Assembly: GCA_946894095.1 (NCBI GenBank)
Contig: OX335653.1
Coordinates: 9,987,001 to 10,051,000, forward strand
DNA from: Incurvaria masculella
Taxonomy: Eukaryota > Arthropoda > Insecta > Lepidoptera > Incurvariidae
Reading direction: 5' to 3'
DNA: 64,000 nucleotides
The notes beneath the pieces were generated by a model. That model saw only the letters and a list, made by a program, of their open reading frames with translations, ran no database searches and had not been told where the DNA came from. Of this stretch, positions 1 through 64,000 are shown one piece after another; within the stretch, counting starts at the first letter, position 1, and each line of letters starts with the position of its first letter. The position numbers and the translations under genes were made by a program.

Positions 1-216
1 GTTGCCGAGCCACTCCTATATTTGACAGCATACACTCAAGGCGCAGCATTATTCTGTCTGATTTATTCAATTTGTATTTCTAATACAGGTAAATCTCGCG
101 ACATGCTTTTATATCATATGTATATATTGTATAATGTTATAAGTTGATGGGTTTGATTTGATTTTCTTCTTTTTGAGTACCTACATAAAATTACATTTAC
201 TTTTGACTAACAATTT

Positions 217-1984
217 TTATTTTAATAATGAGGAAGATAGCGGACTCTGGTACATGGAACGTTTGCCTGCATGATCTGCGCGCAAGCGAATCAGACAACT
301 CAATTCCGCTTCGTTGTGTTTGTATCTTGCCCTTGAATCGAACCTGTAGCATAAAAAAAGTAACACTAACAAGTCCATTCATTTCGTACCTAATTATAAT
401 ATGTAACTTATTCAAATGAAAAATATTATTTTAATTGTCTTTTTTGGTATAGGTAGGTCTATGGTCGACCACCTATGGGCGAAAGGGTTTCACATTGTAT
501 CACTTTTGTTTCTTAGTCCGTGATTTACATGGACACAATGTCGTGGGTAGATGTGGTGTGACTTCATTAAGTCTATAATTTACGGAATGGCAATTTTTTT
601 TTTATTTGTAACCAACCGTTCTTTGGGTTATGCATGTAAAAAATCATATCAATTTAGTTTCATTCTAGCGTAAACGGAGCTTTGTGTCAACAAAACCATC
701 ATAAATTATTTTATTCTATGTTACGATATTATGATTTGATATTTTTGATTTCTTGAAAGCTGTGTTAAAATTATTTCGAATGTATTTCTAAATCAGATTT
801 TTGTTTTATACTTACGCAATATTGCAGTATCAAAAATTATTTCATCCATAAATAATGTGTGAAGGTGATGTAAGAAAGTACGACTTTCAAATATTGTAAA
901 ATTCCAGATCATTACCAGAAAATCAAAATCGTTAACACTTACTTGCAAGATATGCATGTGTAGAATACAGTTTGACCCTCATCAGCGGAGCGTAGCTGTA
1001 GCGTGGCGTAGGACATTCGGTCATTACCACACTTAGGACATTTTCTCTCCACTATCGGTCCCTCTGGATCATCATTGTTCAGAATATTTTCATTGGTGGA
1101 TGTGGCAACAGTGTTGAAAGGAATTGTATACTGGAACTTGATAGTCCCGAAACCTGTAAATTATAAAGATGATGGTGACATGAAATTATAACTCTATGAA
1201 GCATAAGTTACCACTGGTATATCAATATTCCCTAATTATTTTATTTGTATATTGTTTGACCAAACATTAATTGACCAAAATTATTAATTATCTAAAAAGA
1301 ACTCTCATAATTGGTTAACAAATAAATAAAAATAGCTGACCAGATATACAGCAGAAAATTTGAAAAGTATTAAAAAGGGGGTTAATTATATTTTTTTAAT
1401 TAACAAGCTAAGCAACAGTATATTCAATCTGTTCGAAAAATTTTCCGGTTTGTACTCCTCGCCATAACAGGGTGCAGAGTAGTAACTTTTCCAATGCACT
1501 CCAGTCTTGAAGATTAACAAAAAGATACCAACAGACCGGCTATGTGTTTGCGTAGATGATACCCAAAATCAAAGTCTTCTAGCAAATAAACAGCGGGTAT
1601 TGAGGCGGCCAACCGCCCTGCATGTACTGAAAAATACTCGCACCAACTGGTACGGCCAGAATACTGCCCGTACAAAAGTAGACATTGTTTGTCTCGAACC
1701 AGAAGCAAATAGAGCCATAAGTACAAACCGAGATTCCATTATTTGTTGACACGGGTTATACAAATGCAGCACTTTGCACGTTTAAGGCTTCTTGCGGGCA
1801 ATGAATCCGCCTTATTTGATTAATGGGTTTGAAGTAACTGGGCATGTTCGTACAAACCTTCGGGATCAAATTGTGTTTTGCAGGAGTAACACTGAACTGA
1901 TCCAAACTCCTTTAGAAGAGGTAATATGGCACCGCACTGAGCACAGAATGCGGAGCTAGTTCCGAATGATTTTGTAGCAGACAT
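217..1984 (-). CDS. POLR1H: RNA polymerase I subunit RPA12 (POLR1H), 3 exons
   Basis: Small zinc-ribbon subunit of RNA polymerase I, needed for RNA cleavage and termination in rRNA transcription in the nucleolus. I join exon 1 (1984-1858), exon 2 (1153-943) and exon 3 (343-217) with splice phases 1 and 2; together they give 154 residues. The N-terminal ribbon has C14/C17 and C32/C35. The C-terminal TFIIS-like ribbon has C81/C84 and C109/C112 and the acidic hairpin RSADE at about 97-101, which is the catalytic signature of this family. Exons 1 and 2 are certain. Exon 3 is less so: a TAA codon overlaps the exon 2 donor (AAG-TAA), so retention of intron 2 would end the protein at residue 113. 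Two acceptors are possible, 18 nt apart in the same frame; the inner one gives CKYKHNE. The family usually has about 120-126 residues, so the 30-residue tail would be unusual. Confidence 0.9.
344..942 (-). other. POLR1H intron 2
   Basis: AT-rich intron with no repeat or coding signal that I recognise. A strong polypyrimidine tract precedes the CAG acceptor at 344-349 (minus strand). Confidence 0.6.
1154..1857 (-). other. POLR1H intron 1
   Basis: Short overlapping ORFs occur on both strands at 1507-1772, but none resembles a known family and they overlap each other in several frames. I treat the interval as intron. Confidence 0.5.
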
Positions 1985-2319
1985 TTTATTTATTTTAAAA
2001 CAAAATGCTGCAACGCCAGGTTCAGTAACAGATAGCGTCGTTTTGATTTAGCTACACTTTGGAAAACGGTAATAAATCGAGCACATACCACAGAACATAT
2101 AATATCGCACATACAACCTGTATGTACCTAACCCAAAACTTCAAAATTGTGACCACAGAATATAACTTTTTTTTTTGTTTATCCAATGGACAGGCAAAAG
2201 CTTTCGCTATACAGCCTTCTCTTTATTGTATCTTATGAATTGTAGTCCATTCTCGAGTGTCATGTAGTTAAATATTTTCTATTGTCTCATGTATGTATAG
2301 AAATATGGGTTCAAAGAGG

Positions 2320-2585
2320 GTCGGTTGACTTAATATCTTTTTCAGGTCGAGCGGGATTTTTTCTCTTCCTTTGTATGTAATTTCTAAGCATTTATATAGT
2401 TTTTCTCTTTGCTCATCAAAAGCACAGTAATGAAAGAAGAGGTGGTCCAGGGATTGATCAGCTAAGTTGCAGTGTGGACATACGGCGGTGTCGATAAGGT
2501 TTAATCTTTAAAGATGGGATTGGAAAAGACAATGTCCGAAACGTAGACGACAAATTGTTGCATAATATTTTCTTCTTTTTGGTAA
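2320..2585 (-). mobile_element. LINE ORF2 C-terminal fragment
   Basis: On the minus strand one frame reads a C-terminal segment typical of I/R1/Jockey-type LINE ORF2: RLRFGHC, then an in-frame stop, then a CPHCNLADQSLDHLFFHC-type zinc-knuckle-like region (C-x2-C...H...C) and a basic tail ending KKILSQPT. The internal stop and the lack of an upstream reverse transcriptase show that it is a dead 5'-truncated copy. The clade is uncertain. Confidence 0.75.
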
Positions 2586-2744
2586 CGTTTTATTGAACCA
2601 AGGTGCACAGAATATAATTCTAGTTATTGTGACCACAGATTATATATTTTATCTCATAAAACCGTAGAAAGAGAATCTCTAGAATAAACATTAGACTGTT
2701 ACTTTGGCTACACATACCTATATCACATATGCATAGATGTACTA

Positions 2745-2935
2745 GCTGCGGTACCCGGCTCCGCTCGGGTTAGTGTCGGCTAAATTATTTCATGGATAAA
2801 AAGTAGCCCACATGACTTGTCCAAAATAGAGTCAAACTGGTCCAGGACGATGTATCCATCTACCAAATTTAATCAAGATCGTTTAAGTCGCAATAGCATT
2901 ATTTAATGAGAAACAACCAATAATTCCCATTTAGA
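2745..2935 (+). repeat. Interspersed repeat, 'CTAGCTG..TACCCGGCTCCGCTC' family
   Basis: The head CTAGCTGCGGTACCCGGCTC recurs at 32677 (CTAGCTGAGGTACCCGGCTC). Text such as 'ATCAAGATCGTTTAAG' follows, typical of the 3' part of a LINE/SINE-type repeat common in moths and butterflies. This copy is shorter than the one at 32.7 kb. Confidence 0.6.
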
Positions 2936-3720
2936 GCTTCGTTGACATTTGGTGGCTATTTAAAAAAAAACATTTGCCGCCAGAACATTTCTGCACTTGC
3001 ACTGCTACATTGCTAACCTAAGTAACGTGTAACGTAGGTAAGTTTTGCGTGGACTCCAACACAAAGCCAGCCTCAACATCGAAAACGGTAACTTACGCAT
3101 ATAAATCGGGTAAGTGGTTAGAATTTAACACTCACAACTCACCCCTCTGGTAATAAAGCGTTATATTATGTAACCTATACGTTTTGAATACAATCAGGCT
3201 AGACGTAGATACAATCCGCATCTAAATTGAGTAATTGGATCTCAAGTAATAAGTATGTATTTTATTCCATTGGTCGCACCTCTGGCGATTTACCGTGATG
3301 CCAAGTAGTCATAAGGTTTCGGGTAATACCAAGCCGTACTTCGGTGCAATTAGTAAAAGTAAGCGCCCCCCCCCCCCTCTAGCCGGCGCCCTCTCGCCAG
3401 TTTGTATGACAGCCACATCTTAGCGTAAGCGAAACGGAACGGTCGCCATCATGGATGTCATTCGTCTGTCAGATTTTCCCTTGTGCTGAGCAATGCCGTT
3501 GTAGGAACATTTTAGGTATTCAAATGCGTAAAATAATACCTAATGTGTACAAAAGTGGAGTTCGAGAGATTGTCTTCAATGTGAGAAAGTTATTCGAGGA
3601 CGAAAAAGGAAAGACATGGGAAACCATCCCATTTCAAAACTTCACCTAACGCATTTTTGCCGTTAAAGGCATGTGTTGCCATTGTATCAAATCGGGTTAC
3701 CCACTATTTATACCTTCTAG
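2936..3720. other. Intergenic, low-information stretch
   Basis: Contains a run of about 14 C at 3366-3377. A 64-codon ORF at 3455-3649 includes a segment SGVREIVFNVRKLFEDEK that vaguely resembles the N-terminus of insect DDE transposase-like proteins; I cannot support a call. Nothing else recognised. Confidence 0.35.
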
Positions 3721-3721
3721 G

Positions 3722-3832
3722 CTGATTTTAGGGTTTGTGTTCGCGCAAGATCATCGACACACCGTGAGTAAGCCGTTTTCCAAAAACCCTAAAATTAGTG
3801 TTAACCACGGTAATCTCAAATCATACACATCC
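3722..3832 (+). repeat. Partial copy of the 19.35-kb inverted-repeat element
   Basis: The segment 'GACACACCGTGAGTAAGCCG' followed by a TTTTCC and AAACCCTAAAAT run matches the right arm of the element at 19345-19560 almost base for base. Only one arm and the tail remain here. Confidence 0.65.
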
Positions 3833-3857
3833 AGGCTGAGTTTATTTTAGAGGTAGG

Positions 3858-3930
3858 TTGTAAAATGTTCGAACCGGACTAACCATACGAAAAAAACCGG
3901 TTAAGTCCGCCCACTCTGAATACAGCTGAA
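3858..3930. repeat. 'CACTCTGAAT' palindromic MITE, copy 1 (partial)
   Basis: Shares ACCGGACTAACCATAC, ACCGGTT, CCGCCCACTCTGAATA with copies at 32321-32415, 48482-48615 and 63878-63985. Only the right half is preserved. Confidence 0.6.
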
Positions 3931-3974
3931 GTGGTTTGACATGATTCCATTCAGTGCGATCAACGAATAAATTG

Positions 3975-4190
3975 TAACGATTTTGAGTGGAGTATCTTCA
4001 CTCAAAGTGCGTTTTGACAGCTCATAATGTATTAATTGTCAGCTCTAATCGCAGTAGCAATATTTCCATGCTCGCCCTGCAGGAAAGCGAAAACGAGTTA
4101 GTCACAGATAAAAGTGAGACACTTTCCTCTGACGTCATCAAACGTCAAATTTGTACTGCGTCATTGCACTCTAATTAGAATAATTAGAAA
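3975..4190 (+). repeat. Repeat shared with 50385-50510
   Basis: TATCTTCACTCAAAGTGCG, TTTTGACA..TCA and a TCGCAGT motif recur in the same order at 50.4 kb. Family unknown. No coding content supported. Confidence 0.45.
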
Positions 4191-4689
4191 GGGACAACAC
4201 TAGGGTGAATCGTGGCTGTCATTTCATGAGTACGAAAGCGTTGTGACTCACTGATGACACGCAGGTGAGAATATGATGAGTAAATCCGCTGAACGGGTCA
4301 GAGCACTCATTCAGCCCGAACCCAACACGAGAGTCCGTTCTGTAACGGACAATACGGGGCGGGATAGAATCAAATTTGCCCGAACAAAACTGTTATTACA
4401 TTTTATATATTACTATATATTGTTACGCGGGTAGGGTGCAGATTAGAGTTGAAAACACCAAAACTCAACAATGTTCCTTTATTTCAAATAATTCACAAGG
4501 ATACAATACAACAGAGCTAGTTCGCTTCTCTTCACTATCGCTTGTTGTCGCTCGCTTCGCTTCCAAACTTAGACTAGATAGTGCGCGCACGGATTTCTGA
4601 GTTCACAGATTCGCTATTAGCACAGAACACTTATAACTCTTAGGGCCGATTGTACAAAAGGACAAAAAATCAAAATCAACCTCAAAATA

Positions 4690-5970
4690 ATAGGTCGGGG
4701 AAAAAGTCTTTTCGCATTATAGTATGTATGAACTTGTAATAAAATCTCTTTGGCTATACTATTTGTATCTGGCTGGTTTTGGTATCATTGAAAGTTTAAA
4801 TTTTGAAGAACATAATTCCATATTCAAATTAGGAAAATGTGTGATTCTCATTTGTTTTTCGTACTGTCAAAATGAGTGAATCTAATGAAGAAATTCGATA
4901 CATTTTAAAATTTTACTACAAAAAAGGTAAAAATGCAACGCAAGCCGCGAAAAAAAATTGCGATGTTTATGCTAGTGCAGTGTCTGTGAGAGTAGCACAA
5001 ATTTGGTTTAAGCGTTTTCGATCTGGAAATTTTGATGTCAAAGATGCACGTCGCTCTGGTCGCCCTATTACGGATAAAATGGATGCCATTTTTGAAAAAG
5101 TGGAGCAAGATCGGCATATCAGTAGTTACGACGTAGCTGAAGAACTAGGAATTGACCACAAAACAGTTTTGGCGCATTTGAAAAAAACTGGGTACACAAA
5201 AAAGCTCGATATTTGGGTACCTCACGAGCTCACTGAAAGAAACCTAATGAACCGTGTACTCATTTGTGATTCTTTATTACGACGTAATGAAACCGAACCA
5301 TTTTTGAAGAAGCTGATAACTGGTGATGAAAAGTGGATCACGTACGACAAGAACGTGCGAAAAAGGTCGTGGTCAAAGGCCGGTCAAGCTTCACAGACTG
5401 TGGCGAAACCCGGGTTAACTCGCAACAAGGTGATGCTGTGTGTGTGGTGGGATTGGAAGGGCATTATTCATTATGAGCTGTTACCACCAGGCAGGACCAT
5501 CGATTCTGAACTCTACTGCGAACAACTGATGAGATTAAAGCAAGAAGTTGAGAGAAAACGGCCGGAATTAATCAACAGAAGGGGTGTGGTTTTTCATCAT
5601 GATAACGCTAGACCTCACACATCTTTAGCCACTCAGCAAAAACTAAGAGAGTTTGGCTGGGAGGTGTTAATGCATCCGCCGTATAGTCCTGACCTTGCAC
5701 CTTCAGATTTCCACCTGTTTAGGTCTCTTCAGAATTCTTTAGGCAGTGTCAGGTTAACATCACGAGAGGACTGCCAAAACCACTTGTCGCGGTATATTGA
5801 TCAGAAGTCCCAATATTTCTATAGCAATGGGATCATGTCCCTACCTACAAGATGGCAAAAAGTTATCGAACAAAATGGTACCTACATACTTTAGTTAAAT
5901 GTAAATAAACCATATTAAAAAATGTTTTGAATTTTCTTAAAAAATGCGAAGAAACTTTTTCCCCAACCAA
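4690..5970 (+). mobile_element. Full-length Tc1/mariner-family element (mariner, DD34D)
   Basis: About 1.28 kb, the normal mariner length. The left end carries GGTCGGGGAAAAAGTCTTTT-type sequence from about 4690. The right end, read in reverse, gives TTGGTTGGGGAAAAAGTTTC; both continue to TTCGCATT. TA occurs on each side (4688-4689 and 5971-5972), the expected target duplication, and the empty site is visible in the related repeat at 45.1 kb. It encodes one uninterrupted transposase. Confidence 0.93.
4872..5894 (+). CDS. Mariner transposase, intact 340 aa
   Basis: Cut-and-paste transposase of the mariner family, acting on the terminal inverted repeats that flank it. The N-terminal half has paired helix-turn-helix segments (about residues 1-110; the linker RSGRP at about 60-64 is typical). 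The catalytic domain has the three acidic residues in TGDEKW, HHDNARPH and SPDLAPSDFHLF, with exactly 34 residues between the second and third Asp, which defines DD34D mariner. WVPHEL precedes the catalytic core, as in other mariners. The length (340) is close to the family norm of about 345, with no stop or frameshift, so the copy is young and possibly functional. The start at 4872 (MSESNEE) is the first ATG after the left end. Subfamily cannot be fixed by eye; it resembles the cecropia/irritans-like group. Confidence 0.95.
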   Translation: MSESNEEIRYILKFYYKKGKNATQAAKKNCDVYASAVSVRVAQIWFKRFRSGNFDVKDARRSGRPITDKMDAIFEKVEQDRHISSYDVAEELGIDHKTVLAHLKKTGYTKKLDIWVPHELTERNLMNRVLICDSLLRRNETEPFLKKLITGDEKWITYDKNVRKRSWSKAGQASQTVAKPGLTRNKVMLCVWWDWKGIIHYELLPPGRTIDSELYCEQLMRLKQEVERKRPELINRRGVVFHHDNARPHTSLATQQKLREFGWEVLMHPPYSPDLAPSDFHLFRSLQNSLGSVRLTSREDCQNHLSRYIDQKSQYFYSNGIMSLPTRWQKVIEQNGTYIL

Positions 5971-6151
5971 TATAATCAAACACGTCACGGACAGTATGGA
6001 ATGATCTCTATGCGGGTCACTAAAAGTGACGTGTTTGAACATTGATTAACATGGCCGTCTCTTCGTGCAACTGGGTGGTTGGTTTTCACCAAGTGCTGAT
6101 TAATTTTAATAGGGAAGTAAACTAATTAGTATTTTCGAGCTCATCTAAAAC

Positions 6152-6185
6152 ATGGTATCTGACAGTCAAAGCTGTCAGATACCAT
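6152..6185. repeat. Perfect 14-bp hairpin
   Basis: ATGGTATCTGACAG, a 6-nt loop, then its exact complement. Intergenic, no terminator function implied in an animal genome. Confidence 0.85.
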
Positions 6186-6764
6186 ACAAAATCAAAAATT
6201 GTGTAATTGAAAGGACTCAATTTTCTCCCTGCTATTCCGAAAATAAATTCTTCTTAATTATGCTAATCAAAAGAAGTCTAGGGAAAGAAAATATCACAAA
6301 AACATATCCTATCAGTTTCAGTTTCAGTTTCTTTATTTCCTCCATTAGATTTATATTACACACTCGGATTCGTCATTTTTTTTTCTGTCGGTTCGATTAC
6401 TTCTGGCGAAGAAGAGCCGACAAGAAACTTCGTCAGGTTGGTCATTGTATTATTATTAATTTTTTTCCAGTGATACTTACAAACTAGTTTACAGTGATTG
6501 ATTGATTACTACTGCTCACAAAGAACATTATTATAAGAGCATTATATACATTGGTGAGGCTATGTCAATGACGTAAATTTGTTTAGAGACAAACAAAAGC
6601 TCTTATTTATTCTAATCCTTATTCTAACTGTACTAACTTATTCGTCACCACCGTAACCGCAACTCATTGACCCACTTACTAATTCCGTTGCCTACTGTGG
6701 CGTTTACGGTGATGCGCTTTGTAGCCTTAGATCGAATATTCGATTTTCGGGGGTTCTTTACTTA
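6186..6764. other. Intergenic, no gene seen
   Basis: AT-rich. A 111-codon ORF at 6152-6487 begins in the hairpin and has the composition of translated low-complexity DNA. The last 90 bases, with a GTGGCGTTTACGGTGATG block, resemble 29560-29590 (GTGGCGTTTAGGGTGATG). Confidence 0.4.
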
Positions 6765-7493
6765 GCCCCGGTTGCACGTACCGTCCTGCACGTCAACATC
6801 ACCGTCAACGTATGATTAAAGACAGATCAGTCAAAATTTGCGTTGCACGAAACTTAAACATTACGTTGATCGCTGATGTTAACCGCTAATCGTAAACACT
6901 CCCGACCCATCGATCACCGTCAAAATCACGATCAGATAATAATTCAAAGTATCATAAGTTACTATTTTTATATTATTGTAGTCTTATTGGACCTTAAAAT
7001 GAGAGGCAAACGTCGCCATTAATGGAATGCAATGCTTTGTTTTTCATAATTATTAGCCTGGCACTCGGTTCCACAGATTAAAAATTTCGGCGCCATATCT
7101 ATGTATTCTGTGGTGCTACCAACAGCTGATAGCAAGCCGACATATTGGGCGCTAGTAGCGCCACCCCGCGGCTCCAAGAGCAACTGTTTTGTTTGTTAGT
7201 ACGAATGGTTGACGCTAGATGGTGCTTCGATTGTGCCTGTCCCTTTCTGTTTATGTACTGTGGGAGAAGGGCAGTACTATGTCAGCTCAGGCGGTGCTAA
7301 GAGTTGCCATATAGCAAACATTTTTGCCGATTGTTTCGAGGGACTATTTGTGGTCTGACTCCTGGCAAGCTAACTTTGACGAAAATATGTTACGTGCAAC
7401 GCAATTTCATATGATGGGCGATTAGCCGTCACATCATCGTCAAATGTAATCAGTAACGGATAACATTTTACGAAGCGTCGTGCACTCCGGCCT
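6765..7493. mobile_element. Non-autonomous TIR element, about 730 bp
   Basis: Left end GCCCCGGTTGCACGTACCGT; the right end read in reverse is GGCCGGAGTGCACGACGCTT. Subterminal stretches are also inverted (CATTACGTTGAT/ATGTAATCAG, GTTGCACGAA/ACGTGCAACG). The terminal motif GCCCCGGTTGCACG is shared with the element at 45098, so the two belong to one superfamily. No transposase ORF. Confidence 0.6.
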
Positions 7494-8469
7494 TAGAAGG
7501 TACATTTTTCGTGTCTACCCATGACACACCAACGAAGAGAACACGAGAAGTTCTCGTGTGAGAAGCTTTCAAACTCTATATAGAAAAAATATGCCTACGT
7601 TTTTAAATCGAGCGGATGACATCCCGTAAGCGACTCACCGACGAAGGTGAGATTCAAGAGTGCCAACACAGATTGCAAGTGCTTTTTTTATAACTTTTAT
7701 CCATAAGGAAAGGCTATATTTCGCTATATAACCTTGATCGCTTTGGTAGTGTTCGTTCCATGCCGCGCATGCTAGGTCTATGGTTCGTTCACCAGAAATT
7801 AAACACAAAACATGGAGTAGCTATTATTCTCTATTTTTTAGTCTGTGTGTAAACATATTCTGTGTCAGTCTTTACAGTTTTCCGTAAAGAGCGCTCAGTA
7901 ATATTATATTATCTATGAGAGCGCTGCTTGGCACTGCTTGCTTATCAATTTACCATACGTATTTTCGCCATTCGTTGTTTTATCGTGCAGGTATGTGCGT
8001 AATGTGTGCTCAAAATATTTTCTTATTCGCTTTATTTTCGTTTTAGCCATTTGGTATGTGTGCCAAATAAGGTGCGGCGGCATAGTGGAAAACAATCCAG
8101 ATAGGTACCTACTTACAAGGTCACTGTATGTACAGTCACGAATTCGTTACTTATTGCTTGCCTAGATTATTATTTCTGTGCTTGCATCAAAAATGTAGAT
8201 AAACTCGAGAATATTTTGAAACGAACTTTGGAATGATTAACTGTCTATTTTAACTAAACGAAAATATATACTTACCTTTTTTTTATTTCTGCGTCTTCCT
8301 TATTTTTCTTCTTGCTATTGTACCGTCTATATTTACATTCTCAATGTATCTTCCGTTAATAACCTTATTTTCAATAAATAAATATCTTCAGTCCACATTT
8401 GTGTCCAAATTAAATGCAAACAAGATATTAAACCTATTTTGGTTACATATTTTTTTATGCGACCTGACA
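7494..8469. other. Intergenic, no gene seen
   Basis: Contains a short perfect palindrome CACGAGAAGTTCTCGTG near 7540-7556 and AT-rich DNA. Short ORFs on both strands at 7913-8165 overlap and have no recognisable similarity. Confidence 0.4.
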
Positions 8470-8885
8470 TGGATGGCTAATAGGTACCACACAACTACTG
8501 TCATGATATAAGCCCAATACACCACATTCCCGAAGGAATTAGGTGCCATGCCAGGACCTTCCCTTTATGAGTACGGCTTCATTGAACTGGATGGAAAACA
8601 CGGACAATTTTTCATTACCGCTTCGACCATATTTTCATCCTATGCGATGGTACCAACCCGGGCGGGCTTAAACCCTACCACCTAGTAAGGGAAGGGGACC
8701 TACAGTTTTACATGGATTCCGAACCATGGAGCAGCTCGCATTCGTGACGAAAATGCACAATTATCGAACTCGGAAAGAAAAAAAAAGACAGTGGTGCATG
8801 TCGGAGTTGAACCCAGGCCTCTGGTACGCTAGGCCAGTCCCCGCGCCACTAGGCTACGAGCCGCTCATTGTGTTACATGTCCACA
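8470..8885 (-). repeat. tRNA-headed SINE (composite)
   Basis: The head lies at about 8805-8868 on the minus strand, with a pol III A-box-like TAGCCTAGTGGCGC and B-box-like GGGTTCAACTCC, as in a tRNA-derived SINE. The body runs leftwards through GGTCCCCTTCCC, GTTGGTACC, CGAAGCGGTAATGAAAAA and the tail motif with GGTCCTGGCATGGCACCTA. About ten related copies or pieces occur in this window. It is not a functional tRNA gene: arms do not pair. Confidence 0.7.
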
Positions 8886-8929
8886 TGTTACAGGGCCTCT
8901 TCATTACTTACTAGGTGGTAGGGATAATC

Positions 8930-9110
8930 CCGCCCGGGTTGGTACACTCGCATTGAATGGACGATGGTCGAAGCGGAAATAAAAATTGTTCGTGTTTTTT
9001 ATCTAATTGAATGTAGCCGTGCAATAAAAGGAAGGTCCTGGCATGGCACCTAGTTATTATATGGTGTGTTGGTTTATATCATGATAGTAAGTGTGGTATA
9101 CCCATACATT
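8930..9110 (+). repeat. SINE body/tail fragment in opposite orientation
   Basis: Carries CCCGCCCGGGTTGGTAC, GGTCGAAGCGGAAATAAAAA, AATGTAGCCGTG and GGTCCTGGCATGGCACCTAG, the same blocks as the previous SINE but on the other strand, so the pair forms a large imperfect inverted repeat. Confidence 0.6.
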
Positions 9111-9370
9111 TCGTTATATTAAAAAATATCGATGGGCGAAGCGGCAATGAAAATTTTACTTGTTTTCCATCCAATTAAATGTAGCCGTGTAAAACGGCAA
9201 TTATAGCAGTGTCTCTACCGTATGGTCAAAGTAACCATATAATTGTATGGGAATCCGGAGGCGCGGCGTATGCCACAAAGTCGAAACATAAACACCGCGC
9301 GCGAATGTGCTCTAACAATGTGTTTGTTAAGTCGGATTTTTGAATCAGAAGTCAGGGCTCATACAATAAA

Positions 9371-9668
9371 AACCGGCCAAGTGCGAGTCGGACTCGCACA
9401 CGAAGGGTTCCGTACCATCGTAGAAAAAAAACAAAAAAATCACGTTTTTTGTATGGCAGTCCCCTTTAATTTAAATTATTTTTTAATCTTTATTTGTTGT
9501 TATAGCGGCCAAATAAATACACACTCTGTGAAAATTTCAGCTGTCTACCAGTTACGGTTACTGAGATACAGCCCTGTGACAGACGGACAGACGGACGGAC
9601 GGACGGACGGACAGTGGAGGCTTGGTAATAGGGTTCCGTTTTCACCCTTTGGGTACGGAACCCTAATA
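9371..9668 (+). repeat. 'CCGGCCAAGTGCGAGTCGG' element, copy 1
   Basis: Begins CCGGCCAAGTGCGAGTCGGA, then ACGAAGGGTTCCGTACCATC, a middle AATTTCAGCTGTCTACC, a (GACG)n tract with CAGCGGAGG-like text, and ends GGGTTCCGTTTT..GGGTACGGAACCCTA. The 5' AGGGTTCCGTACC and 3' GGTACGGAACCCT are inverted copies. A very widespread lepidopteran repeat, with about eight copies here. Confidence 0.8.
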
Positions 9669-9697
9669 AAACGTGATTATTATGTGTTACATCTTGT

Positions 9698-9895
9698 ACG
9701 ATGTTACGGAACCCTTCGTGTGCCACTCCAACTCGCACTTGGCCGTATTTTTTTTGTCTATGTACCACGTGCATACTATCCGCTCATACAATCTCGGACA
9801 CAGAGGCAAAGAATATACAGGATCTTCAAACGGCCACTACAGAAACAGGAACGTAATCCTAAATTAAGTAGGTACCCTTTTGGTACGGAACCCTA
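9698..9895 (-). repeat. 'CCGGCCAAG' element, copy 2 (rearranged)
   Basis: A minus-strand head (ACGGAACCCTTCGTGTGCC...CACTTGGCC) lies within 35 bp of copy 1, and a plus-strand terminus (GGTACGGAACCCTA) lies at about 9880-9895. The intervening 110 bases are unrelated to the family. Confidence 0.55.
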
Positions 9896-9899
9896 AAAA

Positions 9900-10110
9900 A
9901 TTAGAATCGCTACTTTACGTGGAAATAATTTTATATATTTCTGGCCTCGAATAAACCGCATTTGATGTATCATCGAAATCTTCTAAATTATGAACTCGGA
10001 CAAAATGTTTTCAGAGCCACACCCATGCTGGCGATTATTTATACATTGAGGAAATTAAAAGTTGTCCTAATAGCCTACTCACCAATTCGACTCGACACAC
10101 AATTGGTTTA
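9900..10110. other. Short AT-rich spacer
   Basis: Nothing recognised between two copies of the same repeat. Confidence 0.4.
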
Positions 10111-10348
10111 GGGTTCCGTACCCAAAGGGTGCCAACGGGACCCTATTACTAAGCCTCCGCTGTCCGTCCGTCCGTGCATCTGTCAAGGGCTGTATCTCAT
10201 GAACCGTAATAGGTAGGCAGCCGAAATTTTCACAGAGTATGTATTTATATTGTCGCATATATATGTGTATATAAAATATAATGTATATATGTGTATACAA
10301 AAAAATGGTACGGAACCCTTCGTGTCCGACTCGCACTTGGCGGGTTTT
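10110..10348 (-). repeat. 'CCGGCCAAG' element, copy 3
   Basis: Minus-strand copy running from TAGGGTTCCGTACCCAAAGG to CGACTCGCACTTGGCGGG. It has an AT microsatellite (ATATATGTGTAT) in place of part of the middle and only two to three CCGT units. Confidence 0.75.
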
Positions 10349-11402
10349 TTTAAGCATAATTTGATTTAGTAGTAAAGGATCATACATTTTTGGCGCGTGA
10401 GAAATAATTATGAATTAGAATATATGCAAAATAAGCAATCTAGTTAGCTAACATGTTTTGCAAGTTTCGGGCAGTGGTTACGACATTTCATCTTCATCTT
10501 TTTACCTAAGGTACAATACTGAATTCGCATTCAAATTTGGCGGTCTAAAACGTGAGTACGGTAAAACCGGCGATGAACATTTTATTTTAGACAAATCACA
10601 GACAACACTAAGTTCGGGGAATTCTGGGAGTAGAGTTTCTAATAAAAAATTAAAGGTTGGCTGTATTCCAAATCATTTGAGGACGTTCTTTCTTACATCT
10701 TCCTCTTCATCTCTCTCGAATAATATAAACCTACTGTGATTTGAACTCTTCTGCTAACAAATATTATGATTCATTTAACGTTGAACATCCAAAACTCTGA
10801 TCACTATTCTTCTTGTCATTTATTATATTTGCATATCTCTAGTGTAATATAATGAGTATTCTTTTGGTTTGAATAATTTTAATTTCAAATCAACTGTCGG
10901 ATTCTATTCAGACCCCTTATCGTCTCTCGAAGAAGCGAACATTTTCTATTTTTCTATTCTGAATTCCCGAAATATACTCAATATAAAACCACCCTAAATA
11001 TATGATTACCCATTTCATGTACAGTCAACCAAAGATTAAAGCGCCGGTCGAACAGAGGCCAGGGCGGAAATTCATAAATAACAGGTTTTGGGTTTATTAA
11101 CTTTGTTAACTAATTAAAAAATATTACATTTAAAACTTTTTTAAACATTATTCATTTAGGAACGAGGAAGTATTTTTCTGGTAACAAGCCAGTATTTCAT
11201 CTAATATTCATCTATCAATCGTAAGATACATTCTAGAATAAGTATAACAGTCATATTAATATGCATAAGTGTCGCACCACACCAATTCTTATGCCAAATA
11301 ATTTTATTTTTTAAATGAATAATTTCAGTATGTCACCACAAGTGAAATCGAGTCGGGAGAGGTAGGCAATTGTAGCCTGTAAGAAACTGTAAATGACTAC
11401 AA
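10349..11402. other. Intergenic with one unassigned ORF
   Basis: An ORF of 93 codons on the plus strand at 10458-10739 has a normal-looking composition (FKFGGLKREYGKTG, KKLKVGCIPNHLRTFF). I do not recognise a family and see no clear splice partner. The rest is AT-rich. Confidence 0.3.
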
Positions 11403-11750
11403 ACCTCGCTACAAACGCGCGCCCGGACAGCTCCCGGCCGGCCTCCCCGCCCCGTTCCCGCTTAGCGCTGTGTGACCCATGCCATAGATAGCGGTGCAAC
11501 ATACCTATTCCGATTTCTGTGGGTGCAACACAGCGCCCGCGCCGGTATACCGCCCGCTTTACCGCCACCTGTTTGTCAGGCCGCCGGGAGTCCCGCCGCG
11601 GGGCCCGGCCCGGTATGCCCCGGACCGCTCCCGCCACGGGTTCTGTGTGACATTGTTCATACGAATTCATACTATACAAACAATTCCGGCCCGGTACCGC
11701 CCCGGACCGCTCTCGCCCCGGCTTCTGTGTGGCCCGCGCTTAAAAGATAC
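11403..11750. repeat. GC-rich island with imperfect repeats
   Basis: The block 'CCCGGCCCGGTATGCCCCGG..CCGCTCCCGCC..GGGTTCTGTGTG' at about 11602-11652 recurs as 'CGGCCCGGTACCGCCCCGG..CCGCTCTCGCC..GGCTTCTGTGTG' at about 11687-11732. Weaker relatives lie upstream (CCCGGACAGCTCCCGGCC...). It has very high GC within AT-rich surroundings. Overlapping ORFs here are composition artefacts. Confidence 0.6.
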
Positions 11751-11929
11751 ACTTCCGGTTCAAGGTAAAGGTGAATAGGCCAAATACTTTGACTTTAGCC
11801 AAGAAACATAGGGCTGACTATACATAAAAAAAAACTGAGAACGTGTTTTATTTATCATGTAAATAAAAAACTATAAAATTTACAAGGTACGTTGTATTTT
11901 TAACACAATTCGTTATTACCTTTAACCGG

Positions 11930-12495
11930 AAGAGTATCTTAAGGTGGCCCATCCCGCTCATCTCTCCATGCAAAAGGGGAAAGAAGACCACGCCCATATT
12001 TATTGTCAGAGATCCAAAATTTTGCTCAAAATAGCTTTATTTGATCGAACTAGATGTCTGATGACCATTAGCATTGTAAAATTATGTTTGGTTTCTAAGT
12101 TATAAGGTCCGAAAGTTCGATTTGTTCGCGCGTTTTATACAATAACTTTGGAGGTGGATTACGCAATGATGAAGTAAGAACATCGTAAAAAGATTAGTCA
12201 TCAGACATAGCTTATTTATTCAATGATTTATGATCTATTTGGTTTTTGTTAGATTTTTAACTACAGCGGTCGTGGTTTACTTTTAGCTATAAGTCGTTTT
12301 GAAATTAAAATTTTCGTAAATCTTACCAAATCATACACTATGCACATTGTCTTTTTTGTGAACATGTTGCATCTTCCTCATCACGGAGCCTGTCTTATTC
12401 TTTGAAACAGAGAAGGTCCCAGAAAGCAACAGCACGGTTTTGTACCGTGCCCGCGAATGAGTTGGGCCCGCCGGGTTGGGTCACCTTTGGTTGAC
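11930..12495 (-). repeat. About 0.5-kb dispersed repeat, copy inverted relative to 18.5 kb
   Basis: On the minus strand it matches 18490-18960 over most of its length. Shared words include CTCATTCGCGGGCAC, CGCTGTAGT, CGAACTTTCGGACCTTATAA, ATCAAATAAAGCT and TTTTGGATCTC. The two copies bracket the ALG-2 gene. Confidence 0.75.
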
Positions 12496-12551
12496 TGTAC
12501 TTACTTAAATAATATTTACGTACACATTTGCAGAGATCTCCTAAATGCAAC

Positions 12552-18472
<5,921 letters not shown>

Positions 18473-18489
18473 GAAATGATACAGAAAAT

Positions 18490-18960
18490 AATAATGTCCA
18501 TGTACCTACTTAATGTGGCCCTTCCCGACGGGACTGACTCATTCGCGGGCACAGCACAATATATATATAAGCTAAAGGTAAATGACGGACGCTGTAGTAA
18601 AAAATAAAACAAAAATTAAATTGATTTTGAATCTTCGTGGAACCTAGCTTAGGTTTGATGACTACGATTTTTTTTTATCGTTGAGTAATCCACGACCAAA
18701 CTTATTGCAAAAAACGCACAAAAATTTCGAACTTTCGGACCTTATAACTTATAAACCATATAATTATAAAATGGCAATGGGCGTCAAAAATCTAGTCTAG
18801 TTTGATCAAATAAAGCTCTTTTGAGTATGATTTTGGATCTCCGACAAGAAATGTGCGAATGATCTTCTTTCCACGTTTGTATGGGAAGTTGAGCTGGAAG
18901 ACCCACCCAAACATATGGAATGGAGGAAGGGGGGCACTAAACTACGGAGTGCCTATCTTA
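18490..18960 (+). repeat. About 0.5-kb dispersed repeat, copy downstream of ALG-2
   Basis: Inverted partner of 11930-12495; see that entry for shared words. A third, short piece appears at about 24755-24850 in the HP1 intron (GTCATCA, CACTACAGCGTTCGTG). Family unknown, no ORF. Confidence 0.7.
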
Positions 18961-19344
18961 ACACATGATTGCATTACTTATTTTTAATACACCTATAGTG
19001 AGAACATGTGCCTATTCTATTGATTTTTCGTGATGTGGTTTGTCGTCACATTCTTTATGAATATTTTGAAGATTGATAAATAAAATTTTCTATATTTTGA
19101 AACAAAACCTTTTATTTTAGCTGATGGTTATTTCACTAGGTACTTTCATGAACGAAGTGCTTATATACTCGTCCTTCTTTTAGTTATTATTCTTTTTAAT
19201 AATTCTCAAACTTCGGATTATACATACTAATTCACTTGTGTGACTCACTATTTTTTTGAGTAGCATTAATTATTTCAAACAACTGCACTTTGAGATAATT
19301 TTGCTAGAAGTAGGTCTATACAATTATTTACAATATTAATTTTT
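18961..19344. other. Intergenic, AT-rich, no gene seen
   Basis: Nothing recognised; AATAAA-type words are frequent. Confidence 0.4.
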
Positions 19345-19560
19345 GGGTTTGTGGAAAACGGCTTATATTGTACAACATTTCAGACCAGACGTTTGGTTCA
19401 TCATCAGTTCCCAGTTGACCGCCGCCGGCACGGGTGGTCGCCTGATGATGGACCAAACGTTTGGTCCGAAACATCGTGCAATATCATGGACACACCGCGA
19501 GTAAGCCGTTTTCTACAAACCCTAAAATGAGTGTTAAACACGGTAATCCCCAAATCATAT
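19345..19560. mobile_element. Inverted-repeat element with about 60-bp arms
   Basis: Left arm 19347-19407 (GTTTGTGGAAAACGGCTTAT, ACCAGACGTTTGG) and right arm 19440-19520 (ATGATGGACCAAACGTTTGG, GTAAGCCGTTTTC) are inverse copies, except for a 17-base insertion (CATGGACACACCGCGAG) in the right arm. A partial copy lies at 3.72 kb. Confidence 0.75.
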
Positions 19561-20959
19561 TTTTACAAAATTATTATTATTGTTTACAGAATAGGAAAGG
19601 TCAATGCCCAGTTCAGTATAGAATTTATTATATAGACTAATTTTAATGGCATAGACAGCCCTTAATCAAAAACTCTTCAATTCCAATACAATTTTTTCAT
19701 GCTTCCGAGATGATAAATCAACTCACGAACTTTTAAGTGGGTGACAAAAGCTTTTTGGATCTAAAAGTACGTAAGTAAACAACTTTTTTTAACTATAACT
19801 CATTTTTTATTGTTCTATTAAAAAACACTGTGTTTCGCGCCTTAACTTGCAACAAGCAGTAAAAATCAAAACACACGATGGCGCGGCTGGCGCGGGACAG
19901 AGACGCATCTGTTACAGAAATAATAATTGATAAGAATTACCGAAGAGTTCGGAAAAGTAAATGCGATTCTCTTTCTACGAGAATTACCGAATATTTTCCA
20001 AGATGCGCGTGACGCTGCGCTAGGCCACTCACTGGCGACACCAGGATATTATAATGTTCAATGAGCGACACCAATGGTGCCATGAGTAGCAAATCGTTCC
20101 ATATCGCCGGAATAATTGTCGATTTATTTGGATTGCTCTAACTAACTGCTCCATTTATTAATCTATTATGTTAGGCAACGGTTGCCCAACCATTTAATTG
20201 CCTTGAAAATTGTTCATGTACGAGCACCCATCATCTTCGATATGGCTTCCAAAGGTCAGGTTATGCGTCCGGTGGACACCAAGAATAACTAGGTATGTGG
20301 TGGTCACAGGCAGACTTTAACCCCGGAAGGTCAGAGATGCTAAAAATTCGAAGCTCATGGGCTAGCCTTTACACAAAACCGTCTCGGTATTATGTTCTTT
20401 GCACAAAACATTAAAAGCTTGATTTATCTCTTTACTTTTGGCTTTGATGACTGGGACAGCCGCCACGATAAACAGGAGCAATCGAACCGCGCGGACACTG
20501 AGATAGCGGGCGTCTATAAATTCGCTACCGAGATGTACATCACCGACAACATTGTTTTTATTTCTATTATTTCTTATTTCCATCACATATTTCACTATTT
20601 CCATTCGTATGTTGCGCTCAAAGAGTTCGGAGAAGTCGCTGCGATCCTACCGGTGCGCTAGTTCAATTTCAATCATTCAATCACTTCTCGACACTGGCAA
20701 ATTGTCGCTTCTATAGCGACAGAGGCCACTAAGGAAAAAAAAAATTTCACAGCAGTATTTTTCTATAGTCTGTGCACAGCATTCACAATCTCAGCGTTTT
20801 GATTATTGTGTTGTGTGTACGAGTTGTGTGGTATGGTATTAACCCTTGTTAAAAGTTCGTATGAATGAAGTCGTAACGTGTTTATTAACTTTATTAATTT
20901 CCATTAAAAAAAATATTCAGTGACAATTAAATATTGTTGGTGGGACGGGACGTTTCACT
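19561..20959. other. Intergenic upstream of the HP1 gene
   Basis: Overlapping ORFs on both strands at 20362-20661 have no recognisable similarity. The 200 bases before the HP1 ATG form an AT-rich probable promoter/5' UTR; I could not place a transcription start. Confidence 0.35.
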
Positions 20960-23900
20960 ATGGATGCCTCACTGGACGCCACGCATTCCATTGACCGCAT
21001 CATGGACTACGCGCCTGCAAACTCTGATCTAATGGACTTGCCTGTCGAAGTAGAGGCACCAGGTTTGGGCGAAACCGAAGAAGTTGTGCCGCCGGCCAGC
21101 GAAGCAGAAGCAGAAGGAGAGGCGGGAACGGAGACGGAGGCGGAGGCAGCGGCGCCGGCGCCGGGCGAGTCGGATGCAGCTGCCGCTCCGGCCGCCCCGC
21201 CTCCGCGCCACGAGGAGTTCTCTGTAGAGAAGGTGCTCGACCGCCGGATCAGAAACAATAGAGTCGAGTACCTACTCAAGTGGAAGGGCTACTCACAGTG
21301 AGATCACTTTGCATACATTCTACAAAAAATAATCCGTATCAGAATTGCCTTGCACTTTCTCACTCGGAAGGGTTCAATTCATTCAATTGATTCCCAGATT
21401 GAGAATATTTACACTTAAAATAGGAGCACGCTCCTATTTTGTAAAATTGGCCAAGTGCGAGTCGGACTCGCACACGAAGGGTTCCGTACCATCGTAAAAA
21501 AAATTACAAAAGATCACGTTTTTTGTATGGGAGCCCCCTTGAATTTTAATTATTTTTTAATCTTACCTATTTGTTGTTATAGCGGCAAAATAAATACACA
21601 CTCTGTGAAAATTTCAGCTGTCTACCTGTTACGGTTACTGAGATACAGCCCTGTGACAGACGGACAGACGGACGGACGGACGGACAGCGGAGGCTTAGTA
21701 ATAGGGTTCCGTTTTTACCCTTTGGGTACGGAACCCTAAAAAGTATTGTGTAAAAAGTAATTGTAACAACTTATTAGTCACTTTTTATTGGCACGAGTCG
21801 TAGCGCACTTAGATTTGTATTGTATGTGAGGGCCTCTTTTACTAATCAGAATCCTTAAGTAGGAAGAGGAATCCAGAAAGATAAATAGTCATTTGGGTCA
21901 CTATTGAAACGCCCCAAAAGTGTACAGTACCTTTTGGACTTTATTTTTGTGCTCGTAATCTAAAAACGTGAACACAATGTACCTAAGTAAATAAAACTTT
22001 ACATAACTAACCCTAGATTTATAAACTAGTTTATTATTACATTATTCATAAACATTCATCTCTGGGAAGACTAATCTTTTAAGATACTTAATTTGAAAGC
22101 TATTGTGTTTTTTATAACCAAAACATAATAAACAGTAATAATTATTATTATTTGTTTAAAATATTACAAAAAAACCTTAAATCATAGTATACTGAACTTC
22201 CCAGGATCAAATTACCGTGTTGCTGTGTGAACATGTGCTGTTTAGAAGAGGTCCAGATACATCTTGTTATTCTCTTCTTTTTTTAAGAGTAGAAATGTCA
22301 AATTTTTCTGGTAGGATCTTCGGGGTTTACAGTTACATTGGGCACGGTATCGCCCAAAATAGCGGCTATATAACTTTTTAGGCATCGCCTGAAAGTTTGT
22401 AATTCACGATGACAATGCAGCCAAGGTATTTTGAATGAGTTGTATGGCTCCTGTAATAGTTATTTTGCTTATAGCACTGACAATTTCATCCTCTTTCAAA
22501 AAAGCCATGCTAAAAAAGAAGACCCAACAGATTATAACATTTGATAAACAAACAACATGTGCAAACAGTTACTTTATGCATGAAATCAACAAAAAAAGAA
22601 AAATAAGCACTCAACTAATTACAATAATATTCCAAAAAAAAATTGTTTTCAAAATTAACAATTATATACCTTTTTTGCGAAAATACTTCCAGGTTAAAAA
22701 AAAATATCGCCCAAATAGAAAATCGTCAATACAGAAAAAAAGTTGCACGATTCATAAACATTCGCCTCTTAGACACCTTGAATACTGTATCTCCCAACGT
22801 ATAAGTCACAGCGCCAACATTGCTGCTATAATGATCTCGATCTGTGTTAGGAAGATACTGTAGCCCTCGTATTCATATCTGTTTCTAACAGTGCACTTTA
22901 GCTGTTTCGCTGCTCACGGTAGTCTGTGAGACGAATGTTTATGAATCTAGGGTTAAGTATTTTCTTGCCAGCCATGCCTTGGCATACGTCACATCGAGCG
23001 CGCGTTGATACTACTGCACTTATTGAACACTTCTACTTTACTAAAAAAAAGAAAGCTTCATCTTCTACCCAAAAATCAACTAATTGGAGTCATCAAGGGT
23101 TTTTGCAGGGGGCACATGCACCACATGTTATTACGCCACCCATTCAAAATTAATGAATAGGTGAATTTAGGTCCAAAATACTAATGAATAGGGATATTTT
23201 TAATTTGGTTAGGTAAGGTTAGGTTAGGTAAGATTATATTCATTTTATAATTCACACGAAAAATACATACTTTTGAATGTTCTGGGTTTTGGACCTTAAG
23301 CTTTTTGGACTTTATGAAGGCGACCCGAATAGGTAAGCAGATTTTTTAAATTTACAGTGATGACAATACTTGGGAACCTGAGGACAATCTGGATTGCCCT
23401 GAGCTCATTTCAGCTTATGAGGATGCGCGAATGAAGCGGGAGGCAGCCGAGGTGGAAGTGACCAAAAAGAAAGATGGCCGTGGCCGGTGGCCCCGCCATA
23501 AAAAAGTCGTCATTAAGGTAAATATCAGCATTTCAGATAATAATTGTGACTTATAATCTTGCAAAGAACAATCTTTTCTTTCATGGGATGCTGAAGGAGT
23601 GTTTAAACCCTGTCCGTCCAAGACCAATTGCAAGTGAATAGTTCTACTCACGGCATTATTTGAGAGAAAATAAACAGTAACCATGGTAATCTAAAAAAAG
23701 TGATAAAAACCAAAACAATCTTATGTGGCACAGTTACAATACATTATTTTGGTTATAATCAGTTACTAGATACCTGAGCACCAGATTTATATGTATAACC
23801 CTTAATGCCAACAAAATAAAGAAACACTCTCGTAAAGCACTTAATTATTGATCATATGCAGTAAGTTTTGACAGGGTATAATTAATTGTTTTCAATGGAG

Positions 23901-26900
23901 GACTTTGGGATGAACCAGGGCCCCTACTAGGAACCCTATCGAGTAGAAGCTATCGAGGTGGCGATATTGTATAATACAATATATATAATAAAAAAATATG
24001 GTATTCGTTTGACGGAGAGCGCTGTCGATACCATCTGTCAAATGCATACAATATTTTTGACAGGCGATATCACCACCTCGATCGTGCCTACTAGATAGGG
24101 TTCGTAGTAGGGGCCCTAGTGGGGTCGTTGTAGCATAATTCTAAGATGGAAGAGGCTTACTCATTTTGTTTTGTTTATAAGTTTAAGTACTAGTTTGTCA
24201 ACTATCATAAAAGCCTCGACAGCCCCGGCTCAAGCCGAATTTAGGTTTTGTTACTGTTCCTCATTGCCAAAAACATTCTGGTTTTTGCTTAATAGTATGT
24301 GTTGGTATTGCACTTGGACACAGATGTCGACTGGCACATCGACTTCTAAATTTCACATTAAACAAGGGAACACATTGCATGGGTTTTTTTAATATCTTAG
24401 TCTGACTCTACATTTATGCAAAATGATTACAGGAAATTGAGAAGCCGCGTGGTCTCGCTCGGGAGCTACCCCCTGAGAAGATCCTCGCGGCGCAGCTGTT
24501 GGCCGGAAATCTTTACTTCCTAGTGAAATGGTGGGTTTTTGGAGTGCTTAGGGAATATGTCCGGACTTTTTTATTTTTGACGATTTCAAACTGGACAAAT
24601 CCAGCAAGACTTCATTGAAGGTAGCTGCCATAAAATTTTAGTAGTCTTCACCATTACCGGTTCAAAGTCACAGTGTGTACAAAGCTCCTTTGATTAAAAC
24701 ATGTTTACAACTATTGAAACATGTTTACAACGATTAAACAAAAAAAATCTAAAAAATATTAGTCATCAAGGCTAACTTGTTCCATGAAGATTCAAAATAA
24801 ATTTAGTTTTGGTTTGATTTTTCACTACAGCGTTCGTGATTTACTTTTTTTTACGTGACTTAAACACTGTGCGTTTGGTGATGACGGCAATATGTTTGAA
24901 TGTTCAATCTTTGCGGTCAATGTCCGCAACGCAGATGAAGCGATAAATAAATGTATGTAGGTATAATCTTAAACACTGTGTTAGTAGGAGGCATTCATTA
25001 CGGGAGGATGAATTAGGAGAATTCCAAATTATGGGTATACAGCCGGTGGCGAAATTGGTAGACGCATACACACAAATTAATCTCAGCTATTAACAAGCCT
25101 ACTAGAGAAAAAGCTTGTTTAGATCATTTCATGATAAAGACTAAGCATAGTGTAAGAGCTGCAGTATGCTAAACTAAACTTACCGATCATTCTCCCATAA
25201 TATTAGAAATTGATTTCAATAAACAAACTGTTAGTGAAAACTACAAAGCACAACATACTGTTATCAACTACAAAGATCTCTTACAAAACATAAAACATCA
25301 TGACTGGAGCAATCTTTACCTGATCTCAGACGTTAATCAAGCTTTCGAAACATTTATCAAAACGCTACAAACAATTATTCATGACCACAGTACAGTAAAA
25401 AAGCATGGTAAGTTTAGCGGTATAAAACCGTGGGTTCACTCTGGCCTAGTTAAGTGTATTAGAAAACGGGACTATTTACATCGCCAAGTTTCCAAGCAAG
25501 CTGACAATTTTGGTCTTCGTGATTACTACAAGAGATATAGGAACATCTGCAAAGAAGCAATTTGAAATTCAAAACTTCAATATTACAAAAACCTAATCCA
25601 AGAAAACCTTACTGATGCAAAGAAATGTTGGCGTGCAATAAGGGACTACACAAATGCTAAATCATCAGCAAATACATCTAGTAAGTTGATCGATGAATCT
25701 TCTGAAACCTCTCATAGCATAGTTAACAAAGCGAATGCCTATTTTGTAAAAGTAGGTCAGGATTTAGCTAATAAAATGCAAAAAATACTTAGCCAACCGC
25801 AGACCTTAGATAATACTTTACGTTCGAACACCATTATGCCTTCATTATTTGTCTACCCAACTACACATCAGGAAATATCCCTCATAATTAATGAATTAAA
25901 ACCAAACAGTGCTCCAGGGCACGACGAGATTCGTTCTAAGTTTTTGAAAACTGTAAAAGACTTTATTATTGAACCCTTGGCTTATCTATGCAATCTAAGT
26001 ATATCATCAGCTACATTCCCATTATCACTCAAAGAATCCATAGTCATACCTTTGTTCAAAGCTGGAGTACCCAGCGAAATAAGTAATTACAGACCGATTT
26101 CACTACTCAGCGTAATTTCAAAAGTTTTGGAAAAAATTATGAAACATGGATTAATTACTTTTTTTGAGGCTCATAATATTTTATCTAAAAATCAGTTTGG
26201 TTTTCGTCAGGGCAGAAGCACTGAAGACGCTATACTTAATCTAAGTGAATTTGTCAGTCTTAATCTTGATAAGGGGCATAAATGTGTCGGCATCTTCCTT
26301 GATCTTGCGAAGGCTTTTGATACTGTCAACATAAGCATACTACTTAAAAAATTACAGAATATTGGAGTGAGAGGACTTTGAATTGGTTAAGTGACTATCT
26401 CAATGGGCGTACGCAACGAGTCAAGCTTAATAACGTTATATCGGAACCCTTACCCGTTATGATCGGTGTGCCACAAGGCAGTGTTCTTGGCCCATTGCTC
26501 TTCCTTGTCTACATTAATACCTTATGCAATCTAAGTCTAGTGAAAGGAACAGTAATAACTTTTGCAGATGATACGGTCCTTTTGTTCTCAGGTAACACTT
26601 GGGATGAGGCAAAACAGGATGCTCAAATGGGTTTTAACAGAGCAGCGCATTGGCTTTACTCTAATTTGCTTACCCTAAACAAAAGCAAAACCAAATTTGT
26701 AGCTTTCTCCATCTCCGAAAGAACAGAGCCTGTTGAAAATTTGCGTATCAAGGTGCACGAAGAAAACTGCTACTTTGCTGACGACCAATTATTACCTGCA
26801 AATTGTATCTGCCGAGAGCTAGAGCAGGTACGAGAAATCTCTTATCTGGGGGTAATAGTAGACGAAAATTTAAACTGGAAAGCTCAAATCAACAAACTTG

Positions 26901-29900
26901 CTGGTCGTATACGCAAATTGATTCATTTCTTCGTTGAAGTAAGAGATATTGCAGATGATACTTTAATGCAATCTATTTACTATGCACTCTGTCAGTCTCT
27001 CTTACTGTACGGAATATTGGGTTGGGGTGGAGCCGCAAAGACAATTTTAAATACAGTTGCCAAGGCACAAAAATTGGTATTGAGGGTAATAAACCGGAAA
27101 CCATTCCAATACCCGTCATATAGTTTGTTTAAAGAGTATCATGTGCTGCACGTTAGACAATGTTATATGCAAAAACTGCTGCTTCACTATCACCTATGTA
27201 AAGATGATTTCATTAAACCATTTACCCACTGCACACGACAAGTTACCAGAAATAACTTAGCATCTTTAGCTCTCAAAACAGAATTTCACAGATTTCATTA
27301 CCATTTAGGCCCTAACCTTTATAATAAAATGTCTTTAATATTTAAAGATAAAATTCATAAACAGATAAAATCTGAAATAAGAAAATATTTAATCCAGCTA
27401 GGAAGAGAAGCTTCAGAAAAACTTTTAACTTATTTTTATTAACAAACATTTATATATACCACTCACACACCATATCACACCACAAATACACCATATATAT
27501 TGCGTTACTGGTCTTACTTTTTGATAATTTTTTTAATAAGACTTTGGTTTTAGGTGACTGTTCCTGTATTATTCTTTAATTTAATTTTAGCTTAGTATAG
27601 TACATATCATACTGCAACTTGTTCGTTTTTTTTGTTTGTATAGTATCTATTAACCCTTTTCTTTGGGCAAGTATTTATTGATTACTACGCACATGATTTA
27701 AGCCAAGCGAAAAAAAAACCCGCATGCTTCAACACGGGACTCATAGCGAAGCATTCGGGACACAACCTTTGCGAATGTAGTCAGGCTGATGCTGGACTAC
27801 GACTCGCTCCACGGGTATAACATTTTCTACAGATATTGTAGATGTATAAGAAATGATAATGTATTGTACCTTTATTTGCAAACAAACTTACTTACTTACT
27901 ATACCTTACGGATATGGAACGCGTTACATAAAGATACATAGCTATACGTATACACATGTCTCAACTTGTTCAGCGGAGCTCTTTACCCTTAGGTAGATAA
28001 AGTATTGAACGCTCTTCGTACATCATTATGTATGCTAACATAGATTTTTACAGTTAGAAGTGGCAAACAAAGAGACATTTTCCCATGTTTCATCATATTT
28101 ACCGATTGCAATGACATGGCTCGACAGGAGTGGTTGCGACGAGTTCGACGTAGTGCTGTCGCGCGACCTAAAGTCTGCGCACCCGGAGTTCATGGTGGAG
28201 TACTATGAGCGGCATGAGCCGTGGTGCCGCCCGATCAGCCGCCTGGGGAGAGTACCGAGGGATGCACCCGAGGTGAGTTTCCCGTCGATCGTGATGGTGT
28301 AGTGCGACAGAATCGGCTGTGATGACTTTGACGTGGTTCTGTCATGCGACCTCAAGTCTCTTGACCGCTTGTACTACTTGTAGTAGTCCGAACTCCATGA
28401 ACTCCGGGTTCATGGTGGACTACTACAAATGGTCATGAGCCTTGGTGCCTCTCGCTCTACTGTCTGGAAAAAGTGCCCCACGATGCCCGAGGTAAGTGTC
28501 CTGTCGATTGTGATGGCGTGGTGCGACAAAAGCGGCTATGCATGGTTCCACCAGTAATATCTGCCTATGGCCGAGGTTAACTGGTCCATCGTTTGTAGTA
28601 AGATTGTTTAGGAGAATCTGAAAAAAATCCTGATGGAAAAGAAAATTATAGAGTAAATATGACAAAGTTTGTGCAACGACCAAATGCGAGCCATCCTCTG
28701 GTCTGTGTCAATCCTTAAGGTGCTCTGTCTTCCTCATCACTGATATAACGTTTATTTTCGTTGAGAATGCTGGTTCCATTGTTTGGAACCCTGGCGGATC
28801 CAAGATTTAAATTTGGTGGGGCTCAGAGAAAAGACCGACAATTTTTCATTGCAGCTACGACCAGATGGTTTTGGGGGGACGCCCCATAGTTTTGGGGGAG
28901 GCCAGGGGTGCGGGGGCCATGGCGGTTCCACTGGCAGATCCCGGGGGAGGCCAGGGGGGCGGGGGCCATGGCCTCCCCCGGGATCTGCCAGTGGAACCGA
29001 TGTAAAACTGTAGGTCAACTATCTGTGCATAAAAAATCATTAGAGAGTTTTTATCAATGGTGATGATTTAAATTAAATGTCGCCAGTTGCCTCCGGAGCC
29101 GGTGGCTGAGGAACCGAGGGCTGATGCAGAGGTAGAAGCGGGGGAGGATACCGAGGCATCGGCGGCGGAGGGGAATTTGGCGCCTGACAGCATGGAGCAG
29201 GAAGCGCCGCAGCAACGTAACTATACACATACCGCTCTCAATTTTATTTTATCGAACTGGACATGGGTGCCTAATACCACACCTACTGTCATGATTTTAG
29301 CCTCACACACCAAAGGGGAACTAGGTGTTATGTCAGGATCAGACCTTCCTTACATTGCATGGCCAAATTAACCTGGATGGGAAAAATGAGACAATTTTAA
29401 TTGCCGCTAGTAGCATTTAATTGAATGCCATACAAGTTAGTATTAATCCCCTGAAGGAGACCTAAATTTTTACAGCGAATATGAACCGCTGCAAGCCCAA
29501 ACACTCGAAATTTCACCCATTCATAACCCGACTGCACCTACCGTTGCCGTAGGCATCGGTGGCGTTTAGGGTGATGTGCTCTGTACGTTTTGATCATAAG
29601 TTCGAGTTATCATTTTTTGTATAGATGACTAAGCTTGTTTAGAGCATCCCCAAACAAAAACTAATTCTGATCAATGTTAGGGTTTTTTTTAATTTTAAAT
29701 CATCATTTTTAATTATTTTTTTGCCATTTTGGCAAAATAATTCTTTTTAAAATGTTTTCATAACTTTACCAACTTTTCTCCTGTTTGACTGCCTAATACT
29801 ATAAATAGTATGCTGTTACTTAACAAATCTATTTACCCACTACATGTAATTTGGTAGATAATTATAATCACTACATTTTGATAATGCCTATCTGCCTATC

Positions 29901-30054
29901 TATCAATCTGATTGATAGGAATCTTTCGAGATATTGTCTCAAAATGTATTTGGTCACAGCGGCGGCGTCGGCGGAGGCGATGGAGACGACAGAACCCGAC
30001 ATGTCTCTCATGGACACGAGCGACAGTGCACAAGTTGAGCTTCCTGTCAACTAA
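20960..30054 (+). CDS. HP1: HP1-family chromodomain protein (Su(var)205/CBX5-like), 6 exons
   Basis: Heterochromatin protein 1 family; binds methylated H3K9 through the chromodomain and dimerises through the chromoshadow domain in the nucleus. Exons 20960-21297, 23358-23517, 24433-24530, 28128-28272, 29087-29216 and 29960-30054 join in phase to 321 residues. The N-terminus (about 1-84) is an acidic, Ala/Glu-rich extension. The chromodomain (about 85-140) has [20 protein letters not shown] and [15 protein letters not shown]; its aromatic cage is F87/W108/Y111, with Phe where fly HP1a has Tyr. The hinge is basic ([14 protein letters not shown]). The chromoshadow domain (about 171-235) spans exons 3-4 ([26 protein letters not shown]); W231 matches the Trp used for PxVxL binding. 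A long acidic, Ala-rich tail follows. At 321 residues it is longer than fly HP1a (206). Which HP1 paralogue it is cannot be settled by eye. Exon 4 has decayed tandem duplicates downstream. Confidence 0.93.
21447..21739 (+). repeat. 'CCGGCCAAG' element, copy 5
   Basis: Near-complete plus-strand copy in HP1 intron 1, with four GACG units and both AGGGTTCCGT termini. Confidence 0.85.
21740..23357. other. HP1 intron 1 remainder
   Basis: AT-rich. The 142-codon ORF at 22435-22863 is rich in K, I, N and S, as expected of AT-rich DNA, and I do not call it. A TTAGG-like word series (GGTTAGGTAAGGTTAGGTTA) lies at 23212-23232. Confidence 0.4.
23918..24121. mobile_element. MITE with about 60-bp TIRs
   Basis: Left AGGGCCCCTACTAGGAACCC, then CTATCGAGTAG and ATCGAGGTGGCGATAT; the right end read in reverse is AGGGCCCCTACTACGAACCC, CTATCTAGTAGG, ATCGAGGTGGTGATAT. 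About 200 bp, in HP1 intron 2, no ORF. Confidence 0.85.
25040..27900 (+). mobile_element. 5'-truncated LINE (CR1/Jockey-like) in HP1 intron 3
   Basis: The plus strand reads the end of an endonuclease domain ([22 protein letters not shown]), the linker [16 protein letters not shown], then a reverse transcriptase: [72 protein letters not shown] and the catalytic [10 protein letters not shown]-terminal [14 protein letters not shown] follows, ending at 27442. Breaks: a stop in the linker near 25562 (GCAATTTGAAAT), another near 25170, and a one-base frameshift at about 26377 that splits the RT into 25686-26381 and 26378-27442. It ends in a (CTTA)n tail near 27885-27900. Same strand as the host gene. 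Confidence 0.92.
28311..28491 (+). pseudogene. Decayed tandem duplicate of HP1 exon 4 (chromoshadow)
   Basis: Starts after GTGCGACAG (exon 4 itself starts after CTCGACAG) and reads [16 protein letters not shown], parallel to exon 4's [16 protein letters not shown]. It then has an insertion with an in-frame TAG, later EFMVDYYK, a one-base insertion, HEPWC and DAPE-like text, and a perfect GAG/GTAAGT donor at 28491. The stop and frameshift rule out normal use. The intron sequence after exon 4 is duplicated too. Confidence 0.9.
28512..28548 (+). pseudogene. Start of a third copy of HP1 exon 4
   Basis: After the second copy's donor the text GATTGTGATGGCGTGGTGCG, ACAAAAGCGGCTATGC repeats the acceptor region and first codons (GTGCGACAG/AATCGGCTGTG) once more. 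The acceptor AG is now AA and similarity stops after about 15 exon bases. Confidence 0.7.
28785..29012. repeat. GC-rich repeat ending in a perfect 30-bp inverted repeat
   Basis: Arms at 28923-28952 and 28970-28999 (CGGTTCCACTGGCAGATCCC..., inverse ...GGGATCTGCCAGTGGAACCG) with a 17-base G-rich spacer. Upstream text CTGGCGGATCCAAGATTT, GGTGGGGCTCAGAGAAAAG is a repeat family seen widely in insects. Pro/Gly-rich ORFs on both strands are products of the palindrome. HP1 intron 4. Confidence 0.85.
29252..29400 (-). repeat. SINE body/tail fragment
   Basis: GGACATGGGTGCCTAATACC, ACTGTCATGATTTTAGCC and AACTAGGTGTTATGTCAGGA follow the SINE tail order. HP1 intron 5. Confidence 0.6.
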
Positions 30055-31926
30055 CTATGGCACATGTCGATCGGTTTAATTTGTGATGTGACTAAACAAT
30101 TTGTTGCAAGTGAAACTGTGGCATATACTTGGAAGCATTGTAGTCTTGGATAAAAAAGGAATACATCACGGTACCCCCATATGGGAGAATGTTTAAAAAT
30201 CTGTCCCAATTTCATAGAGTCAGCAACTTTGATCATCAACAGTAGACACCGTGTGCACTCCGCACTCCACGCCTGGAGTTATGCGTCAATTCTAAATAGA
30301 CATACCACAATATTGTATGAAAATCATGCTTTCCATCTAAGGTTGTCATTTGATTTTGTAAAGGATCATAATCTTTTTTAGTCTGGACATTCATCTAATG
30401 CAAGATTCGAGGCTATCCACATTCCTTTAACCTACTGATTACACAAGCTTCATTCATTGTATTATTCATTCAACTTAATATTCATAAAAATAAATTAATT
30501 TTGCAACAGATAATTTAAAACAATATTTGAATTAATTTATTAAGATGCATTTGTTTTGTTACTTTGTTCATATTTATCAGAGCTTGCGAAAGTAACTTAT
30601 TAAATGATACATTTCTGGTTTATCCGGTTACATATTCTAACTTTCAGTCAACAGATTATGGTCACACATACATGTAATTTTCAAGTCATAACTTTTGAAT
30701 TATTTTTTTTATCTTCAAACATTTCCTTCATTCAACATGTTAAAGCAAGTGATTATAGCCCAAAAGCAGGACAATCAAGGTGGTCCTGATGTAAAATAAA
30801 AAGTATTTCGTGTGAATACAATTTTATTGTGTATAAGTTAAGCTTAATTAACAGTATAAAATTTAAATAATAAAGTATGGTGTTGATACCATTTAAGTAC
30901 CTAATCCTTTGGTTTCAGTCAAACATACAAATCAATGTTCTACCAACGATGGTTCAACTAAGCAAGCTAATTATACCAATGTCTGAATTTGACATAGAAA
31001 AAAAATCTGGATGAATTATGACCATTTCAACACTTGAGCTCATGTAGCGTGGAACTACCTTTTGTTTGAGTGATTGTCTTTGATTTATTTTTAATTAGAA
31101 ATCTCCAATGGTGACACATTGTAAAGTCCGTGTGTCTTAATGCGGTTCTAAAAATTTACGTATTTTGAGGCACTAAATTATTTATAAGTATTAAATAGCC
31201 ATACACGTTGCGGCCAAATAATTTTAATATTTAAAGTTTATTGGTTTGGTTGCAATAAACAATTCAAAGGCTTATACCGTTAGATAGTGCAATTCGCCAT
31301 CTAATTGTATACAATTTCAAGAAAATCGCATGCAACTTGAATTATTTTGCTATATTTATTTGATTAGTGCCTCAAAGTCCGCTGTTGCATACAAGACATT
31401 TTGTATGGGCTAGATAGGTTCTGAATCTCTCTGAAACACAATCGTGTGATATGTCCGCTGTGTGTTGTAATATGTTACGGTTAAAACCCAATGTTTGTTA
31501 AAGTCCAAAATCTTTTTTTCCTTGAAGATAACTAAAATTTTCAAGATTCAACACGGGTAGTGCAGCAGTGAAATTAGTGCACTCAATGCACTAATTTCGA
31601 GTTTATGGTAAGTAAAAAAAACCTTACCAACTTTTTTTCTAATATTTTCATAAGAAAAAATCATTTTAAAGTTCTATCTTTATTCTTGGCATCAACTCTT
31701 ATTTAGTGTACTCAACATGTGTACAAGTGCAGAAATTCAATAAACAACACGGAAAAAATAATTTCGCCCTTAAACCAATATCGGGCTTTAACCGTAATAC
31801 AAGGCATTTTGTGTGGGCTGGATGCGTTCGGAAGCCCAACCGTTTAAACCGTTACCTCATAAAATGAAACTAAATCAAACAGTTATAAACATTAGCCCGC
31901 ATCGTTGGACCATCCCGTTGGGCGAA
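30055..31926. other. Intergenic between convergent HP1 and eclosion hormone genes
   Basis: AT-rich. A perfect 12-bp hairpin GAAATTAGTGCA / TGCACTAATTTC with a 5-base loop lies at 31570-31598. A loose inverted pair around TTTGAGGCACTAA lies at about 31157 and 31375 (inverse). No gene seen. HP1 3' ends could use AATAAA-type words at about 30487-30495. Confidence 0.45.
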
Positions 31927-34900
31927 TTATACTCTGATGATGAAGGGTGCGATGGAGTCGGGGTTCTCGCAGTCCGGTATGTCCGTCCGCTTGACGAGGC
32001 ACGCCTCGGCGCAGCGCTGCCCCTCGAACCACCGTCCGTACATCTTCTTGCACTGGGCGCAGTTCTGCATGCAGATGCTGAGCAAGTCGTACCCGCCCAC
32101 TGTCGAAACACAGCTTTGTTGAATGGAAATCGTTTGGGAGCCATGGAGAGAAAATATGAGACGATAAAAAACTTTGTTGAATGGAAATTGTTTAGAATGG
32201 AGAGAAAATATAAAACGAAAAAACACAACATATTCCACCGGCGTAAGCACAAACTCGTTAAGAGAGTCGTTACCCCATCAATTACCCAAACTATGAATGA
32301 TACTGTAACCGACTAACAGTCCTATTCAGAGAGCACCTGTCAAGACTCAGTACGAGATTAGCACCGGACTAACCATACAAAAACCGGTTTAGTCTGCCCA
32401 CTCTGAATATAGTTGTTAATGTTTTACAAGATTTTAGAAATTTTTGGATTCTTAATGATGTTGTTAAATACTACATTAAACGTTTTATTTTTTTTAATAT
32501 ACCTTTATAAATGGTAAACATTGGCTAAAAAATATTGGAAAACGTTTTCTTTTTTACCTTCATTTTAGATTTTTTTACTGATTTTTTTTTTGTAAATATA
32601 TGTAATATTTACAAAATATTAAAATATACGGACATAGAATGAAACTTGAAAGTGATAAAAAATATATATTTAAACTAGCTGAGGTACCCGGCTCCGCTCA
32701 GGTCAAGGTCGTTTCGAAATCATATCGGGCCGAACCTAACATTTTATGTTGTATGTATTTTATGCAATGTAAGCGGAAAAAAATTAATTATTTACGACAT
32801 CACATTAGAAACCTCAAAAATAACAGTATTTCCCACTATGTTATTATGTTATGATGTTATTATACATATAAACCTTCCCCTTCAATCACTCTATCTATTA
32901 AAAAAATCCGTATCAAAATCCGTTGCGTAGTTTAAAAGATTTAAGCATACATAGGGATATAGGGACAGGGAAAGCGACTTTGTTTTATACTATGTAACTA
33001 GTGATGATATGACAACCAGGGAAACGATAGGGAGTGGAAGACGATTTCGCTAGTTCAATTGAATAGGATGGTGCAAACCCGGGTTGGATTTACCCTGCCA
33101 CCTACTAAATAAGGAAGGTTTAGTTGGAATCCGAAACACGGCCAGCCTCGGCGGTCAACCATCCCGAACTCGACCGCGCTTACAGCTGCTTCACCTCGAT
33201 TAACTATCTAACGGCAATGTGTCGCGCCACTGGGCTACCGAGGCTGACAAATCATGACTAGGCGGATTAGTCATGAGTGGTATTCGAGCCCCCACATTCG
33301 TTCGAATTTGATTAAAATCACACAGTAGGTACCTACCTTAAAGTTGACAAATGACAAATATTAGCAATTAATTAACTGTAATGAATCTTACTGACTTTGA
33401 ACGATTGCAATACTAGCGGTCAGTTAATATCGGCTAACTTGAAATTATTTTGTGCCACAAACTCATAGGTAATTTTTAAAAATAATATTTGGTCTAATGT
33501 TTTTATTAACATTAGCTACACTACAAAGAAATAAAAATCTTCCCATACAAAAGGAGCTTAGATATCGTTTAATTAACACTGTGCGTCGATTTACTCATAT
33601 AAAGGATTTTTCGGAACATAAAGTACTCAATATTAGAATAAACAATCTATATCACTGAAATTGAAATTCCCTTGATTTTTTTCGCGGTCCCCTATGTAAC
33701 TATATATTCATTGAAGTCACGTGACTAATCTATTAAATAAGAACAGTGGCTCTTAAATCATTACCTAACTACGTTTCTATGGGTAGCGCAATTCTTTTGA
33801 AAGCCACCATGCCAGTAGAGCGCAAACTATCAGAGGAATGAACTTGGGTATTTGAAAATAAATAAGGAACCAAAAACAGGAAATGATAAAAAACTGCATA
33901 CATTTAATTTTTTCTGTCGTATAAACTGTTTTTTTTTTTTAAATGCAAACGTAGATTTTAATTAATATTAAATACAAACTTCTACTACTAAATACTTCTT
34001 ATACTTCTAGTACATTGTTTAAGGTTTACAAATTATTTCTCAACTAAGTTTGAATGGAGAGGGTCACTTACGGATATGACAATGTGTTGATTGCGCGCTT
34101 AAATACTCATTTGATTATATGGATGTTAATTTTACACATCAAGCCGAAACATTGTCATCATATCAAGATGACAATTGCGTAAGTTCGTTCTATCGCTCGA
34201 AAACGAAAGTAAAACCGGTCACGTGGACTTAGATTGAGGTCAGATAGAGACATGGTCTCGTTTTTGCCCCAAATCTCCCAATCTGATGTCGCTTATATTG
34301 TTCTTGGAAGTTATGAAACGCTTACCGGCACTATATTGCGTTTTAATGTCATGGGCTGCCATGTCCAACTTCGTCAGGTCATGGTCTCTGCGAATCCTCA
34401 TGCATTGCATGGGTACTTACATACATTCAAGTCATGATAGATCTGTACCGATTGAGGTAGAGAAAAGAATATGTGGAGCTGTCACCCCTGCGTAAAATTT
34501 TAGAAAATATGTAAAGAAATTCGATCAAGTCAGCACCAATCAGAAGCATTTATGTCATACCTTCCGCCACACTATTCTTGCTACACTATTCTTTCTGAGT
34601 AGAATATTAGGCTGGCATCAACTTCTGATTAAAGCAGAATTGATCGATTTCCCTACATACTGGTATCATTATTATATTATCGCACATTTTACGCCGATTC
34701 AGCCCCCGTGTCAGTAAACCATATTGCGAAAATCTGAGAGGTGCACCTAAGAATGTTCTTTGGAACGTCATCCCAGCATAATAATAGTGTTATTACGTAC
34801 TGGTAATATGTGCATAACCTGTTTTGTCGTATTAGGACAAAAAATATGAGCAGCGAAATCATCTCTATATTTAACTGTAGATAATTGAGAAGCACCGATG

Positions 34901-36863
34901 ATTCATTCATCTAATCGTATCTGTAAGATTATAGTCATGGGCGGCTTTAGCCATTGCGAGGCCCCTGGCGAGTAGATATTTGCGAGGCCCTTGTCGTTGC
35001 GAATTTGAATGCAAAGTTATGAATAAATAAATATAAAGTAGCAAATAGATTTTTTTTTAAATAAACAAATAATAATAAACGCATGGATTACATGGATGAC
35101 AAATTATTATTAATCATGATAAACTAAGGTTAGATTTTGCGGCTTTCTCTTAGACTAAAATCATTAATTAAATCATAATTATTTAAGAAAAGAGCTACGT
35201 CATTTTCCTTTGAAGTTTCGGCAAGATCTGAAAGCCGATATTATATCAGGTTTGGCAGAAATGTTTTAATATTTATAACCTAGACGCAACGTTTAAAGGT
35301 ATTTTGACTATAATTTTCAGGACCACTTAGATAGTAGGGTACACTTCGGTTAATATTTTTTTCTTTTATATTTCAACCCCGAAATTATGTCATAGTTTCC
35401 GCGATAACTACCAACAAGAGAGCGCTACGTCCGGCGCGAAATTCAAATAAACATATTATAATATGTTTCTACTAGGGTTGTTGCGCGAATGCGCGAGGCC
35501 CCTGCAAGAGCGAGGCCCCGGGCGGTTGCCCTGCTCGCCACCCCCAAAGGCCGCCACTGATTATAGTTAACGAGCTGGCTGACATTTTAATGTATGATTT
35601 GTTGATGTTTCATATCGATAAGGAGAATAGTTCGATAATACGAATGGATTTGATCCAGTCACAGATTAAGTACATATTCAGTCACCTAAGGCCCTATGAT
35701 GAGCTACACACTTCAAACATATTAAAAAAGAAACTGTACTAAAGCATGTCTGCTCATAGCTGCTGTTCAAAATACTTCTGAAAAACCGGCCAAGTGCGAG
35801 TCGGACTCGTGCACGAAGGGTTCCGTACCATCGTACAAGATTTAACACAAAAAATCACATTTGTTGCCTGCCCCCTAAATTTTTATCATGTTTTTATTTT
35901 ACCTATTTGGTAATAGCGGCAAAATAAATACACACACTGTGAATATTTAAGCTGTCTACCTATTACGGTTCATGAAATACAGCCCTGTGACAGACGGACG
36001 GACGGACGGACAGCGGAGGCTTAGTAATAGGGTTCCATTGGCACTCTTTGGGTACGGAACCCTTAAAAACGTGTTTTCTGTCAATTACATTGTGACCGTT
36101 CTAAAATAAAGGAAAGCATCCAATATGTCACCTAATTTATTCTGGAATGGATAACTAGTAATGTCCAGTAATATAAATAAACAATCGGTCAAGTTAAGGT
36201 TGCCATCTCTCAAATTTGACAACCAGGAAAAGACGCGGGAAAACCCCGCATTTTAGAGCCCAGAACCCGGACATGTCAACAGGTTTTATTAAACGGTCAG
36301 TGTAATATAAAAACAGTTGAAAATATCATTAGTCACCTTTCTATTTATTTTCAGACCTTAAAATTAAATTGAGTGATCTTTTATCTTCATTTTAAATGTA
36401 CTTACCTAATAAAACAGAATATTATTGCAATATGTTACAAATTGTTTTACAAATCAGTTAGATACTGATAGTAAAGACTTTAAATTTGTAAACCCGGACT
36501 ACAAATGAAGCCCCGCCCGGACGCTCACCGGATGCCCTCTAAACTAGGGCAAATCCGGGGAAACCCGGACGGATGGCAACCCTAGGTCAAGTGCGATTCG
36601 GACTCGCACACGAAGGGTTCCGTACCATGCCACGTTTCTTTTATTGTGTGTTGCCCTCTACTACCTATGGTTCATGATACAGCCCGCTGACGGATGGACG
36701 GACAGCGGAGGCTTGGGATCCCGTTGGCACCCTTTCAGTACACAGAAGTATCCTAAAAAGTAAAAATAGATAAACCCTTACCGATAGAGGGGTTACAGGA
36801 TGCAAGATGGAGGCAGACCAGCGCGGCGGCCGCGACCAGAAGCAGCGTATTACGGTTCACCAT
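31927..36863 (-). CDS. EH: Eclosion hormone precursor, 2 coding exons
   Basis: Neuropeptide that triggers the ecdysis cascade; secreted by brain neurosecretory cells. Exon 1 (36863-36782) encodes a signal peptide with an Ala/Leu-rich core, ending in ASC at residues 21-23; mature peptide starts at N24 (NPSI), as in moth eclosion hormones. Exon 2 (32099-31927) gives the rest; the phase is G/TG. Total 84 residues, with 61 mature; family precursors have about 88. Six cysteines at 37, 41, 44, 57, 61 and 71 match the three-disulfide pattern. CAQCKKM, WFEG..CAE.C and DSIAPF are signature motifs. The mature peptide is noticeably divergent (SICMQNCAQCKKMYGRWFEG, then acidic/basic changes), so it may be a second eclosion-hormone paralogue. 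The 4.7-kb intron is filled with repeats. An acceptor (TTTCGACAG) with a weak pyrimidine tract is the least typical part of the model. Confidence 0.93.
32108..32228. repeat. Two tandem copies of an about 60-bp unit
   Basis: CTTTGTTGAATGGAAATCGT...ATGGAGAGAAAATATGAGAC is followed directly by CTTTGTTGAATGGAAATTGT...ATGGAGAGAAAATATAAAAC. It lies just inside the eclosion hormone intron, next to the exon 2 acceptor. Confidence 0.85.
32321..32415. repeat. 'TCAGAG' palindromic MITE, copy 2
   Basis: Read on the minus strand: ATTCAGAGTGGGCAGACTAA, ACCGGTTTTTGTATGGTTAG, TCCGGTGCTAATCTCGTACT, GAGTCTTGACAGGTGCTCTC, TGAATAGGACTG. The ends are imperfect inverse copies around TATTCAGAG. Confidence 0.75.
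32672..33004 (+). repeat. Interspersed repeat 'CTAGCTGAGGTACCCGGCTC'
   Basis: Complete-looking copy from the CTAGCTGAGGTACCCGG head to the tail AGGGACAGGGAAAGCGACTT, TGTTTTATACTATG. Such a head and tail are typical of RTE-related lepidopteran repeats. A 71-codon ORF inside is not a gene. Confidence 0.65.
33055..33250 (-). repeat. SINE-like copy
   Basis: GGTGCAAACCCGGGTTGG, CCCTGCCACCTACTAAATAA at the body end and GTCGCGCCACTGGGCTACCG at the tRNA-like head. More diverged than the others. Confidence 0.5.
33251..34927. other. Eclosion hormone intron, no further gene seen
   Basis: AT-rich. Two overlapping plus-strand ORFs at 34234-34495 and one minus-strand ORF at 34689-34910 have no recognisable similarity. 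Confidence 0.35.
34936..35559. mobile_element. Non-autonomous hAT-like element, 624 bp, with 8-bp target duplication
   Basis: Flanked by ATTATAGT at 34928-34935 and 35560-35567. Ends: CATGGGCGGCTTTAGCC on the left and, in reverse, CAGTGGCGGCCTTTGG on the right. Both subterminal regions contain GCGAGGCCCCTG-type words in inverted order. An 8-bp duplication and CA-G starts fit hAT elements. No transposase. Confidence 0.85.
35786..36065 (+). repeat. 'CCGGCCAAG' element, copy 6
   Basis: Plus-strand, nearly complete, with only three GACG units; ends GGGTACGGAACCCTTAAAA. Confidence 0.85.
36186..36757 (+). repeat. 'CCGGCCAAG' element, copy 7, interrupted
   Basis: Its first bases (CGGTCAAGT) end at 36194. 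The rest resumes at 36585 (GGTCAAGTGCGATTCGGACT) after a 390-bp insertion, then continues to TGACGGATGGACGGACAGCG and a diverged terminus. Confidence 0.8.
36195..36584. mobile_element. 390-bp TIR element nested in the repeat above
   Basis: Left TAAGGTTGCCATCTCTC; the right end in reverse is TAGGGTTGCCATCCGTCC. The 8-bp duplication GGTCAAGT (36187-36194 and 36585-36592) is exact, which suggests a hAT-like non-autonomous element. CCCGG-rich subterminal sequence. Confidence 0.88.
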
Positions 36864-37125
36864 CTCTGAAAAACTGAACACATTTCATGTCATAGCACTT
36901 GCATGCACTGCCAACTACGAGTTGCATTGGGTGCCAGGCAGGTGACGAAAATGGGGGATAGATGGGACCCTAGGCTAGTTTTTTCATGTTACTGGACGAC
37001 TACTACTCGCATGCTGTACACCCATTTACAGATAATGTTTTTTGTGAGCAGTAGTCACGGAAATCGACGATCGACGATCGTCAATCTTCTTGGCAGTAGT
37101 TATCCATTATTTTTTGTAAACTAGT

Positions 37126-37392
37126 AACTATCACGGCTTCATTGAACTGAATGGAAAACTCAGACAATTTTTCATTGCCGTCGCGACCATTCTTTTCATC
37201 CCATGCCATGGTATCAACCGGGGCGGGCTTAACCCTACCACCTAGTAGGGGAAGGGGACCTACTGTATTACATGGATTCACAACCATTCGGCACATGGCT
37301 CGCATTCGTGACGAAATGCACGGAGGCAGGGATTTGAACACAGGCCTCTAGAATGCAAGGTAAGTCCCTGCGCCACTAAGCTAGGAGCCTTA
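37126..37392 (-). repeat. tRNA-headed SINE, copy
   Basis: CACGGCTTCATTGAACTGAA, ACAATTTTTCATTGCCGT, GGGGCGGGCTTAACCCTACC, GGGGAAGGGGACCTACTG, then the head at about 37320-37392 with GGGATTTGAACACAGGCC and GCGCCACTAAGCTAGGAGCC. It lies 5' of the eclosion hormone gene. Confidence 0.7.
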
Positions 37393-37559
37393 GCTTCAAT
37401 AAGCTCCACGGTTTTAGAGGCATAATTTTTTTACCCGAATTCAGCATTTGACGTTCAATATTTTGTATGTAGAACTGCCTAAATGTTCGTTGTTTGCGCT
37501 AATGATATTTATATTCAGTGTAGGTATTGAAAAAAAAAGATTAGCAGTTTGGATAAAAA

Positions 37560-37790
37560 AACTGATCATCGTATTACATCCATACTAATATCTATACTTA
37601 TTTCATAAATGCGAAAGTAACTCTGTCTGTCTGTTGCGTTTTAACGCCTAAACCGCTGAACCAATTTTGATGAATTTCAGTATAGAGATATGCCGGACCC
37701 CAGAGAAGGACATAGGCTATCTTTTGTGGTAAAAATTAGACTCGAACGGGATGGAAGTTAATATGAGATTCAGTCCGACATCTGTCTAAA
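37560..37790 (+). repeat. Interspersed repeat 'AATGCGAAAGTAACTCTGTC'
   Basis: The text CATACTAATATCTATACTTA, AATGCGAAAGTAACTCTGTC, TGTCTGTTGCGTTTTAACGC, CTAAACCGCTGAACCAATTT is a very common lepidopteran repeat. Its 3' end abuts a truncated 'CCGGCCAAG' copy. Confidence 0.7.
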
Positions 37791-37792
37791 AC

Positions 37793-38014
37793 GATTTTTT
37801 TATGGGACCCCACTTTAATTTTTATTATTTTATAATTTTACCTATTTGTTGTTATAGCGGCAAAATAAATACATAATCTGTGTAAATTTCAGCTTCCTAC
37901 CTGTTACGGTTCATGAGATACAGCCCTGTGACAGACGGACGGACGGACAGACGTACGGACGGACGGACAGCGGAGACTAGGGTTCCGTTCTCACCCTTTG
38001 GGTACGGAACCCTA
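37793..38014 (+). repeat. 'CCGGCCAAG' element, copy 8 (5'-truncated)
   Basis: Lacks the CCGGCCAAG head; starts at TTTTTTATGGGACCCC and retains the AAATTTCAGCTTCCTACC middle, seven GACG-like units and the GGGTACGGAACCCTA end. Confidence 0.8.
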
Positions 38015-39301
38015 AAAATGACCGAATGTTTCAAATTGTTTGAGAGATTCTGGATGTTATGGAGTGCACAGTACCAAAAGTGAAAATACATCCCTATCGC
38101 TTATGCTTTATTAATTAATTTAATTTAAATATTATTATGTATATGTACGTAATGTTTTCTAAATAACGTTTTAATTAGAAAATAATTGTTACCTCTTATC
38201 TGCATCATAAAAAAGGGATTTAATAAATGCTTCCTAGTCGTGGGGCCGAATACAGTTTGTTGGGACCGAAACATTTGCTTCAGGCCCCATCTATGCATAA
38301 TTTTATTTTGGCTAACAATACACCTCACCCTGCAAGAGAAGCATATTGGTTAAGGAGCATTGAGTGTTGGAAATAAGTACTATATTTACGTTTTTATTAA
38401 TTTAGAAATTAAGTTCGATCCGAAACTTTCATATCAGTATAAACAGTTTTTTGTAGATTTAAGAGCATGTTGACGAGATGCATAGTGTTTTCTTTGTATC
38501 CAATATACATATAAAAGAGGTTGCAGCATAAACTACATAAACAGTTTAGGAATCTTCACGATGAAAAATGTATAATTAACCGATTTGACAGTCCCCATTG
38601 CATAACATTGAAAATACAGATCTACCTACACACAAGAAATTATTTGCATTCAATCACTATTGAAGGTAGGTATTTAGTAAAAAATAGTAAAAGTTACGCA
38701 ATACTGGGCGCATCACTTTTTTCAAAATCGGACGAAATTACTGAAAAAGGTAAACAAAAAAATAGTCAGATCGCTATAATTACAGGCTGGCTCGTAGACG
38801 TCCACGGTTGCATACGGAAATCACGACGAGTACATGCACAACTCCGAGACTTTTTGAGTCTCCGTTTTGACTTTTAAAAAAATCTGCAAAAAATACTTCA
38901 CTACAGATTTTCAGAATCGACCCACTAAAGGATTGCTTCTTGAATTCGATCGCTTGAATCACTTTGGTTCTGGCAACTCACTCGTCCGAACACCCAGTTT
39001 TTGTAGAGTCGGAAACAGGTAAAACCGTAATAACAAAAACCGATCGCCGATCAGGTCGAAGTGTTTGCGCCTCTCGTTAGGCCCGGACGGTGGTGGGGCC
39101 GCAGTAACCGGCTCGGCTGCTGTCCACTCAGTTTTATTTGGCTGCGCAGGCGCAGGCTCGCAGGAAGCGGATCTGCGACGGGCCTGACGAACACTTCTAA
39201 CGGCGCGCCGGCGCCACTAGCGCGGAGCTTTGTTTTAGTGTAAGGCGGAAATAAGGGCCTATCCATTAGTTGAAACGCATTACTATAAAATGCATGTGGG
39301 G
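38015..39301. other. Intergenic, includes a GC-rich patch at 39060-39240
   Basis: A plus-strand ORF of 118 codons at 38521-38877 is unrecognised. The 180-base GC-rich patch (GGCCCGGACGGTGGTGGGGC, GCGCGCCGGCGCCACTAGCG) stands out in AT-rich DNA and could be a promoter or an unplaced exon; I see no supporting frame. Confidence 0.3.
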
Positions 39302-39332
39302 GCATTAGAAAGAAAGAAAGAAAGAAAGAAAA
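39302..39332 (+). repeat. (GAAA)n microsatellite
   Basis: Six to seven GAAA units followed by TACGTTTATTTTTTC. Confidence 0.9.
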
Positions 39333-40559
39333 TACGTTTATTTTTTCTCAACACAACTTAGAACACTCACAAAATTCAAAATACACATTTGTGGAGAAAA
39401 AAAAGGAGCCAGCTCAGCATTTTGTGCTGCAGGTCCCTCTTGATGAGTGAACTACAGCGCTGATTTTACGCTGGTCCGGACACACTTACGACTAACATGA
39501 GGTGAGAGCAACAGCTGTTTGTCGTGAGTGAGGAAACATAATACATAAAACCAGAAAAAATACAGTAAGTAACGCATTACGGTATAAAGCAAAGAGTGAG
39601 TGAACCCAAAAAATACTGAAAAATATTAAATGTGAATGCTAGTGTTTCAGGGACCAATGTTTTCATTGGAGACACGGGAGTTCGTACCAACTAATTTATA
39701 TGATGTTGCAGTGGCCTTGCTATTAGAAAATAAAACACAATTGAGTCGTTTTTAGTGCCTTATATCAATTGATAGCAAAGTTGATATAATTACAAAAATA
39801 AATATATTTTTGAATAAGATATGATTTTTATAACGATTTAGCACATTTAAATAATAATAGAAACCCGTTTTTTATTTTTTAAAAGTTGTTTGCTTGCAGG
39901 GATCGTTTTTGCCTAAAAACTATATTAAATTGTATTCCTGCTAGCTACTTGATTTCGGAGTTACTTGTATTTAGTTTAACCACACTAAAACACTACTACA
40001 TACAATATGCAAAGAGCGATGCTAGAGGCATAAACTGTTTCATCTATTATTTAGATTGAAAAAGAACGAGACGTTGATTATTATTTATCCCTTAATAATT
40101 TGGGCAAGTCTCACCGTCCATGCTGTTGAAAAGGATCTGAGGCCTATACCATAGTCAGAGCAGCAGGCCTATTCCTGGGATTCCGTAATCAGGAATGTTG
40201 AGTTAGAAAACAGATTTTATAGCGATTTTCTAGACGAAAAGATTCCAGTATTTCAATTTTAATAAGGTTTTCCGTGGAAAAAAACGCTTTTAAAACCTGT
40301 TTATAGACTCAGGATTCCTAAGTACAAAATTCCGTGAATAGGCGTGCAGATTCCGTGTATCTGCTTTCTGTATTATGTCGTGGCTTCGGGATCTATAACC
40401 AAATCTGCAATAGGACGCACATAGAAAACTCGATATATCAGTATCTGCACTCATTTGGACTACTGGTCCCGACAGAAATAATCAGAAAGTTGTAAAGACA
40501 ATTTGATTTCGACTTATTTTCCGTCCAATAAAGTTTGAGATGAATCTATATTATATATA
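39333..40559. other. Intergenic, no gene seen
   Basis: AT-rich. A segment at about 40100-40180 (GGATCTGAGGCCTATACC, CAGAGCAGCAGGCCTATTCC) has the look of an old repeat. No coding signal. Confidence 0.4.
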
Positions 40560-41262
40560 AAATTATTTTACAATCCCAACTACGTTTAAACTGCTGAATA
40601 AATGTATGTAGAATTTATGTATTTATGTATGTAGAACCACCTCAAGATCCCACATAATGTTTAACTGCTAAACCAATGTATTAAAAATATGAGCTTCGTA
40701 AACCTATAATATCAATACATAACATATTATTTAAACTGCTAAACTAAAATATTTACCATTATGCTTACCCTATGATCCCAACGAAACTGCTAAACTAATT
40801 GATAACCCTACAATATCACGACCCTACGTAATAGTTTCAACTGGTAAACCAAAATATTTTAAATCGAATCCACGACCCTAGAAAACATTTTTAAACCGCA
40901 AAAGTTATTAAAATCTAAGCTTGATAACCCTACAACCTACGTAATATTGCAGTTGAACTGCACAAATATTTGTAACCCGCTAAACTAGTGTAGTTATTAA
41001 AATCTAAAATTGATAACCCTATAATCTCACGACCCTACGTAATATTGAAGTTGAACTGCACAAATATTTTTAAACCGCTAAAGTAGTGTAGTTATTTAAA
41101 ATCTAAGCGTGATCTCCCTACAATCTCACGATCCTACGTAACATTGCAGTTGAGCTGCACAAATATTTTTAAACCGCTAAAGTAGTGTAGTTATTTAAAA
41201 TCTAAGCGTGATATCCCTACAATCTCACGATCCTACGTAACATTGCAGTTGAGCTGCACAAC
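40560..41262 (+). repeat. About 98-bp tandem repeat (satellite) with a divergence gradient
   Basis: Units start at about 40893, 40974, 41072 and 41171, each with AAACCGCTAAAGTAGTGTAG, TTATTTAAAATCTAAGCGTG, CCCTACAATCTCACGATCCT, ACGTAACATTGCAGTTGAGC. The last two are almost identical, the earlier two diverge, and 40560-40892 holds only degraded fragments (TTTAACTGCTAAACC, AACTGCTAAACTAA). Confidence 0.88.
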
Positions 41263-41465
41263 CACCATTTTATGACGTTATTTAAACCGTTGTATCTCTT
41301 AATCTGTCGACAGTAGAGCTCATGAATTTAAAGGTACTGGCTGTTTACTTTCCTAACCTACGATTTAGCTGCGAGCAATAGGGGAAATCCGTTTACGCGC
41401 CGTGTGAACTTATTGTGCAGTTGAAAGGCAGTTCTCCTTCGACTGCGAACGTTGCCCGCAGACAT

Positions 41466-41580
41466 GCCCGAATATCTTACTCTACAGATGACACAGCCAC
41501 CGCGTCACGAACTCGCTAGTGTCGACCGACACGGCGATAAAATGCGGTCGAATCGACTATGGTCTTATTAGCTTCTACAC
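41466..41580 (+). other. Possible isolated exon with splice donor
   Basis: ATG at 41466 opens a 34-codon frame (MPEYLTLQMTQPPRHELASV...) that stops at TAG, followed after nine bases by CAC/GTAAGT. The GC content is raised compared with the surroundings. It could be a first, mainly 5' UTR exon of a gene I cannot trace. Confidence 0.25.
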
Positions 41581-41948
41581 GTAAGTTATTGGATTTGGAG
41601 CCGTTTTGAGTGGGAAGTAGCATTTCCTCGTTTGCGTCGCATCTTATACGTTCGGAGAAAACCCTTCCTTACATTTTTGCGGTTTTGGTGTCGTCACAAT
41701 GTTTGGGTTTTATAAATTATTTTACTGTCCGACTAAAAGAGACCGGCTTCTAACGGGAAAAGCTGCTCCAATATGTTTGATTCTAGATGTTGAATATTGA
41801 TTATATTTATATCAATAAATATTGAATAATTGCTATTTAAAAATTTGGGCCGAAATTTCGATCACCGTTTTCGGAATAGGCGCGCGATAGTTCATGTCGG
41901 ATTCTCTTCCGCGTTGTACAAAAAGTTAATAACCTGTTCGACGATGCT

Positions 41949-42412
41949 ATGTCCGGTACTGGGGTATGTACCTGTGTCTGCCACTTATCATGCATAAGAT
42001 ATTCGTACCAACTCTATTTTCTTTGTGATCCAAGTCGGAAGCGTGATTTTAAGTTACTGTCGATTGTTCGATTCATTAAAGACACTTCCTGGGGGGCGCT
42101 CACTACGAACGAACCGTGCATTGCAAGATGCTGTTGTTATTGCCGGATATTGTATATTTCCACGCAGCCGCTTGATATTTGGTAGTATTCCGCCAGGTAA
42201 GTGTCCGAGTGCTGATCTATTATTTTAAAATGTACACCCGTGTTATTGTTGAAAGGCGACAGACACTTCACCTAACCCGATCCAGTTATATTTACGTGCT
42301 TTTCCTGGGATACACGGACCTGTATGGGAAGCAATTCGCCGCGCTCCTGAGCTACGGACCGCTTAATGATGATGATTTCTACAAAATTAAAAGGTCGGTA
42401 TTAGCTAAATAA
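41949..42412 (+). other. Overlapping short ORFs, unassigned
   Basis: Frames at 42025-42228 (RTNRALQDAVVIAGYCIFPR) and 42179-42412 (LGYTDLYGKQFAALLSYGPL) look less like chance than most, and CCGCCAG/GTAAGT at 42192-42203 is a good donor. I recognise no family. A retroelement remnant is possible. Confidence 0.25.
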
Positions 42413-42461
42413 CAATAAATAAATAAAAACTTTAAATTCCTTTAGATTAGTTTTGATTAGG

Positions 42462-42488
42462 TTGAGTTATGTTAGGTTAGGTTAGACT
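42462..42488 (+). repeat. Short TTAGG-like tract
   Basis: GTTATGTTAGGTTAGGTTAG, about three telomere-type units, as at 23.2 kb; the main tract is at 62.2 kb. Confidence 0.7.
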
Positions 42489-42781
42489 AGTAAGAAGGCA
42501 AAATTAATGGTTGATAATTTAAATTCCTGAATTTGGCTTAATGGCTAGGGATTTAGCAAAATGTGACTATTATATCAATAACTTTACATATGTATTGTTT
42601 GTTTTATCTTCTTTCACCACCGGCATATAAAGTGATTATACTTATGTAACATAGAAAGTAAAAATACTTCAAACTAATACTTGTATCTTTAGAGCAAAAT
42701 AAAATTTACTGTTTTATGCATTGCACCTATCTATCTGTTTTGAGTACAAGTGGCAGTGGCCATTTTGGCGCGCGTATTGTA

Positions 42782-42879
42782 CAAGGGCGTCGCCAAGGGG
42801 GGGCAGGGAGGGGCAGCTGCCCCCCCCCCCCTAGACATTCTAAAAAAGTTGCCAAATATAATGGCTGGCGACGCCCTTG
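42782..42879. mobile_element. 98-bp hAT-like MITE with exact 8-bp target duplication
   Basis: GTATTGTA at 42774-42781 and again at 42880-42887. TIRs CAAGGGCGTCGCCA / TGGCGACGCCCTTG. The interior contains GGGGGG and CCCCCC runs that can pair. Confidence 0.93.
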
Positions 42880-43099
42880 GTATTGTATATTCTAGAATGT
42901 ATTCTAACGACAAAGAAATGAGGAGTATAACTGCAAAACTTCTTGTGTCCACAATTTACCGAAAACGAGATGTGTGTTATGTCCATTTCAAATTCTCTAC
43001 AGAAAAATCAATGCAAGTTAGGTGCATAAGTATAAAAGTCCTTAGAAAAAATGCAAAGAAAAAGTAAGGCGAGTTGCAAAACTTACCTTATTGGGGTTC

Positions 43100-43262
43100 G
43101 TTCTTCGGGAGTTGCAGCTTCGAGGCTCGGTTGTGAAGTGCGGGAGGCACCTGGAAGCTGAATACTTTATACAGGCTGCGCCGGAAGGCACCCCAGCGAG
43201 CCGAGACGGGTCCAGCGGGGCGAGAGTGCCCCCAGGGCAGGATGGCTTCCATTTGCTTAATC
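43100..43262 (-). other. Orphan exon-like segment
   Basis: On the minus strand an ATG near 43250 opens 54 codons (MEAILPWGHSRPAG..., ending KNEPQ, TAA), followed by CCAATAAG/GTAAGT; an acceptor-like TTTTCCAG lies upstream. It is GC-rich and downstream of tektin-2 on the same strand. No family recognised; it may be part of a repeat or a separate transcript. Confidence 0.3.
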
Positions 43263-43538
43263 AAGTATGGCTAAGTGAACTTTGTGCGAGATCTGGAAAA
43301 GTCTAACCGTAGGGATGCATCGAACTATGTTAACGTATGCAAGGGTAGAATATAACGTTTTGTTGATCAATAATAATAATTTTGACATGGGTACGTTTTG
43401 TTTATCTCTTTATAATTTAGTCTTGCTCATGGAGTGAAGGTGGCATGGCACCTAGGTTCTGTGATGGCATCTAATCCCTAATAGGTAGATGAAACGAATA
43501 ATGCGTTGTGTTAAGCTAATATCAGTACCCGAACACCC

Positions 43539-43871
43539 AGTTGTCACCTAAATTGGCGTTTACGGTAAACCGATCGACTGGCGTTTTCAAATGTTTGGAG
43601 AAATTGAAGAGGGCGCGCAGTGGGCGTTTAGCCAACTAAAATTTGCGAGTCCGAGTTTGATTTGACAGCTTACTCAACGTTGCCTTAATACGTCGACGTT
43701 GCCGTTTACGTCCACTCCGCGTTTTCATACAAATCGGAAGTCCGAGTTTGACTTTGAGAGGTTGAAGAAATAAAACCACAGAACATGTAGTAAAAACTCG
43801 TATGGAGTTTGACGTTTTTACGGAAAACGCCAATCGATCGGTTTGCCGTAAACGCCAATTTAGGTGAGAAC
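43539..43871. mobile_element. MITE with more than 40-bp TIRs
   Basis: Left AGTTGTCACCTAAATTGGCG, TTTACGGTAAACCGATCGAC; the right end in reverse is AGTTCTCACCTAAATTGGCG, TTTACGGCAAACCGATCGAT. A terminal fragment of another copy is at about 45710-45735 (TCTCACCTCAATTGGCGATT). Confidence 0.88.
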
Positions 43872-44222
43872 TCAGACTGACCACTCTGGACGTATGGTAT
43901 TAGCGATCCATAAATAATCAGTTACATGAATAAAAAATTCCATTTTTTTTTTTACGAAAATGGAATTTCTGTCCCGAGGCCTTATTATCCAGGGCTATGC
44001 TGAGGACTGCGAGACCACGATGCGCAAACGAAATATTTGTCTTGCAAGCACACGTTACAAAAACTTACCAGAGGGAAAATAACATTGGCGTTTACTTACG
44101 TTTCAAATGTCTTTAATCAAGAAAAAAGTGCGATATTTTCCAATTTAAAATTCCAATCAACAAATATAACATATCCAGTAAAAAAAAACTAAAATACCAA
44201 AAATATTGTTGTATTAAGACGA

Positions 44223-44458
44223 AAATGAGATGATCAGGTTCCATAGAATGTCTCGTGCCTGTTTCCTCAGTCAAATAAAGAAATCTTTTTCCGAGATTTT
44301 GCTCGTAAAATATTATTAAGTAGTTAATATATTAAAAAACGTACAGACGTAGCGCTCAGTTGACATATTTAATGTGCAAAATATCAGAATCCTATTTCCT
44401 AATTTGACTGAGGAAACAGGTACGAACCATTGTATGGAACTTGATCACCTCATTATCC
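44223..44458. mobile_element. MITE with about 60-bp TIRs downstream of tektin-2
   Basis: Left GAGATGATCAGGTTCCATAG, TGCCTGTTTCCTCAGTCAAA; the right end in reverse is GAGGTGATCAAGTTCCATAC, TACCTGTTTCCTCAGTCAAA. It lies 60 bases past the tektin-2 stop codon, so it may sit in the 3' UTR. Confidence 0.85.
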
Positions 44459-44518
44459 TCTCAAGACGCATAGATTTAGTCGGATGTGAAGATGCGATGT
44501 GCGGAGGAGGGGCGCTGG

Positions 44519-47500
44519 TCACGTGGGCGGTATCTCGTCCTCCATCCTGGTGAGCAGAAGGTTGCGATCGGTGCCCTGCTGCTCCTTTTGCTCGAGCGCG
44601 GCGCGCATCTCGAGGGCGCGCCGGTCCGTCTCCAGAGACTGCTCCTGCGCACGCGCACGCCACCGCAACGTCATGAGGCCTATTCAGGTAATAACTACTA
44701 GGTTAATATCAACTCACTTTCTTAAATACCTAGTTCATGTTTTCACACTTCTTGAACATCAATTTACTTTGGTAAACATCTGGTTTGTCCCATAAATACA
44801 TTGGAAGTATAGACAACAGTTCCGTTATTTAAAAAAATAAAAAGAAATTCCAACCATTTTTAGGTTAACTTGAACTCACTCTTACCTGAATGGGCCCCCT
44901 GATCGTTTGCGAACTATTCTTGGAATGCGAGATCAGGGGCGTTACTATGGTAATTTAACTCGCCAAGTGAACAGGCAAGATTTGTGATTAAATCGGACGT
45001 TTAGGTGCATTGTATCTGGCAAATTTCATTTCACTTGGCCGAATTATGCATCGTTGACAGTTAGCATGGTACGAAATGCAATTAAACGTCAGATTTAGCC
45101 CCGGTTGCACGAAGAGACGACCGATATAACCAATGTTCAAACACGTCACTTTTAGTGATCCGCATAGAGTTCCTTCCATACTGTCCACACAAAGTGACGT
45201 GTTTGATCATACTTTGTCGTTGATTTTGATTATTTGTTATTTCGTACACTCGGCTGTTGATCCGATCCGAAGATGATAACGACCACTGCCGGCCTCCCCA
45301 TACTTTATCAAATAATTTGCTACGAAAAATGTATGAGGAAGTAAATGTTATTTTTAGTTGGAAGCGGCATTAAAAATGTACATATTTTCGATCGTTTATA
45401 TCTCGTCGTGCATATATGAAGGAATTATGCTGAGATTCATAGACGTTACTCGTACTTGGCTGAGCCAAAGTATGTCTTTCGACTCTCAGTTTGACAAAAT
45501 ATGTATGGACTTTGGCTCAGCCAAGTACGAGTAACGTTTATGAATTTCAGCATTACTGTAGTTTGACCTCCAATAAAGTTTAAATAAGTGAAATGAAATA
45601 AAAATTTCAAATGCGGTATAACGGACTTCATCGAAATGCACTAAACAGCGTCGTGTGAAGTTCTTACGTGTTGTTCGAACTCGAGAAAATCCGTATGGGT
45701 AGACCAAGTTCTCACCTCAATTGGCGATTACGGAACTTCTAAGTTACGTAAAACCGTCAAACCTAGACGTGTTATACTTCTTTTATAAGTTTATGATCTG
45801 TGACGAGTTTCGCGTATCCTAACGATTCCACAACGCAGGGGACAAATATTTCAAAAATCATTTATCAATCAAAATATTTATAAAAAATGTAACTGTTTGT
45901 AAACCTTGTCAGCTAGATCCATGGCGATCCGGATTGATGCAGATTCCAGTGCATTGTAAGTGGCTCTGAAAAAAAATGCGTTCCATACATAAAATCGTCA
46001 GGTATTTAGTGAACTCATCTTAAAATCTTGTATGAAATCAAAATTGTAAATATATATTAAAACTAACTTAATTAGTTCCACAACTTTAAACTTCCTATTC
46101 ATTAGGTTCCTTTCCTTCCAGTTTGCTCAGAAGAAACCTTAGAAACTTAGAAAATGTCTACGGAAAGATGGTGTTATTGGGCGTAGATTAAAATCTCCAG
46201 ATAGTAAATCTCTTCTCGCATCCCGATAATATTGCGTCTTATGCCGTGAGCTGAAAACATGGTGATGCTAGAAGCCTTTACTTCCATAAACTTACATGGT
46301 GCCTATAGTTATCCAGTTCGCGCCAAGTCAGTTAGACGCGCATCGTCGGAATATCAGTGTAAGCGGTTATTGTTCTTGGTATATACTACCTGTAATATCT
46401 TCTAGCTGGCGGACAGTGCCGTGTAGACTGTGGACCTATTGATGAGGTACTAGTTGAGCCCTATTGCCGAAATAAGCGTTATCTTTCTCGCCAGAATGAC
46501 CCAGAGGACATACAAACAGATAATAAGCGATAACTAGACTAGAAGGACGAGAACATATCTACAGTCAAATATTCTACACTCTCCCTACAACCATGCGGTC
46601 GAATAAGGTTTTTTCTGCATCCCCTAGCAGTATCATAGTGCCAGGTATCGTAGACGGTTAAGGCTACACATTTACTTACTTGGAACAGTCCAGCTTATCG
46701 CCCAACTGGCGGATAGTGTCGCGCAGACTGCGCACCTCTTCCTGAAGCCCAACGTGCGCTTCGTCCCCCGCAAGTTCGTCGCCGGGTCGGTACGAGCGGG
46801 TCTCTAGTCTCGTCTCCGCCAACTTTAGAGCGTTGACTTTATTCTGTAGAGCCTCACGGAGAGTTACCAGCTCAGAACTCAGTTTTTCCATATTCTCTTC
46901 CATCTGCGTACAGAAATGTTAATCCGTATTTATGTTTTCAAATATCGGTGATTACAAGAGTGTCTTTAATTTTTTACTAATTACTTTGCGTAATCTATTA
47001 CATAAGGTTTTTTTTAAGCGGCATATGGCTTTCTCCATCTAATGAGGCACCTGACAACGCCGATAGGCTTTGGAACTTTCTCGAGGGCTGCGATAACCAT
47101 GACAGCCGCCCGTTGCTTCTTCTTAGCATTAAAGGATCTCAGATTGTACTTAGGGGAAAACACCACGGCAGCTTACCAACCCTATAGAATCAAGAGGATC
47201 ATTTGGATGGTCAATTGGGCACGGAAGGATGGCGTTATACAGCTCTGAGGAGCATTATCCGTAGAACAGATGATAGAGCCCAGAAGAAGACCCCACATGC
47301 GTTAGAAGTTAGAAAGACTCGAAATTTTGGAATACCTCGGGGGTAGTCGTCGTCAAGGAAGCCAAGGAAACGAAGGAGCCAAGCAAATCTAGCTGATCCG
47401 TCCCATGCATGGTAAGATTACTCTACGCAACTTGTAATCTACGCGCCTTGTAGAGCTGCAGTTTTTGGGCCAGCGTAAAATACTGACGCACCCTGTTTAG

Positions 47501-50500
47501 GCCTACCAACTCTTTTAAGGTAAGCATGGCTTTATCCTCGATATGGCGTTAAAAGTTTTGGTCATACGTCAGGTCAACGGCGAAAATCCAGATGTGGCCG
47601 CCTATGGTCAGAGTTGTACCCTGGGAGATAGGAGCTGCACTGAACGGTGTCCGATTCGTTCTAGAGAAATTTTTTTTCGTCTTTAACAGTTACATAGGAT
47701 AAAAAAGTAATTAAGTATTAAAAGTAGATAATGTAATACCTTCTTCTTCCTCCTCAGTGGGAGCATCCTCCGCCTAATCAAGTAGTTGATGACGTCTGTC
47801 TGCGCGCGCATCTTGATGCGAGGGAGGTCCCTCGCCACGAACAGGCGTAAGTCTCGCAGACGTAGTGTGTCGCGCAGATCGTCCTCCGCAATGCGTTTGG
47901 TGACCTCTGACGACCCGCTGGTCGTAGTCGATCATGCTGAATGGTAGAGTAGATAATATGATACCTTCATATTTTGCAACTGCAGCTCATTACGCACACG
48001 CTGCGTATCGCATATCCTCCGCCTCATCATATAGTTGGTGACGTCTGTCTGTGTGCGCAGCGTGCTGCGTGCTCGGCCCCGAGCTACGATCAGCAATTCG
48101 CGCAGGCGCAATGTGTCACACAGCTCGTCCTCCGCCAAGCGCTTGGTGGCCTCCGACGCCGCCATCCATTGATCTTAGTCTATTATGCTGAATGTTAAAG
48201 TACGCAATTAAATACCTTCATCTTTTGCCATTGAAGCTCGTTACGCGCACGCTGCGTATCGTATATCCTCCGCCTCATCATGTAGTTGGTGACGTCAGTC
48301 TGTGCGTGCAGCGTGTTGCGAGCCCTGCCCCGCGCTACGAACAGCGATTCGCGCAGGTGCAATGTGTCGCGCAGCTCGTTCTCTGCCATGCGCTTGGTGG
48401 CCTCTGACGCCGCCATCCACTGATCGTAGTCGATCATGCTGAATGATATAATTACTTATTATGTAAATCTCTCACTGTCGTGTTCAGAGTGTGCGGACTA
48501 ACTTAAGTGCGCGGATTATTGCCGGACAAAACCGGGTTTTGTATGGTGAATCCGGTGTTACCGTTACCGTACTAAGTTTTGACACGTTCGCTCTGTCAAT
48601 ATTTTAACAGGCAATATATTAACAATATTAGGCAAAAACGAATATGATTACATAGTATCTCAGTAAACGACCGGTTGTGGATAGAATAGGCCTTTAACTA
48701 CGAAATTAGAGATTTTATAAACAGCATTTTCAGTTTTAATTATCCGTAGATTGGGTAGGAGAATTCCAAATTATGGGTATACAACAGGTGGGGAAATTGG
48801 ATAGACGCAATACCCGCGAATGATAAGTTTTGCTGGTTCGGGCCAAGCCTTGCAGTATAATCATAAAGTAGTTATTTTTTCAGGGATCTTTCTTTAATTA
48901 ATGAGTCCTTGCTTCACGGTCGAATATACATACATATATGTAACATTCCTTAATGATGGAGAAGCTCGCAATTCAACAACCGAGACTGTTCAATCGCTCT
49001 TCCCCATTGCTTCTCCGCGACAACGCGCGAGCTCACACTTCACAGTGGACCATCGCAAAACTACAAGAGATACAGCTGGAAGCTCTCCGTCACCCATCGT
49101 ACTCGCCGGAATCTTGCCTCAACAGATTTCAACTTTTTTTAGATAAATAAATTGAAAAAAATGGCCAAATTATTTATATTTTATAATGTTAATACAAATC
49201 TCCAATTGAATATGTAAAGACCTAATATGCAGCACTTTTGTAAAGAACTATATCATTCAAAGTCTGACCGTAGCACTATTAGTTATTCTGTGGTCTGACT
49301 CGATATATTGCATTTTTTAAGTTTCTTAATGGCTGTGGATTGTATGCATCGTGGCAGTGTAGTGCATCTGGCATGTTTGCAGAGAATAGGTTCGATGACT
49401 ACGCAATACTGAGAAGTAGACTGACTGTTTAGGAGTCCGTAATGGGTCCATCTTGTAGGTTATGTTGGCGCAGTCTTTATCGAGAGTGAGCATGTCACTG
49501 TCGATGCCGAGCGTTTCCTTCTTGTTGTTGATGTCCAGCTGAAGCTTGAACTTGACCACGTCCAGTCGGTTAATCTTCTCCCAGGCCGACTGGCAACGGT
49601 CGATCAGGAGCTTTCGGTTACTCTCCGTCACGCATAGCTCCTGTGATATGAACATTATCAGCTGAGTTTGATAGGCGACAACTCCATTGTTAGTGTTTAA
49701 ATTCGATTGAATGTATCTGAATAGGACAAATCTTTCGTGCACCTATGTACATTGGTAAAACCAGGTCAACATTAATCATGTACTGGAAAACCTGAGACCA
49801 AACAATCTGTTCACGATGATGTTGCTGAAGTACATGTCCCTGTTCAAAATCAAATTAATGCGAAACGGTAATTTTATCATCAAAATGATTAAAGCTGTAA
49901 TATTATATTGTCATATTGTCATAATTAGCCCTTTTAAAATCTGTACAGCAAATGTCGGCGTTTACATAAGCCTCGAGTATGATGGTTTATTTTTAATGTT
50001 TGCTAGGATGAAAAAATATAGTGTGTCTTGATCAGGTATCATAAAAAAGATAAATACTGCATATATTAGGTATGCACACACACAGGTATGTTCACAGTTC
50101 AAATGCTTGGATGAAAGCCTGTTATTAGTCTTTTCGTTTTATGATCCTTTTCAATTTCATATTTTCGAATGTTGGTTTTTCATAGATCTTGAATAAATAA
50201 ATAAATGATAAAGGGTCAATGGAATCTTGGATATCTATTACTTCCCGGGGCAGGTGCTTGCGTTGTGCCATGAAATGAAAAACTTCTGAAGTGACGAAAC
50301 CGATTCAAGCAATATCTCGCCTGCTGGGATGCCTAAATGATTACCAGCAACGGCCGTGCGAGCACCGAAAAAGTAGCAAGTCAAGTCAATCAAGATTTTG
50401 ATTGAAGCATCTTCACTCAAACTGCGTTTTGACATTTCAGAATATATTCAACTGACAGATCATATCGCAGTTGCAATCGCAGTTGCAGGTTGCAAAATTG

Positions 50501-53047
50501 TCGTGCTCGCACTGCGGAACCACCAGCTGGACAAATAGTGGTGGTAATACAAATGATTCGGGTGGATCGTTTTTGAGCTACAAATGAAATAAGTGTGGAG
50601 ACCTTTTTGAGCTCAGTATCGGCTAAGTCGTAGGTGAGCTCCGAGCTACGTCGTCCATCTCTATTGGAGAGACATTCTGAGCAGACAAGCAATGGAAGAT
50701 TCAGCTGCTCCAGCTCTCTCTCCGTTGAAGACTTTTCATTCTTCAGAGCTTTCATCTCGACCTCCACTCGGTGCAACAGGTCTTCGAGAGTCGACTTCCA
50801 TTGGCCGATTTCGTATATTCTGAAGAAAAAAAAAACTGGCATCATGTGCTATAATGATCATTATATAAGAATTCCATTACAGTAACATATTGTAATTGCT
50901 GGGCGCATACATCTCTTCGTTAAAGTCGGTTTTTTAATTTTGAAAATCAGTATTTTTACATTTCATTTTACAAAGATTAGTCTGTTAGTCTGCCATTTCT
51001 CCATACATTGAATGAGTATATTTATAGGACATTAATGTGCTTTGTACAATTTCAGAACCAACCAAGAATTTGGACAGATTTATACGACTTTTTACATGCA
51101 AACCACACAATCGAAAGGTATCTTCACGAGCGTCAACAATGGTCAATCAAAAGAAGCTTCTTAATGCTACGTAGTGTTCATTTGGCATGCGTTTTGAGGA
51201 TCGTCCCTGATTGAATATTTGTTAATCCTTCTGCTTGTAATTAATTGTTGTTAATTGTTTTTATAATCGGAAGAAAAGCTATGGGCCTAAAGTGTGTGTT
51301 TTCAGTGGCACCTGGTATTTTTACGTAGTATGCGTAAACTTCTTTACGAGTTTCGGGAGGGTTCCAGAGTCAATGGCATTCTGAAATTAAATACGAGTAT
51401 TCAATTGAGGGATTTTTTTTTCAATCAAAAGTTTCCAAGCCATCAGTACTAGGATTCTTCCAATAAGGAGAACGTTTTACAGCGTCCAGCCCATCATTTT
51501 GTTTAGTTTGCTTGCATGGGCTCCATTGGTAGAATCAGTTCATTTCACAAACCGGATTTCAAATTCAGTCATTAGGATCCAGTCTGACAGCGTTTCGTTA
51601 TTATTATCGGTAACCTTAGTTTCAGAAATAATTATAAACGCATTTCTTTAAAGCGTTTCGATCTGGTCAAACCACATTCAATACGCTGCAAATAATAATA
51701 TTTAGTAAAGTATTTCCGTGTACCTGGCAGCAAGCCGATTGTTATTATGATAAGTATCCCATTCAGTCCTGATGTTGGTTTCATTCCGGAGCTGCCGAGA
51801 GCCATGGCGTAGGTCGAATGCGTCAGCGCGCCTGGTGTCTGCAGTTACCTGCGCAATATACCAGGTTCAAAGCTCACAAATGGCCCAATTGCATTGAGAA
51901 AATGCTGTTGCTGAGAAATTGCAGAGATGCTGAGACAACTGTCTCAAATATATTGATTAGATAATTACGTATGCATCTGTATATGGTAAGGTCGCAGCGA
52001 GCATCGTAGATCTGAAGGACAATAGCGTCATCCCTTCTAGAGAAAGCGATAAATTACGACTTCCGGGTGCATTTGGGGGCTGTTCGCAAGGGACGGAGAG
52101 GACATTGGAGTTCGGACGGCGATGCGGCGCGCCATGGTGACGCAGCGATCGGCGGGAAACGCGATTTTTTCTTAACATTATAGAGGACCTTGAGTGATTT
52201 GAATTTTACACCTCGTGACTTATTCGGCGTTTGATTATTATTTGATTGCCAATTTGCTCAAGATATAGGACGCATACAACTATATTTCTTCTTGTCTGTA
52301 AACAACGATTAATACAATTACAGGAAGGTTTACCGCAGGTTGAGCCGCCGCCATCTGACGGGTTTTGACGCTTGTGCTATTTCTCGTACGGTGGATTTGG
52401 ACTGGAATTTGTATTACCCGCGATTACAGACCAACAACGTCAGTCCTAATTTCAGGCCTACCGATTAGCTAGACCTAGGGTTAGTACAAATTATAAATTC
52501 CTTTTACGTTTTGTAAACAACGGTCAATGCGTGTTTAAACCTGCGAAAACCACGTTGGCGGGCTAGGTGCTTCTTCACACCTTGATTAAAGGGCCCCAGG
52601 TTATACTTCCGGGGAAATGCATGGGCAAGGACTGCATTGCATAGTTTACCGACCCTATACATTAAGGATCTAGAGATCGTTTGGTTATTTTGGGAATGTC
52701 GACAGTGAATGCGTGTATTCCCTGCCTGTGCCGCTTTGAGCAATAGTAGAAAGGGAACGGAGGGTTGGCATAATGCAGCTCTGAAGGGCATTCCCCATGG
52801 TAGAAACGATAGAATACAGAGAAAACCCTACATCGCTTCGGCGTTGAAGAGTCTCAACATTTTTGGGTAACTCGGGGTATCGAAGACACGCAGGTTTTTG
52901 TCAAGTAGGTATATTACTTGCACTGAAAAAATAATGGCAAGTCAAAGATTGTAATAAATTACAGACCTGTAGCTCATACAGGCGAGCGTCCCAGTCCGGC
53001 AGGCTAAGATGGGGCAGCGGTTTCTCGAATGTCACCACAGACTGCAT
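44519..53047 (-). CDS. TEKT2: Tektin-2, 8 exons
   Basis: Coiled-coil protein of the inner microtubule junction of cilia and sperm flagella. Exons 53047-52967, 51848-51724, 50819-50603, 49640-49426, 48438-48216, 46903-46680, 45965-45905 and 44644-44519 join in consistent phases to 423 residues; tektin-2 usually has about 430. Order of recognisable blocks: LPDWDARLYELQ near the N-terminus, RQLRNETNIRTEWD (exon 2), EIGQWKSTLEDLL and LNLPLLVCSECLSNRDGRR (exon 3), KKETLGIDSDMLTLDKDC (exon 4), DYDQWMAASEATKRM (exon 5), and LAETRLETRSYRPG (exon 6). The tektin nonapeptide RPNVELCRD appears as RPGDELAGD at 326-334, keeping only five of nine residues and lacking its Cys. Exon 5 exists in three tandem copies; only this one is open. 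The exon 3 donor (GTCTCC) is weak, and exons 7-8 are short but fit in frame and phase. Confidence 0.93.
45098..45253 (-). mobile_element. Uninterrupted copy of the element split by mariner at 4.7 kb
   Basis: Minus-strand reading runs parallel to 4643-4689 plus 5971-6075, with an empty TA target (GACAAAGTATGATCAAAC). TIR end GCCCCGGTTGCACGAAGAGA. It lies in tektin-2 intron 7. Confidence 0.85.
45426..45553. mobile_element. MITE 'ATGCTGAGATTCATAGACG', copy 1
   Basis: Arms of about 48 bp: ATGCTGAGATTCATAGACGT, TACTCGTACTTGGCTGAGCC on the left and the inverse of ATGCTGAAATTCATAAACGT, TACTCGTACTTGGCTGAGCC on the right. Second copy at 57672-57832. Confidence 0.9.
46385..46445 (-). pseudogene. Probable ghost of part of tektin-2 exon 6
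   Basis: Plus-strand text AGCTGGCGGACAGTGCCGTG, TAGACTGTGGACC parallels exon 6 at about 46703-46740 (AACTGGCGGATAGTGTCGCG, CAGACTGCGCACC). About three quarters of 43 bases agree. It is in intron 6, 240 bases downstream in gene orientation. Confidence 0.55.
47040..47400 (-). repeat. LINE-tail-like repeat, copy 1
   Basis: Shares GCTGCGATAACCATG, TACCAACCCTATA, ATACAGCTCTGAGGAGCATT and CTCGGG with 52500-52870, and parts with 55070-55260 and 55670-55880. Tektin-2 intron 5. Confidence 0.55.
47740..47936 (-). pseudogene. Tektin-2 exon 5, third tandem copy (frameshifted)
   Basis: Same acceptor CATTCAG/CATGATCGACTACGA as exon 5. A 5-base net deletion follows, then SEVTKRIAEDDLRDTLRLRD and RAQTDVINYLIRRRM, with the last third shortened. 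Donor AAG/GTATTA is retained. 197 bases against 223. The frameshift excludes normal use. Confidence 0.92.
47965..48187 (-). pseudogene. Tektin-2 exon 5, second tandem copy (one stop)
   Basis: Exactly 223 bases like exon 5, with the same CATTCAG acceptor and an AAG/GTATCA donor. The fourth codon is TAA where exon 5 has TAC (D-Tyr-D); after it the frame stays open (MAASEATKRLAEDELCDTLR, ending LQNMK). A single substitution blocks it. Confidence 0.93.
48482..48615. repeat. 'TCAGAG' palindromic MITE, copy 3
   Basis: GTGTTCAGAGTGTGCGGACT, ACCGGGTTTTGTATGGTGAA, TCCGGTGTTACCGTTACCGT, ACTAAGTTTTGACACGTTCG, CTCTGTCAA. It lies 40 bases upstream of the tektin-2 exon 5 array. Confidence 0.7.
48901..49146 (+). 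mobile_element. Mariner transposase C-terminal fragment
   Basis: The plus frame reads LLLRDNARAHTSQWTIAKLQ, then LEALRHPSYSPESCLNRFQL, matching the second and third catalytic blocks of mariner (HDNARPHTS ... PHPPYSPDL.P.D..F). It is a different, older lineage than the copy at 4.7 kb. Tektin-2 intron 4. Confidence 0.75.
50385..50510 (+). repeat. Repeat shared with 3975-4190
   Basis: CATCTTCACTCAAACTGCGT, TTTGACATTTCAGAATATAT, ATCGCAGTTGCA parallel the 4.0-kb copy. Tektin-2 intron 3, next to exon 3's donor. Confidence 0.45.
52500..52870 (-). repeat. LINE-tail-like repeat, copy 2
   Basis: A minus frame reads YRVGKLCNAVLAHAFPRKYN, NLGPFNQGVKKHL, resembling the C-terminal end of LINE ORF2 proteins (…LWN.LP...FP..YNL..FK...). 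Tektin-2 intron 1. Confidence 0.6.
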
Positions 53048-55069
53048 CCTGCCGGCAACTTACAGCCCTCGCCTGCTGTCGAGGATTACTGATTATAGGT
53101 CGTAGAGCGTCTACGAATATAAAAAAATAAACACGGGACACACGGAAACAAAACCGTGGTGTCGTGGTGGTTTTCTTTTGCAATTTCATGGAATCAATGA
53201 AATTATGACAACTAGATTGTAGATTATTTTGAAAGGGTAAAATCTTTTTTAAACGGTTATAGCATGCCTGACTCTTTAGATCCCCCATTGCCATCATCTG
53301 CGTTTAGAGTAGAATAAGCATAACAATAGAAATATGTAGATGGATACGACTTGATAAAAAAATATATAGTTAAATATTTTATATTTGCTACGCCTTCACG
53401 GCTGAATATTCAATTCATTCAATATTCAATTTCTTCCAACAATTTTAACCAAGCACATAAAGAAAGTAAGAAAAATGTGTAATTTGAACAATATATTTTT
53501 GACGGTTTCGTAAATCCCGAAGACAGTGGATGACGTTATTGAATGAATATTTCGAATAACTAATTTTATTTTACAAATTGTTATTATACTTTTTGTTTCC
53601 TAATAATATTATACAACTAGCCAATCTTCTGCCTAAGATAACTGGTCGCAAATTTGTCCCTAGACGAAGCCCTAGACGCCTTCATGAGTAGGTAATTTAC
53701 TACGCTCTTTGAATAGCTTTATGGTATCTGGGCTCCAAACTTAAAGAGTATCTACAGCCAAGGCGACGAACTCATAATTCGATTTTGCTGAGGTGTAATT
53801 TGTTGTGTTTTAAAAGTTCCGCCTTTGCCGCGGCAATTACCGGATGGCAGGCCAGCGAGCTCGACCGCCTCGCCAAGTCACAGCGAGCCGTGTTTCGTGG
53901 GGAGTGTTCACAAAACAGGGGCTCACAAGGTGAGCCCCGCAGGAACAGCTGAAATCAATTTCAACTTATGATAGGAGCGCTCACAATAAACAGGAAGCGT
54001 GAGCGCCCCAAAATAGTTACATGTGGGTGCTAAAGGAGCCAAATAAAGTCAGGTGATTGTATCCTGGGCAAATAAGACTTTTAAAATTAAATAACACAAG
54101 GCTGTGAGCAATCGCTAAGGTCTCAAAAGATCTTAGGTTGGGTTACCGGTATGTAGTGGACCGCGTTGTGTGGAGGTGTCCTCTCAAAGAAGGCTGCCAG
54201 AAAATTTAACGAGCCAAAATGGTCGCCGCGTAAAGAAATGATCATCGGCGTTTTTTATTGTGGGTAAGCCAGACTGGAAACTTATGGACTTTATAGAAAT
54301 TATAATTATTAATTCGCCGAGAAGTTATATCGTTTCCTACCCACCGGTAAAACAGATTAACAACGTAATGACAGCTTAAGAAAAAGTTATGGAAGTATAT
54401 ATAATGAAGTATATCACAATCAGCAAAACTGGGTAAGTTCCAGTTTCATCATCAACAAATATTATTCACGCTGAGGTTCCCACCGATGGAGGTATTGGCG
54501 ATGCATATGTTGGTGATGCAGATGGTGGAGATGGATATATGGGGCACCTCTTGTTTTATTTATTTTTTATGTAAAGCGCGGCATATGACGTACACGAGGA
54601 CCTCTTAAGGCGCTAGGACTAGCCAACTACTCGCGCCATACAAATACTCCTTTTAACAAATGTAATAATATGTAGTGAAAAGCTTCAGCAAATCCAAATA
54701 GAACTCCAGACTGATAATGGATTGTTAATATTTTTTGATTCCATCATTTATTTAAATAATAATAAATGATAAAAAAGTTTATTTTTCTCATTAGAAATCT
54801 AAAAGTAATTCGATTTCTAGATAAGGGCAAAAACAGCATATATGCATAAACAAAAAAATCCATTTGCTTTTAGATTTCTACATTTAGTCAAAAAAGTTCG
54901 GAAATGGACACAGTTTCCACAATTAATTTTGTATAGAAAAAGGAAACATACATTAACGAAAATAGGTCGATTCCTAAACAAGGAATCATATATTGTAAGA
55001 ATGACACTTCTAATCGTCAGTCTTAGTTAGTTAACTTGGGGTGCCTCGTCTAACTTTGCGATTTGGCTA
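53048..55069. other. Intergenic between divergent tektin-2 and the zinc-finger gene
   Basis: AT-rich with one GC-rich interval at about 53815-53945 (GCCGCGGCAATTACCGGATG, GAGCTCGACCGCCTCGCC) that may be a retroelement remnant. No gene supported. Confidence 0.35.
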
Positions 55070-55260
55070 GTGCCCGACCGATGCCCATGAGCTCTCGAAC
55101 TTTTAAGGGGGCTGCGAAAACCATGCCGGCCGGCCATCTATGTTTGAAGGATTCCAGGTTGCTCTTTGCCAAGCGACGCATAATATGTTGTCTGTATATG
55201 GCCATGAAGCGTCGAAACAGAGATATTGGCGATAGAGATGTAGGGCACCACGCCGCGCCG
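55070..55260 (-). repeat. LINE-tail-like repeat, copy 3
   Basis: GGGGCTGCGAAAACCATGCC, TTTGAAGGATTCCAGGTTGC match copies at 55.7 and 52.5 kb. Confidence 0.5.
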
Positions 55261-55669
55261 TACTGCCATTATATTATATTACAGCTTAGCTAATTTTGTA
55301 ATTGGATTAAACCGAAATAAAAAAAACAGCTAAACTACATAAGCAACGAGTATCAGCCAATAGAATCAGGCTACTGCATTTACATAAGTGGACTATTATA
55401 ATTAAAAAAGTGGGGATTTGTAACCAGGGGTTGCATTTATATTTGAATCCCTTTACAAGTTCAAAATGATCTATGTTCGGTACGAAGTGTCCATCACGTC
55501 AGTTTGACAGCTGATGTTTATGTTTGTTTTTATTTGTGTTGGATGGATCTTTGCCAAATTAGATTTTGCGCTACCAAAAAGCAACTAGCTACTAGCTAGC
55601 TACTAGTTCTGTTCGAAAATTATGTATGTAAATAGATATGAGAAAAGGTACAGGTACTCAAAGAGATGC

Positions 55670-55880
55670 GCGACGGCTGTTGGCTGCGAAACCATGCTAG
55701 CCAGCCAGAGGCTTCCTCACACGTTTGAAGGACCTTAAGTTGAGGCAAATACCTGTTCATTCCACAGTTTACCGACCTTATACATGCAGGAATTACAGGA
55801 ACGGTTGATTCTAATTCGATGAATTGAGACAGTGTATGAGTGCATGCCAGGGTGTTGAGCGATGGTAGAAAGCGGATGGA
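55670..55880 (-). repeat. LINE-tail-like repeat, copy 4
   Basis: GGCTGCGAAACCATGCTAGC, TTTGAAGGACCTTAAGTTGA, GTTTACCGACCTTATACATG, AGCGATGGTAGAAAGCGG. It lies directly 5' of the zinc-finger gene's ATG, so it may be in its promoter or 5' UTR. Confidence 0.55.
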
Positions 55881-55938
55881 TGTTGTTAGTATCAGTTAGC
55901 TTGGTTATTTATACCGGCAAATCTACGAATTCGAGACA

Positions 55939-58900
55939 ATGGCTACACGAAAAAACATGAGCCATGTTAGCGCGTGCGCAGCGTGCCTCGCCACCGACGT
56001 GCGCATGCGCAGTATGAGTGACGCCGGCCTTCTGGAGGTGTATGGATTGCTCACCGGACGACAGGTGGGATGGGTGATATTTTTTACTGCAGCTAGATAG
56101 GTTAACAACTCCTACAAACCACACCATCATATTTACCTATGAGTAAGTTGCTTTATTATCATGTGAGCGGGTACGAGAAAATAGGGAAGTAAATATCAAA
56201 TATTGTCCTTATTCTTTCATCCAGATCATTGTTACCTTGCTCATTAACGTACGGACCTGGCATGGCACCTCATTCCTTTAGAAATGCGGTGTGTTGGACT
56301 AATGTCATGGCAGTGGGTTGTGGTTGAGCCATCCATGTGCAGCTACATAAAAAAAATGACACAGAAATATATGTCCTACCCGTGGCCTCCCAGTGCATAT
56401 CACCATGCCCACTTAGCAATAGTGTACAAAAGTAAAGTGCATATTCGAGGGCTTGACAAAAAAAGGAATATTAGAGATTTAGGGTTTTATTTGAGTATTT
56501 TTAGCATTTATTCGATTTCTGACTGAATACATGGTTTTCATGAGTTTTTGAAACAAAAAAAGCGGCTGTTTCAATTACACAGCCACCATCACCGCCCGCC
56601 ATAACTCCCCGGGACTAAATGTAATGACAAAGGCCGGGCGCGGTAATAGTTTTCCTGAATTTCCTGACCATGCTGTTTTCACTACATGCATTTTTATCTA
56701 TCTACAATTTGGTACAAACTAGTACTATTGTGCATTATTTAGTCGTAAAAATGTTATATTGTTTTGTTGAAATCATTTCCCATGTCGTTTGTAAATAATT
56801 TAATAGATAACATTAGCCAGCCAGTGGCTATATTGACGATAAAAAACTATTTGTGTCCTAAAGCCTGAGTCCCCTAATAGATAACTCCACTTTCAAGCGT
56901 TAGCGTTATGAGATAACACAAAATTGTACCAAATTTTGTGTTATCTCATAGAGCTAACTCTAGGCTTCTGTTTTTGTATCGTAATGTGCTCCCGTTTTTT
57001 GAAGATTCCATGTTTTGGATGCAAACAAAATATGGTGATTAAATGCGACTGGTTTGGGTATTTTCCTTCAGTGGAAGACACACATGTTAAGGAAAAATGG
57101 CGGAAAAGATGTATAAAGATTTTACGAGTGTTGAGAAAATTAAAACTAATGTTACGTATAAATTAAGTTACACCCTTATATGTAGGTCTCATTTAATCTT
57201 ATCAACTTAAAAATGAATCCAAAGAAAGTGCTTCATGAATACTCTATGAACGAATGACAACTGCACATATTAATAATTTTGTGATAAATTTTTCTTGCAC
57301 TATTTGTAAGAATTGTATCTAGGTTTTTATGGTTGGCCTAAAGTAAAAAAATATAAAGTGAATATTTCCAGGTAGCGGATGAAATACCCCAGCGGCTATG
57401 CTGGGAGTGTGCGGCTCTTCTGAACAAATTCAATTTGTTTAGACGCAAGTGTGAGCGAGCTTATCTTCTGCTTCAGGATATATACAGCACAAATAATGAG
57501 GTTAGCACTGACCTACCATTTATGTCTAGAGTAGTATATTAAACTTCACTTTGTAAAAAATATATATAAAGTAATATGTCTGCAGAATCATCTGTAAAGC
57601 AATTCATGTGTCTATTCATTGAAAGTAAACGGATGTAAAAATAACTACATATTAAAAAGTGTCATGCACCCTTATGCTGAGATTCATAGACATTACTCGT
57701 TCTTGGTTTAGCCAAAGTATGGCTTCCGACTGTCAGTTTTCACAAAAAAAATATGGAACAAATGTCGAATTTGACAGTCAAAAGTCATACTTTGGCTAAG
57801 CTAAGCATTAGTAAGGTCTATGAATCTCAGCTTTAGTTTTGTACTAGCTTGCAAATTTTTCACGGGCACTGCGTCTACCAATTCCACCTGTTCCTTGACC
57901 CATTACAGAATTATCCCTCACTCAATCGGTCCTTAATCAATTCCTCTTACTAATAATGTATTTTAAAACTTTCATTTTGTATCTTTTGATTTACTACAAC
58001 TATTGATTGAATTTTCAGGTGACTAAAGGAAACATACGGGCGATCGATAGATTACATCACAACCTATCTTCATGCTACGTGATTTCAGAAATGTTTGTTT
58101 GTTATTCAGATAATATCGGTCTTCATTCAATTAAATCGGAACCGCATAGCCAAGATTTGAGCATAAATGTGAATTCTGTATTGCAACTTTGTAAAATTGA
58201 AGTGGAATTGATAAAAGACAAGGAATTACTATTAAAATCAGAGCCTCAATTGGAAACAAATGAAATTTCTGCAATTAATGCTGAAAGTGTGCCCCGTCAC
58301 TGTGAAGAGATATTGAAAAAACGAAAAAGAAGAAAAGGATTGCATCATGTTAAACAGGAGATGGTCAAAAAGACAGAAAAGGCGAAAAATAAATCTAAAG
58401 TAAAACATGCTGGGAGTTTCAATGCTACGAGAGTTTCGCTCACTCAGGTTTGTTTTTATTATTAGGTAATGTAAATATATTTACTTCTATAGATGTGTAA
58501 AAGGTGGCTTTATAAAATGGGGGTACTGTTTCGTGGGTAATACATAAATAAAGAAAATATATTGGAGTTTTTTTTATGTAACTGGACATGGACAGCTAGT
58601 ACCATGAATAATATCAATGTGGAGACAGTAGGTCATGATATTAGCTCAACACACCACATGGGAACTAGGTGTGCGGGCAAAAAGCTAGTTACATATGTCA
58701 CAGCTTTGTCTGTCAAGATTGTTGCAAACAGTGGCAACTGTTACAGGAGCAAATGATGCAGTCGGTGCGCGACCGGGAGTCGTCCAAGGGCTACCGCGCG
58801 GCACGGCACAAGTGCACACTCTGCTTCAAGGGATTCATGGAGGAGAAAACGTTCAACAACCACATGCGTCTGCACGATCCTGTGAGTCGAAATGAATAAC

Positions 58901-61900
58901 TGTGCCGTGTGGATTCCTATTAAATAAAGTAAAAAAAATAAGTAAAAAACATTTATTGAGTAATAATGTACATACAATAGGGAACAGTAGACTGTGCTGC
59001 AGAGAGCAGTAGACTGTTGATTTTTACACGGGTAAAGTTAGAGCAGTTTTTAATGTACTAGTTCAGTTACATTGTTATTACATTATATTTATTTTCTACT
59101 ACCTGTTAATACTATGAAGTCCAAACAAACAAAATAAGTCAGAGAAACTATAAAACTACATCAAAAATAGTAGGTACCTAAGCGTTGTGTTTTATTACAA
59201 GAATATTTGAAGAAGAGTGTGTTTTGTGTGTAAGGGTGTTAGGTTATTTGTGAGAGTGTGGTTGTATTTGTTATGCTGTATACGTGTGTAGTTATATGTT
59301 TCATGCATTTTTAGCACCTGCTCAGTTTCATCTTATTTTTTTATGTATATTGGTTGTAGTGTAAATATAATACAAGTTGTTCCACTGTAGTTATTCCCGT
59401 GCATGTCGTAAGAGGTGACGTAGGCCTTGGTCTCATTGAGACGTCGGACGGGCTTGCCACGTTAAGCCCATTTGGGTTATGCAATCGCATTGTATTAAAG
59501 ATGGTCAGAGCTGCAATGAAAATCCATCCAGTCCAATGTAGCCATGCTCATGTAAAGAGAAGGCCCTGTCCTCTAGTTCCTTTGGGAATGTGATGGGTTA
59601 GACTAATGCAACCACAGTACAGTGTAGTGTGATATTAGTCATGCATACCATAGAATACATTTTTTTCCATAAAAGTAAGAAGAAGATATTATTTAGTGAT
59701 CACAAAAATATGGTGAGACCTGAGCTCAATATTAATACATTTTCATTACCTCATTTATTGTTTATGACAAGGCTCGCCATATTGCTGATATGTTATGATA
59801 AAACAATTTGGGTTGCTTCTGTCTAGGGGCCCCTCGTAAATCTGTAAGCATTTGCAAACAATACAGTTAACTTAGACTTGTAGATGTTGAAAATAATTTC
59901 AGAGAAGTTTTATTGCCAGTTTTTCTTCCCTGCGATTTTTTCAGTAGCTAATTATTAAATATGACAAATCCGAGTGTAGTGTGCTAACTATGAATGATGA
60001 ATAAACAATCAACAAAGATTAGCAGTGCTATAAAAACCACTCGACTATGGCGCCATTTGTTGACAACTATGTATCATCGCAGGTGTCCGGCGATCTGCAG
60101 TGTGACATCTGCAAGGTGCGCCTGCGCAGCCGCCTCCAGGCGCACTGCCACATCAGCGGCTCCCACATGATGCAGTACCGGTGTAAGCTCTGTCCGAGCG
60201 TCGCCAGCAATAAGTAAGTTGACATTCATATCATCACAGGCTTTGGGCGATCTGCAGTGCGACATCTGCAAGGTACATCAACACAGCCGCCTCCAGGCTC
60301 ACTGCCACATCAGCGGCTCCCACATGATGCAGTACCGGTGTAAGCTCTGTCCGAGTGTCGCCAGCAATAAGCAAGTTGATTTTAATATCATCGCAGGCTT
60401 TGGGCGACCTATAGTTAACATCTGCAAGGTGCGTCTGAGCAGCCGCCTCCAGGCATACTACCACTTCGGCGGCTCCCACATGTTGCAGTACTGGTGTAAG
60501 GTCTGTCCGAGCATCGCCAGCAATAAGTAAGTTGATATTACTATCATTGTAGGCATTGGGCAATCTGCAGTGCGACATGTGCAAGGTACATCTACACAGC
60601 CGGCTCCAGACGCACTGCCACATCAGCGGCTCCCACATGTTGCAGTACCGGTGTAAGCTCTATCTGAGCGTCGCCAGCAATAAGTAAGTTGACATTAATA
60701 TCATCGCAGGCTTTGGGTGACCCACAGTTCAACATATCCAAGGTGCGCCTGCGCAGCCGCCTCCAGGCACACTTCCACTTCGGTGGCTCCGACATGTTGC
60801 AGTTCCGGTGTAAGCTCTGTCCAAGCATCGCCAGAAATAAGTAAGTTGACATTACTCTCATTGTAGGCGTTGGGCAATCTGCAGTGCGATATCTGCAAGG
60901 CCTGCGCGGCCACCTCCAGGCGCACTGCCATATTAGCGGGTCCCTCATGATAAAGTACCGCGTAACCTGTTTATGCTCGTTTTCACCATCTTCAGCTACA
61001 AAAATCCCAAAGTTATTATTATTATTATGTATATATTTAATTTCACGCAATATTTACACTATTTTTACATATCACAGAAACATATAAAAATACTATGAAT
61101 AAACGGTATCTTCACCATCGGTGGCGAGAGGGGGCCTCCTCCCGGTGGCGCAGGCCGTGGTGGCGGCGCTCTCCGGGACAGTAAGACTTGTCACATGGGA
61201 TTTTTGTCGAAAACCTTCAGCAATAATGAAAATTACTAAACAATTAAATAATTTTCATTTTGCGAAAATTTTCGACATCCGTTACATGTGACAGCTGACC
61301 CTAGACCTTTTATTTATTATTATTATTATTGATAGTATACACTAGCACCTTTAAGCTTATACGTGTACTTTAAATTTAGATATTTTGAGTGCACTTCTAC
61401 TAATATTATTGTGTTTTTAGTTAAGTTTAATATTATTAAGGTCTTTGTCTAACTGGTTCTTAAAACCATTTACTGTGATAGCACTAATCACTTCTTGAGG
61501 CAATTTATTCCAGGAGTCCACCACTCTGTTTGAAAGAAAGTACTTCCTTGGGTTTGAATTAAACCTGGTTTGATTAAGCTTTAGCTCATTTAAATATGCA
61601 ATGTAACCGCACGTCAACTATTGCATTTAAGGTAGCTGGAGGTGGTGAAAAAGGGGTGAATCTGTTACCATGAGGTTCGGTAAGATCGCTATGTATGTTT
61701 CAAGCTGCCGTCTCGAGTACCCAGGTATCACAACAGGATATTCACAAGGCTTGTGGCGTTTTTTAACCGACTTCAAAAAAAGGAGGAGGTTATCAATTCG
61801 TCTGTATGTTTTTTTTTTTTTTGTTTTTTTTGTTTTTTTTTTTATGTTTGTTACCTCATAACTTTTGCCTGGGTGAACCGATTTTGATGATTATTTTTTT

Positions 61901-63797
61901 AAATGATAGCTAGTGCTTCCCAAGTGGTCCCATTTTAATTTGGTTAAGTTCTGACAATGATATCCATGAGAAAATCATAAAAGTCTTAAATTTGTATTAA
62001 GATGTGCGCGACAAATGGACGAATAACTCAATATAACGCCAACCGATTTCGGTGATTCTTTTTTTATTGGAAAGGACGTGTACAAATTAGTAAGTTTACT
62101 TCAGATTCACTAAAAATAAACAAATAAAAAAACAAATTTAACAAAAAAAATAACCGACTTCAAAGGAAAATCACTGAAAAGTAAAAAATAATTTTCATTT
62201 TTGTAGTTACGATTTCTGTAATTTTTTGAGTCGGTGTCAGCCAAGGTTAGGTTAGGTTAGGTTAGGTTAGGTTAGGTTAGGTTAGGTTAGGTTCTCTTGA
62301 TTGGCGCAGCGGGTGCCCGGCTGACGCCGACTCAAAAAATTACAGAAATCGTAACTACAAAAATGAAAATTATATTTTTTCTTTTTAGTGATTTTCCTTT
62401 GAAGTCGGTTATTTTTTTTGTTAAATTGGTTTTTTTTTTTCCTTTTTTTGCATATCATAGAAAATTCGTTTGTTCTTTTGGATTTTTATGGTGATCCGTA
62501 TAATCAGCATTCGGATGATCGACCTTCTACTGTGTATGTAACACTGCATGTATGTAACGCATGTATCCTGCCAGGATAGCTTGAAAAGGGATGGCTGTTG
62601 TTATGTTGCAGAGCTGCCGCTAAGAAGCATTACGATTGGCATAGAGGAGTCACATATACTTGTGATATCTGTGGAGTAGTTTCAACGTAAGTATTATATG
62701 CTTTAATATTTTACGAATAAACAAATGTAAGCATAACAGCATGTACAAGTTGTTTTCTTAAGCGAGTTCCGGACGAATCTGATCCATGCAAAATTTCTTG
62801 TATACACCACACAAATAGTAATGGACTTTGAGTTACTAATTATATTTACTACTACTAATATTTTAATGCAAGTCGGCTGCGACCACAACAAGAAAACGCA
62901 CTAGGTGTGCTACCGTACCGCAGTGTGCTCTTGTATTTCAAAGCTGTAATAATCCCTCAGCAAGCTGACCACGCACCTGTCGCACGTCCGCATCAAGCAC
63001 CCCTCGCAGCACATCTGCGGCGCCTGCGGAGACTCCTTCGTGAGTCAGCGCGGTCTCTGCGACCACACCAAGAGGATGCATGAGGTAATAGTGTGCTCTT
63101 GAATTTCAAAGTTGAAACAGTGCCTCATCAATTGGCACCTATCGCAAGTTCGTATCGAGCACCCTTCGCAAGGGGGGGGGGGACCCCTTCGTGAACCAGT
63201 CCAAACCTTTGCAACCACTCCAAGAAGGTGCTTGAGGTGATAGTCCATAACGAATAGAAGCGAAGTTACGTTCATGGTTGGCGATGTTTAGCTCCACGCT
63301 AGGACATTTTTGTATTTACCTACTGATATGAATTGCTCTCCTCATATTTGTATTCATAGCCAGGGTGTTAATGGACTTATGGTCCAGGTATGTTTAAAGC
63401 AAAAAAGGTGGACACAGGTTGTCGATTCTTGGGGCGCACCAGGGTGAGAATAGAACTAATTAGAGAGGATTTCGCCCCGCCAAGGTTCTAGTAATTTGGC
63501 AGTACCTATACCCGGATGTTCTGTCTGGACAGCGTGTGCAGGTGGCAGAGGGAGCAGGCGCATTCTGTGCTGCTTGCGACGTGCGTTTCGCCTCAGAGCA
63601 GATCTACACAAGGCACCTCATTATATCGCCGCGGCACGCTCTCGATCGCTCCGCCATTCCGTGAGTGCATGAATTCTCTCTATGCTCACTTATGTTTTGC
63701 TATCGTGTCCTATTCTAGGTTCCGAGTACTCAAACGTAAGAAAGTTCTGACCATTGCGAACAACTTTTCTCAAGAGAGAAAGTACAAATGTGTCTGA
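55939..63797 (+). CDS. ZAD-type C2H2 zinc-finger protein, 9 exons
   Basis: Probable nuclear DNA-binding protein of the insect ZAD zinc-finger class. Exons 55939-56064, 57372-57500, 58019-58447, 58747-58881, 60083-60213, 62612-62686, 62961-63084, 63542-63660 and 63719-63797 join in phase to 448 residues. The ZAD zinc site is C13/C16 (exon 1) with C52/C55 (LCWEC, exon 2). A basic linker in exon 3 (KKRKRRKG) suggests nuclear import. Fingers: HKCTLCFKGF..NNHMRLH, LQCDICKV..LQAHCHISGSH, YRCKLCPS..KKHYDWH, YTCDIC..HVRIKH, HICGACGDSF..DHTKRMH and FCAACDVRFAS..RHLIISPRH. The last exon ends abruptly in KYKCV, a truncated finger, which is odd; the 58-base intron before it is short. Exon 5 is the first of six tandem copies, and exon 7 is also duplicated. 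No family-level target can be inferred. Confidence 0.9.
56250..56350 (+). repeat. SINE tail fragment
   Basis: GACCTGGCATGGCACCTCAT, AAATGCGGTGTGTTGGACTA, ATGTCATGGCAGTGG, CCATCCATGTGCAGCTACAT. Zinc-finger gene intron 1. Confidence 0.65.
56890..56965. repeat. Palindrome around TTATGAGATAACACAAAATT
   Basis: Arm TATGAGATAACACAAAATT with its inverse AATTTTGTGTTATCTCATA across a GTACCA spacer, extended outward imperfectly (AGCGTTAGC / GCTAACTCT). A compact MITE or remnant. Confidence 0.75.
57672..57832. mobile_element. MITE 'ATGCTGAGATTCATAGACG', copy 2
   Basis: ATGCTGAGATTCATAGACAT, TACTCGTTCTTGGTTTAGCC and the inverse arm at the other end, with a longer centre that is itself palindromic (CCGACTGTCAG, TTTGACAGTC). 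Zinc-finger gene intron 2. Confidence 0.85.
58578..58680 (-). repeat. SINE tail fragment
   Basis: AACTGGACATGGACAGCTAG, GTCATGATATTAGCTCAACA, CACCACATGGGAACTAGGTG. It ends 66 bases before exon 4 of the zinc-finger gene. Confidence 0.6.
58882..60082 (+). other. Zinc-finger gene intron 4, with a SINE copy
   Basis: A SINE body/tail copy lies at about 59440-59640 (AAGCCCATTTGGGTTATGCA, GCAATGAAAATCCATCCAGT, CCTCTAGTTCCTTTGGGAAT). The rest is AT-rich. Confidence 0.55.
60240..60370 (+). pseudogene. Zinc-finger exon 5, copy 2 (open; possible alternative exon)
   Basis: 131 bases, same length and phases as exon 5, fully open: ALGDLQCDICKVHQHSRLQA, then HCHISGSHMMQYRCKLCPSV. All zinc ligands are kept. 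Acceptor CATCACAG is good; the donor is AATAA/GCAAGT, a GC donor. It could replace exon 5 but cannot be added to it, because 131 is not a multiple of three and only 26 bases separate the copies. Confidence 0.8.
60397..60526 (+). pseudogene. Zinc-finger exon 5, copy 3 (broken)
   Basis: Acceptor CATCGCAG, donor AATAA/GTAAGT. Codon six is TAG (GACCTATAG), followed by a one-base deletion. It also has Cys to Tyr at the finger's Cys before the first His (TACTACCAC). 130 bases. Confidence 0.9.
60553..60683 (+). pseudogene. Zinc-finger exon 5, copy 4 (open, second finger impaired)
   Basis: 131 bases, open, good acceptor (CATTGTAG) and donor (GTAAGT): ALGNLQCDMCKVHLHSRLQT, HCHISGSHMLQYRCKLYLSV. The second finger's CKLC has become CKLY, so one zinc ligand is gone. 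Confidence 0.85.
60710..60840 (+). pseudogene. Zinc-finger exon 5, copy 5 (open, first finger lost)
   Basis: 131 bases without a stop, splice sites intact, but the first finger's cysteines are replaced: QFNISKV for QCDICKV. HFHFGGSD replaces HCHISGSH. The second finger CKLC is kept. Confidence 0.85.
60867..60961 (+). pseudogene. Zinc-finger exon 5, copy 6 (truncated)
   Basis: Starts ALGNLQCDICK after CATTGTAG. A deletion of about 8 bases after CAAGG shifts the frame to a TGA near 60949, and similarity ends at AAAGTACCGCG. Confidence 0.88.
61183..61305. repeat. Imperfect palindromic element
   Basis: ACTTGTCACATGGGATTTTT, GTCGAAAACC and AATGAAAATTAC face ATTTTCATTTTGCGAAAATT, TTCGACATCC, TTACATGTGACAGCTGAC. 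MITE-like, in intron 5. Confidence 0.6.
61311..61625 (-). mobile_element. CR1/L2-like LINE 3' end with (AAT)n tail
   Basis: A minus frame reads LKLNQTRFNSNPRKYFLSNR, VVDSWNKLPQEVISAITVNG, FKNQLDKDLNN, the standard C-terminus of CR1/L2/Jockey-type LINE ORF2, then a stop and a tail ending in six AAT units (61311-61330). Confidence 0.88.
61765..62134 (+). repeat. 'TTAACCGACTTCAAAAAAAGG' lepidopteran repeat
   Basis: TTTAACCGACTTCAAAAAAA, GGAGGAGGTTATCAATTCGT, CTGTATGTTTTTTT, then TGGGTGAACCGATTTTGATG. Widespread in moths and butterflies; its end continues into the palindrome that follows. Confidence 0.75.
62135..62427. repeat. 108-bp inverted repeat enclosing nine TTAGG telomeric units
   Basis: Arms 62135-62242 and 62319-62427 (AACCGACTTCAAAGGAAAAT, GTAGTTACGATTTCTGTAAT, TTTTTTGAGTCGG and inverse) differ at only a few bases. 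The loop holds GTTAG x9 at 62246-62290, the canonical insect telomere unit TTAGG. Confidence 0.92.
62876..62903 (+). pseudogene. Remnant of zinc-finger exon 7, upstream copy
   Basis: GGCTGCGACCACAACAAGAA, AACGCACTAG/GTGTG parallels the end of exon 7 (CTCTGCGACCACACCAAGAG, GATGCATGAG/GTAATAG). The following intron text AGTGTGCTCTTGTATTTCAA is also shared. CATGAG has become CACTAG. Confidence 0.75.
63129..63236 (+). pseudogene. Decayed copy of zinc-finger exon 7, downstream
   Basis: TGGCACCTATCGCAAGTTCG, TATCGAGCACCCTTCGCAAG parallels ACGCACCTGTCGCACGTCCG, CATCAAGCACCCCTCGCAGC. The finger's CGGCGCCTGCGGA is replaced by a run of about 12 G. The acceptor is CTCAT instead of CTCAG; the donor GAG/GTGATAG remains. 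Confidence 0.85.
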
Positions 63798-63877
63798 AAA
63801 AAAAAAATATTTTACTTTTTTTAGTTTTATTTTTATTTTTATTTCTTTAGTTTTATTTAAAGTTTAAACTGTAACAG

Positions 63878-63985
63878 CTGTATTCTGAGTGGGCGGTCTA
63901 ACTTTAATACGCCGGACTAAACCGGTTTTGTGGTGCTAATCTTGTACTAAGTTTTGACAGGGTCTCTCTGAATATGACTGTAAGT
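63878..63985. repeat. 'TCAGAG' palindromic MITE, copy 4
   Basis: ATTCTGAGTGGGCGGTCTAA, CGCCGGACTAAACCGGTTTT, GTGGTGCTAATCTTGTACTA, AGTTTTGACAGGGTCTCTCT, GAATATGACTG. It lies just downstream of the zinc-finger gene. Confidence 0.8.
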
Positions 63986-64000
63986 GTCTGGTGCTTTGTG

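Follow-up and report, generated by a model that had tools for sequence, protein, structure and literature searches.

Exon 5 of a ZAD-C2H2 zinc-finger gene is present in six tandem copies in the stretch of DNA analysed here (the window: 64,000 nucleotides, C13:9987001-10051000 of a 552-Mb genome in 31 contigs). We hold with good confidence that the array is a decayed product of exon duplication in which copy 1 is the working exon. The initial annotation had taken the array for a cluster of mutually exclusive exons. The geometry of such a cluster was found, but decayed copies, neutral private changes, the lack of a docking site and a single exon-5 segment in 13 of 14 homologs spoke against the function. 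The array is most likely a side product of exon duplication and not a switch between protein variants.

The host gene, on the + strand, runs in window coordinates from 55939 to 66551 or further and overruns the window end by 2.5 kb (into locus L002). The gene model comprised 11 exons with consistent phases and 573 codons with 0 stops; no terminal exon was found in this model, which reaches 66551, and the gene has at least 11 exons. The zf-met and zf-C2H2_4 profiles matched above their Pfam cut-offs, and the zf-AD profile was marginal, below its cut-off (E 9.4e-6, 26.2 bits vs 28). With a ZAD domain followed by C2H2 fingers, the predicted protein fits the ZAD-C2H2 class with a marginal zf-AD match; its homologs carry zf-AD. 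The following features of the gene were placed outside the array.

55939..56064, + strand: exon 1, ATG and first half of the ZAD (gene model; zf-AD match)
57372..57500, + strand: exon 2, second half of the ZAD (gene model; tblastn with a Lepidoptera homolog)
58019..58447, + strand: exon 3, linker (gene model)
58747..58881, + strand: exon 4, finger 1 (tblastn with a Lepidoptera homolog and gene model)
62612..62686, + strand: exon 6, completes finger 3 (tblastn with a Lepidoptera homolog and gene model)
62961..63084, + strand: exon 7 (tblastn with a Lepidoptera homolog and gene model)
63090..63244, + strand: decayed tandem duplicate of exon 7 and flanks, 69.8% identical, with an internal deletion and a G run (BLASTN)
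63542..63660, + strand: exon 8 (gene model)
in L002, up to window-equivalent 66551, + strand: exons 9-11 (gene model)

Two observations were made in the introns ahead of the array. Read-through of the exon-4 donor (58882-58928) yields DPVSRNE before a stop, AATAAA was seen by eye about 24 bases beyond, and the Cydia proteins P0007 and P0008 terminate likewise, in HDPVS plus a few residues; a short isoform made by polyadenylation in intron 4 is possible. Between exons 1 and 2, window 57000-57230 holds a fragment that by eye resembles a THAP domain. PF05485 is present in two family homologs (P0011 and P0014), and tblastn with these two proteins printed no match at 57000-57230. Elsewhere in the window, an unbroken 349-codon frame (4845-5894) presumably encodes a mariner-type transposase-like protein, and we take three successive frames (25173-27442) to be LINE reverse transcriptase-like.

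Exon 5 itself is 131 bp long and codes for finger 2 and the first half of finger 3. The gene model gives it an entry phase of 0 and an exit phase of 2, as the initial annotation had read it. Tandem Repeats Finder reported an array at 60072-60960 with a period of 157, 5.7 copies and a score of 1155; a 313-bp dimer unit scored higher (1298). In a BLASTN of the array region against the window, the best shifted self-matches had E 0.0. The earlier description of the array proved exact in its six start positions (60083, 60240, 60397, 60553, 60710 and 60867), in its copy lengths (131, 131, 130, 131 and 131 bases, the sixth truncated) and in its five gaps of 26 bp, and copies 1, 2, 4 and 5 are free of stops in the exon frame. 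The further statement that every copy has its own acceptor and donor held for the acceptors, with AG in 6/6 copies, and failed for the donors. GTAAGT follows copies 1, 3, 4 and 5, GCAAGT follows copy 2 and copy 6 has none, so that GT is kept in 4/5 copies long enough to have a donor.

60083..60213, + strand: copy 1 of exon 5, presumed working; finger 2 and first half of finger 3 (tree, splice scores, ligands)
60214..60239, + strand: gap 1-2, 26 bp, GT...AG
60240..60370, + strand: copy 2, open, ligands kept, Leu14Gln, GC donor
60371..60396, + strand: gap 2-3, 26 bp, GC...AG
60397..60526, + strand: copy 3, 1-bp deletion, stop codon
60527..60552, + strand: gap 3-4, 26 bp, GT...AG
60553..60683, + strand: copy 4, open, Cys37Tyr (finger-3 ligand lost)
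60684..60709, + strand: gap 4-5, 26 bp, GT...AG
60710..60840, + strand: copy 5, open, Cys7Phe, Cys10Ser and His28Asp (finger-2 ligands lost)
60841..60866, + strand: gap 5-6, 26 bp, GT...AG
60867..60961, + strand: copy 6, 4-bp deletion, truncated, no donor

Copy 1 was the sole copy intact in both coding sequence and splice signals, with its zinc ligands kept. Divergence among the copies was 8-30%, and an open frame conceals lesions: copy 4 is without one finger-3 Cys, and finger 2 of copy 5 is without two Cys and one His. Copy 2 was the only extra copy with all six zinc ligands; its Leu14Gln change falls at what we take to be the hydrophobic position ahead of the helix. The stop in copy 3 is TAG. 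The reported variation in fingers 2 and 3 (VRLRSR, VHQHSR, VHLHSR) does exist, but it is confined to finger 2, residues 13-15, ahead of the helix. These V(R/H)(L/Q)(R/H)SR differences presumably lie between the finger-2 Cys pair and the helix, outside the helix contact positions. In the helix, copies 1 and 2 are identical and copy 4 has A20T.

In a tree of the six copies alone, copies 2 and 4 grouped at 83% bootstrap and copies 3 and 5 at 98%. Because the copies pair in this way, the array order reads (1)(2,3)(4,5)(6), and the same grouping together with the better score of the 313-bp unit indicates that the duplicated unit was a pair whose members already differed. The changes D8N, I24F, S25G and V40I are common to copies 3 and 5, and loss of the first Cys is also likely common to both, at a site made ambiguous by the deletion in copy 3. 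As changes common to copies 3 and 5 predate the dimer step, decay had probably begun before that duplication. A cluster of four G-to-A changes spanning nine bases, at exon positions 36, 38, 42 and 44, was seen in copies 2 (60275-60283) and 4 (60588-60596), taking copies 1, 3 and 5 as reference (copy 1 at 60118-60126), and looks like a single conversion or clustered-mutation event.

Copy 1 is in the ancestral state. A family tree was built from copies 1, 2, 4 and 5, 14 single-copy paralogs and the copies of L028 and L029, leaving out array copies 3 and 6, L028 copy 4 and loci L032, L046, L048 and L049, and with the L037 row started one codon late. In this tree the branch of copy 1 was 0.000002, that is, about 0, and copies 2, 4 and 5 had branches of 0.026, 0.063 and 0.18 beyond stems of 0.04. 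In the copies-only tree the branch of copy 1 was 0.031, including changes at its first two codons. Copy 1 begins with VSG and copies 2-6 with ALG; an xSG start is that of most paralogs and homologs.

Splice signals were scored with a small, family-specific matrix of 25 acceptors and 26 donors from the ZAD-C2H2 gene and its paralogs. Copy 1 had the highest acceptor score (11.3), followed by copy 6 (10.7), and each of the two beat 18/25 references. The acceptors of copies 2-5 scored 5.6-8.3, with those of copies 2, 3, 4 and 5 beating 1, 2, 2 and 4 of the 25 references. Donors of copies 1, 3, 4 and 5 had equal scores, above 5/26 references, and the copy 2 donor fell below all 26. Among the five copies having both sites, copy 2 had the lowest scores for acceptor and donor.

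The geometry of the array was as proposed. The 26-nt gaps are too short to splice, below both the minimal intron of 61 bp quoted for D. melanogaster in the available text of PMC2721852 and the 50-bp donor-to-branch-point limit that serves as the steric criterion for mutually exclusive exons in the available text of PMC5740500. Inclusion of two copies breaks the frame (131 nt, phase 0 in and 2 out in the gene model). Joint inclusion is prevented by geometry only, and any copies in use would be used singly; such geometry does not itself demonstrate use. A search for docking/selector pairing between the five gaps and introns 4 and 5 (10 duplex tests, each with 60 shuffles that kept two-base blocks) revealed no convincing common docking site. 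The lowest P, 0.05, was reached in 2/10 tests at different sites, by gap 3-4 at about position 736 of intron 4 and by gap 5-6 at about 115; the best pairing of gaps 2-3 and 4-5 likewise fell near 745, with P of 0.60 and 0.45. We did not take these values to mark a docking site.

Comparison of dN/dS among the copies gave a divided answer: pairwise NG86 ratios were all below 1 (0.15-0.60, with the minimum of 0.15 for copies 1/2), yet the private changes of copies 2-6 stood at a neutral ratio. These private changes, the cleaner measure, comprised 20 nonsynonymous (N) and 9 synonymous (S) changes, a count that omits changes common to two copies and the private 3 N of copy 1 (codons 1-2). The N share expected under four mutation models was 0.65-0.79, and on just 29 changes none was rejected (two-sided p 0.18-0.85). 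Copy 2 had the fewest private changes among the extra copies (2). No purifying selection on the extra copies was found in these changes, which fit neutrality; the NG86 ratios below 1 point the other way. Ratios of 0.19-0.60 were also obtained for pairs involving the plainly dead copies 3 and 6, and values below 1 could reflect early constraint or gene conversion. Neutral evolution of copies 2-6, which the initial annotation had named as telling against a functional reading, is what the private changes indicate.

Proteins matched by the gene's own sequence (8 and 6) were all lepidopteran, and homologs were found in Papilio, Battus, Iphiclides, Parnassius, Colias, Chilo, Diatraea, Choristoneura, Cydia, Achroia and Anticarsia. 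The homolog set consisted of 16 lepidopteran proteins (P0001-P0014, P0051 and P0052), after exclusion of the Papilio ZNF423/521 homologs P0021 and P0023 and of non-lepidopteran hits. They are taken as family members, not demonstrated orthologs; by eye, paralog L046 is nearer the Papilio type than the window gene. The exon-5 segment was present in 14/16, single in 13 of these and double in one (P0001), in a count of annotated proteins that dead unannotated copies in those genomes would escape. P0007 and P0008 stop just short of the segment. In P0001 (Papilio machaon) exons 4-5 are duplicated verbatim, and this duplication is missing from the second P. machaon record, P0002. In P0011 (Anticarsia gemmatalis) the exon 6-7 segment is repeated verbatim in the annotated protein, perhaps a further exon duplication within the family.

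A genome search with exons 5 and 6 gave at least 45 matches (150/165 candidates scored) in 32 clusters. We examined 23 loci from 21/32 clusters, and exon 5 was present in 21/23; at all 16 paralog loci in the splice-site matrix the same 131 bp were flanked by an upstream AG and a downstream GT. The array consists of neighbouring copies with a common splice phase, and its original is homologous to the exons of paralogs, as in a tandemly duplicated exon. Tandem copies were seen at 4/21 exon-5 loci, namely the window array, L028, L029 and L036, with gaps of 4-53 nt. L028 has four copies with a period of 184 and a gap of 53 nt, copies 1-3 near-identical and copy 4 broken. L029 (693-1008 of C24:8001-9700, - strand) has two copies with the same period and gap, and L036 has a partial decayed copy 4 nt past the exon by homology and 11 nt to the next AG. 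Since L028 and L029 have the same gap and are close in the tree, the four loci represent about three events. In L029 neither copy has lost a ligand, and the two are unlike at helix positions +3 and +6, with 5 S and 6 N differences (dN 0.06, dS 0.20); with its two intact copies, L029 appears to be a better candidate for mutual exclusion than the window array. Two exon-5 matches on C11 (L031 and L032), 3.8 kb apart on one strand, are dissimilar. They were taken as separate genes, and a widely spaced duplicate is possible.

Other exons were similarly affected. On the - strand of the window (48438-47740), a 223-bp tektin exon (Pfam PF03148, 1.1e-17) is present in three copies with a period of 251 and two 28-nt GT...AG gaps; copy 1 is open, and copies 2 and 3 have a stop or frame-shifting deletions. 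Prevalence was sampled at fixed positions in 25 stretches, each of 10 kb, of which 20 came from C13 and 5 from other contigs. Seven arrays with a period of at least 80 were found, and exon-like arrays occurred in 2/25 stretches, too few for a rate. One (L003, 8785-9220) lies over an MFS-transporter exon with a period of 182 and a Pfam MFS match. The other (L018, 9189-9999) is a coiled-coil-like open frame with a period of 166, 4.9 copies and GTGAGT; it runs off the locus and had no Pfam match above cut-off. No exon was recognised in the five remaining arrays. We read these results as exons hit repeatedly by short tandem duplication in this genome.

Under the reading that we prefer, exon 5 with about 26 bp of splice-site flank would have undergone short tandem duplication, and a dimer of diverged copies would then have been duplicated again to give the present order. 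Copy 1 would be the original and the one spliced in: it comes first, has a good acceptor and a GT donor, and the spliceosome can take just one copy. Copies 2-6 would be drifting pseudo-exons within intron 5, tolerated because the gaps are too short for an intron and two copies break the frame. In the exon-5 and tektin arrays alike, double inclusion would be harmful and ruled out because the measured gaps are unspliceably short and exons of 131 and 223 bp are not divisible by three. A tolerance filter, by which unspliceable copies are tolerated, may thus be at work, as suggested by few events. Mere duplication bias to short units would give much the same pattern, and detection by Tandem Repeats Finder (limit 500 bp) is itself weighted towards such units.

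A working cluster, in which copies 1, 2, 4 and 5 supply alternative versions of fingers 2 and 3 under steric exclusion with the frame as safeguard, is quite unlikely. It would account for the 26-nt gaps, an exon that is not a multiple of three, the four open frames and the NG86 of 0.15 for copies 1/2, and steric and frame criteria of this kind are applied to human mutually exclusive exons in the available text of PMC5740500. The products argue against it: zinc ligands are lost in copies 4 and 5, copy 2 combines a GC donor with a polar residue at a hydrophobic position, and the helix residues of copies 1 and 2 are the same. Private changes are neutral, and no docking site stood clearly above shuffles. 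A narrower, two-way choice would make copy 2 a minor alternative to copy 1, through noise or weak regulation, with copies 3-6 dead. Copy 2 alone among the extras keeps six ligands and has the fewest private changes, but its splice-site scores are the lowest of the five two-site copies, and we consider this choice very unlikely.

That the array is a satellite or assembly artefact resembling exons, with no exon history, is hardly credible. Tandem arrays of period 99-262 in which no exon was recognised do occur in the window and in the sample; the gene model, however, requires copy 1, which is homologous to exons of paralogs and of other Lepidoptera, and copies that differ by 8-30% are no assembly stutter. 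This reading was rejected from the gene model. A broader proposal, unlikely on present evidence, is that this genome repeatedly makes exon arrays by duplicating an exon with a small flank, between a few bp and some 50 bp long. Such arrays, whose copies can never be spliced together, would be mutually exclusive from birth and selectively near-neutral; most would decay, like the window and tektin arrays, with some, e.g. L029, being recruited. If true, such arrays would be a standing supply of ready-made alternative exons.

As a decayed duplication product, the window array offers a clear series of exon copies that have decayed to different degrees. Taken together with the other arrays, it points to a simple route by which mutually exclusive exons could arise, in which gaps below the minimal intron are tolerated first and the copies are recruitable later. 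This route is testable genome-wide through the gap-length distribution of tandem exon duplicates.

Among the matches listed, the titles and abstract openings of the literature gave no account of this array or of tandem exon copies in lepidopteran ZAD genes. The host resembles known ZAD-C2H2 (zf-AD, PF07776) transcription-factor genes in its N-terminal ZAD over two exons and its C2H2 fingers, and it differs from the annotated homologs in the array, which is not seen in their proteins except for the duplication of exons 4-5 in P0001. The insect mutually exclusive clusters of Dscam, Mhc, 14-3-3zeta and MRP1 are described under a docking/selector model in the available text of PMC6071210. Like them, the array consists of homologous exons that agree in length and phase and cannot be spliced to each other; unlike them, it has cramped gaps of 26 bp and damaged copies, and no docking/selector pairing was found for it. 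Tandemly duplicated exons occur in about 10% of animal genes according to a 2002 survey, as quoted in the available text of PMC9013439. The window array differs from them in its six copies, its dimer higher-order structure, its 26-bp gaps and its mostly damaged copies, and it shares with them head-to-tail copies with splice signals in the intron adjoining the original.
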